NCBI RefSeq assembly: GCF_963667045.1
Contig: NZ_OY762934.1
Location: 4,284,501-4,348,500, forward strand
Reading direction: 5' to 3'
DNA: 64,000 nt
From: an uncultured Cohaesibacter sp.
GTDB taxonomy: Bacteria > Pseudomonadota > Alphaproteobacteria > Rhizobiales > Cohaesibacteraceae
Every line of letters starts with the position of its first letter. The first letter of the stretch is position 1. Shown piece by piece: positions 1-64,000 of the stretch. The position numbers and the translations under genes were made by a program. Below the pieces are notes generated by a model. That model did no database searches. It was not told the origin of the DNA and was given only the letters and a program-made list of their open reading frames with translations.

Positions 1-1
1 C

Positions 2-1009
2 GAAGTGGCAGTACATGCCGGTGTGTCGATTGCAACGGCCTCCAGAATCATCAATGGCATCACAAACAAGGCATCCACCGAGACCATCGCGCGGGTGAAG
101 GCTTCAATCGAGGAACTGTGCTATCGCCCGGCGAGTATCGGCAGGGCCTTGCGCTGTCAGGAGAGCCGGATCGTTGGCCTGTTGGCGGCGGCGATCGAGA
201 ATCCGATGATGGCGGCCATTGCCTCCTCAATCGAGAAGGCGTTGCGCGATGAAGGCTATGTGATGTCTTTGTGTGATACCTATGAACGGGCGGATGTGCA
301 GGATGAGTATCTGCTGGAAATGCATGCGCAGTTGGCGCGGGCGGTGATCATCATCGGGGCATTGAAGAGTCCGGTGCTGGATCGTATGCGGATCGATGGT
401 CCGCCGTTGCTGTTTGTCAACAGGCCAGACCCTGGCCATGCCCATAGTCCCTATGTGGGAATCGACAATTATCAGATCGGACGGGATGTGGCTGACATGC
501 TGATTGCGCGGGGAATTCGCCGTGTTAGCCTCATTCATGCGTCTCTGGATGCCACTGCGGCGACGCATCGGCGCCGGGGGGTGCTGGATGGCTTGGCCGC
601 TGGCGGTGTCGGTGAAGATGAGGTTGTCCACGCCCATGTGGAAGGGCTTAGCCATCTTAAGGTCGGCTATGACGCGATGCAGCAGATTTTGGCTCTTCCG
701 AATCCACCAAGGGTGATCCTGTGCATGAGTGATCTGCTGGCCTATGGTGCCTATCGTCGGGTCATTGAGGCCGGTTTTGACCCGGTTTCGGACTTCGGCT
801 TCATCGGCTTTGATGAAAACCCGCTGAACCCGTGGATTGCCGGTTGGCTGAATTCCATCGGCGTATCTGCAGACCTCTATGGGCAGGCCAGCGTCGACGC
901 CCTCAAGGCGATCTGGGACGGGGATGAGAATTATGGACCGGTCTATCTTGCTCACAGCCTGCGGCTCAATGGAAAGCCGTTGCCCGGCGAGCTGGCATCC
1001 GGGCTGTGA
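2..1009 (+). CDS. LacI-family transcriptional regulator (5' end cut by window)
   Basis: This is a sugar-type repressor: an N-terminal LacI helix-turn-helix followed by a periplasmic-binding-protein-like effector domain. The visible protein begins inside the recognition helices (AVHAGVSIATASRIINGI), so only about ten residues and the start codon are missing to the left. The hinge and core follow (RPASIGRALR, then IVGLLAAAIENP), and the C-terminal core carries the family-typical IGFDENPLNPW segment. LacI proteins normally bind operators of adjacent catabolic or transport genes and release on binding a sugar or nucleoside; its target is probably to the left and cannot be seen. The next gene, apt, is 327 bp away behind a terminator-like hairpin and is unlikely to be co-transcribed. 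Confidence 0.9.
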   Translation, partial: EVAVHAGVSIATASRIINGITNKASTETIARVKASIEELCYRPASIGRALRCQESRIVGLLAAAIENPMMAAIASSIEKALRDEGYVMSLCDTYERADVQDEYLLEMHAQLARAVIIIGALKSPVLDRMRIDGPPLLFVNRPDPGHAHSPYVGIDNYQIGRDVADMLIARGIRRVSLIHASLDATAATHRRRGVLDGLAAGGVGEDEVVHAHVEGLSHLKVGYDAMQQILALPNPPRVILCMSDLLAYGAYRRVIEAGFDPVSDFGFIGFDENPLNPWIAGWLNSIGVSADLYGQASVDALKAIWDGDENYGPVYLAHSLRLNGKPLPGELASGL

Positions 1010-1336
1010 AGGCGTCATCTGGCCCTGATTTGTGGAGAGCGCGGGACGTGGCTGAGCTGGGTGATGCAGATTGCATTGGAAACTGTTGTCGCACTGGCGC
1101 GGGATGGGGTTATCTGCTATTGCAGCCATAAAGCCTGTGGCAACAGGCTTTTCAAGCTTTGGGCGGCCTTGCCGCTGCTGGCGTATGGGGCTTAGAAGAT
1201 CCTGCTCTGGGGCCCTGTGCGCTTTGTGCTTTCTGCAGCAACCCTGTTGAGGCACGAAGCGAAGGGGCGCTGGCGGTTGATCAAGCCGATGAAAAGTCGT
1301 TGCCGATCAAATATTGCGAGAAGCGGAGCCTATTGA
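1010..1336. other. Intergenic region between LacI regulator and apt
   Basis: I see no convincing gene in these 327 bases; short open frames here have no family features. The region contains one terminator-like hairpin (1130-1152) and presumably the apt promoter, which I cannot place. Confidence 0.5.
1130..1152 (+). terminator. Putative rho-independent terminator of the LacI-family gene
   Basis: A 9-bp perfect stem (AAAGCCTGT / ACAGGCTTT) with a four-base loop runs into a short T run. It lies 120 bp after the LacI stop codon. Confidence 0.55.
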
Positions 1337-1882
1337 ATGTCCAGCAGTGAAAAAATCGACCTGAAAGATCTGATCCGGTCCATTCCCGACTACCCGAAAC
1401 GGGGCATCATTTTCAGGGATATCACCAGTCTTATTGCCCATGCGGAAGGGTTTCGCCAGTCCATTCGCGATCTTTGTGCTCCCTATGTTGATCTGCAGAT
1501 CGACAAGGTGATCGGCATTGAGGCCCGCGGCTTCATTTTCGGTGGTGCCATGGCCGACTATCTCGGCGTTGGGTTTGTTCCCATTCGCAAGCAGGGCAAA
1601 CTGCCCGGTGCCGTGGTCGCACAGGACTATTCGCTGGAATATGGCACGGACCGCATCGAGATGCATGCGGATGCGGTAGCCCCGGGCGAGAAGGTGATCC
1701 TCGTGGATGACCTGATTGCCACAGGCGGTACGGCGATTGCGGCCATCGAGCTGCTGCAGGGCGTTGGCGGAGAGGTCATCTCGTCGGCCTTTGTGATCGA
1801 TCTGCCTGATCTGGGCGGGGCGTCTCTGCTCCGGGGTCGCAACATCAATGTCCATACGCTGGTTGATTTCGAAGGGCACTGA
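1337..1882 (+). CDS. apt: Adenine phosphoribosyltransferase
   Basis: Apt is the purine-salvage enzyme that makes AMP and pyrophosphate from adenine and PRPP in the cytoplasm. The 181-residue length is normal for the family. The PRPP-binding motif [14 protein letters not shown] lies at residues 120-133, and the N-terminal segment with [15 protein letters not shown] is the Apt signature that separates it from other type I phosphoribosyltransferases. The ATG at 1337 is preceded by a GGAG-like ribosome site. It appears to be monocistronic. The identification is firm. Confidence 0.97.
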
Positions 1883-2069
1883 TGGTGTGCCCGGATGGAG
1901 GCAGGGACGTCTGGTTGCTGCTTTCTGTGACTTAATGGCGCATTTAGGTGTTTTTCCAGAGGCTGGGTACGGATTTGGGATAGGATGGGCCTGTCACAAA
2001 ACCATGATCTTGATGAATGGTCTCAACGCATGGTTTTAATGTATGGTTTCAACTTAATGGAGGTTGCTC

Positions 2070-2261
2070 ATGACCGTCAATGTAGGAAAGCTTGACCGGA
2101 TATTGCGCGTCATTGTTGGCGTTGTCTTGCTGGCGATTGTCTTTGTCGGGCCGCAGACGCTGTGGGGACTGCTCGGTATCGTGCCTCTGGCGACCGGCCT
2201 GTTCCGCTTCTGCCCGCTCTATCTGCCGTTTGGAATCAATACCTGCGAGCGGTCTGACTGA
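2070..2261 (+). CDS. DUF2892 (YgaP-like) small inner-membrane protein
   Basis: This 63-residue protein has two hydrophobic segments (around residues 9-28 and 32-50) and ends with FCPLYLPFGINTC, the usual DUF2892 tail with its conserved cysteines. DUF2892 modules occur alone or fused to rhodanese domains in sulfur-handling proteins, so a link with persulfide or sulfide chemistry is plausible but not shown. I chose the ATG at 2070 because a GGAGG ribosome site sits six bases upstream; an in-frame TTG at 2064 would overlap that site. A second member lies at 59889 in a sulfur gene region. Confidence 0.85.
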   Translation: MTVNVGKLDRILRVIVGVVLLAIVFVGPQTLWGLLGIVPLATGLFRFCPLYLPFGINTCERSD

Positions 2262-2311
2262 CGGGATGGCGGCTGCGCTCCGGGCGCGGCGCATCTCATG
2301 TCTTCAACAAG

Positions 2312-2350
2312 AAAAGCCACGCCGGATTGTCGGCGTGGCTTTCTTTTTTT
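2312..2350. terminator. Bidirectional rho-independent terminator
   Basis: A 12-bp GC-rich stem (AAAGCCACGCCG / CGGCGTGGCTTT) is followed by a long T run on the + strand and preceded by an A run, so it can serve both the DUF2892 gene and the convergent RraA-like gene. Confidence 0.85.
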
Positions 2351-2370
2351 CTGTCCTGGGAGGATATGGC

Positions 2371-3030
2371 TCAGACCGGCCAGATCTGCTGGAGCTTTTC
2401 GCCGGCCAGAATGCGGTCGCGAGCGGTGGCTTCCTGTTTGCCCAGAGCGTCAGCCTGATCTGCGACGGCCTTGACATGCTCTTTCGGGATCACGACGACG
2501 CCGTCGATATCACCGAAAATCACGTCGCCCGGCTTGACGGTTGCCTTGCCGATGGTCAGCGGAACCTGGCTTTTGACGGGTTCTTTCTTGCCCGTTACAC
2601 CGATCGGGCTCGGGGCGGTGCCAAACAGCGGATAGCCGAGGGCGCGGACCTGTGCCAGATCGCGAACGGTGCCGTTGACGACAGTGGCGGCTGCCCCTGC
2701 GGTCTTGGCGCCGGTGCTCATCAGCTCGCCGGAGCAGGAGCCCGGTGCGCAGGATGCATCACAGACCAGAATCGACCCTTTGGGGGCATTGTCGATGGCG
2801 TTGTGATAGACATCCTGAGGTTCGCCCTTGCGGTCGGACGGGGCGAACAGCACGGTAACTGCGGGGCCGCAAACAATCTTGCCCGGTTCCAGAGCGCCCA
2901 GCAGGGAAATGCCCTCAAGGCATCCCCAAAGCCCGAGGGCTTCCATGCTGTCGTGAATGTCGCCGGAGTACCATTTTTTCAGACGTTCGATTGCCTCCCA
3001 ATCCGTATCTGAATAATCGAAGTCAGCCAT
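2371..3030 (-). CDS. RraA-like protein (HMG/CHA aldolase or demethylmenaquinone methyltransferase-like family)
   Basis: This 219-residue protein has the RraA fold. The segment GDIHDSMEALG near the N terminus, the glycine-rich stretch before VVNGTVRDLAQVRALGYPLFG and the GDVIFGDIDGVVVIP motif are typical. Family members include the RNase E inhibitor RraA and class II aldolases that cleave 4-hydroxy-4-methyl-2-oxoglutarate or 4-carboxy-4-hydroxy-2-oxoadipate; the TVRD arginine and aspartate fit the aldolase active site. Being next to a GntR regulator and opposite a TTT transporter, it more likely cleaves a keto-acid from the imported substrate than acts on RNase E. The start is one base after the end of the regulator gene, so the two form an operon with the regulator first. 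The substrate is unknown. Confidence 0.85.
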   Translation of the reverse strand: MADFDYSDTDWEAIERLKKWYSGDIHDSMEALGLWGCLEGISLLGALEPGKIVCGPAVTVLFAPSDRKGEPQDVYHNAIDNAPKGSILVCDASCAPGSCSGELMSTGAKTAGAAATVVNGTVRDLAQVRALGYPLFGTAPSPIGVTGKKEPVKSQVPLTIGKATVKPGDVIFGDIDGVVVIPKEHVKAVADQADALGKQEATARDRILAGEKLQQIWPV

Positions 3031-3031
3031 A

Positions 3032-3805
3032 TCAATCCTCTTCCTTGGCCTGTTTGATGTTGGATTTTTCTATGGCCTGGCGAAGATAATTGGCGCTCTT
3101 GTCAATTTGTGTTCGGATGAGCTCCACCGCTCCTGCATCATCACTCTTGCGGAGCTTCTCAAAAATATCGGCATGCTCGTCATAGGCATTGCTGAGAGAT
3201 TTGATCGGCACCCGGCTGGTTACGTGGATGACATCGTTGATCAGGCCTGAGAAATTGTCATAGATCCGCATCAGCACCTGGTTGTCGGTTGCATGCACGA
3301 TGGCCAGATGAAAGGCCGCGTCGGCATTGACAAATGCGGGAAAATCCTTGTTGTCCCGCGCCTTTCTCATGGCTGCGAGCGCTTCCTCGACCCTTGTGTA
3401 ATCCGGGGTCGGGAGATTGGTCAGGATAATCAGGGATTCAGTCTCGATCATCCGGCGAACAGCCATCAGCTGCAGCAGGTAATTGGAGTCGGAGTAGAAC
3501 TGCTGGCGGACGGTCACCGCGAGGGCGTCGAGATAGTTGTTGACGTCGTCACGCACGACTTCAGTGCGTTCGCCATGGCGGCGTTGCACCAGTCCCTTGA
3601 CTTCCAGTTCCTGAATGGCCTCGCGTACGGCCCGGGTGGAAACGCCGAACTCACGCGCAATCGCGCTTTCCGATTCCAGGCGATCCCCGACCTTCAGCTC
3701 TCCATTAAGGATACGGCTTTCGAGCACCGACGATACGACCGAGTGCAACCTGCCGCGTTTCAGCGGGGTCTGGATTGTTTCACCTATTTCAGTCATGCCA
3801 GCCAT
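3032..3805 (-). CDS. GntR-family (FadR subfamily, FCD domain) transcriptional regulator
   Basis: A winged helix-turn-helix (about residues 15-80, with DRLESESAIAREFGVSTRAVREAIQELE) precedes an all-helical FCD effector domain, the layout of FadR/LldR regulators of organic-acid and sugar-acid catabolism. I chose the ATG at 3805 because a GGAG site sits six bases upstream; a longer in-frame TTG start at 3844 would reach into the promoter region. It is divergent from the TTT transporter operon and followed by the RraA-like gene. A perfect 15-bp palindrome (3846-3860) between the two transcripts is its probable operator, which would make it an autoregulated local repressor. Confidence 0.92.
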   Translation of the reverse strand: MAGMTEIGETIQTPLKRGRLHSVVSSVLESRILNGELKVGDRLESESAIAREFGVSTRAVREAIQELEVKGLVQRRHGERTEVVRDDVNNYLDALAVTVRQQFYSDSNYLLQLMAVRRMIETESLIILTNLPTPDYTRVEEALAAMRKARDNKDFPAFVNADAAFHLAIVHATDNQVLMRIYDNFSGLINDVIHVTSRVPIKSLSNAYDEHADIFEKLRKSDDAGAVELIRTQIDKSANYLRQAIEKSNIKQAKEED

Positions 3806-3837
3806 TTGGTCTCCATGAATCTCATCTCTTGGATATA

Positions 3838-3870
3838 TTGACAATACTCATGACATGAGTCATAAGTCAA
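3838..3870. promoter_or_regulatory. Overlapping divergent promoters with a palindromic GntR operator in the spacer
   Basis: On the + strand a perfect -35 TTGACA (3838-3843) is followed after exactly 17 bases by CATAAG (3861-3866) as a possible -10. The spacer contains the perfect palindrome ACTCATGACATGAGT (3846-3860). On the - strand TTGACT (3870-3865) and TATTGT (3846-3841) can form a promoter for the GntR gene across the same element. A dimer bound to the palindrome would block both directions. The assignment to this GntR protein is inferred from position. Confidence 0.65.
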
Positions 3871-3938
3871 GTGTTATCTATGCGCGCCACGGAGGGATCG
3901 AGGCACGTATGGGAGGATACTTATGGGAGGTTAAATAT

Positions 3939-4916
3939 ATGAGCCCACAATTCAAGCGCATCATTCGTACATCTGTTGCAGCAATGGCTCTTTGCACAAT
4001 TGCCGGCAGCGCCTTTGCTGCATGGCCGGAACGCGCCGTTACCGTTATCGTGCCATGGTCTGCCGGTGGTGGCACCGATGCCACTGCCCGCATGGTTGCT
4101 GCTGATTTGCAGGAACATTTCGGTCAGCCCTTCAACGTCGTCAACCGCACAGGTGGCGGTGGTCTGGTCGGCCATGCCGCGATCGCCAATGCCAAGCCGG
4201 ATGGCTATACCCTCGGTGTGATCACCATCGAAAGCACCATGTATGAAAGCCAGGGTCTGCCGGGCGTCACGCCAAAAGACTATGACTTCATCGGACGCTA
4301 CAATGCCGACGCCATCGGCATCAACGTTTCCACCAAGTCCAGCTATGGTTCCGCCAAGGACCTGATTGATGCGGTCAAGGCAAATCCGGGCAAGATTACT
4401 GCTTCGGGCGCCAACCGTGGTGGTCTGTCCCATCTGGCATGGGCCGGTCTTCTGAATACCCTCGACATTGCTCCTGACGCAAGTGTCTGGGTGGCTTCTG
4501 ACGGCTCTGCTCCTGCCATGCAGCAGATCGCTGCCGGTGCCATTGACGTCGTTTCCACCTCTCCGGCCGAAGCCCGTTCGCTTGTCGAGGCAGGGGAAGT
4601 CAAGACTTTGGCCCTGATTGCCGGTGAACGTAGCGAATTGTTCCCGGACATTCCTTCTACCGACGAAATCTTTGGCATCAAATGGTCGCCGATGCCGTTC
4701 CGCGGTCTTGCCGGTCCTGATGGTATGCCGAAAGAAGTCACTGATGCGCTTTCCAGTGCCCTCAAGGGCATCACCGAAGACGCAAAATTCAAGGACTTCA
4801 TGAAGTCTCGCGGCTTCTCGGTAGCCTATCAGGATGCCGACACCTTCAAGGCAACCGTCATGGCCGACTATGAAGGTCTTGGCAAAATCATGAAAGCTGT
4901 CGGACTGGCAAAATAA
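3939..4916 (+). CDS. TTT-family tripartite tricarboxylate transporter, periplasmic substrate-binding protein (TctC/BUG type)
   Basis: This 325-residue protein binds an organic acid in the periplasm and hands it to the TctAB membrane proteins. It has a Sec signal peptide (about residues 1-27, ending GSAFA) and the BUG-family start of the mature chain (WPERAVTVIVPWSAGGGTDATAR), where the loop after the first strand binds a carboxylate. The ATG at 3939 follows a GGGAGG site by eight bases; an upstream in-frame ATG at 3855 would add a non-signal leader and is unlikely. It is first in an operon with the small and large membrane subunits, an SDR and a fucose-isomerase-like gene. The substrate cannot be read from sequence. 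Confidence 0.93.
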   Translation: MSPQFKRIIRTSVAAMALCTIAGSAFAAWPERAVTVIVPWSAGGGTDATARMVAADLQEHFGQPFNVVNRTGGGGLVGHAAIANAKPDGYTLGVITIESTMYESQGLPGVTPKDYDFIGRYNADAIGINVSTKSSYGSAKDLIDAVKANPGKITASGANRGGLSHLAWAGLLNTLDIAPDASVWVASDGSAPAMQQIAAGAIDVVSTSPAEARSLVEAGEVKTLALIAGERSELFPDIPSTDEIFGIKWSPMPFRGLAGPDGMPKEVTDALSSALKGITEDAKFKDFMKSRGFSVAYQDADTFKATVMADYEGLGKIMKAVGLAK

Positions 4917-4938
4917 CGCCTCTCGCGGAGAGTATCTC

Positions 4939-5412
4939 ATGAGAATTAGCGACCGGGTCATTGGGCCTGTGTTACTGCTCTTCGGAGTGGTGGTGATTTG
5001 GGGGGCTTCCGGGCTCCCCACTGTCCCCGGAGTAAGGTTCGGCGCGGACCTGATGCCTTCCCTGATCGGCTTCTGTCTGACCGGGCTTGGCCTTTCCATC
5101 GCCATTGGAGGGTTTGCTTCCAAGGAACGTGACCGGCTTCTGGACATTTCCGAGTGGAGTGTTTCCCTGCGCAACAAGCTGGCCGCCATCTGGAGTCTTG
5201 GCGGGCTCATTCTGGGGGGGCTGCTGTTTGAAGTCATCGGCTTCCCGCTGCTGGGCGTCATTTACATGGCTGTGCTGATGACCTTGATGGGAACCCGTCC
5301 CAGAACCACTGTCGCCGTTTCCATTTTTGTGGTGGCCGCGCTCTACATCGGCTTTTCCAAGGGTCTGCTGGTGCCTTTGCCCGCTGGTCTGCTGGGAGGA
5401 ATCCTTCCATGA
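4939..5412 (+). CDS. TTT transporter small membrane subunit (TctB family)
   Basis: The 157-residue protein has four hydrophobic segments (about residues 7-24, 36-53, 83-104 and 117-150), the usual TctB architecture. It assists the large TctA subunit in proton- or sodium-coupled uptake of carboxylates. The start codon follows a GGAGAG site, 22 bp after the binding-protein gene. Its stop overlaps the start of the large subunit in an ATGA arrangement, so the two are translationally coupled. TctB sequences are poorly conserved; the assignment rests on topology and gene order. Confidence 0.9.
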   Translation: MRISDRVIGPVLLLFGVVVIWGASGLPTVPGVRFGADLMPSLIGFCLTGLGLSIAIGGFASKERDRLLDISEWSVSLRNKLAAIWSLGGLILGGLLFEVIGFPLLGVIYMAVLMTLMGTRPRTTVAVSIFVVAALYIGFSKGLLVPLPAGLLGGILP

Positions 5413-6977
5413 TGAGTTTTGACATCCTGGCTTCGGCACTGGGCGTGGTCATGCAGCCTGCCGTGCTGATTGCCATCTTTCTCGGTGCGGTCTATGGTTT
5501 GTTCATCGGGGCCTTGCCCGGATTGACGGCGACCATGTCCACCGCGCTGCTCGTCCCCATTACCTTCTATATGGATCCGCTGCCGGCGATTGCCCTCATC
5601 GTATCCAGTACGGCAATGGCCATTTCGGCCGGTGATATCCCCGGCACCTTGCTGCGCATTCCGGGCACGCCCGCATCGGCAGCCTATACCGACGAATCCT
5701 TCCAGATGACCTTGCACGGCAAGGCCAGTCTGGCTTTGTCTCTGGGCTTCTTCTTCTCGGCGATGGGGGGGCTGATCGGTGCGACCGTGTTGCTGGTGAC
5801 CGGGCCGCTTTTGGCGCGGGTTTCGCTCAATTTTTCCAGCTTTGAGTTCTTCTGGCTGGCCGTGCTGGGGCTTTTGACCTGTGCACTGGTCAGTGGCAGC
5901 AACATGGCGCGCGGGTTCGTGTCGCTGATGTTCGGCCTGCTGATTGCGACGGTTGGCCTCGATGTGACCACGGGTGCCCCCCGTTTCACCTTCGGTCAGC
6001 TCGAGCTGATGGGCGGGGTGTCCTTCATTCCCGTCATGATCGGCATGTTTGCCTTCTCCGAGATCCTGCGCGGGTTTACCACCAGCAAGACCGGTGAGCA
6101 GACCATGCCCAACATCGGCAAGATCGTTCCTTTCAAGGGGATTGGCGGCTTGCTGCGCAAATATCCCTTCTCGGCCATTCGCGGCGCAGCCCTTGGTACC
6201 TCCGTTGGTGCCTTGCCCGGTGTTGGCGGCGATCTGGCCGCCTGGATTGCCTATGGCATGAGCCGTCGCTTCTCCAAGACACCGGAGAAATATGGCACCG
6301 GCCATCCCGAAGGGCTGATCGAGGCGACATCGTCGAACAATGCAGGTCTGTCGAGCGCCTGGATTCCGGCGCTGGTGTTCGGTATCCCCGGTGATGCGGT
6401 GACGGCCATTGCGGTCGGCGTGCTGTTCATGAAGGGGGTTGCCCCCGGGCCACGTCTGTTCGTCGAAAATCCGACGATGCCGACGGCCATCATCATGACC
6501 TTCTTCGTCTCCAATCTGCTGCTGTTTCCGCTTGGCTATGTGGCCATCAAGGTTGCCCGGCACGTGCTCTCGATCCCCCGTTCGGTGATCGTGCCGATCA
6601 TCCTGATCTGCTGCTTCCTTGGCTCCTATGCGGTCAACAACACCCTCTACGGTGTCTGGATCATGCTGATTGCCGGTGTTGTCGGCTACTTGATGGAGCG
6701 CAACGGCTTCCCTATTGCGCCGGTCATTCTGGGCCTCGTGCTCGGGCCGGTTCTGGAACGCAACTTCATCATGTCGATGCAGATCACCAGCGGCAACTTG
6801 CTGGGCTTCTTTGAACGGCCGATCGCCTGCGGTCTGGGCCTGCTGATCTGTGCCATCTTCCTGTTCTCCGTGATCAAGTCGGTGCGACGCTGGCTGAGCG
6901 GGGATGCCGCTCGGCGGCGCAAGGCCCTCATTGAGAATGCCAAGGATGTTGCCCAGGCACGGTCCCGCGACGCGTGA
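5409..6977 (+). CDS. TTT transporter large membrane subunit (TctA family)
   Basis: This 522-residue integral membrane protein is the transport channel of the tripartite tricarboxylate carrier. It shows the family's repeated glycine/proline-rich motifs: the N-terminal GALPGLTATMSTALLVP and, in the second half, GTSVGALPGVGGDLAAWIAYG, plus the conserved FGIPGDAVTAIAVG loop. About eleven or twelve membrane segments can be seen, and the length is normal. A GGGAGG site precedes the ATG at 5409. It lies between the small subunit, which it overlaps, and an SDR gene 66 bp downstream. Confidence 0.96.
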   Translation: MMSFDILASALGVVMQPAVLIAIFLGAVYGLFIGALPGLTATMSTALLVPITFYMDPLPAIALIVSSTAMAISAGDIPGTLLRIPGTPASAAYTDESFQMTLHGKASLALSLGFFFSAMGGLIGATVLLVTGPLLARVSLNFSSFEFFWLAVLGLLTCALVSGSNMARGFVSLMFGLLIATVGLDVTTGAPRFTFGQLELMGGVSFIPVMIGMFAFSEILRGFTTSKTGEQTMPNIGKIVPFKGIGGLLRKYPFSAIRGAALGTSVGALPGVGGDLAAWIAYGMSRRFSKTPEKYGTGHPEGLIEATSSNNAGLSSAWIPALVFGIPGDAVTAIAVGVLFMKGVAPGPRLFVENPTMPTAIIMTFFVSNLLLFPLGYVAIKVARHVLSIPRSVIVPIILICCFLGSYAVNNTLYGVWIMLIAGVVGYLMERNGFPIAPVILGLVLGPVLERNFIMSMQITSGNLLGFFERPIACGLGLLICAIFLFSVIKSVRRWLSGDAARRRKALIENAKDVAQARSRDA

Positions 6978-7043
6978 ATGCAAAAACAAATACAGGGCCG
7001 ATGAAACTGACGGCCCGAAAGTCAATATCGAAAGGACTACCCA

Positions 7044-7862
7044 ATGTATAATCCGTTTTCCGTTGAAGGGCGCGTTGCGATCGTCACCGGCGGTCTGGGC
7101 CAGATCGGTACCCAGCTCTGCACCACGCTTGCCCAGGCAGGCGCCAAGGTTGCTATCTATTCCCGTCGCCCGTTCAGCAAGGAACAGATCGCGGAGAAAT
7201 TTCCAGGCCTCGAAGACAGCATCAAGGTCTATGTCGCCAGCGTCAAGGACAAGGACGCCCTCGAAGCCGCGACGGAACAGCTGATCAAGGACTGGGGTGT
7301 GCCCGACATTCTGGTCAACAATGCCGGTATCGACTCCAAGCCTGATGGCGACGCCGACCAGAATGCTCCGTTCGAAGTCTATCCAAAGAAATATTGGGAC
7401 GACATCATCGAAACCAACCTGACCGGCGTCATGCTGACCTCGCAGGTTGTCGGCTCCAAGATGGCCGAGGCAGGCAAGGGCTCAATCATCAACATCGGCT
7501 CGATGTATGGCATGGTCTCCCCGAACCAGGCGCTCTATGCCTATCGTGAAGAGCGCGATGGCAAGCCCTTCATCAAGGCCATTTCCTATGCCGCTTCCAA
7601 GTCGGGCCTCATCAACATGACCCGCTATCTGGCCACCTACTGGGCCAAGAAGGGCGTTCGCGTGAACCTTGTCACCTATGGCGGCGTAAAGACCGGCTCG
7701 TTCGACAAGGAATTCATTGATGCCTTCCTGCAGCGCGTGCCGATGGGGCGTCAGGCCAATATCGAGGAATTCAGCCCGATCATCCACTTCTTGGGTTCTG
7801 ATGCATCGTCCTACATGACCGGTGCAAACCTTGTTCTGGATGGTGGCTTCACCAGCTGGTGA
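7044..7862 (+). CDS. Short-chain dehydrogenase/reductase (SDR)
   Basis: This is an NAD(P)-dependent oxidoreductase of the classical SDR family, 272 residues. The nucleotide-binding TGGLGQIG is at residues 15-22, NNAG at 92-95, the catalytic serine at 153 and the YxxxK pair at Y182/K186. The C-terminal GANLVLDGGFTSW is typical. The gene has an AAAGGA ribosome site and lies in the TTT transporter operon, so it probably oxidises a hydroxyl of the imported sugar acid or hydroxy acid. The aspartate/proline-rich insert around residues 98-115 is longer than in average members. The substrate is unknown. Confidence 0.93.
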   Translation: MYNPFSVEGRVAIVTGGLGQIGTQLCTTLAQAGAKVAIYSRRPFSKEQIAEKFPGLEDSIKVYVASVKDKDALEAATEQLIKDWGVPDILVNNAGIDSKPDGDADQNAPFEVYPKKYWDDIIETNLTGVMLTSQVVGSKMAEAGKGSIINIGSMYGMVSPNQALYAYREERDGKPFIKAISYAASKSGLINMTRYLATYWAKKGVRVNLVTYGGVKTGSFDKEFIDAFLQRVPMGRQANIEEFSPIIHFLGSDASSYMTGANLVLDGGFTSW

Positions 7863-7964
7863 TCGCGAACAAGAGATGAATTATTCCGCAAGGGCGGAAC
7901 GAGACAGGACGCTTGGCGGGATTGCCCGCCGGGTGTCGGACTATTTGGAGAGGAGGGTCTGGAT

Positions 7965-9557
7965 ATGACCAAGATAGCGCTCGTTGTGAGCGGTGATTTG
8001 CGTGAAAGTGCCAATACGACCTGCTGGGCAGCCCAGAAGGCCATGGAGGACAAGCTGACCTCAGTTCTGGCCGGTATGGGGCATGAGCTTTGGCGCGCCC
8101 ATCCGGTGAAGACCGAGGGCCATGGGTTCATCTCGTCCCAGCGTGAGGGGATGGACGTGTTTGCCGGGATCGACCCGGAGATGCCGCTGATCGTGGCCGA
8201 GGCCGTCTGGCAGTATTCCCACCATGTGCTGCCGGGTCTGACGACCCATAAGGGGCCGATCCTGACCGTGGCCAACTGGTCCGGCCAGTATCCTGGGCTC
8301 GTCGGCATGCTCAACCTCAATGGCTCGCTGACCAAGGCAGGCATCAAATATTCAACGCTCTGGAGCAAGGATTTCGAGGATGCCTTCTTCCTTGATGGCC
8401 TCAAAAGCTGGCTGGATGCGGGCGAAGTCATCCATGACCAATCCCACATAAAGCCGTTTGATGCCTCTGCTGTTGCCGACGATGACAAGGCGCTGGCTGG
8501 CAGGATTGCTGCCGAATGGCGCAGGGACAAGCTGATCATGGGCGTCTTCGATGAAGGCTGCATGGGCATGTATAATGCGCTCATCCCCGATGAGCTGCTG
8601 ATGCCGATGGGGATCTTCAAGGAACGCATGTCCCAGTCTGCGCTTTACTTCGCGGCAACTCAGGTGCCGGTCGAGGAGGGCAGGGCCGCCTATCAGTGGA
8701 TGGTCGACAAGGGCATGACCTTCCATCTCGGCTCCGACCCGAAGACCGAGCTGACAGAGGATCAGGTCATCGACCAGTGCCGGATGTATATTGCTGCTGT
8801 GCGGCTTGCCGACCAGTTTGGCTGTGCCGCCGTCGGTATCCAGTATCAGCAGGGTCTGAAAGACCTCTGGCCAGCCTCCGACCTCATCGAGGGGATGCTG
8901 AACAATTCCGACCGTCCGCCGGTTGCCCGCGCTGACGGCTCGATCATTCGCGATGGCGAGCCGATTGTCCATTTCAACGAGGTCGACGAATGCGTGGCGC
9001 TCGACGCGTTGATGATCAACCGGGTGCACAAGGAACTGGGGCAGCCGATTGAGACGACGTTGCATGACATCCGCTGGGGCGACAAGGACGAGGGCGGCAC
9101 CGTGGACGAGTTTGTCTGGGTGTTCGAGATCTCCGGCGCAGTGCCTCCCGCTCACAACAAGGGCGGCTGGGCCGGTTCGGAAAGCTACCGTCAGACGCCG
9201 ATGTTCTTCCCGGCCGGTGGCGGCACCATCAAGGGCTATTCCAAGGCGGGTGACATCATCTGGAGCCGCATCTTTGTCGAAGACAACAAGCTGCATCTGG
9301 ATATTGGTCGCGGCAAGGCCCACGAGCTGAGCCCGGAGGAGTGTGAACGGCGCAGCCGGGCAACCGACTATCCGTGGCCGATCATGAACGCCACGCTCAG
9401 CGGGGTTGATCGCGACACCATGATGGGACGGCACAAGGCCAACCACATCCAGGTGGTCTATGCCGATGACGAAGCTGCCGCAAGACGGGCCATCAACATG
9501 CGCGCCGCACTTGCCGAAGCGCTCGGCATCAGCGTCTGCCTGTGCGGCGATATCTGA
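7965..9557 (+). CDS. L-fucose isomerase-like protein
   Basis: The 530-residue protein resembles the L-fucose/L-arabinose isomerase superfamily: an N-terminal Rossmann-like half, a middle region with GVFDEGCMGMYNALIPDE, and a C-terminal barrel ending in MMGRHKANHIQVVYADD, where histidines 490 and 494 sit in the position of the metal or substrate ligand region of FucI. These enzymes interconvert aldoses and ketoses with a divalent metal. It has a strong GGAGG ribosome site and is the last gene of the TTT operon before a terminator. It is divergent from true FucI, so the substrate may differ; the family call is moderately sure and the reaction is inferred. Confidence 0.75.
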   Translation: MTKIALVVSGDLRESANTTCWAAQKAMEDKLTSVLAGMGHELWRAHPVKTEGHGFISSQREGMDVFAGIDPEMPLIVAEAVWQYSHHVLPGLTTHKGPILTVANWSGQYPGLVGMLNLNGSLTKAGIKYSTLWSKDFEDAFFLDGLKSWLDAGEVIHDQSHIKPFDASAVADDDKALAGRIAAEWRRDKLIMGVFDEGCMGMYNALIPDELLMPMGIFKERMSQSALYFAATQVPVEEGRAAYQWMVDKGMTFHLGSDPKTELTEDQVIDQCRMYIAAVRLADQFGCAAVGIQYQQGLKDLWPASDLIEGMLNNSDRPPVARADGSIIRDGEPIVHFNEVDECVALDALMINRVHKELGQPIETTLHDIRWGDKDEGGTVDEFVWVFEISGAVPPAHNKGGWAGSESYRQTPMFFPAGGGTIKGYSKAGDIIWSRIFVEDNKLHLDIGRGKAHELSPEECERRSRATDYPWPIMNATLSGVDRDTMMGRHKANHIQVVYADDEAAARRAINMRAALAEALGISVCLCGDI

Positions 9558-9581
9558 TCGCGACGCGATGGCATGATATGA

Positions 9582-9621
9582 AAAGCCCGTCCCGGAGAGG
9601 ATCCTTCGGGGCGGGCTTGTT
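9582..9621. terminator. Bidirectional rho-independent terminator
   Basis: A GC-rich stem formed by AAGCCCGTCCCG and CGGGGCGGGCTT with flanking A and T runs lies between the convergent isomerase-like and emrB genes. Confidence 0.8.
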
Positions 9622-9653
9622 GTTTGCAGGGGCGTGCAGCAGGGGCCAGGCCC

Positions 9654-11183
9654 CTAGTGATGATGCTGATGCTCCACGATATTGACGCGGGGAGCGAGCC
9701 ATGGTAGCAGGGCTGCCAGCCCGAACACCACCGTGATGATGCCGAACATCTCCAATGTGGAGAGCAGCACGCTCTGGTGATAGATCGTGTAGCTGAGGCT
9801 GCCGACGGCTGCTTCATGGGACATGCCGCTCTGCATCATGTCGGCGATGACCCGGTCTGTATTGGGCATCATGTTGACCAGCTCGTTCTGCTTGACGCGG
9901 GCGGTGTTCTGCCATTGGGTCTGCACCAGAGAGGTGGCAAAGGCACCGGCAAGGGTTCGCATGAAGTTGGAAAGACCAGCTGCGTTGGCCTGTTCGTGCG
10001 GCTCCACGGTTGCCAGTGCCAGACCCGTCACGGGGACAAAAAACATCACCATGAAGGGGCCGGTGAACAGCGTTGGCCATGCCATCTGCAAGAAGGTCAC
10101 GTCGCCGTTGAAGGTCATGCGCCATGCCATCATGGCACCAAGGCCGAGAAGCCCGGTTGAGAGGATGATGCGGGCATCGACCACTTCGACGACCTTGCCG
10201 ACAATGGGGGCCGAGATCATCGCCAGAACGCCCATGATGCCGGTGGCATAGCCAGCCCAGGTGGCGGTGTAGCCCATGTTCTGCTGCAGCCATAGAGGCA
10301 GGATGACCACCGAAGCGAAGAAGGCGGCAAAGCCTCCGGCGAAGGTGACGGAGGCCGCCGTGAAGCCCCTGTGGCGGAAGATACGCAGATCGACAATCGG
10401 ATTTTCCTCGGTCAGCTCCCAGATCAGGAAAGCCAGAAAGCCGATCAGCGAAACCGCCCCCAGAATGCAGATTTCCGGTGAGGAGAACCAGTCCTTGTCG
10501 CGCCCTTCCTCGAGCATCACTTCCAGCGCACCAACCCAGACAATCAGCAGTCCCAGACCAACAGCGTCGATCTTGGCCCTGGTCTTCGGATCGGGTTGAT
10601 GGCGCAGGAAGGCCCAGACCACCAGACCTCCGATGATGGCCACAGGCACCTTGATGTGGAAGATCCACTGCCAGCCGTAGCTGTCGCAGATGATGCCGCC
10701 CAGAATCGGCCCGGCAATCGGCCCGATCAGCGTCGTCATGGCCCACAGCACCGAGGCGGCCGTAGCCTTCTCTTTCGGGAAGATCCGCATCAGCAGCATC
10801 TGGGATAGCGGCATAATGGGGCCGCCGACCAGACCGAGCAGCACACGCCCGAGAATGAGTGAGTTGAGCGAATTGGCCATGCCGCAATAGAGGGAGACAA
10901 GCGCAAAGGCGAAGAAGCAGAAAATGAAGGTGCGCGCGGCACCGAATCTCATCGCCAGCCAGCCGGTGAGGGGAACTGTAATTGCCTCGGCCACCGCATA
11001 GGAGGTGATGACCCATGTGCCCTGTGACATGGAGACACCCAGCGAACCGGCGATGGTGGGCACCGACACGTTCGCAATCGTGCTGTCGAGCACAACCAGA
11101 AAGTTGCCGGTACCGATGGCCAGAGCAGCAATGAGCAGGCTGGTCCCCGTGAGGGGCCGGCCTGTGCTGTCATTGTTCATCAT
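9654..11183 (-). CDS. emrB: DHA2-family MFS multidrug exporter (EmrB type)
   Basis: This 509-residue inner-membrane protein belongs to the 14-helix drug:proton antiporter family 2. The first helix region has FLVVLDSTIANVSVPTIAGSLG, the DHA motif D1, followed by the MFS motif A-like LAMRFGAARTF. It would pump hydrophobic toxins through the EmrA adaptor and the NodT outer-membrane channel. It is the last gene of the three-gene efflux operon, 23 bp after emrA, and ends in a short histidine-rich tail. Regulation is presumably by the divergent TetR protein at 13943. Confidence 0.95.
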   Translation of the reverse strand: MMNNDSTGRPLTGTSLLIAALAIGTGNFLVVLDSTIANVSVPTIAGSLGVSMSQGTWVITSYAVAEAITVPLTGWLAMRFGAARTFIFCFFAFALVSLYCGMANSLNSLILGRVLLGLVGGPIMPLSQMLLMRIFPKEKATAASVLWAMTTLIGPIAGPILGGIICDSYGWQWIFHIKVPVAIIGGLVVWAFLRHQPDPKTRAKIDAVGLGLLIVWVGALEVMLEEGRDKDWFSSPEICILGAVSLIGFLAFLIWELTEENPIVDLRIFRHRGFTAASVTFAGGFAAFFASVVILPLWLQQNMGYTATWAGYATGIMGVLAMISAPIVGKVVEVVDARIILSTGLLGLGAMMAWRMTFNGDVTFLQMAWPTLFTGPFMVMFFVPVTGLALATVEPHEQANAAGLSNFMRTLAGAFATSLVQTQWQNTARVKQNELVNMMPNTDRVIADMMQSGMSHEAAVGSLSYTIYHQSVLLSTLEMFGIITVVFGLAALLPWLAPRVNIVEHQHHH

Positions 11184-11206
11184 CTTTTCGTGTCCTCTAT
11201 GTCCGC

Positions 11207-12382
11207 CTATTCGGCGACATGAATGTCTGCTTTCATGGACAGGCCCACTTCCAGCGGGTGGTCTTTCAGCTGCTCGGGATCGAGGGCGATGCGGACCGGC
11301 AGGCGCTGGACCACCTTGATCCAGTTGCCGGTGGCGTTCTGGGCAGGCACCGCTGAGAAGGCCGCGCCGGTGCCGCCGGAGAAGCCGACAACGGTGCCGT
11401 GAAACTCGACGTCGTCGCCGTAGAGGTCTGAATGCAGGGTGACCGGTTGTCCAGCCTTGACTTTTTCGAGCTGTACTTCCTTGAAGTTGGCATCGACATA
11501 GACATCATTGAGCGGCACGACGACCATCAGGCGCATGCCCGGCTGAACCCTTTCGCCGACCTGAACCCGGCGCATGGAGACCACGCCATCAACCGGCGAG
11601 CGGATGATGGTACGGTCGAGATTGACCTGAGCCTGATCGCGCTGAGCCTTGGCAACGAGCACCTGCGGGTTCTCTTCCACCGTGGCACCTTCGATCATGG
11701 CAGCGTTGGCCATCTGCTGGCCCTGGGCGGCTTCAAGTCCAGCTTTGGCGGCTGCCAGAGAGGCTTCGGCTACGCCGAGGTTGGCCTCTGCGTTCTTGAA
11801 AGCGGTCTCGGCCATGGTCAGTTCGTCGCCGGAGACGGAGCCATTTTCAACAAGGGTCTGGCGCCGTTCAAGATCGATCTTGGCTTTGGCAAAGTTTGCT
11901 TCGGCCATGGTGTATTGGGCTTTAGCGCGCTGCTGGTCTGCCTTGCGCCCCTCGATCTGGGCCAGAAGGGTCTTGTTGGTCGCGTTGAGGGCTTTTACCG
12001 CGCGCAAGGCCTGCTGATAGCCGGCTTCAGCCTGCTTCAGATGCAGGGTCGCATCGGTGTCATCCAGCACCACCAGAATGTCGCCTTTGGCAACATGCTG
12101 GGCGTCGCTGACGTGCACTTCAGTGACCGGTGCGGCGATCAGCGGGGTGATGTTGGCGATGTCTGCGCCGACATAGGCGTTGTCGGTGACCACATGCTTG
12201 GAGCCGTAGAGCGTGTCATAGGCATAATAGGCACCAGAAGCCGCGGCAACAGCGACAACCAGTCCCAGGAACATTGGCCAGCGTTTGCTCTTCTTTTGAG
12301 GGGCGCTGCCCGGCTCATCGAAAATCTTCTCGACATTGCCGTTGCTCTTGCTCTCTGCAGAAACTTTACTCATATCGTTCAC
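11207..12382 (-). CDS. emrA: HlyD-family membrane fusion protein (EmrA type)
   Basis: The 391-residue periplasmic adaptor links EmrB to the outer-membrane channel. It has a cytoplasmic N-terminal stretch rich in charged residues, one membrane helix (about residues 36-56), a split lipoyl/barrel-sandwich domain (VTDNAYVGADIANITPLIAAP; later SPVDGVVSMRRVQVGERV) and an alpha-helical hairpin with long alanine-rich coiled coils between. The GTG at 12382 overlaps the stop of the upstream channel gene by four bases and has a GGAG site eight bases upstream; an internal ATG at 12373 is possible. Confidence 0.94.
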   Translation of the reverse strand: MNDMSKVSAESKSNGNVEKIFDEPGSAPQKKSKRWPMFLGLVVAVAAASGAYYAYDTLYGSKHVVTDNAYVGADIANITPLIAAPVTEVHVSDAQHVAKGDILVVLDDTDATLHLKQAEAGYQQALRAVKALNATNKTLLAQIEGRKADQQRAKAQYTMAEANFAKAKIDLERRQTLVENGSVSGDELTMAETAFKNAEANLGVAEASLAAAKAGLEAAQGQQMANAAMIEGATVEENPQVLVAKAQRDQAQVNLDRTIIRSPVDGVVSMRRVQVGERVQPGMRLMVVVPLNDVYVDANFKEVQLEKVKAGQPVTLHSDLYGDDVEFHGTVVGFSGGTGAAFSAVPAQNATGNWIKVVQRLPVRIALDPEQLKDHPLEVGLSMKADIHVAE

Positions 12383-13824
12383 TTGGTTTTCTCCATGTCG
12401 CGGAAGCCTCCACCAAGAGCTCGGACCAACTGTACATCAAGCGCAAAACTCCGCGCTTGCAACGCTGCCGCGGCACCGCGGGCGCCAATCATGGCGTCTT
12501 CGGCGGCTAGGACTTCAAGATAGGTTGCAAGGCCGCCTTCATAGCGGTTCTTGACAATGTCATAGGCATTCTGGGCCGCGTTGACGGCCTTCTGGGTGGC
12601 GTTGAGGCGCACGGAGAGCTGGCGTTTGCTGACCACCGCGTCGGCCACATCCTTGAGAGCTCTTACGAGGGTCTGGTCATAGGTTGCCACGGCCATTTCC
12701 TGGCTGGCTTTCGAGCGGGCGTACCCGGCTCTCAGGCGTCCTCCGTCGAGGATTGGCAGTGAAACGGCAGGTCCAATCGAGCCAAGGGTTGCATCCTGCT
12801 TCTGCAGGAGGTCGAGCCCAAGCGCCTGTCTGCCGATCATTGCCGTCAGATTGACGTTTGGATAGAAGGTGGCCTTGGCTTCCTCGATGCGCTTGACCGA
12901 GGCTTCAGCCCGCAGACGCGCTGCCACGATGTCGGGGCGACGGCCGAGAAGATCGAGCGGCAAGTCTTTCGGCAAGCCAGAATAGCGGCCGCCTCTGATC
13001 CGGGGGCGCTCGATGGCAAGGCCACGATCCGGCCCCTTGCCGAGAAGGGCGGCCATCTGGTTCTTGGCAAGGGCAATCGCCTCGTCGATTTCTGCAAGGT
13101 TGGCAATGGTATTTTGCTGGTTGGACTTGGCCCGTTCCAGCGCACTCTCGTTTTCGAGCTGCTGGTTGTAGCGCGATTGCATCAACTTCAGGCTGTCATT
13201 GCGCACCCGCAGGGCGCTGGAGGCAGCATCACGGCTGGCGTAAAGCGAAGCGAGCTGAGCATAGGCACCGGCAATGCTGGAGGAGACGGCAAGACGAGCG
13301 GCGGCGGCTTCCGCTTCGGCGGCCTGCTGTTCACCCTTTGCTGCGGCGAGAGCGGCGCGGTTCTTTCCCCAGAAGTCGATTTCCCAGTTGAAGTTGAGGT
13401 TGGCGATGCCAGCGTCGTTCCAGCCTTGTGGCACGAAGGCCTTATCCATCAGATAGTGATAGCTCTGGCGCTCCTGATCCACCGAGGCGCGGGCGCCAAG
13501 GGTGGGGAACAGGCTCGAGCGGGACATGCTGGTCGCAGCCTGAGCCAGCTTGAGGCGGGCTTCGGCCATCCGGATGTCATTGGCCTCCGCCAGGCCTTCC
13601 TGCATCAGTTGATCGAGCTGTCTGTCCCGGTAGACTTCCCACCAGTGATCGGAGGGCCACTGGGCGGTTGTTGCATGAAAGGACTTTCCAGTCTGATAGG
13701 TACTGACGGGTTTGAATTCGGAAAGCGGGGTGTCTTTCGGGGGGATGGCGCAGCCGGCCAGCAGGCAAAGAATGCCAACGGCCATCGGCGTGGAGCGTCG
13801 TTTTTTCAGATGGAAAAGCGGCAT
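12379..13824 (-). CDS. Efflux RND/MFS outer-membrane lipoprotein, NodT family (TolC-like)
   Basis: The 481-residue protein is an outer-membrane factor of tripartite efflux pumps. It starts with a lipoprotein signal ending LLAGC (cysteine about residue 25), followed by two OEP repeats with the coiled-coil segments typical of OprM/NodT proteins (for example ALAAAKGEQQAAEAEAAAARL) and GRRPDIVAARLRAE, a strongly conserved family motif. It is the first gene of the efflux operon and overlaps the adaptor gene by four bases. It would form the trimeric channel used by EmrAB. Confidence 0.94.
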   Translation of the reverse strand: MPLFHLKKRRSTPMAVGILCLLAGCAIPPKDTPLSEFKPVSTYQTGKSFHATTAQWPSDHWWEVYRDRQLDQLMQEGLAEANDIRMAEARLKLAQAATSMSRSSLFPTLGARASVDQERQSYHYLMDKAFVPQGWNDAGIANLNFNWEIDFWGKNRAALAAAKGEQQAAEAEAAAARLAVSSSIAGAYAQLASLYASRDAASSALRVRNDSLKLMQSRYNQQLENESALERAKSNQQNTIANLAEIDEAIALAKNQMAALLGKGPDRGLAIERPRIRGGRYSGLPKDLPLDLLGRRPDIVAARLRAEASVKRIEEAKATFYPNVNLTAMIGRQALGLDLLQKQDATLGSIGPAVSLPILDGGRLRAGYARSKASQEMAVATYDQTLVRALKDVADAVVSKRQLSVRLNATQKAVNAAQNAYDIVKNRYEGGLATYLEVLAAEDAMIGARGAAAALQARSFALDVQLVRALGGGFRDMEKTK

Positions 13825-13859
13825 GGTTGGGAGGTCCAGTCAAAGGGAAGCAGTAAACC

Positions 13860-13914
13860 GTACAGTTCGTTTTTGTTATATTCTTGTCTTGCAATAGTCA
13901 AGTCAGAACTGTAC
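13860..13914. promoter_or_regulatory. Inverted repeat, candidate TetR operator between efflux operon and regulator
   Basis: GTACAGTTC (13860-13868) and its exact inverse GAACTGTAC (13906-13914) lie in the 118-bp gap between the divergent NodT and TetR starts. Such sites flanking both promoters are expected for a local TetR repressor; binding is inferred. Confidence 0.5.
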
Positions 13915-13942
13915 TGTGGTGTTCACTTAAGGAGTGTGTCGC

Positions 13943-14557
13943 ATGCGGGTCAAGACGGATGAGAAAAGGCAGGAGATTCTGCGGGTAGCCGCCAAAATCT
14001 TCGGCCAAAACGGCTATCACGGTGCCAGCATGGCCGCTATTTCTGCGGAGCTGGGCGGCTCGAAAGCTACACTTTATGGTTACTTTAGCTCTAAGGAAGA
14101 GCTGTTTGCTGCTGTCCTGATGCAGTCTCTCGATGAGAGGGGGCAGGAGGTGTTTCTGGTCCTCGAAGAAAATGCCGATGCGGAACTGGCCGAGCTGTTG
14201 CGAATCTTTGGTCGCAACTACCTGGAGTTCATCACCAACGAGGAAGTACTTGCCCTGTTTCGCAGCGCAGTCTCCGAGGAATTTTCCGGCAAACTGTCGC
14301 AGGAAATCTACAAGAACGGTCAGGTGCGAGGATGGGCCGAGGTGGAGGCCTATCTTGCCGACAAGATGAACCGGGGGATGCTTGCAGGGCCGTCTGCCAA
14401 GATCCTCAGCCTGCATCTCAAGGGGCTGCTGGAGTGTGGCATCGCCGAGCCGATCATGTATCGCTGTCCACCCACTCTGGCGTTTGACGAGGCGGTCGAT
14501 ACAGCTGTGGCGGCCTTCATGCGGGCCTACGGATGCGCACCACAGGCCCAGATCTGA
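13943..14557 (+). CDS. TetR/AcrR-family repressor of the efflux operon
   Basis: The 204-residue protein has an N-terminal TetR helix-turn-helix (KIFGQNGYHGASMAAISAELGGSKATLYGYFSSKEELF, about residues 17-54) and a variable ligand-binding domain with the AcrR C-terminal type of region. I chose the ATG at 13943 because AAGGAG lies eight bases upstream; a GTG at 13934 overlaps that site. It is divergent from the NodT-EmrA-EmrB operon, the usual position of a substrate-sensing local repressor. The inducing compound is not known. Confidence 0.92.
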   Translation: MRVKTDEKRQEILRVAAKIFGQNGYHGASMAAISAELGGSKATLYGYFSSKEELFAAVLMQSLDERGQEVFLVLEENADAELAELLRIFGRNYLEFITNEEVLALFRSAVSEEFSGKLSQEIYKNGQVRGWAEVEAYLADKMNRGMLAGPSAKILSLHLKGLLECGIAEPIMYRCPPTLAFDEAVDTAVAAFMRAYGCAPQAQI

Positions 14558-14763
14558 GGCTCCTTGTCGTCGAGCATGAAAGCCGTCAGAGTCAATCGTC
14601 TCACCAATGAAAATATTTCATGGCAGGCATGGGGCCAGGGGAACTTCCCGGCCTTTGACTCGTTGGCTTCAAGGCCCCACATAGGGAGAAACAAACCGTC
14701 ATCGCCCGTTGCGTGTTGCATGGGCGTCGCTTATTGAGACTTTTTGAATTTCAGGAGAGTGCC

Positions 14764-15327
14764 ATGAAGGACCAATATGATATTGCAGTGATTGTCGGCA
14801 GCTTGAGAAAGGCTTCCATCAACCGCAAGGTTGCCAACGCAATCGTCAATCTCGCTCCAGATAATCTGTCCTTCCGCTTTGTCGAAGTCGGCAATCTGCC
14901 CTTCTACAATACGGACCTTGACGACGAAAACGCTCCGGAGGAATGGAAAGCCTTCCGCGCTTCCATCGCGCCCGCAGATGGCGTGCTCTTTGTTACGCCA
15001 GAATATAACCGCTCGGTTCCGGCGCCGATCAAGAATGCCCTTGATGTGGGGTCGCGCCCATATGGCCAGAGTGTCTGGGCTGGCAAGTCTGCCGGTGTTG
15101 TTTCCGGCTCGCTCGGTGGGATTGGCGGTTTTGGTGCCAACCATCACCTGCGCCAGTCACTCACTTTCCTTGATATGCCCACCATGCAGCAGCCCGAGGC
15201 CTATATCGGGGGCTTCGGCGATCTGTTCGATGAAAACGACCAGATTACGAATGATGGTACGCGCGATTTTCTTGCCAAGTTCGCGTTTGCTTTCGCCGAC
15301 TGGGTGGCCCTGCATGCCAAGGCTTGA
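14764..15327 (+). CDS. NADPH-dependent FMN reductase (flavodoxin-like quinone/azo reductase)
   Basis: This 187-residue cytosolic flavoprotein uses NAD(P)H to reduce FMN, quinones or similar compounds. The phosphate-binding loop GSLRKASINRKVA is at residues 11-23 and the flavin/substrate motif VTPEYNRSVPAPIKNALD lies in the middle, both diagnostic. The ATG at 14764 has an AGGAG site; a longer frame from 14713 lacks one. It stands alone between the TetR gene and the convergent ychF gene, with a strong terminator after it. The physiological substrate cannot be told. Confidence 0.93.
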   Translation: MKDQYDIAVIVGSLRKASINRKVANAIVNLAPDNLSFRFVEVGNLPFYNTDLDDENAPEEWKAFRASIAPADGVLFVTPEYNRSVPAPIKNALDVGSRPYGQSVWAGKSAGVVSGSLGGIGGFGANHHLRQSLTFLDMPTMQQPEAYIGGFGDLFDENDQITNDGTRDFLAKFAFAFADWVALHAKA

Positions 15328-15361
15328 TGCTTTGCCAATCCCTTCATGTTGATGGCGCAAC

Positions 15362-15398
15362 AAAAAAGCCTGTCCGGGGCGACCGGGCAGGCTTTTTT
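15362..15398. terminator. Bidirectional rho-independent terminator
   Basis: A stem formed by AAAAAAGCCTGTCCGG and CCGGGCAGGCTTTTTT separates the flavin reductase from the convergent ychF gene. Confidence 0.88.
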
Positions 15399-15421
15399 CA
15401 TGTCGGTTGCGAGCAGGGCGC

Positions 15422-16522
15422 CTAGGTGTTGAATTTGAAGAGCATGACGTCGCCGTCCTGCACGACATATTCCTTGCCTTCGTCGCGTGCCTTGCCGGCT
15501 TCCTTGGCAGCGGTTTCGCCACCAAGCGTGACATAGTCGTTGTAGGCAATCGTCTGGGCGCGAATGAAGCCGCGCTCGAAGTCGGTGTGAATGACACCGG
15601 CGGCCTGCGGTGCCTTGCAGCCACGGGTCACCGTCCAGGCGCGGGTCTCTTTCGGGCCTGCGGTGAAATAGGTGATCAGATGCAGCAGGTCGTAGCCTGC
15701 ACGGATCATGCGATCAAGGCCCGGTTCTTCAAGGCTGAGGGTTTCAAGAAACTCGGCCTGCTCCTCGGCGTCCAGCTGTGAGATTTCCGCCTCGATGGCA
15801 GCCGAGATCACGACAGCGCCCGCACCCTGCTTTTCGGCCATGTCTTCAACGGCCTTGGAGAATTTGTTGCCGGTGGCGGCGCTTTCCTCGTCGACGTTGC
15901 AGATATAGAGAACCGGCTTGGTCGTCAGCAGGTTGAGGCCGTTGACAGCCTTGCGCTCCTCGTCATCGGCAACCGCCAGCATACGGCCGGGCTTGCCATC
16001 GTGCAGCAGCTCCAGCAGACGGTCCATCAGGGCGGCCTGTAGCTTGGCATCCTTGTCACCGGTCTGGCCGCGCTTGCGCAGGTTGGCAACGCGGCGCTCA
16101 AGGCTTTCCATGTCCGAGATCATCAGTTCAGTCTCGACGGTTTCCGCGTCGGTCACCGGATCGATCTTGCCTTCGACGTGGGTGATGTCGTCATCTTCAA
16201 AGCAGCGCAGCACATGGACGATGGCGTCCACTTCGCGGATGTTGGCCAGAAACTGGTTGCCCAAGCCTTCCCCCTTGGACGCGCCGCGCACGAGACCGGC
16301 GATGTCGACAAAGGTCAGGCGCGTCGGGATCAGTTCCTTGGAACCGGCAATCTTGGCAATGGCATCCATGCGCGGATCCGGCACGGCAACGTCACCGGTA
16401 TTCGGTTCGATGGTGCAGAAGGGATAGTTGGCTGCCTGCGCTGCTGCAGTTTTTGTCAAGGCATTGAAAAGAGTGGATTTGCCGACGTTTGGCAGCCCCA
16501 CGATCCCGCATTTGAAGCCCAT
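15422..16522 (-). CDS. ychF: Redox-regulated ATPase/GTPase YchF (OLA1 family)
   Basis: YchF is a universally conserved Obg-related P-loop NTPase that binds ribosomes and prefers ATP. The 366-residue length matches the family. The P-loop GLPNVGKSTLFNAL is at the N terminus, DIAGLVRGASKGEGLGNQFL is the switch region, and the C-terminal TGS-like domain carries GAEIEAEISQLD-type and GGETAAKEAGKARDEGKEYVVQDGD-type segments in shortened form. It follows pth by two bases and is the last gene of the rplY-pth-ychF group. Confidence 0.97.
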   Translation of the reverse strand: MGFKCGIVGLPNVGKSTLFNALTKTAAAQAANYPFCTIEPNTGDVAVPDPRMDAIAKIAGSKELIPTRLTFVDIAGLVRGASKGEGLGNQFLANIREVDAIVHVLRCFEDDDITHVEGKIDPVTDAETVETELMISDMESLERRVANLRKRGQTGDKDAKLQAALMDRLLELLHDGKPGRMLAVADDEERKAVNGLNLLTTKPVLYICNVDEESAATGNKFSKAVEDMAEKQGAGAVVISAAIEAEISQLDAEEQAEFLETLSLEEPGLDRMIRAGYDLLHLITYFTAGPKETRAWTVTRGCKAPQAAGVIHTDFERGFIRAQTIAYNDYVTLGGETAAKEAGKARDEGKEYVVQDGDVMLFKFNT

Positions 16523-16524
16523 TG

Positions 16525-17295
16525 CTATTCATCCTTGTTTCTGGTGACCAGACGCCTCAGCGCCTCGGCCATCGCATTCTTGGGGGGCTCCGGTGTTTCT
16601 CCGGAGTGGGTGCTTCTGCCGCCCCTGTTGCTGGTGTCCGCGCTGCCGGATGCGGCTTTCTCCCCGGTGTGGGGCGGTTTGCCGTCGGCGCTTGCGGACT
16701 GTGGTTTCGATTTCTTGTGACCGTTCACCGGCGGTGCGACATGCTGGTTGAAGTCCGTCATGAAGCGGCCAAGATCGTGGTCGAGCATGCTGGGCACGGT
16801 GCGGGCGATAGCATCCAGAACCGGCTCAAGCCATTCCCTGTCGGCCTTGGCGAAATCGCCCAGAACCCACTGGGTCACGCGTTCCCGGCCCGGATGGCCG
16901 ATGCCCAGCCTGACGCGGTGGAAATTGTTGCCGATATGCGCGCCCGTGGACCTGAGACCATTGTGACCGGCAACACCGCCGCCCAGCTTTGCCTTGACCT
17001 TACCGGGGTTGAGGTCGAGTTCATCATGATAGACAAACACATCCTCAGGCGGGATCTTGTAGAAGCGGCAGGCTTCCGAGATCGCGCGACCGGATTCGTT
17101 CATATAGGTGGCTGGCTTGAGCAGGAGGACCTTGTGCGGGCCAATCTGGCCTTCGCTGATTTCGCCCTGAAACTTGCGGCGCCAGGGGCCGAACTTATGC
17201 TGACGGGCAATCTCGTCGATCGCCATGAAGCCGATATTGTGGCGGTTGCCAGCATATTGGGGTCCGGGATTGCCAAGTCCGACAAGCAGATACAT
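16525..17295 (-). CDS. pth: Peptidyl-tRNA hydrolase with low-complexity C-terminal tail
   Basis: Pth releases peptides from peptidyl-tRNA that drops off the ribosome. The core (about residues 1-187) has the catalytic region [19 protein letters not shown] with the active-site histidine and the conserved [12 protein letters not shown] and FVYHDELDL motifs. The protein is 256 residues against about 190 in E. coli; the extra 70 residues are rich in P, S, K and G and probably disordered, with a short amphipathic end. It sits between rplY and ychF, a common order in alphaproteobacteria. Confidence 0.97.
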
Positions 17296-17345
17296 GGTGA
17301 AACCTCCCGAACCCCGAATTTGTGGGTCTGAACAATCAGGACCGA

Positions 17346-17954
17346 TTATTCAGCGCTTGCTTCGCCTTCACCTTCAGCCGGCTCGTTGAAGCCTGCCGGT
17401 GCGGCGATGGTTGCAATGGTGAAGTCGCGATCGGTGATCGTCGGGGTCACGCCAGCCGGCAGGGTGATTGCCGAAATGTGGATGGAGTCGCCGAGATCTG
17501 CGTCCTTCAGGTCGAATACGAAGGATTCCGGAATAGCGGTTGCCGGGCATTCGACTTCGACTTCGCGACGAACGATGTTGAGGGCGCCACCGCGTTTGAG
17601 ACCCGGGCAGCCTTCTTCGTTGATGAACTCAACAGGAACACCAACGGTGATCATGGTGCTGCTGGAAACGCGCAGGAAGTCGACATGAAGCGGGAAGTCG
17701 CGAACGACGTCGAGCTGGTAGTCACGCGGGATCACCTGGATCTTTTCGCCGTCAACGTCAACGGTGATGATGTGGTTCAGAAAACCGCCTTTGTGGATCT
17801 GCAGGGTTGTTTCCTTGTAAGGAATTGCCACAGAGATCGGGTCTTTCTTGTCGCCATAGATGACTGCAGGGATCTTGCCTTCGCGACGCAACGCACGAGC
17901 GGACCCCTTACCGACTCGGTCACGGCGTTCTGCTTTGAATTCAAAGTTAGCCAT
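17346..17954 (-). CDS. rplY: 50S ribosomal protein L25/general stress protein Ctc
   Basis: This is the long Ctc form of L25 (202 residues) that binds 5S rRNA. The N-terminal L25 domain ([31 protein letters not shown]) is followed by a TL5 beta domain and an acidic, alanine/glutamate-rich tail. The ATG at 17954 has an AGGAG site. A terminator-like hairpin with six T residues lies directly in front of that site in the leader, which suggests attenuation control. Downstream are pth and ychF. Confidence 0.96.
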
Positions 17955-17974
17955 TGGATATACTCCTGAAAATA

Positions 17975-18047
17975 GAAAAAAGGCCGATCATTCGGCCCCG
18001 GTGCTGCAACTCCTCCAAGGGTGTAGAGACAGCTGGAGGGCTTATAA
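17975..18047 (-). promoter_or_regulatory. Structured rplY leader with attenuator-like hairpin
   Basis: Read on the - strand, a -10-like TTATAA (18047-18042) with TTGCCA (18069-18064) as -35 would start a leader of about 80 bases. It can fold CCTCCA with TGGAGG (18039-18034 with 18017-18012), then GGCCGA-ATGA-TCGGCC (17997-17982) followed by TTTTTT, ending just before the AGGAG of rplY. The gene on the other side is divergent, so there is no upstream transcript for this terminator to end; attenuation of rplY is the simplest reading. Confidence 0.55.
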
Positions 18048-18202
18048 GACATCAATTGACCATTGGCAAGCGGGGGCAAGGCAGAAATCTGCGATTTTTC
18101 GCGACAGGCGCGGGCATTCGGGCAGAAGCAGAGGATCTGGGACGAGCCGTTGGCGATTTGGACGGCGGGAAAGCGGATGTTCCAGTCATTGACAGACGCG
18201 TA

Positions 18203-18222
18203 AATCAATCATATGATTGATT
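18203..18222. promoter_or_regulatory. Perfect 20-bp palindrome abutting the tetR start, likely operator
   Basis: AATCAATCATATGATTGATT is its own reverse complement and ends one base before the ATG at 18224. Its length and position suit autorepression by the TetR protein that follows; binding is inferred. Confidence 0.65.
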
Positions 18223-18223
18223 C

Positions 18224-18835
18224 ATGTGTAACCAAAAGCAATCCTATCTCCGCAAAGATGAACGCCGGGCGATGATAGCCGAGGCGGCTCAGGCGCTTAT
18301 CCTCGAAAGCGGGTATGCTGCACTCCGCACTCGCGATGTCGCTGCGCGTGTAGGCATCAACATTTCCACGCTGCATTTCCATGTGCCGACCAAAGCAGCC
18401 TTGATCGCACTTGTGGCCGAGGCGACGCGAGACAGCTTCTTTGCGCTGCTGCCACCAGCCCCCGATCCGGCACGACCTGCCCGCGCGCAGCTTCGCGCGG
18501 AAGCACAGGCTTACCATGACAGCCTGTGCAATCGCCCGGAACTGGCGGCCTGCCATATCCAGCTTCGGCAGGTCGCCGGAACCGAACCGGAGGTTGCCGA
18601 TATGCTCGACACTTTCGAGCAGGGCTGGTGTCAGCGTTATGCCGAAATTCTTGCCATCGGGCGGATGCAGGGCGTGTTCCGCCCCGATCTGACACCATTG
18701 CCGGCGGCGCTGGCGATCAGCGGCGCACTAATGGCCTTTGGTCTCCGTGGACCTGACGGACTGGCGATGTTCTGGCCCGTTTTCAATGAAATTGAGCGTG
18801 GTTTTCTGGCGACGCATCCCAACGAAGGGGAATGA
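18224..18835 (+). CDS. TetR-family transcriptional regulator
   Basis: The 203-residue protein has a TetR helix-turn-helix (about residues 15-60, with GYAALRTRDVAARVGINISTLHFHVPTK) and a C-terminal ligand domain of the type with SGALMAFGLRG. The start is fixed by the palindrome that ends at 18222; no strong Shine-Dalgarno is visible, which points to a short or absent 5' untranslated leader. It is followed, with overlapping ATGA, by a small DUF1992 gene. The ligand and other targets are unknown. Confidence 0.88.
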   Translation: MCNQKQSYLRKDERRAMIAEAAQALILESGYAALRTRDVAARVGINISTLHFHVPTKAALIALVAEATRDSFFALLPPAPDPARPARAQLRAEAQAYHDSLCNRPELAACHIQLRQVAGTEPEVADMLDTFEQGWCQRYAEILAIGRMQGVFRPDLTPLPAALAISGALMAFGLRGPDGLAMFWPVFNEIERGFLATHPNEGE

Positions 18836-18837
18836 CG

Positions 18838-19152
18838 ATGAAGTTTTCCGACTTGGCCGAACGGCAAATCCTGAAAGCACAGTCCGAGGGGCAATTTGAC
18901 AACCTCAAAGGCACCGGAAAGCCCCTGAACCTGACTGGTGATGGCAGCGCGGATGCCGTTGGTTTTCGTATTATGGCCGAAGCCGGGGCCTTGCCGCGTG
19001 AAATCCAGCTACGCAAAGCCGTTGAGGAACAGACCCGCATTCTGGCCGCCGCCCCTGACGACGAAGCGCGCAAGCAAGAAATGAAGAAACTTGCTGATCT
19101 TCAGTTGCGGCTCGCCATAGAGCAGGAAGCACGTCGGCGCTTCTACGGCTGA
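18838..19152 (+). CDS. DUF1992 (DnaJ-associated) small protein
   Basis: This 104-residue protein has the DUF1992 signature: FSDLAERQILKAQSEGQFDNLKGTGKPL followed by GFRIMAEAGALPREIQLRK and a helical, charged end. The function is unknown; the domain occurs in some DnaJ-family proteins. Two ATGs are possible. I prefer 18838 because the AAGGGG site is seven bases upstream; the ATG at 18832 overlaps the tetR stop but lies only one base from that site. It is co-transcribed with the TetR gene, which may regulate it. Confidence 0.85.
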   Translation: MKFSDLAERQILKAQSEGQFDNLKGTGKPLNLTGDGSADAVGFRIMAEAGALPREIQLRKAVEEQTRILAAAPDDEARKQEMKKLADLQLRLAIEQEARRRFYG

Positions 19153-19206
19153 TAAGGGCTTATTCCCGACCATCACTTCATCCCGGAAATCCGATGTCTG
19201 AAAGAC

Positions 19207-19246
19207 AAAAGCCCGCAGCGTTGGGGAACGTTGCGGGCTTGTTTTG
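19207..19246. terminator. Bidirectional rho-independent terminator
   Basis: AAAAGCCCGCAGCGTT pairs with ACGTTGCGGGCTT (one mismatch) and has A- and T-rich flanks. It can end both the DUF1992 gene and the convergent prs gene. Confidence 0.8.
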
Positions 19247-19338
19247 TTTCGGGCTGTCGGTGGGGTGCCGGGCAGGCACCTTTGGCCCTTTGACTTGAAC
19301 GCCTTGTCTCTTCCGCAGGTGTTTGCGGAGCCAAGGCC

Positions 19339-20271
19339 TTAGTCGAACAGGGACGAGACCGACTGTTCGTTGGCCGTGCGGGAGATGGCTTCGCCGAGCA
19401 GGTTGGCGACGCTCAGAACGCGGATGTTGTGGGCGTTCAGAACCGCTTCGGTCGGCTCGATGGAATCGGTGATCACCAGTTCACGCAGTTTGGATGAGGT
19501 GATGCGGGCAACCGCGCCACCGGACAGAACGCCGTGGGTGATGTAGGCGGTCACGGATGCTGCGCCCTTGTTGATCAGCGCTTCAGCCGCGTTGCACAGG
19601 GTGCCGCCGGAATCGATGATGTCGTCGACCAGCACGCAGTTGCGGCCCGACACGTCACCGATGATGTTCATCACTTCGGATTCGCCGGCGCGTTCACGGC
19701 GCTTGTCGACGATGGCGAGCGGAGCGCCGATGCGTTTTGCCAGAGCTCGGGCACGCACAACGCCGCCAACGTCGGGAGAGACGACCATGACGTCTTCGAC
19801 TTCATTGCGTTCCAGAATGTCGCGGGAGAAAACCGGAGCAGCATAGAGGTTGTCCGTCGGGATATCGAAGAAACCCTGAATCTGGGCCGCATGCAGGTCG
19901 AGCGTCAGGACGCGATCGGCGCCTGCATTCGAGATGAGGTTGGAAACCAGTTTAGCCGAGATTGGTGTTCTCGGGCCGGGTTTGCGGTCCTGACGTGCAT
20001 AACCGAAATAGGGAACCACTGCAGTGATGCGGCGAGCCGAAGCACGGCGCAGAGCGTCGATCAGGATCAGCAGTTCCATCAGATGGTCGTTTGCGGGGTA
20101 GGAGGTGGGCTGAACCACGAAGACATCCTGACCACGTACATTTTCGTGGACCTCGATGAAGATTTCCTGATCCGCAAATCGTCTTACGGAAACGTCGCTG
20201 ATTTCAATGCCGAGATAATCGGCAATGCGTTTTGTGAGAGTCGGATTGGAATTGCCGGCGAGAAGTTTCAT
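19339..20271 (-). CDS. prs: Ribose-phosphate pyrophosphokinase
   Basis: Prs makes PRPP from ribose 5-phosphate and ATP for nucleotide, histidine and tryptophan synthesis. The 310-residue length and motifs are canonical: the flexible loop [17 protein letters not shown], the N-terminal [20 protein letters not shown] and the PRPP loop [17 protein letters not shown]. It is transcribed alone from the - strand with a 331-bp upstream gap. Confidence 0.98.
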
Positions 20272-20602
20272 GAACCTTGTGCCCTGTCGCTTCGCAAGAT
20301 TGGGGGAGCCGTTGGTCGGGGGGTTGGCTCCTATGCGCCCCTATTGATCAATCTTCTTTTCAACGATTGAAAGCTTCAACAGTTGAAAAACTGATCGATA
20401 GAAATTGAATGGAGTGGATGCCGCGTTCCTGGAGGATGCGAAATAGTCTACGGCCTTGTAAACAAGGAAACCCCATATTGTAAAGTTTATGTGACGTGCA
20501 TCCGTGCATTTTTTTCAGAAAAGTCGCTCAAAAAAACACCACCCGGCCCTGATCGCGCCGAGTGGTATAGAAAAGTCTTAAGCCTTTTTATTCGGAAGGG
20601 CT
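20272..20602. other. Intergenic region between prs and the Amt-MCP gene
   Basis: These 331 bases hold the prs promoter region and the terminator of the Amt-MCP gene (20530-20566). I see no gene. Confidence 0.5.
20530..20566 (-). terminator. Rho-independent terminator of the Amt-MCP gene
   Basis: On the - strand ACCACTCGGC pairs with GCCGGGTGGT (one wobble pair) and is followed by GTTTTTTT, 36 bp after the stop codon. Confidence 0.8.
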
Positions 20603-23086
20603 CTACACCTTGAATTCTGCAACCGACTGCACGAGGCTCTGAGACACGGTCTTGAGCGATTTTGCCCGGTCTCTTGTCTGGCTGGCATTGGCTTCGCCGC
20701 TCCTGGCCCGTTCGTTGAGGACCAGGCTGGTTTCCGACAGGCCGGAGGATGCAGTGGACATGTCGGTGGCTGCCAGAGAGATCTCGCCAATGCCCGTCGA
20801 CAGGCCGGTGATCCGCTGTGCCATGGTCTCGGCCATGCTGCTGATGTGCGACGTGCTCTGGGCGATGTTGGAGGTCGAAAGGCTCTGCTGGTGAGTCGTC
20901 TCGCGGATGGTTTCCACGCCTTCGCGAATGGCCAGAATGATCTTGGAGACCTCGTCGATGCCGGTCTGGGCACTGTTCGAGCCATTCTGGATGCGGGTAA
21001 CCTTTGCCTGAATTTCCTCGACCGCCTTGGAGGTCTGGACCGCCAGCTGTTTGACTTCATCGGCAACCACGGCAAAGCCCTTGCCAGCTTCACCGGCACG
21101 CGAGGCCTCGATGGTGGCGTTGAGTGCCAGGAGGTTGGTCTGATTGGCCACGCTCATGATGAACTGGACGACGACGTCGATCTCCCTGGAAGCGGCAACT
21201 AGCGCCTCCATCGTCTGGTTGGCGTTCTCCGACAGGTTTGCTGCCTTCAGCGAGATTTCCGAGGCATTGTCGGCATTGGAGGCGATGGCCTGAACGGAAT
21301 GGGCAAGATCGCCGACCGTCGTAGACACCTCGCGGATTTCGTCCGACATGTTTCTGGCTGACGTGACGATTTCCTCGCCATAGCGCGCCATCTGGCTGGA
21401 GATGTCCTTGGTCGAGCCGATGCGGCTTTCCACGCAGGAGACCACATCGTGCATGCTATTGGAATGGCTGGCCAGCATCTGCGAGTTGCTGGTGAACTCC
21501 TGCGAGATCTCGACCAGATTCTGCGAGGTTTCATCGACGGCCACCGCCTGCTTCGAGATTTCGGAGACGAGGTGATGGACCTTGTTGACGAAAGGGTTGA
21601 TCACCTGGGCCAGCTCGCCCATTTCATCCCCCGAGGTTTCGTCAAAGCGGCTGGTGAGGTCACAGGTGCCTTCTGTCATCTCGATGAGCTTGCGCTGCAG
21701 TTCGCCCGTGCCAAGGGAGGCACCATGCTCGGCGATGTTGAGGCCCTGCAGTTCGTCTTCGACGCTGACGCGCAGACCGACCACCAGATCGACGAGCTTG
21801 AACATGACGAAGGCCATGGAGAAAGCCCAGCAGAAGCAGATCAGAACCGCCTGGCCCTGTACGAGGAACTGATCGAGGCGCGAGCCAGCGGCCAGCTTGC
21901 TGTCGATGGCAAAGGGGGCCACGAGCAGGGTGCCGAGTGCACCGCCCACGCCATGAACGGAAACGGCGCCGACGACATCATCAAGCCTGAGCCTGTGGGC
22001 GATGAAATCCTCGGCGACGCAAACGCTGATGCCGGCGATGATGCCGATGGCGACGGCGCCGTGGGGGTTGACGGCGTCGCAGCCAGCGGTGATGGCGACC
22101 AGCGCACCGAGCATGCCGTTGATGGAACGGCTCGGTTCAAAGACGTCATCAACGACCCAGCCGAACAGGAAACCGACGGTGCCGCCGAAGACGGCTGCGA
22201 GCAGCGTATTGGCAACGATGCGGGCGAAATCAGGGGTGCCGGCCGTGGTGGAGCCGCCGTTGAAGCCGATCCAGCCGAACAGCAGGATGATGGCACCGGC
22301 AGAGGCCAGCACGATGGAATAGCCCTGAATCTTGTTGACCGAGCCGTCCTTGTTGAACCGTCCGAGGCGCGGCCCGATGATGATGATGCCAGCCAGCGCA
22401 ACCCATGCGCCGACAGAATGGACCACCGTCGATCCGGCAAAGTCGATGAAGCCCTTGTCGGCCAGCCAGGCGGTGTTGTCTCCTTCAAGCAGGTTGCCCC
22501 AGGCCCAGTGACCAAAGACCGGATAGATGATCATGGAGATGAGCACGGAGCTGGCCAGATAGCCGGTAAAGGTCATGCGCTCGGCAACGGCGCCCGAGAC
22601 GATGGTCGCCGAGGTGCCGACGAACACGGCCTGAAAGACGAAGAATGTGTAGTTCCAGTCCGGGAAGGAATCCCAGGCAAACAGGCTGGTTTCCCAGCCG
22701 ACCCAGCCGCCCATGCTGGCGCCGAACATCAGTCCAAAACCGATGAGATAGAACAGGGAGACCGAAATCAGAAGATCAAGGATGTTTTTCTGGGCGACGT
22801 TGATGGAGTTCTTGGAGCGAACCATGCCGCCTTCCAGCAGCAGGAAGCCAACCTGCATCAGCAGCACCATCGCGGCTGCCGTCATGGTCCAGATATGGTT
22901 GGAGTTGATCTGCTGGGCTTCAATGCCTCGGGCGATCTGGCTCTCAAGCTCCGCGATGCGTGCTTCGAGGGCAGGATTGGCAAAAGCAGAATTTGCTGAG
23001 AATAAACAAGTAACAAGTAAGGCCGTTATACTGCTTATGCGAGTGAGCTGTATTTGGATCTTCTTGAATGGAAAGAAGTATTTCAT
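20603..23086 (-). CDS. Ammonium transporter-chemoreceptor fusion (Amt + HAMP-like + MCP signalling domain)
   Basis: This 827-residue protein joins a complete Amt module to a methyl-accepting chemotaxis signalling domain. Residues 1-36 are a signal peptide; about 60-440 form the eleven-helix Amt fold. The pore residues are intact: F155 and F275 (gate), D215, W196, S279 and the twin histidines H223 and H378, by comparison with E. coli AmtB F107, F215, D160, W148, S219, H168 and H318. Residues about 461-510 look like the second half of a HAMP unit (GDEMGELAQVINPFVNKV). Residues 510-827 are an MCP coiled coil with the conserved tip NLLALNATIEASRAGEAGKG and FAVVADEVKQLA (650-682). It should report ammonium at, or passage through, the pore to CheA/CheW. 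No amt, glnK or che gene is adjacent, so it is probably a sensor rather than the main transporter. Confidence 0.93.
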   Translation of the reverse strand: MKYFFPFKKIQIQLTRISSITALLVTCLFSANSAFANPALEARIAELESQIARGIEAQQINSNHIWTMTAAAMVLLMQVGFLLLEGGMVRSKNSINVAQKNILDLLISVSLFYLIGFGLMFGASMGGWVGWETSLFAWDSFPDWNYTFFVFQAVFVGTSATIVSGAVAERMTFTGYLASSVLISMIIYPVFGHWAWGNLLEGDNTAWLADKGFIDFAGSTVVHSVGAWVALAGIIIIGPRLGRFNKDGSVNKIQGYSIVLASAGAIILLFGWIGFNGGSTTAGTPDFARIVANTLLAAVFGGTVGFLFGWVVDDVFEPSRSINGMLGALVAITAGCDAVNPHGAVAIGIIAGISVCVAEDFIAHRLRLDDVVGAVSVHGVGGALGTLLVAPFAIDSKLAAGSRLDQFLVQGQAVLICFCWAFSMAFVMFKLVDLVVGLRVSVEDELQGLNIAEHGASLGTGELQRKLIEMTEGTCDLTSRFDETSGDEMGELAQVINPFVNKVHHLVSEISKQAVAVDETSQNLVEISQEFTSNSQMLASHSNSMHDVVSCVESRIGSTKDISSQMARYGEEIVTSARNMSDEIREVSTTVGDLAHSVQAIASNADNASEISLKAANLSENANQTMEALVAASREIDVVVQFIMSVANQTNLLALNATIEASRAGEAGKGFAVVADEVKQLAVQTSKAVEEIQAKVTRIQNGSNSAQTGIDEVSKIILAIREGVETIRETTHQQSLSTSNIAQSTSHISSMAETMAQRITGLSTGIGEISLAATDMSTASSGLSETSLVLNERARSGEANASQTRDRAKSLKTVSQSLVQSVAEFKV

Positions 23087-23399
23087 TATTCCAGTCCCCT
23101 AGGAAATTCTTTCTTTTTGGGGGATTGTATTTTTGTTGTTTTGAGTTGTGGTTAATAAATTTAAAGCAGTGAGTAATGGGGCGTTTTGTCGCATTTCTGG
23201 CAAGAAAATTGAGACTGTATATTTTATTTATTTCAGTTTTTAAGTCTATTCTTTAGGTTGTTTTGCCAGAAAATGCCTATATATTGATCATTTTGTTTAA
23301 AAAATGTGCAATCAATTCTCGTGTTGCTTGTCAATAAAAAGCCGTGCTCTGCCTGTTGGGCAGAATACGGCTTTCGTGCTTGATCATCCGTCATGATGA
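23087..23399. other. AT-rich intergenic region upstream of the Amt-MCP gene
   Basis: This 313-bp stretch is much more AT-rich than the genes around it and has no plausible coding sequence. It contains the terminator of the lipoprotein gene (23336-23374) and must hold the Amt-MCP promoter. I looked for a sigma-54 -24/-12 pair and saw none that was convincing. Confidence 0.5.
23336..23374 (-). terminator. Rho-independent terminator of the lipoprotein gene
   Basis: AAAGCCGT and ACGGCTTT bracket an inner stem (TCTGCC / GGGCAGA) and, on the - strand, run into TTTTTATTG. Confidence 0.75.
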
Positions 23400-24050
23400 C
23401 TAGATGCTGGCGTGCCAGCTCTTGAGCTTGGCGGCGGTGTCGACGGCCACCTGATCCAGAACCGGACCGGTTACGCTGTCCCAGGGGTCGTTGGAGACCA
23501 TCTGGGCCTTCTGGCTTCCGGTGATACGGTTTACCCGCTTGCCCTTGGCGTCGAAAATGTCCCAGACATAGGAGACCACACAGTCCGAGCCGGACTGGCT
23601 GGCCGAGAAATATCCCTTGACGCGATGGGTGACCTTGGGATCAGTCCGGGTCACGACCGGCAGTGCCTGTTGCGCGACCCTGAGGCCGAGTGCCTTGGAC
23701 AGTTCACGGGCGACTGTGTTCGGCGCTCCGACCATCGGTTCAAATGTCAGCATCGCCTTGGAGACCGGTGCCTGATACTGAGCCATCTGACCCGCCGCAG
23801 GGGTGCCTGGAATGCTCGAGGCCGGCGGCAGGCCTGTGGTGTCTGAAGCTGGCGGGAAGGCCGGGTCGGTCTGTTCCGTGGTGCCGATGTCGCCATCTGC
23901 TGGTGGCAGGCTTTCCAGAATGGAGGGAGGCGTATCGCCGATTCTTCCGGGAGGCGTTGGTGCGCCTCCGCCGGCACACGCTGCCAGAAGCATCGCCAGA
24001 GAAGCCGCCGCGGAAAATCTGCTAACCAAAGCCAGGTGCTTGTCTTGCAT
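23400..24050 (-). CDS. Putative lipoprotein, function unknown
   Basis: The 216-residue protein begins with a lipoprotein signal peptide ending LLAAC (cysteine about residue 25). A proline/threonine-rich linker (about residues 28-90) leads to a compact domain with two cores, ELSKALGLRVAQQAL and SDCVVSYVWDIFDAKGKRVNRITG. I do not recognise the family by name, though lipoproteins of this type sit beside prs and the M24 gene in related bacteria as far as I recall. It would be anchored to the inner or outer membrane facing the periplasm. It is alone between its own terminator and the M24 gene. Confidence 0.8.
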   Translation of the reverse strand: MQDKHLALVSRFSAAASLAMLLAACAGGGAPTPPGRIGDTPPSILESLPPADGDIGTTEQTDPAFPPASDTTGLPPASSIPGTPAAGQMAQYQAPVSKAMLTFEPMVGAPNTVARELSKALGLRVAQQALPVVTRTDPKVTHRVKGYFSASQSGSDCVVSYVWDIFDAKGKRVNRITGSQKAQMVSNDPWDSVTGPVLDQVAVDTAAKLKSWHASI

Positions 24051-24225
24051 GTTTCATCACTCCGCATTTTTGTGCTCTCGTTGTCGCTCACGCCAAATGC
24101 CTCATTGGCGAAACGACAACAAGCCGCTTTCGCGGCTGTCACCAGACACGCGAAAAGCTTTCCTGTTGCGTTGTGTTCCTATAAAACAGGATTTGTTTTA
24201 ACTCTTCTTTAAGAAGAACAAAATG

Positions 24226-25383
24226 TTACCGGACGATCAGCTCGATGGGCAGGCTGGAGAGTGATTCCGGCTCTGCTTCTGTCGTCAGATAGGTCTGGCC
24301 AAGCGTCATGGCGACATTCTGCTCGCTGTCCATGATGATCATGTGGGCAAACAGCGTCATGTGCGGGCAGATGGCAAATTCATTGCCCCGATAGATCAGC
24401 GGCCAATCCATCCAGTTGGGGGCAAAGCGGGCGCCGATGCTGTAGCCACAGGCGTTGAGGCGATGGGAGTGGGCTCCCATTTCATCGATCACCCGGGCGT
24501 GTTCATCGAAAATGTCGCCAATGACATGGCCCGGTCGCATGACCTTTTCCACTGCCAGCAGAGCTTCTCGGGCAATCTCGAACAGCTCCTGATGGCGGGC
24601 TGAGGGTTGGCCGATGACGAGGGTACGCATGGCCGGGGCGTGATAGTGGCGGAACACACCGGACCATTCCAGCGTCAACTGGTCCTGGGCATCGAGCGTG
24701 CGCCGGCCCGTCTTGTAGCGGCACAGCAGGGCGGATTCGGCAGAGCCGATGGTGAAATGGTTGGCCGGATAGTCGCCACCATGTTCCAGAATGACACCCT
24801 GCATGGTAGCCAGAATCTTGCCTTCGTCCGCACCGGCCTTGATCAGCGGCAGGGCCTCGTTGAAGGCGAGGTCCGTGAGTTCGCCTGCTCTGCGCACATA
24901 GGCGATTTCGGCGCCGGACTTGATGGCGCGCAATGGCGGAATGATGCGTGAGGCGTCTTCGGTGTCGGCGAAGGACTTGAGGGAATCATCAAGGGTCTTG
25001 GCGTCTTTGCCCGTCAGCCCGTGGGCGTCATACTCGATGCCGATGCGGCTGCCCAGCAGGTCCAGCTCCTCCAGCAGCCCGCGTAACTGCACGGCGGGGG
25101 AGGCTTTCTTCTTCTTGCGGTCAGCCCAGATATGAATCTCGTCGATGTTGGAGGTCAGCTTGGCCTGACGCACATCGGCCGAGCGCGTCAACAGGTCCGT
25201 GCTGCCATCCTTGCGCAGCACCAGACACTGGAACAGGTTGAAGCCAGTGGTGTCGTAGCCGGTCAACCAATACATGGTTTCCTGCGCAAAGATCAGCATG
25301 GCATCCAGCTTGCGGTCAGCCATTTTCGCCAGAAGTGCGGCCTTGCGGCTTTTGAATTCATCCGTTGAAAAGTGTAGCGCCAT
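24226..25383 (-). CDS. M24-family (Xaa-Pro peptidase/creatinase-fold) protein lacking canonical metal ligands
   Basis: The 385-residue protein has the creatinase N-terminal domain (about 1-140, with FAQETMYWLTGYDTTGF) and a pita-bread C-terminal domain. In metal-dependent M24 peptidases two aspartates, a histidine and two glutamates bind two metals; here the strand reads LTLEWSGVFRHYHAPAMRT, with E and H where the aspartates are expected, and HRLNACGYSIG in place of the GHGIG-type segment. It may therefore be a creatinase-like hydrolase that works without metals, not an aminopeptidase. The ATG at 25383 has GAGGAG six bases upstream, so I prefer it to the longer frame from 25434. It follows pgeF. 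Confidence 0.85.
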   Translation of the reverse strand: MALHFSTDEFKSRKAALLAKMADRKLDAMLIFAQETMYWLTGYDTTGFNLFQCLVLRKDGSTDLLTRSADVRQAKLTSNIDEIHIWADRKKKKASPAVQLRGLLEELDLLGSRIGIEYDAHGLTGKDAKTLDDSLKSFADTEDASRIIPPLRAIKSGAEIAYVRRAGELTDLAFNEALPLIKAGADEGKILATMQGVILEHGGDYPANHFTIGSAESALLCRYKTGRRTLDAQDQLTLEWSGVFRHYHAPAMRTLVIGQPSARHQELFEIAREALLAVEKVMRPGHVIGDIFDEHARVIDEMGAHSHRLNACGYSIGARFAPNWMDWPLIYRGNEFAICPHMTLFAHMIIMDSEQNVAMTLGQTYLTTEAEPESLSSLPIELIVR

Positions 25384-25430
25384 CAGAAGCTCCTCGGTTG
25401 GCTGATTTCGTGCCCGGCAGACGTTAGATG

Positions 25431-26198
25431 TCAAACAAGCGCTATGGCCGAAATCAGGCGGCCATAGTCGGGTTCATTGCGATGGGTGGTGCGGCGATAG
25501 CTGAAGAACATTTCCTCTTCGCCATAGGTGCAGCGGTCAAGATTGATCGCAGTGCCAACGCCCCCCTCCTGCAATCTGGATAGAATGAAGGCTGGCAGAT
25601 CGAACTGCACATGTCCATCCCTTTTGCCTGCGCTGAAAAAGCGCTGCCAGTCGGGGGTTCGCTCGGTGAAGCGATCCATGAAGCCCTGATCGACCTCGTA
25701 ATTGTCCCGCGAGATGGTCGGGCCGAGGACCGCTGTGACGGCTTCACGGCGTGCGCCAAGGCTGCACATCTTCTCAAGCGTTGCCTCGATGACCCCTTCA
25801 AAGGCGCCGCGCCAGCCAGCATGGGCAGCCGCAATGACACCGGCTTCCCTGTCGGCAAACAGGATCGGGCCGCAATCGGCGGTGAGGATGGCGACGGCGA
25901 GATTCGGGGTGTTCGTGACGAGGGCGTCCACCTTGGGCACTTCCCCTTCAGCAAAGGGCGCGTCGATGATCAGAGCGGTCGGGGAATGCACCTGATAGGC
26001 GGTGACCAGCCTTGGCGCATCCACTCCCAGACTTGCGGCGATCAACGCCCGGTTGTTGCGCACCTGCTCGCGGTCATCGCCGGATCCGAAGCCGCAGTTG
26101 AGGCTGTGGTAGGTCTTGTCCGAGGTGCCACCCCTGCGCGTGAAGAAGCCGTGCTCTATCCCGTCCGGTGTTTGAAGTGACGGATGTTGAATGCGCAT
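25431..26198 (-). CDS. pgeF: Peptidoglycan editing factor PgeF (YfiH, laccase-domain family)
   Basis: The 255-residue cytoplasmic protein belongs to the former polyphenol-oxidase/YfiH family, now known to hydrolyse wrongly incorporated residues in peptidoglycan precursors. The zinc-site motifs are present: YQVHS, ILTADCGPILFAD and AAAHAGWRGAFEGV. The N-terminal HGFFTRRGGTS is typical. The ATG at 26198 fits the family start; a TTG at 26240 is possible but would add a leader that others lack. It lies between the MidA-type methyltransferase and the M24 gene. Confidence 0.93.
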   Translation of the reverse strand: MRIQHPSLQTPDGIEHGFFTRRGGTSDKTYHSLNCGFGSGDDREQVRNNRALIAASLGVDAPRLVTAYQVHSPTALIIDAPFAEGEVPKVDALVTNTPNLAVAILTADCGPILFADREAGVIAAAHAGWRGAFEGVIEATLEKMCSLGARREAVTAVLGPTISRDNYEVDQGFMDRFTERTPDWQRFFSAGKRDGHVQFDLPAFILSRLQEGGVGTAINLDRCTYGEEEMFFSYRRTTHRNEPDYGRLISAIALV

Positions 26199-26332
26199 GC
26201 TGTCTCTCGTTTCAATGCCGGTTCTGTGCCTGCTGCACAAAGTCTGACCAAAGACTCTTTGGCTTTGCCTTTGAAGTCAACAGGAAAAAGGGTCGGGTGA
26301 GTCACCCTGTCACATGAAAATGGGGCAGGGCG

Positions 26333-27472
26333 TCAATCGGTTGCAAGGGGAGGCAGGGGAAGGCCTGTGGGCATCAGGGCGAGGCATTTGAACAGCTTGC
26401 CCATGTGATCGGGCCCGGCCAGGCGCTCAACGGCGTCCTGCAATTGCTCCTGCATTTCCGGGCTTTGTCCCGCACCCAGTTGCCCGGCTCGCTGCAGCAG
26501 GCCCATGGCTATGAGAAAGTCCCCTTGAGGCATGATGGCAGGTACGGTGAGGCCGGATGTGGGGCGTCCGGCCAGTTCCGCAAGGGCAGAGCGGCGTAAG
26601 GCGTCGAAATTGACGTGGGCCGTCAGATCCTGCCTGCCTGGAGCGCGGAGTGGATCGGCATGGGCATGGTGGCTCATGGCCTGGAAGGTGTCGCCATAGC
26701 CGGGCTCGGCATAGCCGTAATCAAAGAACAGCGCTGCGCCGCCATGGGTGCCAAGATGGCCAGCGATGGAGGCCATGATGGCTTCGCTGGCGGGGGAGCG
26801 CTCAAGGATCGCCCCCGGTTCAGGGGCCGGGGTGTTGGCGGTCCCGGGTCCCCTGTCTGGCGATGGGGCAGACAGGGCGCGGACTGGTCCGATGCCGAAG
26901 GTCAGGGCGCCGCGCACGTCAAGGCCGATGACCCGTTCATGCCAGCGCCCTTCGGAAAAGACCCACTGGTGGATGGGCAGGCAGTCGAAAAACTCGTTGC
27001 CGATGATGAACAGCGGCGCGGCAGGCAGGGTGTCCAGCGTTTCATGCCAGCTCTTGGTCTGCTGAAACCCCGAAAGGGTCACCTCCTGTTCGGCTCTGAG
27101 CGTGGGGCTGATGTCCACCAGATGGATGTGCAATGCAGCCGCCGCTTCCGGATCTTGACAGATCGCCCGCAGCATGTCGTTCATCAGGGTGCCGCGACCG
27201 GGGCCTAGCTCCACAAGGTGGAAGGGCATGGGGCGTCCTGACAGCTGCCAGACGGCGCGCATCCAGATGCCGATGAGTTCGCCAAACAGCTGGCTGATTT
27301 CCGGTGCCGTGATGAAATCGCCCTTGGCCCCGATTGGCCGGTGGGCGGTGTAATAGCCGTCCTGCGGATCGGCAAGACACAGGCTCATATAGTCGGCAAG
27401 GCTCATCGGGCCGGTTGCTGCAATCATCTGCCGGATGCGTTGCTCAAGAGAAGGGCGGGCTGGGTCAACCAT
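26333..27472 (-). CDS. Class I SAM-dependent methyltransferase, MidA/NDUFAF7 family (DUF185)
   Basis: The 379-residue protein is related to mitochondrial NDUFAF7, which methylates an arginine of a complex I subunit during assembly. The SAM motif VELGPGRGTLMNDMLRA and the N-terminal MSLADYMSLCLADPQDGYYTAHRPIGAKGDFITAPEISQLFG region are diagnostic, and NEFFDCLPIHQWV is conserved. It overlaps lgt by eight bases and is translationally coupled to it. In this bacterium the target is probably NuoD, by analogy only. Confidence 0.93.
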   Translation of the reverse strand: MVDPARPSLEQRIRQMIAATGPMSLADYMSLCLADPQDGYYTAHRPIGAKGDFITAPEISQLFGELIGIWMRAVWQLSGRPMPFHLVELGPGRGTLMNDMLRAICQDPEAAAALHIHLVDISPTLRAEQEVTLSGFQQTKSWHETLDTLPAAPLFIIGNEFFDCLPIHQWVFSEGRWHERVIGLDVRGALTFGIGPVRALSAPSPDRGPGTANTPAPEPGAILERSPASEAIMASIAGHLGTHGGAALFFDYGYAEPGYGDTFQAMSHHAHADPLRAPGRQDLTAHVNFDALRRSALAELAGRPTSGLTVPAIMPQGDFLIAMGLLQRAGQLGAGQSPEMQEQLQDAVERLAGPDHMGKLFKCLALMPTGLPLPPLATD

Positions 27473-28289
27473 CGGCTTTCTTCACCTGTGCGTGGATGAT
27501 CATCGCAAGGCCAGCAAGAATCATCGGTACCGAAAGCCACATGCCCATGGTCGTGCCAAGGCTGAAATAACCCAACTGGCTGTCGGGCACGCGCACCAGT
27601 TCGACCAGCGTGCGGAAGACGGCGTAGAGAATGGCGAAGGTGCCGGCGATGGTGCCCGGCTTCTTCAGTGCGCCCGTGGTGTGGCTGAGCTGCCGCAACA
27701 GGATGAACAGCACGAGGCCTTCCAGTGCGGCTTCATAAAGCTGGCTCGGGTGGCGCGGTTCGGGGCCGCCATTGGGAAAGACAACCCCCCAAGGCAGGCT
27801 GGTCGGAAGGCCCCAGAGCTCGGAATTGATGAAATTGGCAATGCGGCCGAAGAACAGGCCGATGGGCGCGGCCATGGCGACAAGATCGAACATCGACAGC
27901 AGCGAAATGCCTCGGGCGCGGGCAAACAGGATCATTGCCACTGTCACCCCCAGAAAGCCACCGTGGAAGGACATGCCACCGGTCCACAGCGCCAGGATCT
28001 GCGCCGGATGCTGCAGATAGACATCGAGATTGTAGAACAGCACATAGCCCAGGCGTCCCCCCAGAATGATGCCGATGGTGGCCCAGAAGACGAAATCATC
28101 AAGCTGTATCGCCGTTAGCGGGCTCTGAGCGCCGGGCCACAGGGCCTCCTTGCCAGCAAGGCGCTTGGTGTAGATCCATGCCAGCAGAATACCGACGATA
28201 TAGGCGATGGCGTACCAGTGGATCTGCACTGGCCCGAGGGAAATTAGCACAGGGTCTATCATGGGGAAGGGAATGGCCAGAAATGTCAC
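27465..28289 (-). CDS. lgt: Prolipoprotein diacylglyceryl transferase
   Basis: Lgt moves a diacylglyceryl group from phosphatidylglycerol to the lipobox cysteine of prolipoproteins at the inner membrane. The 274-residue polytopic protein has the family signature GRIANFINSELWG and the essential SFHGGFLG region, with seven predicted membrane segments. It is the first gene of a group that continues with the MidA-type methyltransferase, pgeF and the M24 protein. It is divergent from ubiK. Confidence 0.97.
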   Translation of the reverse strand: MTFLAIPFPMIDPVLISLGPVQIHWYAIAYIVGILLAWIYTKRLAGKEALWPGAQSPLTAIQLDDFVFWATIGIILGGRLGYVLFYNLDVYLQHPAQILALWTGGMSFHGGFLGVTVAMILFARARGISLLSMFDLVAMAAPIGLFFGRIANFINSELWGLPTSLPWGVVFPNGGPEPRHPSQLYEAALEGLVLFILLRQLSHTTGALKKPGTIAGTFAILYAVFRTLVELVRVPDSQLGYFSLGTTMGMWLSVPMILAGLAMIIHAQVKKADG

Positions 28290-28480
28290 TGTGCTACCTT
28301 TATGATTTGATCGATCAGTCTCGATTTGTTGGTTTATCGACTGTCTGTCAAGGGAAACCGCAAATATTCATTGTGAAATGAGCGAAGGGCATTATATCTG
28401 GAGTTAAAGACAGATCTAAGGCAGGAAGGTTGCAACTCCGCACCATGTGGGGATTGCCGCGTCTAGCGAGGAAAAGTGGT

Positions 28481-28774
28481 ATGACACAGACGAACAATCG
28501 GATTTTTGATGAATTCGCCAAATTGATGAATGATGCCGCTGGTGTCGCCCAAGGGGTGCGCGATGAGGCGGAGACCGCGATTCGTGCCCAGCTCGAACGG
28601 TTCATGGGCGATATGGATCTGGTGACCCGCGACGAGTTCGAGGCGGTCAAGGCAATGGCTGTTGCCGCTCGCGATGAAAATGACAGATTGTCTGCCCGCA
28701 TCGCCGTTTTGGAAGAAAAGCTCGGTGTGATGGATGATCTTGCTTCCATCGACGGGGTCGATGATGTCGAATAG
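28481..28774 (+). CDS. ubiK: Ubiquinone biosynthesis accessory factor UbiK (BMFP domain)
   Basis: This 97-residue, all-helical protein matches the BMFP/UbiK family: FDEFAKLMNDAAGVAQGVRDEAE, an amphipathic helix, then a C-terminal coiled coil (about residues 50-90: EFEAVKAMAVAARDENDRL). UbiK helps the aerobic ubiquinone hydroxylation complex and has membrane-fusing activity. The ATG at 28481 has GAGGA eight bases upstream; the frame is open further back to 28430 without a ribosome site. It is divergent from lgt, as in many alphaproteobacteria. Confidence 0.9.
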   Translation: MTQTNNRIFDEFAKLMNDAAGVAQGVRDEAETAIRAQLERFMGDMDLVTRDEFEAVKAMAVAARDENDRLSARIAVLEEKLGVMDDLASIDGVDDVE

Positions 28775-28836
28775 GCGCGCCTGAGCGACAGTGAGGGACA
28801 CTTGAGCAACGCAGTTGCGAATTTTCGGATCGTTGG

Positions 28837-28870
28837 GAAAGCCTGCCGGTGGATCGGCGGGCTTTCTTTA
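28837..28870 (+). terminator. Rho-independent terminator of ubiK
   Basis: AAAGCCTGCCG pairs with CGGCGGGCTTT (one wobble pair) and is followed by a T-rich stretch. Confidence 0.8.
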
Positions 28871-28986
28871 TTTGCGCCGCGCTTTTGGCAACAGAAGGTT
28901 TGAAAATGTCGGCCACCTGTGGCACTCAGGAGAGATGAGGGGCCTGTGCGGTCAGGCTCGACTATGTATTTGATGGAATAGACACA

Positions 28987-29808
28987 ATGAATATGAGTGA
29001 TTTGTCCTTGGTTCTGGTCGGTGCTGGCAAGATGGGTGGCGCGATGCTGACCGGCTGGCTGGGCATGGGGTTGGACCCCAAGCATGTGACAGTGATTGAT
29101 CCGGGCCAACCCGATGACATGAAAGCGCTGTCAGACAAGACCGGCTTTTCCTTTCTGACCTCGCCTGAAGGTGTCACAAAGGCGGACATTCTGGTGATCG
29201 CGGTCAAGCCGCAGATGATGGACAAGGTGCTGCCCGGTCTCGTCGGCCTTGTTGGTGAAAAGACCGTGCTGGTATCGATTGCCGCCGGTACGCCGATCGC
29301 CACCTTCCGTTCCTACCTCGGTGCAGACCTGCATGTGGTTCGGGCCATGCCGAACACACCGGCGCAGGTTGGCCGCGGCATGATTGCCGCCTTCGCGTCC
29401 GAGGGGATCGAGGCCGATGTGCTCGGAACCATCGCTACGCTGCTGTCTTCCACGGGCAAGTTCACCTGGGTTGGTTCGGAAGCGCTGATTGATGCCGTCA
29501 CCGCTGTTTCCGGTTCCGGCCCTGCATATGTTTTCTATATGGTGGAAGCGCTGGCCAAAGCCGGTGAGGCGCTCGGTCTTGATGCGGAAGCTGCCGATCT
29601 TCTGGCCCGCCAGACCATTGTCGGGGCCGGGGAACTGCTCAACCAGTCGCCGCTGCCTGCTTCGACCCTCAGGGAGAATGTTACCTCGCCAGCCGGTACC
29701 ACTGCGGCTGCCCTTGCCGTTTTGATGGCCGATGAAGGTGGGCTTGGCGACCTGATGGCAAAGGCGACCGTTGCCGCGCGTGACCGGTCCATCGCGCTGT
29801 CGAAATAG
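28987..29808 (+). CDS. proC: Pyrroline-5-carboxylate reductase
   Basis: ProC performs the last step of proline synthesis, reducing 1-pyrroline-5-carboxylate with NAD(P)H. The 273-residue length is normal. The Rossmann motif LVGAGKMGGAML is at the N terminus, RAMPNTPAQVGRGM lies in the middle and the C-terminal VTSPAGTTAAALAVL is the ProC signature. An internal ATG at residue 3 is also possible as start. A very stable hairpin lies ten bases after the stop. Confidence 0.97.
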   Translation: MNMSDLSLVLVGAGKMGGAMLTGWLGMGLDPKHVTVIDPGQPDDMKALSDKTGFSFLTSPEGVTKADILVIAVKPQMMDKVLPGLVGLVGEKTVLVSIAAGTPIATFRSYLGADLHVVRAMPNTPAQVGRGMIAAFASEGIEADVLGTIATLLSSTGKFTWVGSEALIDAVTAVSGSGPAYVFYMVEALAKAGEALGLDAEAADLLARQTIVGAGELLNQSPLPASTLRENVTSPAGTTAAALAVLMADEGGLGDLMAKATVAARDRSIALSK

Positions 29809-29818
29809 CAAAATCTTT

Positions 29819-29867
29819 CCCCCTGTGTGCGTCTGTGGCATTGGCGCCGCAGACGCACACAGGGGGG
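29819..29867. repeat. Very stable 17-bp perfect inverted repeat after proC
   Basis: CCCCCTGTGTGCGTCTG (29819-29835) is the exact inverse of CAGACGCACACAGGGGG (29850-29866), with a 14-base loop. No T run follows on either strand, so it is not a classic intrinsic terminator. It may block RNA decay or be a protein site. Confidence 0.75.
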
Positions 29868-30079
29868 TATAAGTCACGGCTTGTTGAACATGCTTGACAT
29901 TTTCCTTTTTGAGCCACATTTGCAAGATATGGTATAACCATCGTGTCGGTAGATCGTGCATCCGATCGGCAATCAGTCAGGGCGCGGAAGCGCTTTTTGC
30001 CTTCGGGTTGGTCTTCGACACTGCTTGCGACGTAAGACTATAAGTAGTCAGGTTTTGGGCTAATCGGAGGGAGAAGAGC

Positions 30080-30796
30080 ATGGATCACAATCCGGAAATC
30101 AGACTGCAGCTGTTTGACCAGTTTTCTCAGACGGTGATCGCCGAGGGCTGGCGCAGCGTATCCTGCGCAGACATTGCGACAAGGGCCAATATTGATATCA
30201 AGTTGGCTTTTCTGGAATATCGCGACCGCTTTGCCTATGTCTCCGATCTGGTTCGGCGCATTGATGCCGCCATGCTGGAAGCCTTTGACCCGGATATGGG
30301 CGAGGAACCGGCCCGCGAGCGGCTGTTCGATGTCATCATGGCGCGCTTTGATGCCATGCAGGACCACCGGGAGCTCATTCTGGCGCTCAACAAGGCGGCT
30401 CGATATGATCCGATGTTGACCTTGCACCTGCTTGCCCTGTCCCGCCTGACCGGGGAATGGTTCCTCGATATCTCGCGGATTTCGCCTGCCGGCTTCTCCG
30501 GCATGGCGCGCAGCAAGGGGGCACTGCTGGCCTATGCCAGAGCCTTCACCGTATGGATGGACGATGACAGCGCCGACCTTGCCAAGACAATGGCGACGCT
30601 GGACAAGTTCCTCAAACGGGGCGAGAAGGCGCTGCGCCGGGCAGAGAGGATTGCCTGCATCCTGCCGCGTATCGGGAAACGCTGCCGCTCGACCAGAGAC
30701 CGCGGCAAGGGATCCGAGAAGGCCACTCAGGACAGCTCCGTTGTCAGCGAGGGGCCGTCTGTGGACGATGGGTCCATGGCACCGATGCCGTCTTGA
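30080..30796 (+). CDS. COQ9/TetR-like regulator protein
   Basis: The 238-residue helical protein has a degenerate TetR-type helix-turn-helix at the N terminus (GWRSVSCADIATRANIDIKLAFLEYRDRFAYVSDLV) followed by a helical domain similar to the COQ9 family, whose mitochondrial member binds lipids and helps ubiquinone synthesis. The last 45 residues are polar, basic then serine-rich. The ATG at 30080 has a GGAGGGAG site. It sits between proC and the csaA-like gene, 52 bp before the latter. Whether it binds DNA or lipid cannot be settled from sequence. Confidence 0.8.
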   Translation: MDHNPEIRLQLFDQFSQTVIAEGWRSVSCADIATRANIDIKLAFLEYRDRFAYVSDLVRRIDAAMLEAFDPDMGEEPARERLFDVIMARFDAMQDHRELILALNKAARYDPMLTLHLLALSRLTGEWFLDISRISPAGFSGMARSKGALLAYARAFTVWMDDDSADLAKTMATLDKFLKRGEKALRRAERIACILPRIGKRCRSTRDRGKGSEKATQDSSVVSEGPSVDDGSMAPMPS

Positions 30797-30848
30797 TCTT
30801 GCTTGCTTCGTCCCCGATCATGCCCCTTCTTGATCAGAAGGATTGATG

Positions 30849-31199
30849 ATGACGAAGAAAGCTGCCGAAATTGCATTTGATGAATTCATGAAAGTCGATA
30901 TCCGGGTTGGTACGGTCATCGAGGCGGAGGTGTTTGCCCAAGCGCGCAAGCCTGCCTACAAGATGAAGATCGACTTCGGTGACGAGATCGGCATCAAGAA
31001 GAGTTCCGCCCAGATCACCGTGCATTACACGCCTGAAGAGTTGATCGGGCGCAAGGTGATGGGCGTTGTGAATTTTCCTCCCCGACAGATCGGCCCGTTC
31101 ATGTCCGAGGTTCTGACCCTTGGCTATGAAGACGAGAATGGCGCAGTCGTGCTGGCTGGCGTTGACAAGCCGGTGCCCAACGGCTCGCGTCTCTGCTGA
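30849..31199 (+). CDS. csaA: tRNA-binding EMAP/OB-fold protein (CsaA-like chaperone)
   Basis: The 116-residue protein is a single OB-fold of the CsaA type. It starts [20 protein letters not shown] and contains [39 protein letters not shown], the family core. CsaA proteins form dimers, resemble the tRNA-binding domain of methionyl- and phenylalanyl-tRNA synthetases, and have chaperone activity in secretion in Bacillus. The ATG at 30849 lies six bases after AGAAGGA; ATG 30846 is too close. Confidence 0.92.
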
Positions 31200-31223
31200 G
31201 AGCGGCCCGCAAACAGGGGAGCC

Positions 31224-32726
31224 TCATGTCGGGAGGCGCAATGTGGCTCTCAGGCCACCAAGTGGGCTTCGGCTGAGCTTGAGGTCGCCGCCATGGGCCC
31301 GGGCAATATCGCGGGCAATCGCCAACCCCAGACCGGTGTTCGGGGTGTTCTGGTTGCGGGCGGTATCAAGCCGGTAGAAGGGACGGAAGACGGTTTCCAG
31401 CTCTTCCTCGGGGATGCCCGGTCCATTGTCGTCTATCTGCACCAGCCACCAGTTGCCGAGCCGTTCTGATGACAATTGGACCGTATCTGCGTAGCGGGTG
31501 GCGTTGCTGAGCAGATTGTGCAGACAGCGCTTGATGGTCTGGGGGCGGATTTCAACATTCCTGCCGCCCGTGTGCTCGATGGTCAGCGCATGCCCTGACC
31601 GTTCGACATCGAACTTCAATTCGTCGAGCAATTGCGGGATCTCGATCACTTCCGCCTTTTCCGAGGCAGAGCCGCGGGCAAAGGCCAGATAGTCTTCCAG
31701 CATCATTTGCATTTCATCGACATCCCGCTGCATTTCCGTCACTTCCGGACTGTCATCCAGAATGGCCAGTTGCAGTTTGAAGCGGGTGAGGATGGTGCGC
31801 AGATCATGGCTGACACCGGCCAGCATGATGGTGCGCTGTTCGATCTGGCGCTCGATGCGGCGTTTCATCTCAAGAAAGGCATGGGCGGCCTGCCGCACTT
31901 CGCGGGCACCGGACGGGCGGAAGCTGCCTGCTTCCTGCCCCTTGCCGAACCGTTCGGCGGCTCGTGCCAGCCGCTGGATTGGCCGGATCTGGTTGCGCAG
32001 GAAGAGAATGGCGACAATCAGCAGGACGAGCGATGTGCCTGCCATCCAGACCAGAAAGATATGGGAATTGGAGGCATAGGCCTGGGACCTGCGGGTAAAG
32101 ACACGCAGGACCTTGTTGTCCAGCTTGATGCGGATTTCGATGATGTTGGACCGGCCCACCGTATCGATCCAGAAGGGTTTGCCGATCTGGGTTGTGATAT
32201 GCTGCGAGAGGGCGTGGTCGAGCAGGTTGAAGAAGGGTTTCGGCCCCGGAGGTGGCAGTGGCGTATCGGGCAGGACCGAGATGTTGAGGCTGAGCTTGTC
32301 CTGCGCCAGCTTGATCAGCTTGTTGTAGTCTTCATCCTGCGGATAGGTTTCCAGAATGGCGATGATGGCGGCGATGTCCTGCGTGACAGCGGCCGAGAGC
32401 CGGTCTGTGACCGTCTGCCAGTGGCGCTCCATGAAGACGAAGGCCAGTACCGACTGCAGGATGACCATCGGGGCGACGATGATGATCAACGAGCGGGCGA
32501 ACAGCCCCTTGGGCATGGCGCGTGCCAGAAGGCGGGCGCCCTTGCGATAACCTGCATAGAGCAGCTTGAACGGCAAGACGATCTTCAGGATCACGCGCCG
32601 CCAGATCGGCTTGTCTCTGCTATCCGGATCAAATGGGCCATCCTGATCATTCCGCCGATCCGGCTTGTCCGATCTTTCCTGCTGCTGTTGCCCCTCGTTC
32701 ATCGCTTGCTGGCCTTTGGCTTTCAT
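31224..32726 (-). CDS. EnvZ-type sensor histidine kinase
   Basis: This 500-residue membrane kinase has a polar, basic N-terminal arm of about 75 residues, a first membrane helix (about 78-98), a periplasmic region with the PPPGPKPFF loop, a second helix (about 221-243), a HAMP domain with NQIRPIQRLARAAERFGKG, a HisKA H-box MLAGVSHDLRTILTRF with H307 as phosphorylation site, and a HATPase domain ending GLGLAIARDIARAHGG. The structure matches EnvZ. It is downstream of the response regulator and the MarR gene on the - strand. The long N-terminal arm is unusual; a start at the second methionine (residue 9) is possible. Confidence 0.94.
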   Translation of the reverse strand: MKAKGQQAMNEGQQQQERSDKPDRRNDQDGPFDPDSRDKPIWRRVILKIVLPFKLLYAGYRKGARLLARAMPKGLFARSLIIIVAPMVILQSVLAFVFMERHWQTVTDRLSAAVTQDIAAIIAILETYPQDEDYNKLIKLAQDKLSLNISVLPDTPLPPPGPKPFFNLLDHALSQHITTQIGKPFWIDTVGRSNIIEIRIKLDNKVLRVFTRRSQAYASNSHIFLVWMAGTSLVLLIVAILFLRNQIRPIQRLARAAERFGKGQEAGSFRPSGAREVRQAAHAFLEMKRRIERQIEQRTIMLAGVSHDLRTILTRFKLQLAILDDSPEVTEMQRDVDEMQMMLEDYLAFARGSASEKAEVIEIPQLLDELKFDVERSGHALTIEHTGGRNVEIRPQTIKRCLHNLLSNATRYADTVQLSSERLGNWWLVQIDDNGPGIPEEELETVFRPFYRLDTARNQNTPNTGLGLAIARDIARAHGGDLKLSRSPLGGLRATLRLPT

Positions 32727-32764
32727 CTGCTCATTTTACCGCTCATCCACCTTGCGCTTGTGGC

Positions 32765-33466
32765 TCAATCCGTCAGCAGGCGATAGCCGATGCCGCGGAT
32801 GGTTTGCAGATAGATGGGATTGGAGGGGTCGGGTTCGATCTTGCGACGCAGGCGGTTGATCTGGACATCGACGGTGCGTTCACCGGTGCCGTCTTCTCCG
32901 GCGAGGGCAAGTCGCGTCACCGTTGCGCCGGGCTGGGCGGCAAACAGGCACAGAAGCTCGCGCTCCCGGTCGGTGAGGCGAATGACATCGTCGCCACATA
33001 GCAGCTCCTGACGCTCGAGCTTGAAGCGGAAGGGGCCGAAGGTGACCTCGTCGATCGGGCTCTGGGGCTGGCTTTCGTTGCGCTTGAGGATGTTGCGGAT
33101 GCGCAGCAGCAGCTCTCGCGGTTCGAAGGGCTTGGAGAGATAGTCGGCGACGCCGATCTCCAGCCCCTGTATGCGGCTTTCCGCTTCGGCTCGGGCTGTC
33201 AGCATCAGGATCGGGACCGGGTTGGTCTTGCACAGATCGGCGGCTAGCTCCATGCCGCTTTCGCCGGGCATCATGACGTCCAGAATGAGCAGATCGAAGG
33301 TGAGGCCGGAAATGGTGTTGCGCGCTTCCTGGGCATTCTGCGCCGTCGTGACGCGAAAGCCGTTCTTTGACAGATAGCGTTGAAGGAGGCTGCGGATGCG
33401 GCTGTCGTCGTCGATCACCAGCAAATGTTGCGCATTGTCCGGCAGAGGTTGGGCGGCGCTTGGCAT
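32765..33466 (-). CDS. OmpR-family response regulator
   Basis: The 233-residue protein has a receiver domain (LLVIDDDSRIRSLLQRYL, phosphorylated aspartate D63 in LLILDVMMPGE, lysine in the YLSKPFEP loop) and a C-terminal winged helix (TDRERELLCLFAAQPGATVTRL and RTVDVQINRLRRKIE). It should receive phosphate from the kinase encoded 38 bp downstream. It lies 13 bp after the MarR gene on the same strand, so the three form an operon. Target genes are not visible. Confidence 0.95.
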   Translation of the reverse strand: MPSAAQPLPDNAQHLLVIDDDSRIRSLLQRYLSKNGFRVTTAQNAQEARNTISGLTFDLLILDVMMPGESGMELAADLCKTNPVPILMLTARAEAESRIQGLEIGVADYLSKPFEPRELLLRIRNILKRNESQPQSPIDEVTFGPFRFKLERQELLCGDDVIRLTDRERELLCLFAAQPGATVTRLALAGEDGTGERTVDVQINRLRRKIEPDPSNPIYLQTIRGIGYRLLTD

Positions 33467-33479
33467 GGGGTCTTGTCTC

Positions 33480-34034
33480 TCACTTGCGCCGGCTTGACGG
33501 GGCCGGCTCGATCACATTCAGGGCTTCCAGTCCATGGTTGAGGCTTCGCACGATAGGACGCCCTTGCGGCTCAATCATGGCATATAGAAAAGCCTTACTA
33601 GCCTGCTTTGTCTCCGGAGGCAAAGTCTGAAGTGCTTCCTCGATGCGGCGGGCCTGACATTTGGAAATTTCCAGCGCCAGCTTCCGGCCCTTGACTGTCG
33701 GATAGAGCATGCGCTGACGGCGGTCAGAGGCACCCTGTTGTTGCGTGATGAAGCCGTCTTCAATGAGCTGCTTGAGAACACGCGCCAGACTCTGCTTGGT
33801 GATTGCCAATATGTCGAGCAGGTTGGCAACCGTGATGCCCGGCCTGCGGTTGACAAAATGCAGCACCCGATGGTGGGCGCGACCGTAAGACAGGGAAGCG
33901 AGCATCGTGTCCGGGTCGGCAACGAAATCCCGGTAGGCGAAAAACAGCAACTCGATCAGCTCAAATGAGATTCCGTCCTCTTCCGACATGGGAAAAGTGA
34001 TTGCATCCGGGCTGTCCACCTCTTTTCTCGTCAT
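33480..34034 (-). CDS. MarR-family transcriptional regulator
   Basis: The 184-residue protein contains a MarR winged helix with AHHRVLHFVNRRPGITVANLLDILAITKQSLARVLKQLIEDGFITQQQGASDRRQRMLYPT, which I cite by its ends (AHHRVLHFVNRRPG and DRRQRMLYPT, residues about 57-115). This sequence pattern and the neighbouring two-component system are like LdtR of rhizobia and Liberibacter, which regulates an L,D-transpeptidase; that match is from memory. It leads the operon with the response regulator and kinase and is divergent from ilvE. Confidence 0.9.
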   Translation of the reverse strand: MTRKEVDSPDAITFPMSEEDGISFELIELLFFAYRDFVADPDTMLASLSYGRAHHRVLHFVNRRPGITVANLLDILAITKQSLARVLKQLIEDGFITQQQGASDRRQRMLYPTVKGRKLALEISKCQARRIEEALQTLPPETKQASKAFLYAMIEPQGRPIVRSLNHGLEALNVIEPAPSSRRK

Positions 34035-34389
34035 TTTTTATTTTTCTCTTCTCGCTGTTGGCTGGCGATTATTGGTTCGGCGTCGCGGGGCTCAATGAGA
34101 AAATTCTTCTCACTATCCCTCAATATATGGTCAAAACCGTTTTGTCATCTGTTATCTGGTGGTGCGCAATATACGTCAGCATTGTTGACTTAAATTATTT
34201 CGTTTGTTACACATACATCATAATCCGCGAAACGATTGTTCAATATTTGATGAAAAATCATCTCGTTTCAATCTTTCGACGGAATGAATGAAATGGAACC
34301 GGCCTGGGTGCAAGAGGAATTTTCAATTTCGTATCCGGGTTGGAATTATCCATCGGCGAAGAACCGACGGAATTGTCAGGAGTGAAACG
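34035..34389. other. Divergent regulatory region between MarR regulator and ilvE
   Basis: No gene is evident in these 355 AT-rich bases. A near-palindrome TGAGAA-N5-TTCTCA (34096-34112) lies 62 bp upstream of the MarR start and could be an operator. TTGACT at 34183 may belong to a promoter for ilvE. Confidence 0.45.
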
Positions 34390-35280
34390 ATGGCCGATTT
34401 AGCATTTGATCAGCGCGAAGGAAGTATCTGGTATAACGGTGAATATGTCGACTGGAAGAACGCGAAAGTTCACGTTCTCAGCCATGGTCTGCATTACGGT
34501 TCTACCGTGTTTGAAGGTGTGCGCGCTTATGGCGGCGAGATTTTCAAGCTCAAGGAACATACCGACCGCCTGATCGCTTCGGCCAAGGCTCTCGGTTTCG
34601 ATCTGCCTTATACCCGCGAAGCGCTGATGCAGATCCAGAAGGACGTTCTGGTCAAGAACAATCTGACCGACGGGTATCTGCGTCCGGTCGCATGGCGCGG
34701 CGCTGAATCCATGGGCATCGGTGCGCATGACTGCAAGATCCATGTTGCTGTTGCCGCATGGGAATGGCCTTCCTACTTCTCTCTGGAAGAGCGCATGAAA
34801 GGGCTGCACCTGATGATCGCCGACTGGCGTCGTCCGGATCCGCGCACCATCCCGTGCAAGGCCAAGGCTGCCGGTCTCTACATGATCTGCACCCTGTCCA
34901 AACATGCCGCCAACGACAAGGGTTTCACCGACGCCATCATGCTCGATCATGAAGGCTATGTTGCAGAAGCAACCGGTGCCAACGTCTTCTTCATCAAGGA
35001 CGGTGTCATCCACACCCCGCGTCCGGACAGCTTCCTTGACGGTATCACCCGCCAGACTGTTATCGAGCTGGCAAAACGTCGCGGCATCGAGGTTCAGGAA
35101 CGCAAGATCCTGCCAGAGGAAATGGCCGACATGGAAGAATGCTTCCTGACCGGCACGGCAGCTGAAATCACGCCGGTCGCCTCGATCAGCCAGTATACCT
35201 TCAAGCCCGGCGCGCTGACCGAACGCCTGATGCATGACTACACCGACGAAGTCACACCAAAGGCCGTCGCAGCAGAGTAA
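34390..35280 (+). CDS. ilvE: Branched-chain amino acid aminotransferase
   Basis: IlvE is a fold-type IV PLP enzyme that transfers the amino group to or from leucine, isoleucine and valine. The 296-residue protein has HVLSHGLHYGSTVFEGVRAY at the N terminus, the PLP lysine K159 in CKAKAAGLYM and EATGANVFFI in the cofactor phosphate region. The ATG at 34390 follows AGGAG. It is transcribed alone and followed by a strong terminator. Confidence 0.97.
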   Translation: MADLAFDQREGSIWYNGEYVDWKNAKVHVLSHGLHYGSTVFEGVRAYGGEIFKLKEHTDRLIASAKALGFDLPYTREALMQIQKDVLVKNNLTDGYLRPVAWRGAESMGIGAHDCKIHVAVAAWEWPSYFSLEERMKGLHLMIADWRRPDPRTIPCKAKAAGLYMICTLSKHAANDKGFTDAIMLDHEGYVAEATGANVFFIKDGVIHTPRPDSFLDGITRQTVIELAKRRGIEVQERKILPEEMADMEECFLTGTAAEITPVASISQYTFKPGALTERLMHDYTDEVTPKAVAAE

Positions 35281-35305
35281 TAACAATCACCTTCCAAGAC
35301 GGGCA

Positions 35306-35341
35306 AGCGCCGCATGCACAAACATGCGGCGCTTTCTTTTT
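35306..35341 (+). terminator. Rho-independent terminator of ilvE
   Basis: AGCGCCGCATG pairs perfectly with CATGCGGCGCT and is followed by TTTCTTTTTG. Confidence 0.88.
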
Positions 35342-35615
35342 GTCAGGGAGGCGGCTGGTTGTTATTGTAGGTCTGCTTGGAGCCCTTTCGGGACCTTGAG
35401 TCTGCGACGTTTCTCGACTGGAAAATTACATCTATAAATAAGCGAAAAACTCAACAACAACTGAAATATGTTCAATGCAACGATCTCGCCAACAGGCTGT
35501 TACAAATCACAAAGACTTATCCTATTGAATTAGCTTTTGTGCAATCATGCAATCAGAAGACGTGCGCAACTTTAAATATCAAAGAAAGCCAATTTGTGGT
35601 GGGGGGACTGAGTTA
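35342..35615. other. AT-rich spacer before the DUF3883 gene
   Basis: These bases have low GC compared with ilvE and moaE on either side and match the composition of the following gene. I saw no tRNA, direct repeat or transposase remnant that would mark an insertion boundary. Confidence 0.45.
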
Positions 35616-36596
35616 ATGGCTGAAGAAAAACTTCTGTATATAAATGTTGCATGGATGACTTATTATATGGGGCCAAATGGAGACAAAGCCGAAGGAAATT
35701 TTGGCTATATGAAAGAAAACCCCGGCGCTGTTGTTCATGAGAGTTGGAACTTTAAGCCCATAAATGGGAAGGTTTATGGTTATGTTCCTCGCTCCGCAAG
35801 GATCGATATTGCAAACCTTGGTGCAACACTAGAAGACCAACTGATTGAAAATGTGACAGTTGTTTGGATATCTAGAGACCCCCGTGTAAAGAAGACTGTA
35901 ATTGTTGGATGGTACCGGAATGCGACAATTCACCGGCGGGCTGACCACATCCGTAAAAAACGCAATCAATACATTTCTGTAGGATATCAAATAGAGGCCC
36001 CAGAAGAACATACAGTTCTATTGTCCACTGATGCTAGAGTTTTCAAAATTCCAACTGGTAACAAAAAGGGAAGTTTAGGACAAAGTCCAATTTGGTACGG
36101 TAGTAATCAAGCGTTTAATCGTGATGTACTTAGGTACATCAAAAATGGCGGCCTCAAACCCAAATCAAAACCTAATTCATCAAACCCTGAGCTGCGTCGC
36201 CTTGTAGAGCAAGCAGCTATTAATCACGCAATCGCACACTTCTCGTCACCAGATGGTGGAGCGCGAGACGTTGTCTCTGTCGAAAAAGACGGTGTTGGAT
36301 GGGATTTGGAAGCAAGGGACCAGAATGACGAAGTGCTCAAAATCGAAGTTAAAGGTTTGTCTGGTCATGAACTGAAGGTCGAGCTTACTCCAAACGAATA
36401 TGAGAAAATGTGTTCGAAAGAGCACAGGAAAGACTATGTAATCTACGTTTTGCTTGATGCTCTTTCTGATCAACCAATTGCCCGCATTTTCAGGTTTGAT
36501 GCAATTTTGTCAAAACGAAAAGATCTTGTATGGACCAACGTTGGAGGACAGCGACTAAAGATCGAACCAAGAGTTGGAGCTCGTTTAACTATCTAG
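35616..36596 (+). CDS. DUF3883 domain protein, putative nuclease with unknown N-terminal domain
   Basis: The 326-residue protein has two parts. Residues about 6-165 form a beta-rich domain (INVAWMTYYMG, VVWISRDPRVKKTVIVGWYRNATIHRR) that I recall also being attached to HNH nucleases in other bacteria; it may be a PUA-like nucleic-acid reader. Residues about 190-310 fit DUF3883, a PD-(D/E)XK-like fold common in defence loci, with D230 in GVGWD and E244-V-K246 as the D...ExK catalytic set. The gene is AT-rich and codon use differs from its neighbours, so transfer is likely. It is alone, without a methylase or helicase. A GGGGGA site precedes the ATG at 35616. Confidence 0.8.
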   Translation: MAEEKLLYINVAWMTYYMGPNGDKAEGNFGYMKENPGAVVHESWNFKPINGKVYGYVPRSARIDIANLGATLEDQLIENVTVVWISRDPRVKKTVIVGWYRNATIHRRADHIRKKRNQYISVGYQIEAPEEHTVLLSTDARVFKIPTGNKKGSLGQSPIWYGSNQAFNRDVLRYIKNGGLKPKSKPNSSNPELRRLVEQAAINHAIAHFSSPDGGARDVVSVEKDGVGWDLEARDQNDEVLKIEVKGLSGHELKVELTPNEYEKMCSKEHRKDYVIYVLLDALSDQPIARIFRFDAILSKRKDLVWTNVGGQRLKIEPRVGARLTI

Positions 36597-36713
36597 AGCA
36601 AGGAATCACACAAGTTAGTTGGAACGGTAAATAGCGAACGTCAAAAATGTCCGCAAGGTTGCTACTTCTGCCGTTGGTAAAGCGCGTATCAATCTGCACA
36701 TGCTGTGTCACGG

Positions 36714-37169
36714 CTATTGCCAGCGCAGCCGGGCTTCGTCGTCTTCATCTTTCGCTGCAACCCAGCTGGCCTCTCCTTGCTCGGTGCGTTCCTTCTTCCA
36801 GAAGGGAGCGCGACTCTTGAGGAAGTCCATGATGAATTCGGCCGCTTCGAAGGCGACCTGACGATGGGAGGACAGGGTGATCACCAGAACGATCCTGTCA
36901 CCGGGTGTCAATGTTCCAAAACGGTGGATGATGCGTGTGTCGGTGAGGGCGGGCCAGCGGCTGCGGGCCTGCTGCTCGATGCGCTCAAGCTCGTTTTGTG
37001 CCATCGCCGGATAGTGCTCAAGCGTCATGTCCAGAATGCGCTGGTCATGCACCATGTCACGGACAAGCCCGGTGAAGGTAACCGCAGCCCCAACCGAGGT
37101 GCGCCCGTCGACCAGACGATCGATTTCCGCCGAGATGTCAAAATCCTCACGTTGCAGCGAAACAGTCAT
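36714..37169 (-). CDS. moaE: Molybdopterin synthase catalytic subunit
   Basis: MoaE is the large subunit of molybdopterin synthase, which puts two sulfurs on cyclic pyranopterin monophosphate. The 151-residue protein has GAAVTFTGLVRDM, LEHYPAMAQNELERI, IIHRFGTLTPGDRIVLV and the conserved C-terminal FWKKE with the active-site lysine. It follows moaD on the - strand in the uvrC-pgsA-moaD-moaE order typical for Hyphomicrobiales. Confidence 0.96.
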   Translation of the reverse strand: MTVSLQREDFDISAEIDRLVDGRTSVGAAVTFTGLVRDMVHDQRILDMTLEHYPAMAQNELERIEQQARSRWPALTDTRIIHRFGTLTPGDRIVLVITLSSHRQVAFEAAEFIMDFLKSRAPFWKKERTEQGEASWVAAKDEDDEARLRWQ

Positions 37170-37236
37170 GGTGGGGTCCTGAGTGGGTGAGGGCTGGATG
37201 GTGGGCTGAGGATAGCGATAGCCGGGTGCGTTGGTC

Positions 37237-37488
37237 TCAACCGCCGGTCATTGGCGGGAAGAAGGCGATTTCCTCGGCGTCGCTGACGGGTTCGTCATGC
37301 TCGGCATGGAACTGATCGAGCGCCACCCGCACGGTTTCCGGCTCGGCAAAGGCACGGGCATATCCTTCACCACGGGACTGCTGCCAGTCGATGAGGTCGC
37401 GGACATTCTTGACGCTGGCGGGAAGAGCGATCTGTTCTTCATTCAGGCCGATATGCTCTCTTAGCCAGGCGAAATAGACAAGTTTCAT
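37237..37488 (-). CDS. moaD: Molybdopterin synthase sulfur carrier subunit
   Basis: The 83-residue ubiquitin-like protein ends with PPMTGG; the terminal diglycine is thiocarboxylated and donates sulfur to MoaE. The start has GGGAG in front. It lies between pgsA and moaE. Confidence 0.96.
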   Translation of the reverse strand: MKLVYFAWLREHIGLNEEQIALPASVKNVRDLIDWQQSRGEGYARAFAEPETVRVALDQFHAEHDEPVSDAEEIAFFPPMTGG

Positions 37489-37569
37489 GATGGATCTCCC
37501 GGTGCGACGGTGTTAATGGCAATCGTTGGCAACCGCTGAGCGGATGGTTGCGATTGCCCTCACAAACTA

Positions 37570-38145
37570 TCAGTCTTCAAGGAGATATTGCAAGCCCGCC
37601 CGGAAATAGTCATACCCGGTATAGAGGGTCAGGAGAGCGGAAATCCAGAGCAGCGTCAGGCCGAGATCGGAAACAAACGGCCAGACCTTGTCGCCCGCAG
37701 GGCCTGCCAGCAGAAAGCCGATGGCGACCAGCTGAGCGGTTGTTTTCCACTTGGCCAGCCGGGTCACAGGCACGCTGACCTGCAGACTGGCAAGGAATTC
37801 GCGCAGGCCCGAGACGAGAATCTCGCGGCAGAGGATGATCACGCCAGCCCAGATATGGATCGAGGACAGGGTGTGGTCATTGGTGAGCATCAGGATGCTG
37901 ACCGACACCAGCAGCTTGTCGGCAATCGGGTCGAGCATGCGGCCAAGAGCGGACTGAAGGTTCCAGCGGCGGGCCAGATAGCCATCAAAGAAATCGGTAA
38001 TTGCCGCGGCGCTGAAAAGCGCCAGAGCGGTCCAGCGGGCCCAGTCATGGGTTGGCCAAAGCATGCACACGACAATCGCCGGAACCGCTGCGATGCGGGC
38101 GATCGTCAGACTGTTTGGAATATTGAAGGTTTTTGAGCCGGTCAT
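37570..38145 (-). CDS. pgsA: CDP-diacylglycerol-glycerol-3-phosphate 3-phosphatidyltransferase
   Basis: PgsA makes phosphatidylglycerol phosphate, the committed step to phosphatidylglycerol and cardiolipin. The 191-residue polytopic protein has the CDP-alcohol phosphotransferase motif in AAAITDFFDGYLARRWN followed by GRMLDPIADKLL, with the spaced aspartates that bind metal and CDP. I use the ATG at 38145 because it gives the usual start NIPNSLTIARI; a TTG at 38199 would extend it. It follows uvrC. Confidence 0.96.
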   Translation of the reverse strand: MTGSKTFNIPNSLTIARIAAVPAIVVCMLWPTHDWARWTALALFSAAAITDFFDGYLARRWNLQSALGRMLDPIADKLLVSVSILMLTNDHTLSSIHIWAGVIILCREILVSGLREFLASLQVSVPVTRLAKWKTTAQLVAIGFLLAGPAGDKVWPFVSDLGLTLLWISALLTLYTGYDYFRAGLQYLLED

Positions 38146-38249
38146 GGCGGGCAGCTCTCTTCTAAGACTGGGTTGGTGGAAATTATCACGCCCCTTCAAA
38201 GCACGTCCAGTGCATTCTCGTCAATGCGGCTAACCGGTCGGATGGCAAA

Positions 38250-40319
38250 TCAGCTGTCATCGTCGTGGAAATAGGCGTGGATCGATTTGGCCATCTGTTC
38301 GGATATGCCATCAACGGCGAGCAGGTCGGAGAGGGCGGCGCTGCGGACGGCCTTTGCCGTGCCGAAATGATGCAACAGGGCGCGTTTGCGGGCCGGTCCG
38401 ATGCCTGGAATATCCTCAAGCCCGGTCTGGGAAATGGCCTTCGAGCGGCGGGCCCTGTGGGTGCCGATGGCAAAGCGGTGGGCCTCGTCGCGCAGGCGCT
38501 GGATGAAATAGAGCACCGGATCGCGCAAGGGCAGCATGAAGCTTTCCTTGCCGGGGACGAAGAAATGCTCGCGGCCGGCATCCCGGTCCGGCCCCTTGGC
38601 AACGCCAACCATCGGCAGATCGTGGATGCCGAGATCGGCAAGGATCTCGCGTACAGCATTCAGCTGACCAAGGCCACCGTCGATCAGCAACAGGTCGGGC
38701 CAGGCCGGGTCGGGCATGTGGCCGTTTTTGCCCTCATTGCTCTTTTCTTCCGCTTCGCTGGCCGCCGGCCTCGGGCCGTTCTCCTTGAGCAGGCGGGAGA
38801 AGCGGCGCTGCAACACCTCGCGCATCATGCCGAAGTCGTCGCCGGGGGTGATGTCTGTCGACTTGATGTTGAACTTGCGATACTGGTTCTTCATGAAGCC
38901 TTCCGGCCCGGCCACGATCATGCCGCCAACAGCATTGGTGCCCTGAATGTGGCTGTTGTCATAGACTTCGATGCGATTGGGTCTGGCCGGCAGGTCGAAT
39001 ACTTCGGCCACGCCGTCGAGCAGGCGGGTCTGGCTGGAGGTCTCGGCAAGCCGCCGCCCCAGGGCTTCGCGGGCGTTGGCCAGTGCATGATCGACCAGCT
39101 CCTTCTTTTCGCCCCGCTGTGGAACCAGAATAGAAACCTTTTGCTCGGACTTGCTGGTCAGCGCTTCGGCCACTAGGTCCTGTTCCTCGATGGCGTGCGA
39201 GAGCAGCACGAGACGCGGGCAGGGCTTGTTGTCATAGAACTGAGCGACGAAGGCGCTGAGCACCTCGACCTCGTCCTGTGTCTTGTCGGCCTTGGGGAAA
39301 TAGGCGCGGTTGCCCCAGTTCTGCCCGGTGCGGAAGAAGAAGACCTGAATGCAGGTCTGGCCACCGTCCTGATAACAGGCGAACACATCCGCTTCATCGG
39401 TATTCTGAGGGTTGATGCCCTGGTGGGACTGGATGTGACTGAGAGCGGCGAGCCTGTCGCGATAGATGGCGGCGCGTTCGAAATCCAGCTGTTCGGAGGC
39501 TTCCTGCATGCGCTCGGAAATTTCCTTGCGCACGGTCTGGCTCTTGCCGGTCAGGAACAGCTGGGCTTCCTTGACCAGTTCGGCATAGCCTTGGGGTGAA
39601 ATCTCTCCGGTGCAGGGCGCGGCACAACGCTTGATCTGGTGTAGCAGGCAGGGTCTGGTGCGGCTCTCGTAGACGGAGTCGGTGCAGGTGCGCAAAAGGA
39701 AGGCCTTTTGCAGCGCATTGATGGTGTCATTCACCGCGCTGGCCGAGGCAAACGGGCCGTAGTATTTGGCCTTGCGCTTGCGAGCGCCGCGATGCTTGGC
39801 GATTTGGGGGGCTTCATGATCCTCACCGATGAGGATGTAGGGGAAGCTCTTGTCGTCACGCAGCAGCACGTTGAAGCGGGGTCTGAGGCGTTTGATCAGG
39901 TTTGCTTCCAGCAGCAGGGCCTCGGTTTCCGTTGCCGTGGTGACGAACTCCATGCTGGCGGTCAACTGGATCATGCGCAGGATGCGGTTGGTCTGGTTGC
40001 CGAGGCGGGAGTAATTGGTGACACGCTTCTTGAGATTCTTGGCCTTGCCGACATAGAGCACATCGCCGTTGGCGTTGAGCATGCGATAGACACCGGGATT
40101 GCCTGGCAAGCGGCGCACGAAGTCGGCGATGATATCAAAACCCGTGCGGCGTTTCTCCGGCTTGCCGGTCGTTTGCAACTCTTCAGATTTCAAGGCTTCA
40201 TCCGGCGCCGGAATCGCATCTGATTCAAGAGCCTCATCGGCCATCTGGCCGCCTTGTGCCTCATTCGTGAGAGGGGCATCCGGTGTGTCGGTCTGGGAAG
40301 TGATGGTCTCGTCGCTCAT
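38250..40319 (-). CDS. uvrC: Excinuclease ABC subunit C
   Basis: UvrC makes the two incisions in nucleotide excision repair. The 689-residue protein has an acidic N-terminal extension (about 60 residues), the GIY-YIG nuclease domain ([27 protein letters not shown]), a UvrBC-interaction motif ([24 protein letters not shown]), the C-terminal RNase H-like nuclease ([26 protein letters not shown]) and a helix-hairpin-helix end ([17 protein letters not shown]). It leads the uvrC-pgsA-moaD-moaE group. Confidence 0.97.
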
Positions 40320-40431
40320 TGTCTCTGAAAGGGCGTTCCATGATCTGCTCGGGCAGTCTACAGGCTATGACTCGGAACGAAAAGTCAATTCTCCGGGCGC
40401 AGGCCTAGTGCGGTGCTGCCCGGAAATATGG

Positions 40432-41382
40432 TCAGTGGCTGGCAAAAGCGAGGGCTACGTAACCGGCGTAGGCTGCGACCATGATAGCGCCACGTGCCCG
40501 CGTCAGGGGCATCCTGAAGACGGTGAACACCAGCATCAAGAATGCGGTTGCCACCATCACCAAGAGGTCCATGCCGATCACGCGTTCCGGCACGTAGATG
40601 GGGATGAGGGTCGAAGTCAGCCCCATGATGGCAAGGATGTTGAAGATGTTCGAGCCGATGACATTGCCGAATGCCATGGCCCCCTGATTGCGGATCGCTG
40701 CAACAAGGGTTGTGGCCAGCTCAGGCAACGAGGTGCCAAGTGCAACCACGGTAAGGCCGATAACTGCTTCGGAGACCCCCCAGGTACGGGCGATACCGGT
40801 GGCTCCTTCGATGGTGAGATGGCCGCCGAGCGGTAGCCCGATCAGACCGATGACGATGAACAGGATGGCTACGCCGAGGTTCGAAGGGGCTTCCTCAAGG
40901 AGTTCCTCGTCAACCAGATCGCACGGCTCACCACGCTGTTTGCGTGAGGTCCAGACGGTCCAGGTAAGAAAGAAGATCAGCAATGCCAGAAGCACGATGC
41001 CGGAAGAAAGGTCAAGGACGCCCTGCAGGCAAAGGGCCGAGAAGACAATGGAAACTGCGATCATGAAAACGGTGCTTGAGCGCGTGCCGCTTTCACTGCA
41101 CTGGGTGGGGCGGATAAGGGCTGGCAAACCAAGGACAAGCAGAACGTTGGTGATATTGGAGCCAACCACGTTACCGATCGAGATGCCGCCAAGACCCTTG
41201 AACGCGGCGTCCATCGAGATGATCAGTTCTGGCGCCGATGTACCAAACGAGACGATCGTCAAGCCGATGATCAAGGGAGGAATGCTCAGGCGTGTTGCCA
41301 GGGTAATCGCTCCGCGTACAAGCAGGTCGCCTGCAACCAAGAGCAAGACGAGTCCTCCAACGAGGTACAGATACATCATCAT
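40432..41382 (-). CDS. Calcium/sodium antiporter (YrbG/CaCA family)
   Basis: The 316-residue membrane protein has the two inverted alpha repeats of cation exchangers: IVSFGTSAPELIISMDAA with GNVVGSNITNVLLVLG in the first half and VVALGTSLPELATTLVAA with GNVIGSNIFNILAIMG in the second. The glutamates of these repeats bind the ion. Ten membrane segments can be seen. It stands alone, separated from uvrC by 112 bp. The transported ion is inferred from the family. Confidence 0.95.
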   Translation of the reverse strand: MMMYLYLVGGLVLLLVAGDLLVRGAITLATRLSIPPLIIGLTIVSFGTSAPELIISMDAAFKGLGGISIGNVVGSNITNVLLVLGLPALIRPTQCSESGTRSSTVFMIAVSIVFSALCLQGVLDLSSGIVLLALLIFFLTWTVWTSRKQRGEPCDLVDEELLEEAPSNLGVAILFIVIGLIGLPLGGHLTIEGATGIARTWGVSEAVIGLTVVALGTSLPELATTLVAAIRNQGAMAFGNVIGSNIFNILAIMGLTSTLIPIYVPERVIGMDLLVMVATAFLMLVFTVFRMPLTRARGAIMVAAYAGYVALAFASH

Positions 41383-41777
41383 GGGTGGAACTTGATCCGT
41401 TTAATATTCTGCATTGAGCCGCTGACTTACCTGCCGGGTGGTAAGTTGTCAGATCTATATAAGAATGTTGCAGCTTTATTTAAAGATTTGATGTTTATTT
41501 ATTTTTACAAATTTTTTTATAGCTTCGAAAATAATTGACCCGGTTCTGGTGCCTCGACGTGGTGTCTCGACGTGGTGCCTTGCCGCTGTGCTTGCACGCA
41601 TGCTGCCGTCCCTCTATGATCTGGCCAAGACTTCGTGTGGAGATCTTCCCATGATCAGGCACGGAGACTGGGGCTGCATATGTTCGGGCTGCCTCGAACC
41701 TCATTGACCGCGTTCTTTCATTTCCCTTCCTGCCTCTTCCTCAAATGTTTATCCCACCCTCAAAGGATGCCAGATAT
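41383..41777. other. Intergenic region with AT-rich stretch and a short tandem repeat
   Basis: These 395 bases contain no credible gene. A T-rich segment lies at about 41460-41525. A 13-base unit GTGYCTCGACGTG occurs twice in tandem at 41549-41574. A short frame on the - strand (41495-41704) has no family features. Confidence 0.45.
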
Positions 41778-42389
41778 ATGATGATACTTCGCTCATCTTC
41801 AACATCTCCTTTTGTCCGCAAGGTGATCATTGCAGCCAAGCTGCTGGGGCTGTTCGACAAGATCAGCCTGCAGGAAGCCAAGCTGATCGATCCGACCGAC
41901 AGCCTGAGCCAGCAGAATCCTCTGGGCAAGATCCCGGCGCTCATTCTGGACGGGGGAGAGGTTGTGTTCGATTCGTCGGTCATCGTCGATACGCTCGACC
42001 AGATGGCTGGCGGTGGCAAACTCATTCCAGCCGATCCGGTGCGCCGCAGGCAGGTGTTGACCCTGCAGGCCCTGTGTGACGGCATGCTTGATGCCAGCGT
42101 TCTGCTGGTTGCCGAGCAGCGGTTCCGTCTGGAGGCACAGCGCAGTGCCAAATGGGTGGCTCATCAGACGGCGAAGGTGGACAGGGCTTTCAATGCACTT
42201 GAGGCTATGGTGCCTAAGCTGCGGGGTGAGCCGGATGTGGGGCAGATCGCTCTGGCTTGCGCATTGAGCTATCGTGATCTCCGGTTCCCCGATCATGACT
42301 GGCGGGCGATCTATCCGCAGCTGGCTCTTTGGCTCGATGCATTTGGAAAGGCCGTTCCGGCTTTTGCAGAAACGGCCTTCAAGCAATAA
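41778..42389 (+). CDS. Glutathione S-transferase family protein
   Basis: The protein (about 203 residues) has an N-terminal thioredoxin-like GST domain with SSTSPFVRKVIIAAKLLGL (the serine is the likely glutathione-contacting residue), the cis-proline segment NPLGKIPALIL and DSSVIVDTLDQM, then a helical C-terminal domain. The likely start is the ATG at 41778 or the next codon at 41781, with AAAGGA upstream. GSTs conjugate or reduce with glutathione; the substrate is unknown. Confidence 0.9.
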   Translation: MMILRSSSTSPFVRKVIIAAKLLGLFDKISLQEAKLIDPTDSLSQQNPLGKIPALILDGGEVVFDSSVIVDTLDQMAGGGKLIPADPVRRRQVLTLQALCDGMLDASVLLVAEQRFRLEAQRSAKWVAHQTAKVDRAFNALEAMVPKLRGEPDVGQIALACALSYRDLRFPDHDWRAIYPQLALWLDAFGKAVPAFAETAFKQ

Positions 42390-42394
42390 CACAG

Positions 42395-42427
42395 AAAAGC
42401 CCGGCGACCTGCGTCGGGCTGGCTTTC
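42395..42427 (+). terminator. Probable rho-independent terminator of the GST gene
   Basis: AAAGCCCGGCGAC and GTCGGGCTGGCTTT form an imperfect GC-rich stem six bases after the stop; the following T run is short. Confidence 0.55.
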
Positions 42428-42488
42428 ATTCCATATGACCCGCTGCAATGGCGCGGGTCATGCGGGTTTTCGGGCCCTCGTTCAGACG

Positions 42489-42887
42489 TCAGCGCAGGGA
42501 GCGGCAATAGGCGCCATAGATGCGCCACGGGTCACGGCCCTGAATGCAGGCTTCGACGTTATAGCCATAGCCTGCGAAGCCTGCCTTGGCCTCGATCAGA
42601 TAATAGATTGTCGTCTTGTGGCCAAGGTCGGTGTAGCCGGTGGCGCGGCAATAGCGGCGGGCGAAGAAGGGTTCGCTCATCTCCTGGGTTCTGGCATGGC
42701 GGATGCGGTCGATGGAAACGACAGGATCGCCGGATTTGACCACGTTGGCTTCCGCAATCGACAGTTTGGTGGTAACGCGCGAGAGCACGCCAGCGCCATC
42801 ACATTCGGGCAGAGTGGCGGCAGACGCGGCACCAGCCCAGGCGGAAAACAGCAGGGCGCCTGCCAGTTTCATCATTTGGTATTTCAT
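42489..42887 (-). CDS. Small secreted protein, function unknown
   Basis: The 132-residue protein has a clear Sec signal peptide (residues about 1-23, ending AASAA). The mature part has four cysteines and aromatic motifs (YCRATGYTDLGHKTTIYYLIEAKAG, GYGYNVEACIQGRDPWRIYGAYCRSLR) that suggest a disulfide-bonded periplasmic fold. The start has AAGGAG. I do not recognise the family; similar short proteins are common in Hyphomicrobiales. Confidence 0.8.
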   Translation of the reverse strand: MKYQMMKLAGALLFSAWAGAASAATLPECDGAGVLSRVTTKLSIAEANVVKSGDPVVSIDRIRHARTQEMSEPFFARRYCRATGYTDLGHKTTIYYLIEAKAGFAGYGYNVEACIQGRDPWRIYGAYCRSLR

Positions 42888-43165
42888 GGTGTCAGCTCCT
42901 TTTGACCGGATTTCCTGTGTTGTCTCAAGAGGGCCGGATGAATGGGTTCAAGGGTAATTGTGACAGCGCAGGGCAGCAGTTCGGAACGCATCTGCCTGTT
43001 GCCAGCAAATAACAGATTCTAACAATGGAATAACACGATCAATGTTCCTGTTTCGCCTCGGGTTCGTCAAGGCGGAATGGAGTGGCTTTCTGCATTTGAT
43101 GACATGAATTATGCCGCATCGCCACCAATCGGGCCCACATGGGCAGAAAACGCGGGTCTTCCGGG

Positions 43166-43834
43166 CTATCTGACAGCGAGAATGCGCAATTTGTCACGGG
43201 ATCCACATCGGGCCCTGATGGCCGAAGGGCTGCATTGGCGCGGCTTGCCGTCCTTGTCGAGGCACAGACGAACCTCACTCAACTTCTGGCGTTTGCAGGT
43301 GACAAACAGGCTGTCTTCAGGCAGATCCGGGTTGGCGTCATGGAAGGCGCGTTCGATCTGGGAGACGGTCATCAGGAGCGGGCGGCCCAGATCGGCGAGT
43401 TGGTCCGGGCGTTTGAGGGCCTTGAAACTCCTGACAGCCAGACGGAAGTAATCCAGCGGGGTGAGCCCCGCGCAGCTGCCATGCTTGTCCCATTCGTGAC
43501 GGATGAGGCTCTTGCTGGGCGAGAATTTCAGCATCTGTTCGACAAGATTGTCGGACGGGTCGCGAAAGCGGCTGCGGCAGCGTTCCGGATAGCCTCTCTC
43601 ATATTGCGGCCACAGGCCATGAATGACAAAGCCGTAGGCGCGCTCGGAAAAGCACTGCAACTGGTCGCGGTTGCGCCGGGCCTCGTCGGCGCAATAGGTT
43701 GGCGACCAGGACAGGGTGAGGATGTAATAGTCAAAATCGCCCGCTTCATCGGCGCGCGCCTGCCGTGCGAGGCCTGTCAGTGACAGGAGCAGGAGGATCA
43801 CGAGGGTCGGGCGGTTCATGCTTCCGGTCTTCAT
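43166..43834 (-). CDS. Ribonuclease T2 family protein, secreted
   Basis: The 222-residue protein has a signal peptide (residues about 1-28) and both catalytic segments of the RNase T2 family: FVIHGLWPQY (H72) and HEWDKHGSC (E114, H118). These enzymes cut single-stranded RNA through a 2',3'-cyclic phosphate in the periplasm or outside the cell. The ATG at 43834 has GGAG five bases upstream; the longer frame to 43969 overlaps rlmJ. It lies downstream of rlmJ on the same strand. Confidence 0.93.
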   Translation of the reverse strand: MKTGSMNRPTLVILLLLSLTGLARQARADEAGDFDYYILTLSWSPTYCADEARRNRDQLQCFSERAYGFVIHGLWPQYERGYPERCRSRFRDPSDNLVEQMLKFSPSKSLIRHEWDKHGSCAGLTPLDYFRLAVRSFKALKRPDQLADLGRPLLMTVSQIERAFHDANPDLPEDSLFVTCKRQKLSEVRLCLDKDGKPRQCSPSAIRARCGSRDKLRILAVR

Positions 43835-43916
43835 AGGGTCTCCTGCGGGTCTCCCGCTCACATCTTGATCAGTGGCGCTATCGGGGTGCCGTCTCTGCGC
43901 TTTAAGGCGGGCGTGC

Positions 43917-44774
43917 TCATTGTGGCGGATTGATCCATTCAACCGTGGACCGGCGGGCGGTCTGGCCAAAGGTGTCTGCGAGCAGTGGCAACAGGGCTTT
44001 CAGCTCGTCATGCAGTGTATAGGGCGGATTGATGATGAACAGCCCGGTACCGTTCAGCCGCTTGGCCGTGTCGAGCTTCTGAATGACCAGCTCCGCGCGC
44101 AGGATATTGTCGATGCCGGAATCCGCAAGGATCTGGGCTGCATCATCGACATCCCGGCGGGCCTTGATCGGATACCACAGGCAGTAGATCCCTGTTGCCC
44201 AGCGCCGATAGCCCTGCAGGAAGGCTTCGACCATGCGGACATATTCGTCCTTTTCCTCAAATGGCGGATCAACCAGCACCATGCCGCGGCGTTCTGCGGG
44301 GGGCAGGTCGGCGCGCAGGGCGACCCAGCCATCATCTTCCCTGACGTGAAGCTGGTGGTTCCGGCCCATGGCCCGCTGCAGCGTCTCGGCATCCGCTGGG
44401 TGTTTCTCGATGAAGGTAGCACGATCCACCGGACGGGCCATCATGGCGACCAGTTTGGGGGAACCGGGATAGAGCGTCAACTCTCCGTCCGGGTTGAGGC
44501 GCTCGATGATATCGAGATAGGGGCTCATGATCCCGGCGACAACGGGCGACAACGTCTTGCGGTCCAGTGCCAGCAGGCGGCCGATGCCGTCCTGCCATTC
44601 GCCGGTCTTGCGGGCTTCCTCGCTCGACAGGTCATACTGGCCGATCCCGGCATGGGTATCGAGCACGAAATATCCCTTGTCCTTCTTTTGCAGATACTGA
44701 AGGATCCGCGTCAGGACAATGTGCTTGAGGCAGTCTGCAAAATTGCCTGCGTGATAGATATGGCGATAGTTCAT
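43917..44774 (-). CDS. rlmJ: 23S rRNA (adenine(2030)-N6)-methyltransferase
   Basis: RlmJ methylates A2030 of 23S rRNA. The 285-residue protein starts MNYRHIYHAGNFADCLKHIVL, the family's characteristic N terminus, has DTHAGIGQYDL as SAM motif and VLVDPPFEEKDEY (DPPF catalytic motif). The frame is open upstream to 45068 but only the ATG at 44774 gives the family start. Confidence 0.95.
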   Translation of the reverse strand: MNYRHIYHAGNFADCLKHIVLTRILQYLQKKDKGYFVLDTHAGIGQYDLSSEEARKTGEWQDGIGRLLALDRKTLSPVVAGIMSPYLDIIERLNPDGELTLYPGSPKLVAMMARPVDRATFIEKHPADAETLQRAMGRNHQLHVREDDGWVALRADLPPAERRGMVLVDPPFEEKDEYVRMVEAFLQGYRRWATGIYCLWYPIKARRDVDDAAQILADSGIDNILRAELVIQKLDTAKRLNGTGLFIINPPYTLHDELKALLPLLADTFGQTARRSTVEWINPPQ

Positions 44775-44934
44775 GAAAGGGCACAACCGGGTTGTTGAAA
44801 GACACTGTGCTGCTATGGCTGAGCAATGCCATCCTGTCAAATGCTGGCTACAGGATTTGAACCGGGGATTGCCCGGTTCTTCTCGGATCTGGATGTTTCT
44901 CGACGACTTTTGGCTGGGGTGGTGTCGTTGGCTG

Positions 44935-45654
44935 CTACTTGGCCTTCTTTCCTGCGTCCTTGGCCCCATCCTTCGTCTCGTCCTTGGCTGCATCCGTCGC
45001 AGGTTTGTCCGGAGCAACTGCACCCGTTGCCACGCCTGCCGCTTCTCCCTTGGCGACTTCATCGACAAACGGGAAGATGATCAGGTCCTTATCGTTCTCC
45101 TTTTCCTCGCAATCGCCGGACAGGCCGACCTGGGCGATGTAGAAGCGGCCGTTCTGCCAGGAATAGATGCTGTATTGCCGACAAGAGCTGGTGCTGCCCT
45201 GTTTTGGAAATTCCGAGCGGAGAAGCTTCTTGCCTTCGTCCCAGGTTGGCTTTTGCAACTCGGTCGAGGCATACCAGCCCAGCTTGGAATCAAGCTGCGG
45301 GAAGGTGATCAGGTTGGCCCATTCATCGCGGCCGTCTTCAACCTGATAGATGCGGTAACTGTTGCCATCAAGGCTGGTGGAGCAGATGAGGCCGTAGAAG
45401 GTCTGTACGTCGAGGTGGATGATCAGGGCCTTTTCGGCCAATTCGGAATCGTTGAACTCAGCCAGCCAGCACCCCATGGTCGCCCGGTGATTGTCGAGAA
45501 TGCGCTGGGGGATGGTATCGGATTGCGCATGAGCCGCGGAGGCACTGACAAGGCCTGCCAGCAAAGACAGCAGTAGCAGCAACCGGCTCGGCCATTTTCC
45601 GACCCCCGTAGCCAGGCCGGTGGTTTCGACCGGGTCATTTTGTCCAGTGTGCAT
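44935..45654 (-). CDS. Secreted protein, possibly DUF1176 family
   Basis: The 239-residue protein has a signal peptide (about residues 20-43, ending AAHAQ), a core with a conserved MGCWLAEFN and a C-terminal cysteine pattern (SSCRQYSIYSWQNGRFYIAQVGLSGDC) like that of DUF1176 proteins, then a lysine/alanine-rich tail of about 45 residues. I am not sure of the family. It would act in the periplasm. The start has a GAGGGGAG site. It is upstream of rlmJ on the same strand. Confidence 0.72.
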   Translation of the reverse strand: MHTGQNDPVETTGLATGVGKWPSRLLLLLSLLAGLVSASAAHAQSDTIPQRILDNHRATMGCWLAEFNDSELAEKALIIHLDVQTFYGLICSTSLDGNSYRIYQVEDGRDEWANLITFPQLDSKLGWYASTELQKPTWDEGKKLLRSEFPKQGSTSSCRQYSIYSWQNGRFYIAQVGLSGDCEEKENDKDLIIFPFVDEVAKGEAAGVATGAVAPDKPATDAAKDETKDGAKDAGKKAK

Positions 45655-45893
45655 TTCCGATTCTCCCCTCAGAAGGCACTTTCAGAATAGCTGACTCGCT
45701 GCCAATGGCCAATTGGTGCTGGTCACTTTCATTCCCCAACTTCGCAATATAGCCAGTTTTCTCAAGTTTATTTGATATTTGTGTCCAATATTCGTGGTTG
45801 CTTTTGTCTGGGAGTGGGGTATGCATGGGGCATCCACTTCACTCTGTATCTGCTGTCTGTGACAGCATCATCAAGGCAAACAGGATTGGTCAC

Positions 45894-46529
45894 ATGAAGG
45901 TTGCAATCGTCCCCGTGACACCATTTCAGCAGAATTGTACGCTCATTTGGGATGAGGAAACCGGCAAGGGCGTCGTGATTGATCCGGGCGGAGAGGTCGA
46001 GAAGATCCTTCAGGTGCTGGAGAATGAAAAGATCGAAGTCGAGCGCATCCTCATCACGCACGGTCATATCGACCATATCGGTGGTGCCGCGGAATTGCGC
46101 GATGCACTGGATGTCGAGGTGGAGGGGCCGCACGAAGCGGACCGTATGCTGATCGAACGGGTGGCCGAACAGGCAATCCAGTTTGGCGTGCCTGCGGCCA
46201 AGCCATGTGAGCCGGACCGCTGGCTGCAGGATGGTGACGAGGTAGACATTGCGGGCATGACCTTCTCGGTGCTGCATTGCCCGGGTCATGCTCCCGGCCA
46301 TGTGGTCTATTACAACGAGGATGCCCGCTTTGCCATCATGGGCGATGTGCTGTTCAATGGCTCGATCGGGCGCACCGATCTGCCGGGGGGCAACCATGCA
46401 ACCCTGATGGCGTCCATTCGCGACAAGATCCTGCCGTTGGGTGATGATGTTGCTTTTGTCTGCGGGCATGGCAATCACTCGACCATCGGTGAGGAACGGC
46501 GGAGCAATCCCTTTCTTCAAGGTCTTTAA
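45894..46529 (+). CDS. Metallo-beta-lactamase-fold hydrolase (glyoxalase II-like, YcbL type)
   Basis: The 211-residue protein has the metal motif THGHIDHIGG (H56, H58, D60, H61), later CPGHAPGHVVYY and a final CGHGNHSTIGEE. It starts with the conserved VPVTPFQQNCTLIW, typical of YcbL/GloB2 proteins, which are thioester hydrolases acting on lactoylglutathione or related compounds. I use the ATG at 45894; the frame is open further upstream without family features. The start lacks a strong ribosome site. The substrate is unproven. Confidence 0.93.
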   Translation: MKVAIVPVTPFQQNCTLIWDEETGKGVVIDPGGEVEKILQVLENEKIEVERILITHGHIDHIGGAAELRDALDVEVEGPHEADRMLIERVAEQAIQFGVPAAKPCEPDRWLQDGDEVDIAGMTFSVLHCPGHAPGHVVYYNEDARFAIMGDVLFNGSIGRTDLPGGNHATLMASIRDKILPLGDDVAFVCGHGNHSTIGEERRSNPFLQGL

Positions 46530-46579
46530 GACTATAAAGGGCGGTCTGGATAGTCATTCAGATCGCGGGCAGATCGCTG

Positions 46580-46834
46580 GTGGACAGTGAAGTGAGTGAT
46601 ATTTCCTTTTCCAAAGAAGAAAAGCAGCACCTTGTCCAGCTGTTGCAAGATTATTTCAGTGAAAATCTTGAGCAGGAAGTGGGGCGTTTCGAAATCGAGT
46701 TTCTTCTTGATTACATGATCAAGCAGCTCGGCCCTGTTTTCTACAACAAGGGGCTGCTTGATGCCCGCGCTTTGTTGGAAAAACATCTCGAGAGCTATGG
46801 GGATGATCTCTATGGTCTGGAGAAAAGCGTATAA
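46580..46834 (+). CDS. DUF2164 family small protein
   Basis: The 84-residue protein matches DUF2164: ISFSKEEKQHLVQLLQDYFSENLEQEVGRFEIEFLLDYMIKQLGPVFYNKGLLDA covers most of it (residues about 8-62). The function is unknown. The start is uncertain; GTG at 46580 or 46592 are the only reasonable choices. It lies 50 bp after the hydrolase gene and may share its transcript. Confidence 0.82.
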   Translation: MDSEVSDISFSKEEKQHLVQLLQDYFSENLEQEVGRFEIEFLLDYMIKQLGPVFYNKGLLDARALLEKHLESYGDDLYGLEKSV

Positions 46835-46960
46835 ATTAAGGGTTTCCGCGCGCTTCTTGGGTGAATGTTGCAAAAATACACTACGTAAATGCGGAAATAG
46901 CTGCTAGGTTCCGGGAAACTTTTCTCCGTGTTTGATTCCTTTGGAACGTTGGGCAACGAA

Positions 46961-47974
46961 ATGAAATTCATATTTCCAATGTGTCTTGCATTTCTGGCGG
47001 GTACGCTTGCATTTTCTGATATCGAGGTGAATGCCAAGTCGGTTCAGGTGGTTCCTGCAGGCAATCGTTCCAAGGTGCAGCCTGCCGTTCCGAATGGGTC
47101 TCATCTGCGAACAAATGCCCAGAAGACGTCCTTTGAAAAGAAATATGTCAAGGTTCGGGAGCTTCTGCAAAAAGACAAGCGCCTGATGGCCAAGATCAAG
47201 CAGGCCGCTGACGCCTATGGCATCGACCCGATCCACATGATTGGTGCCATTGTTGGAGAACATACCTACAATATCAACGTCTTCGACTATCTACAGACCT
47301 ATTACACAAAGGCTGCGATCTATTCCGGCATGGACATCAAATTTGCCTATGACGGGGAAGACATCGACGTGTTCCTGAAGCGTCCTCAGTTTGAAGTCTG
47401 TGACAAGGCTAAGGGATCCTATGAGGTCTGGTCCTGTCGTCAGGCGGTCTGGAAAGACAAGTTCCAGGGCAAGACAGTGGATGGCAAGGCCTTCCCGAAG
47501 GATCGCTTCAGCAAGGTGTTCTTCCAGCCGATGTATGCAGGGCAGACTTTCGGGCTGGGCCAGATCAGCCCTTTGACGGCGCTCAAGCTGACCGATCTTG
47601 TGCATGAGAAATCCGGACTGTCCAAGCTTGACGAGACCCATGCTGCTGGCGTTTACAATGCCATCATGAAGCCGGACATTTCCCTTGCCTTCATGGCTGC
47701 GATGATCCGCCGGGCCATCGATGACTACAAGACCATCGCCGGGGTCGATATCTCACAGAACCCGGGCATAACCGCAACGCTCTATAATATCGGTGACACC
47801 GATATTCATGCCGAAGAACTGCGCGTCAAGATGAAGCGTTCCGGTGGTGTGGTCTGGCCGCGCGAAAACTATTACGGCTGGCTCGTCAATGACAAGGCAG
47901 AGGAGCTCGCCGAAATTCTTGAAGACCCCTCTGACCGGGACAAGACGCGCATTCGTCAGGCTGATGCGCGCTAG
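46961..47974 (+). CDS. DUF1402 family secreted protein
   Basis: The 337-residue protein has an N-terminal hydrophobic signal (about residues 1-20) and the DUF1402 core: DPIHMIGAIVGEHTYNINVFDYLQ, GLGQISPLTALKLTD and NPGITATLYNIGD. The segments around GEH and GLGQISP look like a lysozyme/transglycosylase-type fold, so a role in cell-wall turnover is possible. It ends four bases inside the convergent rlpA-type gene. I chose the ATG at 46961; the frame is open to 46928. Confidence 0.85.
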   Translation: MKFIFPMCLAFLAGTLAFSDIEVNAKSVQVVPAGNRSKVQPAVPNGSHLRTNAQKTSFEKKYVKVRELLQKDKRLMAKIKQAADAYGIDPIHMIGAIVGEHTYNINVFDYLQTYYTKAAIYSGMDIKFAYDGEDIDVFLKRPQFEVCDKAKGSYEVWSCRQAVWKDKFQGKTVDGKAFPKDRFSKVFFQPMYAGQTFGLGQISPLTALKLTDLVHEKSGLSKLDETHAAGVYNAIMKPDISLAFMAAMIRRAIDDYKTIAGVDISQNPGITATLYNIGDTDIHAEELRVKMKRSGGVVWPRENYYGWLVNDKAEELAEILEDPSDRDKTRIRQADAR

Positions 47975-48396
47975 CTCAGCCGTTTGAAGCAGACCTTTGT
48001 CGTTCCTGCATCCTTGAAGCCAAGCTCTGCTGCGGCCGCTCGGGTCACATCCAGAATGCGCCCCTTGATGAACGGGCCGCGATCATTTACCCGCACAATG
48101 ACCTTCTTGCCGTTGCGCATGTTGGTGACTTCAATTTTCTGACCCAGCTCAAGGGTCTTGTGGGCTGCCGTCATCTTTTTGGGATTGGCCATTTCGCCCG
48201 ATGCGGTTCTCGAGGTCAATTGATACCAAGATGCGGTGCCGCAATGCTTCATGTCGGCAGCGTGGCTGACATCTTTCAGAACCATCATGAATAAGACGGC
48301 TGCGACGAGCCCTATACCGGTTGCTGCTATTCTGTTCAAAAGCTCTTCTCTCACTTTCGTTGCCAATTTTTGCTTAACCCGGTTGTCGGGGGGCAA
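47971..48396 (-). CDS. rlpA: RlpA-like double-psi beta-barrel protein
   Basis: The 141-residue protein has an N-terminal membrane anchor or signal (about 26-47) and a double-psi beta-barrel domain (CGTASWYQLTSRTASGEMANPKKMTAAH; VIVRVNDRGPFIKGRILDVTRAAAAELGF). RlpA proteins bind or cut denuded glycan strands at the septum. It lacks the C-terminal SPOR domain of E. coli RlpA. The start is uncertain: TTG at 48396 is the longest, a GTG inside the hydrophobic part's upstream flank is possible. Its tail overlaps the DUF1402 gene by four bases. Confidence 0.85.
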   Translation of the reverse strand: MPPDNRVKQKLATKVREELLNRIAATGIGLVAAVLFMMVLKDVSHAADMKHCGTASWYQLTSRTASGEMANPKKMTAAHKTLELGQKIEVTNMRNGKKVIVRVNDRGPFIKGRILDVTRAAAAELGFKDAGTTKVCFKRLS

Positions 48397-48746
48397 AGGG
48401 GCGAGAGTGTGATGACAATGTGATCAATTCGGATCGTTGCATGTTTCGGGGTCTCTGTCGGGTGAAAAGCCAGTGGCTGTTGCATTTGGGCAACGAAAAT
48501 CCGCTTTTGGGCTTGCGAATTGCTGTCTTGTTCGTGATAGTCGTGGATAGTCTTTTTGATTACGTAGAAATCCGGCTGGTAAAATTCATGCCAGTCCGCT
48601 TTATGCAACGCGGATCGAAGTTCAAAGTCCTCCGGATTTTGGCCAATCTTGACTTTTCCGCCGCTGGTTGTCGCGTCGAGCCTCCCCTCGACATACAGAC
48701 CCGGCGCATTCTGCTCGCGGCCTTGCCGCCTAAAGGAGCCCGCTAG
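48397..48746. other. Region upstream of the Dcu carrier
   Basis: These 350 bases contain an open frame on the + strand (48420-48746) that has no known motif and no ribosome site, and I do not call it a gene. An FNR-like spacing (TTG-N8-CAA) occurs at 48481-48494 but the inner bases do not match the consensus well. Confidence 0.4.
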
Positions 48747-50075
48747 ATGCTCTATCTCGAATTCGTGTTTCTGTTGGTCATGCTCTATATCGGGTCCCGC
48801 TTTGGCGGGATCGGTCTGGGTGTGGTGTCCGGCATTGGTCTGGTCATCGAAGTGTTCATCTTCCAGATGCCACCAACCTCTCCCCCCATCACCGTGATGC
48901 TGATCATTCTGGCGGTTGTCACCTGTGCCTCCATTCTGGAGGCTGCTGGCGGTTTGAAATACATGTTGCAGGTGGCCGAGCGCATGCTGCGTTCCAACCC
49001 GAAGCGCGTGACGCTGATCGCGCCGTTCGTGACCTACTTCATGACCTTCTTGCTGGGAACCGGTCACGCGGTCTATTCCATCATGCCGATCATCGGTGAT
49101 GTGGCGCTCAAGAATGGTATCCGTCCGGAACGTCCGATGGCTGCCGCCTCCGTGGCGTCGCAGGTCGGCATCACGGCTTCGCCGATCTCTGCAGCCGTTG
49201 TCTATTATCTGGCGCAGCTGTCCGATCTCAACCCGAACATCACGCTGTTGTCCATCCTGATGGTCACCGTTCCGGCCACCCTGTGTGGCACGCTCGCCAT
49301 GGCGCTCTACAGCATGCGTCGCGGCAAGGAACTGACGGATGATCCTGAGTATCAGAAACGCCTTGAAGACCCTGCATGGTCCGAAAAGATCCGCTCGACC
49401 ACGGCGACGTCACTGAACGAAAAACTGCCGGTCAAGGCCCGCAATGCGGTGCTGCTGTTCATTGCTGCCATTTTCATCATCGTTGTCATTGCCATGGTGC
49501 CCGAAATCAGAACCGTTGCCGGAGCAGAAAAACCGATCAGCATGGCGGTCGTCATCCAGATGATGATGCTGTGCTTTGGCGGTATCATCCTGCTGGCAAC
49601 CAGAACCCAGCCGCGTGATGTGCCGGACGGGGTGGTTTTCAAGTCGGGCATGGTGGCCGCGATTGCCATTTTCGGTATCGCTTGGATGTCGGACACCTAT
49701 TTCCAGTATGCCATGCCGCAGTTCAAGACCGGTATCGTGGAAATGGTCACCAACTATCCATGGACCTTCGCTCTGGCGCTGTTCATCGTGTCGGTCGTGG
49801 TCAATTCGCAGGCCGTGGTGGCGCGCATGATGCTGCCGGTCGGTCTCGGGCTAGGTCTGGAACCGGCGCTGCTGATCGGTCTGATGCCTGCTCTCTATGG
49901 CTATTTCTTTATCCCGAACTACCCGTCCGATATTGCCACGGTGAACTTCGACGTATCGGGGACCACCAAGATCGGCAAATGGTATTTCAACCATTCCTTC
50001 ATGACGGTCGGCCTTATTGCCGTCGTCACCGGATCCGTGGTCGGTTATCTGCTGGCCAAGATCATCATCGGCTAG
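48747..50075 (+). CDS. Anaerobic C4-dicarboxylate transporter (Dcu family)
   Basis: The 442-residue membrane protein belongs to the DcuA/DcuB family that takes up or exchanges fumarate, malate, aspartate and succinate, mainly without oxygen. GTGHAVYSIMPIIGDVA and ASQVGITASPISAAVVYYLAQ are family motifs, and GYFFIPNYPSDIATVNFD near the end is characteristic. About ten to twelve membrane segments are visible. An AAAGGAG site precedes the ATG. No fumarate reductase or two-component partner lies next to it. Confidence 0.94.
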   Translation: MLYLEFVFLLVMLYIGSRFGGIGLGVVSGIGLVIEVFIFQMPPTSPPITVMLIILAVVTCASILEAAGGLKYMLQVAERMLRSNPKRVTLIAPFVTYFMTFLLGTGHAVYSIMPIIGDVALKNGIRPERPMAAASVASQVGITASPISAAVVYYLAQLSDLNPNITLLSILMVTVPATLCGTLAMALYSMRRGKELTDDPEYQKRLEDPAWSEKIRSTTATSLNEKLPVKARNAVLLFIAAIFIIVVIAMVPEIRTVAGAEKPISMAVVIQMMMLCFGGIILLATRTQPRDVPDGVVFKSGMVAAIAIFGIAWMSDTYFQYAMPQFKTGIVEMVTNYPWTFALALFIVSVVVNSQAVVARMMLPVGLGLGLEPALLIGLMPALYGYFFIPNYPSDIATVNFDVSGTTKIGKWYFNHSFMTVGLIAVVTGSVVGYLLAKIIIG

Positions 50076-50110
50076 GATGACCTTGCTGTCGATCTCCTGA
50101 AAGACCATAG

Positions 50111-50141
50111 GGCCTCCCGCAGTGTTGCGGGGGGCTTTTTG
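50111..50141 (+). terminator. Rho-independent terminator of the Dcu gene
   Basis: GCCTCCCGC pairs with GCGGGGGGC (one wobble pair) and is followed by TTTTT. Confidence 0.85.
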
Positions 50142-50261
50142 TGCTGGTGGATTCTGCGAGCAGAGATCCCGGCTGCCTGCAATTTGGGCTTTGAATGTGG
50201 GTGGCCATTTGCTAGGGACAGGCAGGCCCGTTTCGGGCCGGAGCCCCCCGGAGTCTCTGAC

Positions 50262-50972
50262 ATGGTCCTGTTGCTGTTCGTTGTTGTCGGATTTTTGAGC
50301 GCGCTGGCCTCGGCAGTGTTTGGCTTCGGTACTGCGTTGTTTTTCCTCGCCATCGGATCGCACCTGCTGGACGTCAAGGACACCATTGTGCTGGCGACGG
50401 TTCTGTTCGCCGCTTCGACCATCACGAAATCCATTCTTTACGGGCGGCATGTCGACTGGCGCATCGTCGGGGTGATGGCTGTTTCCTGCCTGCCGTTTGC
50501 CTATGGCGGATCGTTGCTGCTGGCGCATGTGCCCGGTGATCTGGTCAAACGGCTGCTCGGGAGCATGGTGCTCTGCTATGTGATCCTCAAGCATATCGGT
50601 CGCCTGCCTGCCGTCCGTATCGGCTGGCGCGGTCTTGTGGTGGGATCGGCACTCTACGGTTTTGTTTCAGGGCTGGTGGGTAGCGGCAACCTGATCAAGG
50701 TGATCATGTTTCGCGAGATGCAGATCTCGCGGCAGGCCTTTGTCGGGGCGATGGCTGCCACATCGGTGATGTCGAATCTTGCCAAGCTGTCGGGCTACTG
50801 GCAAAGCGGATTGCTGACCGCAGACATGTCCGAGCCCGCCGCGGCTCTGGTTGTTTCGGCCATTGCCGCGGCGCTGCTTGGCAGGTTCGTGCTCAACCGG
50901 ATCTCTGCCGACAGCTTCGAGACAGGGCTGCAGATCCTGATGGTGATCGCCGCCCTGGCTCTGCTCTTCTAG
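50262..50972 (+). CDS. Sulfite exporter TauE/SafE (TSUP) family permease
   Basis: The 236-residue membrane protein has the TSUP architecture: two four-helix halves, the first with GFLSALASAVFGFGTALFFLA, the second with GLVVGSALYGFVSGLVGSGN. TSUP proteins move sulfite, sulfoacetate or other organosulfur anions, or act with sulfide oxidation. I chose the ATG at 50262; the frame is open further back. It converges on uvrB, which ends four bases after it. The substrate cannot be told from sequence. Confidence 0.9.
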   Translation: MVLLLFVVVGFLSALASAVFGFGTALFFLAIGSHLLDVKDTIVLATVLFAASTITKSILYGRHVDWRIVGVMAVSCLPFAYGGSLLLAHVPGDLVKRLLGSMVLCYVILKHIGRLPAVRIGWRGLVVGSALYGFVSGLVGSGNLIKVIMFREMQISRQAFVGAMAATSVMSNLAKLSGYWQSGLLTADMSEPAAALVVSAIAAALLGRFVLNRISADSFETGLQILMVIAALALLF

Positions 50973-50975
50973 CCT

Positions 50976-53651
<2,676 letters not shown>

Positions 53652-53792
53652 GTGCCTGCCTCGCGATGCTGTTTGAGCCCAATGTAAGGGAACAAAGCAA
53701 GAATATGAAGGGGGGGAGGAAAATAATTCAACGGACGGGTCATGGGGGATTGTATCAGCCAAATGGCCAATTTTCTGTTTTATTAAATAGTC

Positions 53793-53816
53793 CTAATATT
53801 CGAAAATACTAAATTA
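53793..53816. promoter_or_regulatory. Candidate sulfur-responsive operator upstream of sqr (TTCGAA-centred)
   Basis: CTAATATTCGAAAATACTAA (53793-53812) lies 70 to 89 bases before the sqr start. Similar sequences occur in front of the DUF2892 gene at 59889 and on the - strand before the octaheme cytochrome at 62677. The core TTCGAA is palindromic with AT-rich arms carrying CTAA. This suits an ArsR-type (BigR/SqrR-like) or similar dimer; no such regulator gene is in the window. Confidence 0.5.
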
Positions 53817-53881
53817 AAGGACGTCGCACTATGCACAGGGCACCTTTCGCCGGGGAGGGGCGGTGCTTCAAAGGAGAGAAA

Positions 53882-55153
53882 ATGACGCACGTAGTTGTTA
53901 TGGGGGGAGGTCTTGGCGGTCTTTCGGCAGCTTATGAAATCCGCCAGAAATTGTCCAAGACGGACAAGGTAACCGTGGTTTCCAACAAACCATTCTTCCA
54001 GTTCACCCCGTCCAACCCGTGGGTTGCCGTGGGGTGGCGCAAGAAAAAGGACATCACGCTGGATCTGGCGACGGTTCTGCCGAAGAACAAGGTGGATTTC
54101 ATCTGCTCTGCAGTCACCAGCGTTGATCCGGAGCATAATGCGATCGGTCTGGCCGACGGCTCCATCGTTGCCTATGATTATCTGGTGATCGCGACCGGGC
54201 CGGAACTGGCCTTTGACGAGATCGAGGGACTGGGGCCGGAAGGCAACACCATCTCGGTGTGCGACGTGGATCATGCCACCGCTGGCTATGAAAAGTGGGA
54301 AGCCTTCTGCAAGGATCCGGGACCGATCGTGGTTGGCGCGGTTCAGGGCGCCTCCTGCTATGGTCCGGCCTATGAAACGGCGATGATCTTCGATACGGAC
54401 CTGCGCAAGCGCAAGATCCGTGACAAGGTGCCGATGACCTTCGTGACCTCCGAACCCTATGTCGGGCATCTCGGCCTTGGCGGGGTGGGCGACACCAAGG
54501 GCATGCTGGAATCGGCCATGCGCGACCGTACGGTGAAATGGATCACCAACGCCAAGGTCGACAAGATTGAAGCCGGTGTCATGCATGTCACTGAAGTCAA
54601 CGAGGACGGATCGGAAAAGCAGAAGCACGAGTTGCCGTTCAAGCATTCGATGATGTTGCCGGCCTTCCGTGGCATTCCTGCGCTTCAGGGCATCGAAGGG
54701 TTGGTCAACCCACGTGGCTTCGTCATCGTTGACAAGCACCAGCGCAATCCGAAATATCCCAACATCTTCGGTATTGGCGTCTGCATCGCCATTCCGCCTT
54801 ATGAAAAGACGCCGGTGCCGGTGGGGGTTCCCAAGACTGGCTACATGATCGAGTCGATGGTGACCGCATCTGCCAAGAATCTGAAGGAAATTCTCGCTGG
54901 TGAGGAGCCGACCCACGAAGCAACGTGGAACGCCATCTGTCTTGCCGATTTTGGTGACTCCGGGCTGGCCTTTGTTGCTATGCCGCAGATCCCGCCACGC
55001 AACACCAACTATTCTGGGCAGGGCAAGTGGGTTCACCTGGCCAAGATTGCCTTCGAAAAATACTTCCTGCGCAAGATCCGCATCGGTGAAACCGAGCCAT
55101 ATTATGAGAAGGCTGTTCTGAGCCTTCTGGATATTGCCAAGATCAAGAAGTGA
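53882..55153 (+). CDS. sqr: Sulfide:quinone oxidoreductase-type flavoprotein
   Basis: The 423-residue protein is an FAD enzyme of the disulfide-reductase superfamily that passes electrons from sulfide to quinone at the membrane. FAD motif VVVMGGGLGGLSAAYEI is at residues 4-20; YDYLVIATGPEL is at 98-109; cysteines C127, C159 (in GAVQGASCYGPA) and C353 (ICLADFGDSG) stand close to the three redox cysteines of Acidithiobacillus SQR (128, 160, 356). The ATG at 53882 has AAAGGAG. The last 30 residues contain an amphipathic helix suited to membrane docking. It is monocistronic with a terminator after it. Confidence 0.9.
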   Translation: MTHVVVMGGGLGGLSAAYEIRQKLSKTDKVTVVSNKPFFQFTPSNPWVAVGWRKKKDITLDLATVLPKNKVDFICSAVTSVDPEHNAIGLADGSIVAYDYLVIATGPELAFDEIEGLGPEGNTISVCDVDHATAGYEKWEAFCKDPGPIVVGAVQGASCYGPAYETAMIFDTDLRKRKIRDKVPMTFVTSEPYVGHLGLGGVGDTKGMLESAMRDRTVKWITNAKVDKIEAGVMHVTEVNEDGSEKQKHELPFKHSMMLPAFRGIPALQGIEGLVNPRGFVIVDKHQRNPKYPNIFGIGVCIAIPPYEKTPVPVGVPKTGYMIESMVTASAKNLKEILAGEEPTHEATWNAICLADFGDSGLAFVAMPQIPPRNTNYSGQGKWVHLAKIAFEKYFLRKIRIGETEPYYEKAVLSLLDIAKIKK

Positions 55154-55187
55154 CCGGGCAACGATAATCGATTTGGAAGCTCATCCT

Positions 55188-55217
55188 GCCGCTGTTCTTC
55201 GGAGCAGCGGCTTTTTT
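55188..55217 (+). terminator. Rho-independent terminator of sqr
   Basis: GCCGCTG pairs with CAGCGGC across a ten-base loop and is followed by TTTTTT. Confidence 0.82.
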
Positions 55218-55310
55218 GTGTTCGCTTGTCTGGCGCTGGGCCTTTGGCTTTGGGGCAAGCGAGCCCTTGGCTTTGGGTAAGTGCAGGGGGGCTCAGTGTC
55301 GAGAGGCCAT

Positions 55311-56231
55311 TCAGGCAGGGATGTCGGCGGATGCTTCGGCTGGCTTCTTGGACTTGCGCAGGCGCTTCTGGATCTGCGGCAGCAGTTCCACCAGCAGGAT
55401 GCAGGAGAAGATCAGGAAGCAGCCGAAATACTGACTGGGGTTCAGACGCTCGCCCAGCAGGATGGCTCCGAAGATGGCTGCAAACAGGCTTTCGCCGGAG
55501 AGGATGATTGCCGCGTCTGCCGGTGGCGTGTAGCGCTGGCCGATGGCCTGCAGACCAAAGGCCAGAGCGCCGGAGAAGACGCCGGTATAGATGATCTCGA
55601 ACCATGCGCCCTGAAGGCTCGCCACGTCGAGGCTTTCAAATGGCAGGCCGAACAGCAGACCCAGTAGGCCGGCGGTTGCGAACTGGAGCAGGGCAAAGGC
55701 CAGCGGGTTGCCGTATTGGCTGACCATGCGGCCGACCAGAATGATCTGGAAGGTCCAGCACAGCGCGCTGACCATCATCAGAATGTCGCCCTGTTTCATG
55801 GCTTCGAGGCTGCCAGCCAGAAGATAGGCGCCGATAATGGACAGAACCACAAGCGGCCAGATCATGGGAGAAGGCCAACTGCGGAAAACAAGCACGCCGA
55901 TAACCGGGGTCAGCGGCACATACATGGCTGTCAGGAACCCTGCGTTGGTAACGGACGTCGTGGCAAACCCCATCTGCTGGAAGGCGATGCCGGCAAAGAA
56001 GATGGCACCGACCAGAATGCCCTTGATGATGACGGGCGCGGGAATGGGATTGCTCACCCGCCGCCGTTCGAAATAGGCGAAGGGCGCGACGGCCAATGTT
56101 GCCAGAACGAAGCGCACGCCGGTGAAGTTCATCGGGCCGATGGAGGCCATGGCCGTGGACTGGGCCACGAAGGCGGCCCCCCAGACGACGGCGGCAATCA
56201 GCAACAACAGGTTGGCGGTCATTCTTGGCAT
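55311..56231 (-). CDS. EamA/DMT-family transporter
   Basis: The membrane protein (306 residues from the preferred start) has ten predicted helices in two EamA repeats. The first begins LLLLIAAVVWGAAFVAQSTAM and the second contains GVFSGALAFGLQAIGQRYTPPADAAIILSGESLFAA, cited by its ends; the final ERLNPSQYFGCFLIFSCILLVE is typical. DMT exporters move amino acids, nucleotide-like or other small molecules out of the cell. I prefer the ATG at 56231; a GTG at 56270 would add 13 residues. The substrate is unknown. Confidence 0.92.
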   Translation of the reverse strand: MPRMTANLLLLIAAVVWGAAFVAQSTAMASIGPMNFTGVRFVLATLAVAPFAYFERRRVSNPIPAPVIIKGILVGAIFFAGIAFQQMGFATTSVTNAGFLTAMYVPLTPVIGVLVFRSWPSPMIWPLVVLSIIGAYLLAGSLEAMKQGDILMMVSALCWTFQIILVGRMVSQYGNPLAFALLQFATAGLLGLLFGLPFESLDVASLQGAWFEIIYTGVFSGALAFGLQAIGQRYTPPADAAIILSGESLFAAIFGAILLGERLNPSQYFGCFLIFSCILLVELLPQIQKRLRKSKKPAEASADIPA

Positions 56232-56360
56232 CGGAGCAGCTTTCAGAACGGTAAGGGAGATCTCCGGCACGTTGTCTGTCCGGATCTTCGACTTCTAAGG
56301 CAAACAGCCCCATTACTGCAACCGAATTCTATTCATCAATCCAACAAGGAATTTGATGAG

Positions 56361-57035
56361 TCAGGGGCGTTGTGACGCAGCCTCAGTGAAGGTGGCCAAT
56401 TGGGTCGGGAAAGCGGTGGGCGTGGCATCTGCCAGAAGGCGGGCGGTCGCCTCGGTGGGGCTTGCAAAGGCGAGATAGCGCAAGGGTCCGCCGACCATGC
56501 CATCAAACGGCCAACAGGAGGAGAGCACCAGCAACGGGTTCTGGCTGTCCTTCTGCAAGCCCGACTGATCCCAGCGGACGATCTTGCTGCCGTCGATGTG
56601 ATAGGTGAGCGTAGGGCCGGTCATCTGTTCGACCTCCACCAGAGCACCGGTCTGAAGATGCTCGAGTGGCTGGAAGTGGGTGTCCCGATGAGCGGCGATG
56701 ATGCTTGTGCCTGCCGTGCCCAGTCGTGCTCCCTGTGCGAGCAGAACGGGACCGAAAGCGAGCCCTTCGCCTCCGGCTTCCTTGAGGATGATAGTGTGCA
56801 GATCAAGGGACGGGATGGTCAGGCGGGCGACCGGCCAGCTGTCGGCCCATGGCCACGCCTTGTGCGGCTTGCCATCGGCCCTGCTCTGTTGCCATGCGTG
56901 TTCCAGAAGGACCTGCGCCAGCTGCGCCTTGATGGGGATCCAACTGCCCCAGATCAGCAACCCCAGCCCCAGCAGTCCAAGAGCCATGGCACAAAGGGTG
57001 CCTAATTTATACTGCATGGGGCGGGGGTATCTCAT
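56361..57035 (-). CDS. Class GN sortase (marine proteobacterial type)
   Basis: The 224-residue transpeptidase has an N-terminal membrane helix (about 10-35) and a sortase beta-barrel with the catalytic triad: H116 in AAHRDTHF, C174 in LSSCWPF and R186 in GPLRYLAF. This group is found in Gram-negative bacteria, usually with one dedicated substrate gene next to it, here the VIT/vWA protein upstream in the operon. The sortase should attach that substrate to an unknown acceptor after cutting its C-terminal signal. A start at the second methionine (residue 7) is also possible. Confidence 0.92.
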   Translation of the reverse strand: MRYPRPMQYKLGTLCAMALGLLGLGLLIWGSWIPIKAQLAQVLLEHAWQQSRADGKPHKAWPWADSWPVARLTIPSLDLHTIILKEAGGEGLAFGPVLLAQGARLGTAGTSIIAAHRDTHFQPLEHLQTGALVEVEQMTGPTLTYHIDGSKIVRWDQSGLQKDSQNPLLVLSSCWPFDGMVGGPLRYLAFASPTEATARLLADATPTAFPTQLATFTEAASQRP

Positions 57036-57105
57036 GGTTTTCCGATCACAGATGGTGGTTCAGATCGCGCACGGGGTGGCCTCGTGCGCGTTTGTCGTTT
57101 GTGCG

Positions 57106-59631
57106 TCAGCGCGGCTCCGGTTCGATCTTGCGCCATTGCAGCCAGGCGAGCAGGGCACCGGCCAGTGTCAGCAGGGCAATGCCCGCGAGGATCAACAGGC
57201 TGGCCGGGGTTGCCGTTTTCGGCAGCAGGATCTGATTGCCGCCGGTCGGTATCAGAGCCGCCACCTTGGTGTTGCCGGCGGGGGCGGGGCTTGTGGCCAT
57301 TGCTTCCATCGCCGGAGCGCTGAGGCTGAAGCCGCGTTTGAACGCCCGCATCGGAGCGGCAGACCCGGCCGGAGCGTTGGGGGCCATGGATGGCTGAACC
57401 TGAGGCTCTTCGCCAAAGACGGCATCCATGTTCCAGCCGTCCGGCAGGTTGAGCGGCACCTTGCGGCTGTCAAGGGTCTCGCCTTCGGGCCGGGCCGGGG
57501 TCACATCTACGGCGACCAGGCTGGTAAGGCGTGTCACCAGATGGTGGCGGAGGCCGAGGGTCTCGATGGCCTTGTCGATACCGGCGCTGTCGGTTGACAG
57601 CAGACGCTCATTCTCCAACTGGCGGATCTTGCCTCGCGCCCAGAGCTTGTCGACGGCGGCGGACGGTGCTGCCTTGGTGATGTCCACGGTCATCGACCAG
57701 GGTTGATTGTCAAAGCGACCGCTGAGGGTCAGCGCGTTGCCCAGATCCTTGCCCTTGAAGGCGACGATGACCGGCTCCCCCTTGTAAAGGTCGGGCAGTT
57801 CGCTCGGGGATGCCTCGATGTCCTTGCCGTTGGTAAAGGATATGCTGAGGTCGGTAGCAACCGGGGTCGTCAGCTGGGTGAACAACTCGGCCATCTTGCC
57901 TTTGACTTCCGTGATGTCTCCGATCTGGGTGAAGGTGCCGCGACCGACTTCGGCAGCGCGGGACATGAAGAAACTGTTGGGAGCAGAGCCGATACCGACG
58001 GTGAAGATGCGGGAGCGGCCCTTTTGCGCCTTGACGGTTTCGAACAATTCTCGCTCGTTGCCGATGGCGCCGTCGGTGAGGAAGATCACCTGCCGCAGGG
58101 TCGGGGCATTCGGGGTCGCATCTTTCAATGCTGCCTGCATGGCCGGGAGCATCTCGGTGCCGCCGTGGGCCTGAATTGCGGCAACCCAGTAGCGCGCCGT
58201 TGACAGGTTTTCCTTGTTGGCAGGCTGGGGCGATGGGAACAGCTGCGCCATTTCGTTGTTGAAGCGGATGATCTGGAATTTGTCCTCCGGCTTAAGCTGA
58301 CCGAGGGCTTCGATCAGGCTTTCTCTGGCCTGACGGATGGATGGGCCATCCATCGAACCGGACTGGTCAATAACGAAAACGACTTCGCGCGGTGGCGTCT
58401 GCAGATCTTTGGCCAGCTTGTAGGGGGGCGTGATATAGGCGAGCAGATACTGGTCGGAGTCGCCCTCCGAGAGGGTCTCCTCTTCCCGTTCCTCGCCGTT
58501 GGCTTCCTTCTTCTGGCCATCCCCGGTCTGGCGTCCGGCGGGATCGTCCTTGAGGGTCTGGCTGAAGAGGCCGAGGTTCGGGGTTTCAGTCGGCTTGCCA
58601 GTCCAGGTCAGCAGGAAGTCCTTGTCGGCAGGCACAACATCTCCCTTGAGGTTGAGGGATATTTCCTTGCTGCCCACCGGCTTGATGACCACGTCATGAT
58701 AGTGGCTGACGACCTTGTCGAGGGGGAAGCCGGCTTTCAGATCGACACTGAGGCTGACCGGATTGCTCTTGCCGTCCTTCTCCGGGTCGAGCACGGGGGC
58801 GGTGATGGTGTCGCGATCCGGCACCGGGTCGGTGCTGGACCAGCCGTTGCCACCATCGGACTGGTTGGCCTTGAGGTCGATGACCGGCCGCAGAGGTTTG
58901 GCGAGCGGATTGTAGCGTGGTGCGACGACCAGCGGCACGCGCAGGGAGAATTCCTCGTCCTTGCGCGGAATGGTCTGCTGATACTCGATCTGGATGGTGA
59001 CTGAGTCCTTCGGGCCGATATTGGCCACCGCATTGGTAAACAGGTTGGGGCGCTGTTGCTCCAGAAGGCTCGCCTTCTTGCCTTCCTGTTTGGCTGCTTC
59101 ATAGATCTGGCGCGCTTCTTCCCGCGGCTTGATCTTGCCTTCGATGATGCGGTCGCCGATCTTCATTTTCAACTGGTCGACGGCGGCGGTGTCCGGCAGC
59201 GGGAAGACATAGATCCCTTCCACCCAGGCGTCGCTCGGATTGAGAAATTTCTGCGTCACGATGGTGCGCGCGACCGGGCCGGTAACGTCGACCTTGATGT
59301 CGGTGGCGACCTTTGGGGCTTCAATATATTTGCCCGCTTCCTTGGCCTTGAACAAAAGGCCACCCGATTGCATGTCATCGGGGGTGACGAGGAGCGGGGA
59401 GGCAATGGGAGCCGCTTGCGGGCTGACAGCTGTGGCCGGACTGGAATGAGCCTGGGAGCCAAAGGTGACAGTCAGGGCTGCGGCGACAATCAGTGCATAG
59501 GCGCTGACCCAGATCTTGAAGGCTTTTGAAAAGGAATGCTCGAGATCGGCTTTTGGGTGCAGTGCAATGCTATGGCGCTTTCTATTCCGATCTTTGATCC
59601 GGTCATTAAAAAGAGTCTCTGGCAATTTCAT
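57106..59631 (-). CDS. Sortase target protein with VIT and von Willebrand A domains
   Basis: The 841-residue protein has an N-terminal arm of about 35 residues before a signal/membrane helix (about 38-62), a VIT domain (about 85-215), an acidic linker, a vWA domain (VVFVIDQSGSMDGPSIRQA; the D-x-S-x-S metal site) and a C-terminal sorting signal: LPKTA at residues 803-807, a hydrophobic helix and a short arginine-rich tail. The order matches the marine proteobacterial sortase substrate family. It is exported and probably bound to the envelope, binding ligands through its MIDAS site. The gene leads the two-gene operon with the sortase. Confidence 0.94.
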   Translation of the reverse strand: MKLPETLFNDRIKDRNRKRHSIALHPKADLEHSFSKAFKIWVSAYALIVAAALTVTFGSQAHSSPATAVSPQAAPIASPLLVTPDDMQSGGLLFKAKEAGKYIEAPKVATDIKVDVTGPVARTIVTQKFLNPSDAWVEGIYVFPLPDTAAVDQLKMKIGDRIIEGKIKPREEARQIYEAAKQEGKKASLLEQQRPNLFTNAVANIGPKDSVTIQIEYQQTIPRKDEEFSLRVPLVVAPRYNPLAKPLRPVIDLKANQSDGGNGWSSTDPVPDRDTITAPVLDPEKDGKSNPVSLSVDLKAGFPLDKVVSHYHDVVIKPVGSKEISLNLKGDVVPADKDFLLTWTGKPTETPNLGLFSQTLKDDPAGRQTGDGQKKEANGEEREEETLSEGDSDQYLLAYITPPYKLAKDLQTPPREVVFVIDQSGSMDGPSIRQARESLIEALGQLKPEDKFQIIRFNNEMAQLFPSPQPANKENLSTARYWVAAIQAHGGTEMLPAMQAALKDATPNAPTLRQVIFLTDGAIGNERELFETVKAQKGRSRIFTVGIGSAPNSFFMSRAAEVGRGTFTQIGDITEVKGKMAELFTQLTTPVATDLSISFTNGKDIEASPSELPDLYKGEPVIVAFKGKDLGNALTLSGRFDNQPWSMTVDITKAAPSAAVDKLWARGKIRQLENERLLSTDSAGIDKAIETLGLRHHLVTRLTSLVAVDVTPARPEGETLDSRKVPLNLPDGWNMDAVFGEEPQVQPSMAPNAPAGSAAPMRAFKRGFSLSAPAMEAMATSPAPAGNTKVAALIPTGGNQILLPKTATPASLLILAGIALLTLAGALLAWLQWRKIEPEPR

Positions 59632-59852
59632 TGTTCTGTGTTCCCGAAAAAGGGTTGGTCCGTGATCACTGTCTCATGGGATTAAGGCCCAGATTTGCGG
59701 TAAAATGGGCGCAAGCTGATCAATATTGTGACGATTTCGGGGCAGCTGATATAAATGTATGTGATGGGCAGAAAAGTGCCTCCTGTCCGCGACAGCTTGC
59801 CTCAGCAGGAATCCTGATCTTTGGCCTTTACCTCGCAAAGATCATTTGTTAT

Positions 59853-59876
59853 GTATATTCGCAAGTTCTAATTTAA
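59853..59876. promoter_or_regulatory. Candidate sulfur-responsive operator upstream of the DUF2892 gene
   Basis: GTATATTCGCAAGTTCTAAT (59853-59872) followed by TTAA lies directly before the ribosome site (GAGG) of the DUF2892 gene at 59889. It resembles the elements at 53793 and 62807. Confidence 0.45.
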
Positions 59877-59888
59877 CGAGGTGCTAAA

Positions 59889-60092
59889 ATGTCTCTGGAT
59901 CGCTCCATTATCGCATTCGCAGGCTTCATGGTCCTGCTTTCTGTCGTGCTTACGGTTTACGTCCATCCGCTGTTTATCTGGTTCACGGTTTTCATCGGTG
60001 CCAACATGCTGCAGTCCGCCTTTACCGGCTTCTGCCCGGCAGCGGTGATCCTGAAAAAGTTCGGCGTCAAACCGGGTACGGCTTTCGATTGA
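59889..60092 (+). CDS. DUF2892 small inner-membrane protein
   Basis: The 67-residue protein has two hydrophobic helices and ends in the family pattern [23 protein letters not shown] with the conserved cysteine. DUF2892 proteins are often near sulfide and rhodanese genes. The ATG at 59889 has GAGG upstream. It is divergent from the sortase operon and convergent with the first cytochrome module. It shares a candidate operator with sqr and the octaheme cytochrome, which supports a role in sulfur handling, though that is inference. Confidence 0.87.
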
Positions 60093-60144
60093 TCGCCACA
60101 TAAAGGCAAGGGCAGATGCTGTCCTTGCGGTCTGGTCGTGTCAC

Positions 60145-60183
60145 AAAAAAAGAAGCCGCAGCACATGCTGCGGCTTCTTTTTT
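60145..60183. terminator. Bidirectional rho-independent terminator
   Basis: A perfect GC-rich stem (AAGAAGCCGCAGCA / TGCTGCGGCTTCTT) is flanked by A and T runs. It ends both the DUF2892 gene and the convergent cytochrome b operon. Confidence 0.9.
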
Positions 60184-60200
60184 GGAACTGGCCATTCCGG

Positions 60201-60917
60201 CTATTCGTCTGCCTTCAGCATGTCCGGCTGCTGTTCTTCCAGATAGGCCTCTTCTGCAGGTGTCAGCTCGATCTTTTCATAGCCGGTGATCATCGTTCTG
60301 ATATAGTGGAACACCGTCTTGCCGGTGGTCGTCATGTAAACATGGATGACGACGAAGGTGATCATGGCAAAGGCGGCAGCCGTATGCACGAAGGCGACCA
60401 GCGAAAAGATCTGCTGGCTGTTCTGTATTGTTTCCCAAAGGCCATAGAGCAGATAGGCGATGCCCGAGAGCCAGAGCGCCGGGCCGATGATAACCATGAA
60501 GGTCAGGTAGGCCAGCGACTGCAGGGCATTCTGCTTGCGGGCGAGGCTTTTCGAATAGGGATGCGGTGCGCCCATGATGATGCCGTAGGCATAGAATTTG
60601 ATCACGGCGAACAACCCCTTGTTCTGCGGCAGATAGTGGCGCCACTGTCCGGTGGTGAAATTCCAGAAGGTGGTAAAGAGCCATAGCACCAGCAGCAGGA
60701 GGGCGGCATAGGTATGGACCATGACCGCCAGCGGGAAGGGCAGGACGGAAAACGTGCCATGCAGATTGAAGCCGGAGAAGGCCAGAATGAAGATCAGCAA
60801 CGCCTGTGACCAGTGCCAGAAGCGTTCGTAGCGGGTGTAGATCTTCACCGCCCGCTTCTTGACATCGGGCCGGATGGTCAACTCTTCAGATCTGGCGGAA
60901 GACGGTATGTCAGTCAT
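60201..60917 (-). CDS. Cytochrome b561-type membrane subunit, partner of octaheme cytochrome (module 1)
   Basis: The 238-residue protein resembles the gamma subunits of formate dehydrogenase and thiosulfate reductase: four membrane helices with haem-binding histidines in YERFWHWSQALLIF, MVHTYAALL and FVHTAAAFAMITFVVIHVYM. It should pass electrons between the quinone pool and the octaheme cytochrome encoded 11 bases upstream. The ATG at 60917 is taken because the longer frame back to 61034 lies inside the cytochrome gene. It is a close paralogue of the gene at 62976. Confidence 0.9.
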   Translation of the reverse strand: MTDIPSSARSEELTIRPDVKKRAVKIYTRYERFWHWSQALLIFILAFSGFNLHGTFSVLPFPLAVMVHTYAALLLLVLWLFTTFWNFTTGQWRHYLPQNKGLFAVIKFYAYGIIMGAPHPYSKSLARKQNALQSLAYLTFMVIIGPALWLSGIAYLLYGLWETIQNSQQIFSLVAFVHTAAAFAMITFVVIHVYMTTTGKTVFHYIRTMITGYEKIELTPAEEAYLEEQQPDMLKADE

Positions 60918-60928
60918 GATAGGTCTCC

Positions 60929-62677
60929 TCAAGCCTGCTTCTTGCGATTGCGGAAGATGATGCGCAGCAGGGCGTGGAAAAGGACGCCCAGCGCGGTAAG
61001 GACGAAGGCGGCGTAGCCGATCCAGTCGAGCCACTTGAAATGGTCGCGCCCCGGCATGTAGATGCCGGTGATGCCATCAAGACGGCCTTGTTTGGCGTGG
61101 CACTCGGTGCAGTGCACGGCCTGATCTTTCGGCGCGACCATGTGGGTGATCGGCCAATACATATGGGTGTCGACAAAGCCGAGTTTGCCGGAAAAATCCT
61201 TGCCGATGAACTCCATCGCAGCGGGCACCGACTTGCTCCAGTCTAAATTGGTCCAGAGGGCTGTGTCGTCATTGCCGAAGACATGGTTGTAGACCAGCTT
61301 GTTGGTTTCCATGTCATAGGGCTGGCGCGACAGCATCTGCTTGAAGGGCCAGATGCGTGATTTGCCATCACTTGGAGAGCCGCCAAGGGCGTTGATCTCG
61401 ACGACCTTGGTAGGATCGATCTTGTCGTCCAGCAGCGTCCATCTGGTCTCGCCGTTGAACCAGGCATAGAAGGGCTTGATATTCTCGCCATATTCGAAAT
61501 TGCCCTTTTCGGACATGTAGCTGGGGTGACCATGCTCATCCATGTCCTTGTAGGGTTTGCCGTCCTTCAGCTTGCCAGCGGTTGACCAGTCCCATAGGGT
61601 CTTGGTGGCAACGCCGCCGCGGGCAAACTCGGGGATGTGGCAGGTCTGGCAGGCGACCGTGTCTGTGTGGTCGTTGAGCTTGATGCCCATGAGGTCTCCG
61701 CCATCATGGGGGCGGTTCGAGTGGCAGCTTTCGCAGGTTGCCGATGGTTCCATCAGGCTGGCCATCTGATCTAACTTGCGGATCTTGGCAGTCTTTGTTT
61801 CCTCGCCATCCTTGGCGACGGTTGTCGGCTTGGCCTCCATGCTGTAGCGCGAGCCGGGCCATTGATGGCCAGAGCCTGCGTGACAGGCCGTACAGGCCAT
61901 GTTGAGACCGTCCTTGTTCATATGCACGTCGAGTGTCTTGTCCGGCAGGTTCAGGGAGCTGTCCAGATCGCCGTGCTTGACGCCATCGCCGCCACCACCG
62001 TAATAGTGGCAGGAGCCGCAGTTCTGGCGTTGCGGATTGGTGACCGACCGGGCTGCCTTGCCAAGGTCGGGTGGCATCACCGTCTTGCCGTTGACCGTGA
62101 TCGGCTCATAGAGTGGATGTCCGGCTTTGGTCGGATACTTGCTGTAGAGTGCGGTGTCCGCATGGCAGACAAGGCAATCCACCGCTTCCGGCTCGGATGG
62201 TGGATCCTTGCGCATGTCTTCCCAGCCATAACCGGCGTGACAGGAAGTGCAGCGCGGCTCATTGGACGCGACGTTGCCGCAGAAGGCGTTGATTACGGTC
62301 CGCTTGCCAAGGGTCTGGCCGGTCGCCTCGTTTTTGGTTTCCCATTTCCAGTGCAGGGTATGCTGCACCTGATCTGCCGCTTCGGTGTGGCAGGACAGGC
62401 AGGCTTTGGTAACCTCGGGACCAGATTTGAAATCCTGTTGCAGGATCTCGAACTTGGAGTGATCAGCCGTGCCGCCAGCCGGCTTGCCAGAAAGCTGCAA
62501 GCTGGCCTTTGCCGCCGGGCTGAGAGGTGAATGGGGCAGGGCGTCGCCCGATGCGGCTGACACTGCGCCAACCGGCAGTAACAGCAGTGACAAGAGAACA
62601 AGGGCAGACGCCGCCAGACCAGGTCTCTTGCTGGTCCTGTCGAGTGGCCATCTGCCTTGACATGCAAAGTTCGCCAT
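60929..62677 (-). CDS. otr: Octaheme c-type cytochrome, tetrathionate reductase family (Otr; module 1)
   Basis: The 582-residue protein has a signal peptide (about residues 17-41), exactly eight CxxCH haem-binding motifs (cysteines 93, 143, 168, 220, 262, 315, 343 and 523), and a C-terminal membrane helix (about 548-575) followed by a basic end. Motif spacing and the large gap before the last motif match Otr of Shewanella, which reduces tetrathionate, nitrite and hydroxylamine in vitro. The natural substrate here is unknown. The ATG at 62677 has GGAGG. It is followed by the cytochrome b gene, so the two form a membrane-bound redox complex. Confidence 0.93.
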   Translation of the reverse strand: MANFACQGRWPLDRTSKRPGLAASALVLLSLLLLPVGAVSAASGDALPHSPLSPAAKASLQLSGKPAGGTADHSKFEILQQDFKSGPEVTKACLSCHTEAADQVQHTLHWKWETKNEATGQTLGKRTVINAFCGNVASNEPRCTSCHAGYGWEDMRKDPPSEPEAVDCLVCHADTALYSKYPTKAGHPLYEPITVNGKTVMPPDLGKAARSVTNPQRQNCGSCHYYGGGGDGVKHGDLDSSLNLPDKTLDVHMNKDGLNMACTACHAGSGHQWPGSRYSMEAKPTTVAKDGEETKTAKIRKLDQMASLMEPSATCESCHSNRPHDGGDLMGIKLNDHTDTVACQTCHIPEFARGGVATKTLWDWSTAGKLKDGKPYKDMDEHGHPSYMSEKGNFEYGENIKPFYAWFNGETRWTLLDDKIDPTKVVEINALGGSPSDGKSRIWPFKQMLSRQPYDMETNKLVYNHVFGNDDTALWTNLDWSKSVPAAMEFIGKDFSGKLGFVDTHMYWPITHMVAPKDQAVHCTECHAKQGRLDGITGIYMPGRDHFKWLDWIGYAAFVLTALGVLFHALLRIIFRNRKKQA

Positions 62678-62806
62678 GTGGTCCTCCGAACAAATGCAAA
62701 AGGGCGAGAAGATCAATTTTTCCGGCAGAAACTGATCTGTTTGTCATGAAAAGCTGACCCGGCTCCGGACCGAGTCAGCAAGTCTATTAAACGAGACTAT
62801 AAAATG

Positions 62807-62830
62807 CTTATTTTAGATATTCGAATTTAG
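62807..62830. promoter_or_regulatory. Candidate sulfur-responsive operator upstream of otr module 1
   Basis: On the - strand CTAAATTCGAATATCTAA (62830-62813) lies about 130 bases before the otr start. It shares the TTCGAA core and CTAA arm with the elements at 53793 and 59853. Confidence 0.5.
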
Positions 62831-62920
62831 TTGATGAGGCGTGTTGTCACACGTCGTTCGTCGTAGGCTGCGTCCCACCATTCGAACCAGGCGAAGGATC
62901 TGGTCTTGGCATGGGGCAAA

Positions 62921-62952
62921 GAAAAAGGCCGCAACGGGGTTGCGGCCTTGGC
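62921..62952 (-). terminator. Rho-independent terminator of cytochrome module 2
   Basis: On the - strand AAGGCCGCAAC and GTTGCGGCCTT pair across a short loop and lead into TTTTTCTTTG, 24 bases after the stop of the second cytochrome b gene. Confidence 0.85.
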
Positions 62953-62975
62953 TGGTTTGCTCGGTGCTCTTGTTG

Positions 62976-63692
62976 TTATTTGATGCGGTCCGGCTCGTGG
63001 GTTTCCAGATAGGTAACCTCAGCTTCCGTCAGCTCCATGTCCTCAAAGCCGGTGATCATGGCCTTGGTATAATGGATCAGCGTCTTGCCTGTGGTGACCA
63101 TATAGATATGGCCGATCACGAAGGCGACCATCAGGAAAGCCCCGATGAGGTGCAGCAGCACGATCAGGCTGAAGATGTCGTTGTTGCCCGAGTTGCCTTC
63201 CCAGAAGCTGTAGAACATGTAGGCCAGCCCGGAAAGCCAGAGCAGGGGGCCAACCACAGTCATGATGGAGAAGTAGGCAAAGGACTGCAGCGGGTTCTGC
63301 TTGCGGCTGAGCGTGCGCTTGTAGGGATGAGGCTGACCACGCATCATGCCGACGAGATAATGCATGATGACCTCCCAGAGCCCTGCGTTTGTGGGCACGA
63401 AATGGCGCCATTGCCCGGTGGTGAAGGTCCAGAAGGCCGTGAACAGCCACAGGAAGATCAGCACGAAGGCGGCGATATCGTGGATCATTACCGCCGTGGC
63501 GAACGGGATGAAGCGGATCGTCCCGTGCACCGTGAAGCCGGAGAAGGCCAGAGTGAAGATAAGGATCGCCTGAGACCAGTGCCAGAAGCGTTCATAGCGA
63601 CTGTAGTTCTTGACCTTGCGATGCAAAATCCTGGTCTTGCTGCTTTCTGCCTTGCCAGTGGCAGGGCTTGAGGCAGATGTCATGTTGGTCAT
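62976..63692 (-). CDS. Cytochrome b561-type membrane subunit, partner of octaheme cytochrome (module 2)
   Basis: The 238-residue protein is a paralogue of the gene at 60201 with the same length and layout: RYERFWHWSQAILIFTLAFSG, MIHDIAAFVLIFLWLFTAFW, GQWRHFVPTNAGL and LLHLIGAFLMVAFVIGHIYMV carry the haem histidines in four membrane helices. I take the ATG at 63692, which has AGAGGA upstream; ATG 63683 is possible. It follows the second octaheme cytochrome by 13 bases. Confidence 0.9.
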   Translation of the reverse strand: MTNMTSASSPATGKAESSKTRILHRKVKNYSRYERFWHWSQAILIFTLAFSGFTVHGTIRFIPFATAVMIHDIAAFVLIFLWLFTAFWTFTTGQWRHFVPTNAGLWEVIMHYLVGMMRGQPHPYKRTLSRKQNPLQSFAYFSIMTVVGPLLWLSGLAYMFYSFWEGNSGNNDIFSLIVLLHLIGAFLMVAFVIGHIYMVTTGKTLIHYTKAMITGFEDMELTEAEVTYLETHEPDRIK

Positions 63693-63705
63693 GTGTCTGT
63701 CCTCT

Positions 63706-64000
63706 CTAGTGTTGACGCTGTTTGCGGGTGGCAAAGCGGAAGATCGTGTGGATTGCCACGCCCAGTATGGTCAGGATGATCAGGCCATAGCCCAGCCAGT
63801 TGATGAGGGGCATGTCATCCCGTCCGGGAATGTAGACCCCTTCGATGCCTTCGAGGCGACCACCCTTGGTGTGGCATTCATCGCACCGCACGGCCTTGTC
63901 CGACGGGGCCACCATGTGGGTGATGGGCCACCACATGCGGGTTTCGATGAACTCGAATTTGCCCGAATAGTCCTTGCCCATATATTCCTGTCCGGCCTTG
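63706..64000 (-). CDS. Octaheme c-type cytochrome, tetrathionate reductase family (module 2; cut by window)
   Basis: Only the last 97 residues are present. They hold the final haem motif CDECH, preceded by MWWPITHMVAP and followed by GVYIPGRDDMPLINWLGYGLII and a C-terminal membrane helix, all parallel to residues 490-582 of the cytochrome at 60929. The gene extends beyond the right edge. Operon with the cytochrome b at 62976. Confidence 0.9.
   Translation of the reverse strand, partial: KAGQEYMGKDYSGKFEFIETRMWWPITHMVAPSDKAVRCDECHTKGGRLEGIEGVYIPGRDDMPLINWLGYGLIILTILGVAIHTIFRFATRKQRQH

Follow-up and report, generated by a model that had tools for sequence, protein, structure and literature searches.

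This locus raises the question of whether three similar AT-rich elements, located upstream of sqr, a DUF2892 gene and otr, are operators of a single regulon, and which regulator would bind them. The original prediction assigned all three downstream genes to sulfur or multihaem redox functions and envisaged one regulon, perhaps under an ArsR-type persulfide sensor similar to BigR and SqrR, with its gene outside the window, that is, the whole 64-kb stretch of Cohaesibacter DNA analysed here, which is part of a single 5.24-Mb contig. The elements were found at the predicted positions with the exact sequences given, and the downstream genes were identified by homology. The features are listed below, with element scores from the arsR-promoter matrix; the last gene lies outside the window, 0.7 Mb away.

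53793..53812, + strand: element before sqr, CTAATATTCGAAAATACTAA; 36.5 bits, rank 1 in the window
53882..55153, + strand: sqr, sulfide:quinone reductase, 423 aa; the nearest matches among solved structures are sulfide-quinone reductases (3sz0, E 7e-153)
59853..59872, + strand: element before the DUF2892 gene, GTATATTCGCAAGTTCTAAT; 17.2 bits, rank 2 in the window
59889..60092, + strand: 67-aa membrane protein, DUF2892, YgaP-like_TM (PF11127; 50.4 bits, cut-off 25.3)
60201..60917, - strand: cytochrome b561-type gene behind otr (PF01292, 89.8 bits)
60929..62677, - strand: otr, octaheme c-type cytochrome of the tetrathionate reductase family (TIGR04315; 609.7 bits, cut-off 375)
62813..62830, - strand: variant element before otr, CTAAATTCGAATATCTAA; 16.9 bits, rank 3 in the window
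G000:C1:5049044-5049385: two-Cys ArsR gene, with a rhodanese gene behind it and the element in its own promoter

The patterns used for the genome and genus scans were drawn from the sites in the window itself, and the main matrix was therefore trained solely on arsR promoters of the genus, with loci collected via protein homology and all located outside the window. This matrix ranked the three elements first, second and third in the 64 kb, which bears out the resemblance originally noticed by eye; the next independent place scored 8.3 bits, and the best among 751 background segments of 300 nt from the same genome reached 13.6 bits. A wider matrix, trained on the arsR, RND and transporter promoters, gave 40.7 bits for sqr, 29.1 for DUF2892 and 19.0 for otr; among 200 sequences of this length generated with an order-3 Markov model (64 kb each), none reached the last value (best, 17.8). 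The pattern TTCG.A.{1,4}CTAA matched only the three elements on both strands of the window. By contrast, TTCGAA occurs at 17 places in the window, carries no signal by itself and was rejected as a motif. The TTCGCA core noted before the DUF2892 gene is a conserved variant, found in eight of the nine closest genomes, with TTCGAA in the ninth. The three elements are unequal, that of sqr being strong, that of DUF2892 clear and that of otr weak; the otr site ranks as the weakest because the gap between its core and CTAA is one base shorter and because it is missed by the best genome pattern. No Rfam match was detected in positions 50000-64000 of the window.

When the 5.24-Mb genome was scanned with TNATATTCGNANNTNCTAANTT, two perfect sites and two single-mismatch sites were found; no site had two mismatches, and ten had three. 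The reversed control pattern produced eight sites in all. The four sites with at most one mismatch precede sqr, the DUF2892 gene, an RND adaptor-permease efflux operon and the two-Cys arsR gene. RND identity was assigned with a model in this genome and by the N-terminal sequence of the adaptor in the others. The arsR site, a near-perfect dyad, is the top of the genome matrix scan at 47.4 bits, being itself one of the training sites of the matrix. A further site, at 2465571, was dropped, given its GC-rich spacer, hairpin-like context and absence from the matches to a stricter pattern.

The element is conserved across the genus. In the 18 genomes, ATATTCGNANNNNCTAA had 51 exact matches, in 17 of the genomes, versus two for the reversed pattern. 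Of these matches, 32 were read as genes: nine arsR, 14 RND adaptor, four DUF2892, two sqr, two half-size Sulf_transp, and one in G017, where a match sits between the usual neighbours of sqr, sqr itself being absent. One more, read from its locus, lies between the genes for maleylacetoacetate isomerase (maiA) and TsoY, and the remaining 18 are, by coordinate, just 5' of arsR, sqr or DUF2892 orthologues. In 17 of the 18 genomes, the arsR promoter contains (by pattern) ATATTCGAATATACTAA or a near variant, and in G017 it contains a degenerate form scoring 32.5 bits, so that the element precedes arsR in all 18. At the place of the element, the ATTCGnA core is present in 11 of 13 sqr orthologue promoters and 11 of 17 DUF2892 orthologue promoters, counts that are not independent, as the genomes are related; none of 1000 column-permuted matrices reached the sqr mean, and none of 1000 the DUF2892 mean. 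The conservation in related genomes anticipated by the prediction is thus found before arsR, sqr and the DUF2892 gene.

Further promoters were scored for genes found by family models, over 400 nt each (300 nt for the background). All six additional TsoY promoters scored between 14.9 and 28.4 bits, with the element on the opposite strand in several genomes, and all four additional promoters of half-size Sulf_transp genes scored between 19.9 and 32.4 bits; the transporter match in G016 is interrupted by a stop and starts partway into the profile, leaving its gene start uncertain. The 23 loci of long Sulf_transp paralogues all scored 0.4 or less. Six loci with more diverged half-size genes (L280, L289-L292 and L315), at 7.0-13.6 bits over the whole loci, are not claimed as members. 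Among 80 sqr loci scanned (79 from other genera and one Cohaesibacter locus, L173), TATTCGAA, TTCGAATA and ATTCGAAT occur in none of the 79 promoters from other genera, nor in L173. Four of the 79 nevertheless score 14.0 bits or more (best, 20.1), and single weak sites therefore prove little. The promoter of one of four more distant ArsR relatives scored 17.1 bits, and the other three 2.1 or less.

This last consideration applies above all to otr. The regulon could be real and yet not include otr, whose site would then be an AT-rich palindrome that arose by chance or is unrelated to the element, with otr under other control, an appreciable possibility, if a doubtful one. The main caution against the otr score is a palindrome at 4748968 situated past the 3' ends of two convergent genes, one for a PP-loop ATPase and the other resembling a monothiol glutaredoxin (the latter by eye); it was not counted as a regulon member and scores 19.0 bits, above the 16.9 of otr. 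Moreover, four of 16 otr promoters score 7.3 bits or less, a close congener, G011, has ATTCGGACAT in place of ATTCGAAT, and conservation at otr extends into the sequence on either side of the site. Against a chance origin, ATTCGAAT is kept at the otr site in eight of nine close congeners, the otr core fits ATATTCGAATWTR, which occurs without mismatch in the genome only at otr and arsR, and the mean best score of the 16 otr promoters, 11.9 versus 2.7 for permuted matrices, was reached by two of 1000 of these.

A related site is also found at a second otr operon, in tandem with the first, whose promoter falls outside the window. None of the eight promoters of this second operon contains the ATTCGnA pattern, but the matrix detects TTGCAATATACTAAAAT-like sites, strong in G014 and G016 (24.6 and 24.7 bits) and weak, at 10.1, in the genome studied here. 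The mean of seven loci was reached by one of 1000 permuted matrices; the eighth, L142, part of a gene that is split in G011, was omitted (4.7 bits by the arsR-promoter matrix). The permutation test used 200 nt of upstream sequence and the matrix scoring 260 nt, hence the different scores of L122 (-1.5 and 8.8, respectively). Taken by their promoter sequences, otr and the second otr operon are probable members of the regulon.

The likely regulator is the two-Cys ArsR encoded at 5049044-5049385, to which the element is assigned because a site stands at its own gene. Its ArsR winged-helix fold is recognised from sequence by HTH_5 (52.3 bits, cut-off 22) and NF033788 (84.6 bits, cut-off 55), and among solved structures its nearest relatives are HlyU, YgaV, the 6o8l chain (which we take to be SqrR), NolR and BigR. 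The cysteines of its ILCQL and DLYC motifs match their counterparts in YgaV and the 6o8l chain in the alignment and occupy the places typical of persulfide-sensing ArsR proteins, after ...RLxIL and at the chain end; the sulfur targets expected of that kind are likewise found, with the element before sqr and before arsR-rhodanese. On the NCBI BigR equivalog model NF040642 (cut-off 155), this protein scores 73.5 bits, and the two other two-Cys ArsR proteins of the genome, L007 and L009, score 92.0 and 75.0, all below the cut-off. L007, the nearest to SqrR of the three, is not marked by the element.

Another regulator, such as L007 or L009, might bind the element, with arsR merely one target; we consider this unlikely. 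L007 is the nearest SqrR relative (129.6 bits; E 4e-37 to the 6o8l chain, versus 66.0 bits and E 3e-17 for the element-marked ArsR), and related repressors can have sites in common, as reported for SoxR and sHdrR (PMC10451225). However, the 300-nt segments around L007 and L009 contain nothing above 13.6 bits by the arsR-promoter matrix, and the strongest site of the genome scan, albeit one used in training, is that of the marked ArsR, which is also present in G004 and G008, two genomes that yielded neither sqr nor otr (G004 is 64% complete).

It is very improbable that the element is part of a promoter for an alternative sigma factor rather than an operator. Its 3' part, CTAAAtT, looks like a -10 box, and it lies mostly on the strand of the gene, but the dyad at arsR is nearly perfect, the distance from the ATTCG core to the gene start varies (about 121 bases for arsR, 84 for sqr, 32 for DUF2892 and 149 for otr), the element is inverted before TsoY in several genomes, and at DUF2892 it comes downstream of a conserved TTTAC-N17-TATG-like pair (by eye). 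That all three resemblances are accidental, as a comparison by eye of AT-rich promoters might allow, is practically negligible given the ranks under the outside-trained matrix, the genus counts and the permutation results, and is already contradicted for sqr and DUF2892.

The original proposal of a single regulon is thus supported and extended beyond the three genes of the window: an element precedes the gene for an ArsR of the expected kind in all 18 genomes. The proposal held less well in that this ArsR is far below the NCBI BigR cut-off and is not the nearest SqrR relative, and in that membership of otr is only probable.

Comparison with known systems suggests that this one would work like a SqrR/YgaV/BigR regulon, as the fold, cysteines and targets fit, with the persulfide chemistry predicted by analogy. 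YgaP of Escherichia coli joins a rhodanese and a membrane domain in one protein; in Cohaesibacter, the membrane domain is matched by the DUF2892 protein, and the rhodanese is a separate gene, each near an element. BigR of Xylella/Agrobacterium has the same fold, with its two cysteines at equivalent positions (3pqj, E 2e-14), but the BigR model score rules out an NCBI BigR, just as the scores against SqrR rule out a SqrR orthologue, L007 being the nearer relative. YgaV (3cuo, E 1e-17) is reported to repress the ygaVP operon and to form a tetrasulfide bridge (PMC9774250). SqrR of Rhodobacter capsulatus, also a two-Cys ArsR repressor, is described as repressing sqr and a rhodanese gene and leaving the promoter on formation of an intramolecular tetrasulfide (PMC9995734). 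Its reported site, ATTC-N8-GAAT (PMC9774250), differs from ATTCGAAT, which is without a spacer; within the window, ATTC-N8-GAAT occurs twice, at 11209 and at 43016, and at none of the three elements. RND, TsoY and otr, candidate targets here, are not among the SqrR targets named in the relevant passages of these reports (PMC9995734, PMC9774250). SoxR and sHdrR of Hyphomicrobium denitrificans are reported to be sulfane-sulfur-responsive ArsR repressors with several target promoters, a response predicted for Cohaesibacter; their targets are sulfur-oxidation clusters, and the passages found give no consensus site (PMC10451225, PMC12423496). Literature queries, including Cohaesibacter with sulfide and regulator, returned no account of this regulon in the titles and abstract starts of the matches listed, some queries having matched far more. 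We regard the system as a variant of the known kind of regulon because the ArsR falls below the NCBI BigR cut-off and is not a SqrR orthologue, and because the ATTCGAAT dyad is unlike ATTC-N8-GAAT.

Judging from the sites, their conservation, the gene content and the cysteine positions observed here, the element is likely the operator through which a single repressor, the two-Cys ArsR, controls its own gene and a sulfur-responsive regulon. Binding, repression, signal and chemistry can be modelled on the tetrasulfide reports for SqrR and YgaV. Without reactive sulfur, an ArsR dimer would sit on ATATTCGAATAT-like promoter dyads and block transcription; the positions of the ATTCG core 5' of the starts could cover the promoter or start region. 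Sulfane sulfur would bridge the cysteines of ILCQL and DLYC and release the DNA, turning on sulfide oxidation (sqr), sulfur transfer (the rhodanese and the YgaP-like membrane protein) and the RND efflux operon. In some species, TsoY and half-size sulfur transporters would respond as well, and the otr octaheme cytochrome operons are probable further targets.

What appears to be new is a regulon enlarged beyond the known SqrR/YgaV/BigR kind, probably including the octaheme cytochrome operons. As a tentative proposal, not quite an even prospect, a Cohaesibacter two-Cys ArsR that is not the SqrR relative and has its own class of operator (a dyad around ATTCGAAT) may link the SQR reaction to RND efflux, to TsoY and to two tandem octaheme-cytochrome/cytochrome-b operons. 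Reactive sulfur arising from SQR would then induce multihaem enzymes as well, and these may act as reductases of sulfur oxyanions or polysulfide. For the marine genus Cohaesibacter, these results provide a concrete candidate operator and name a candidate regulator of its response to sulfide. They caution that control may not rest with the closest relative of SqrR, and they place genes of uncertain role (DUF2892, TsoY, the RND pump and the OTR-family cytochromes) under a probable reactive-sulfur signal.

The octaheme cytochrome gene otr is preceded by a second, tandem operon encoding an octaheme cytochrome and a cytochrome b, with the promoter of this operon located beyond the window:

Extracted locus L002, 207-1913: second octaheme cytochrome gene (TIGR04315, 610 bits)
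Window 62976-63734 (-): second cytochrome b gene
Window 62920-62949 (-): GGCCGCAACCCCGTTGCGGCC and a T-run, 3' of the second cytochrome b gene
Window 62753-62779 (-): hairpin GCTGACTCGG-TCCGGA-GCCGGGTCAGC in the otr leader

Read by eye, GGCCGCAACCCCGTTGCGGCC with its T-run is probably the terminator of the second cytochrome b operon. In the otr-leader hairpin, CGGTCCGGAGCCG is unchanged in all nine close congeners; both-side changes occur in two of the nine predicted pairs, with a covariation term of only -0.07, and an Rfam search of window positions 50000-64000 yielded no match. This hairpin is possibly an attenuator or a protein-binding structure.

The element was absent at both further two-Cys ArsR genes:

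L253, 4265-4603 (-): the first, nearest SqrR relative
L254, 5193-5561 (-): the second

A palindrome, AATATTCGAATATT, scoring 19.0 bits with the element matrix, is located between two converging genes of the source genome:

G000:C1:4748968-4748981 (L331): palindrome

Congeneric genome G017 lacks sqr, yet retains the element between EamA-type and uvrB neighbours:

L257 (G017:C29), position 3799 (-): element

This copy is a putative operator that remained after its gene, sqr, was lost.
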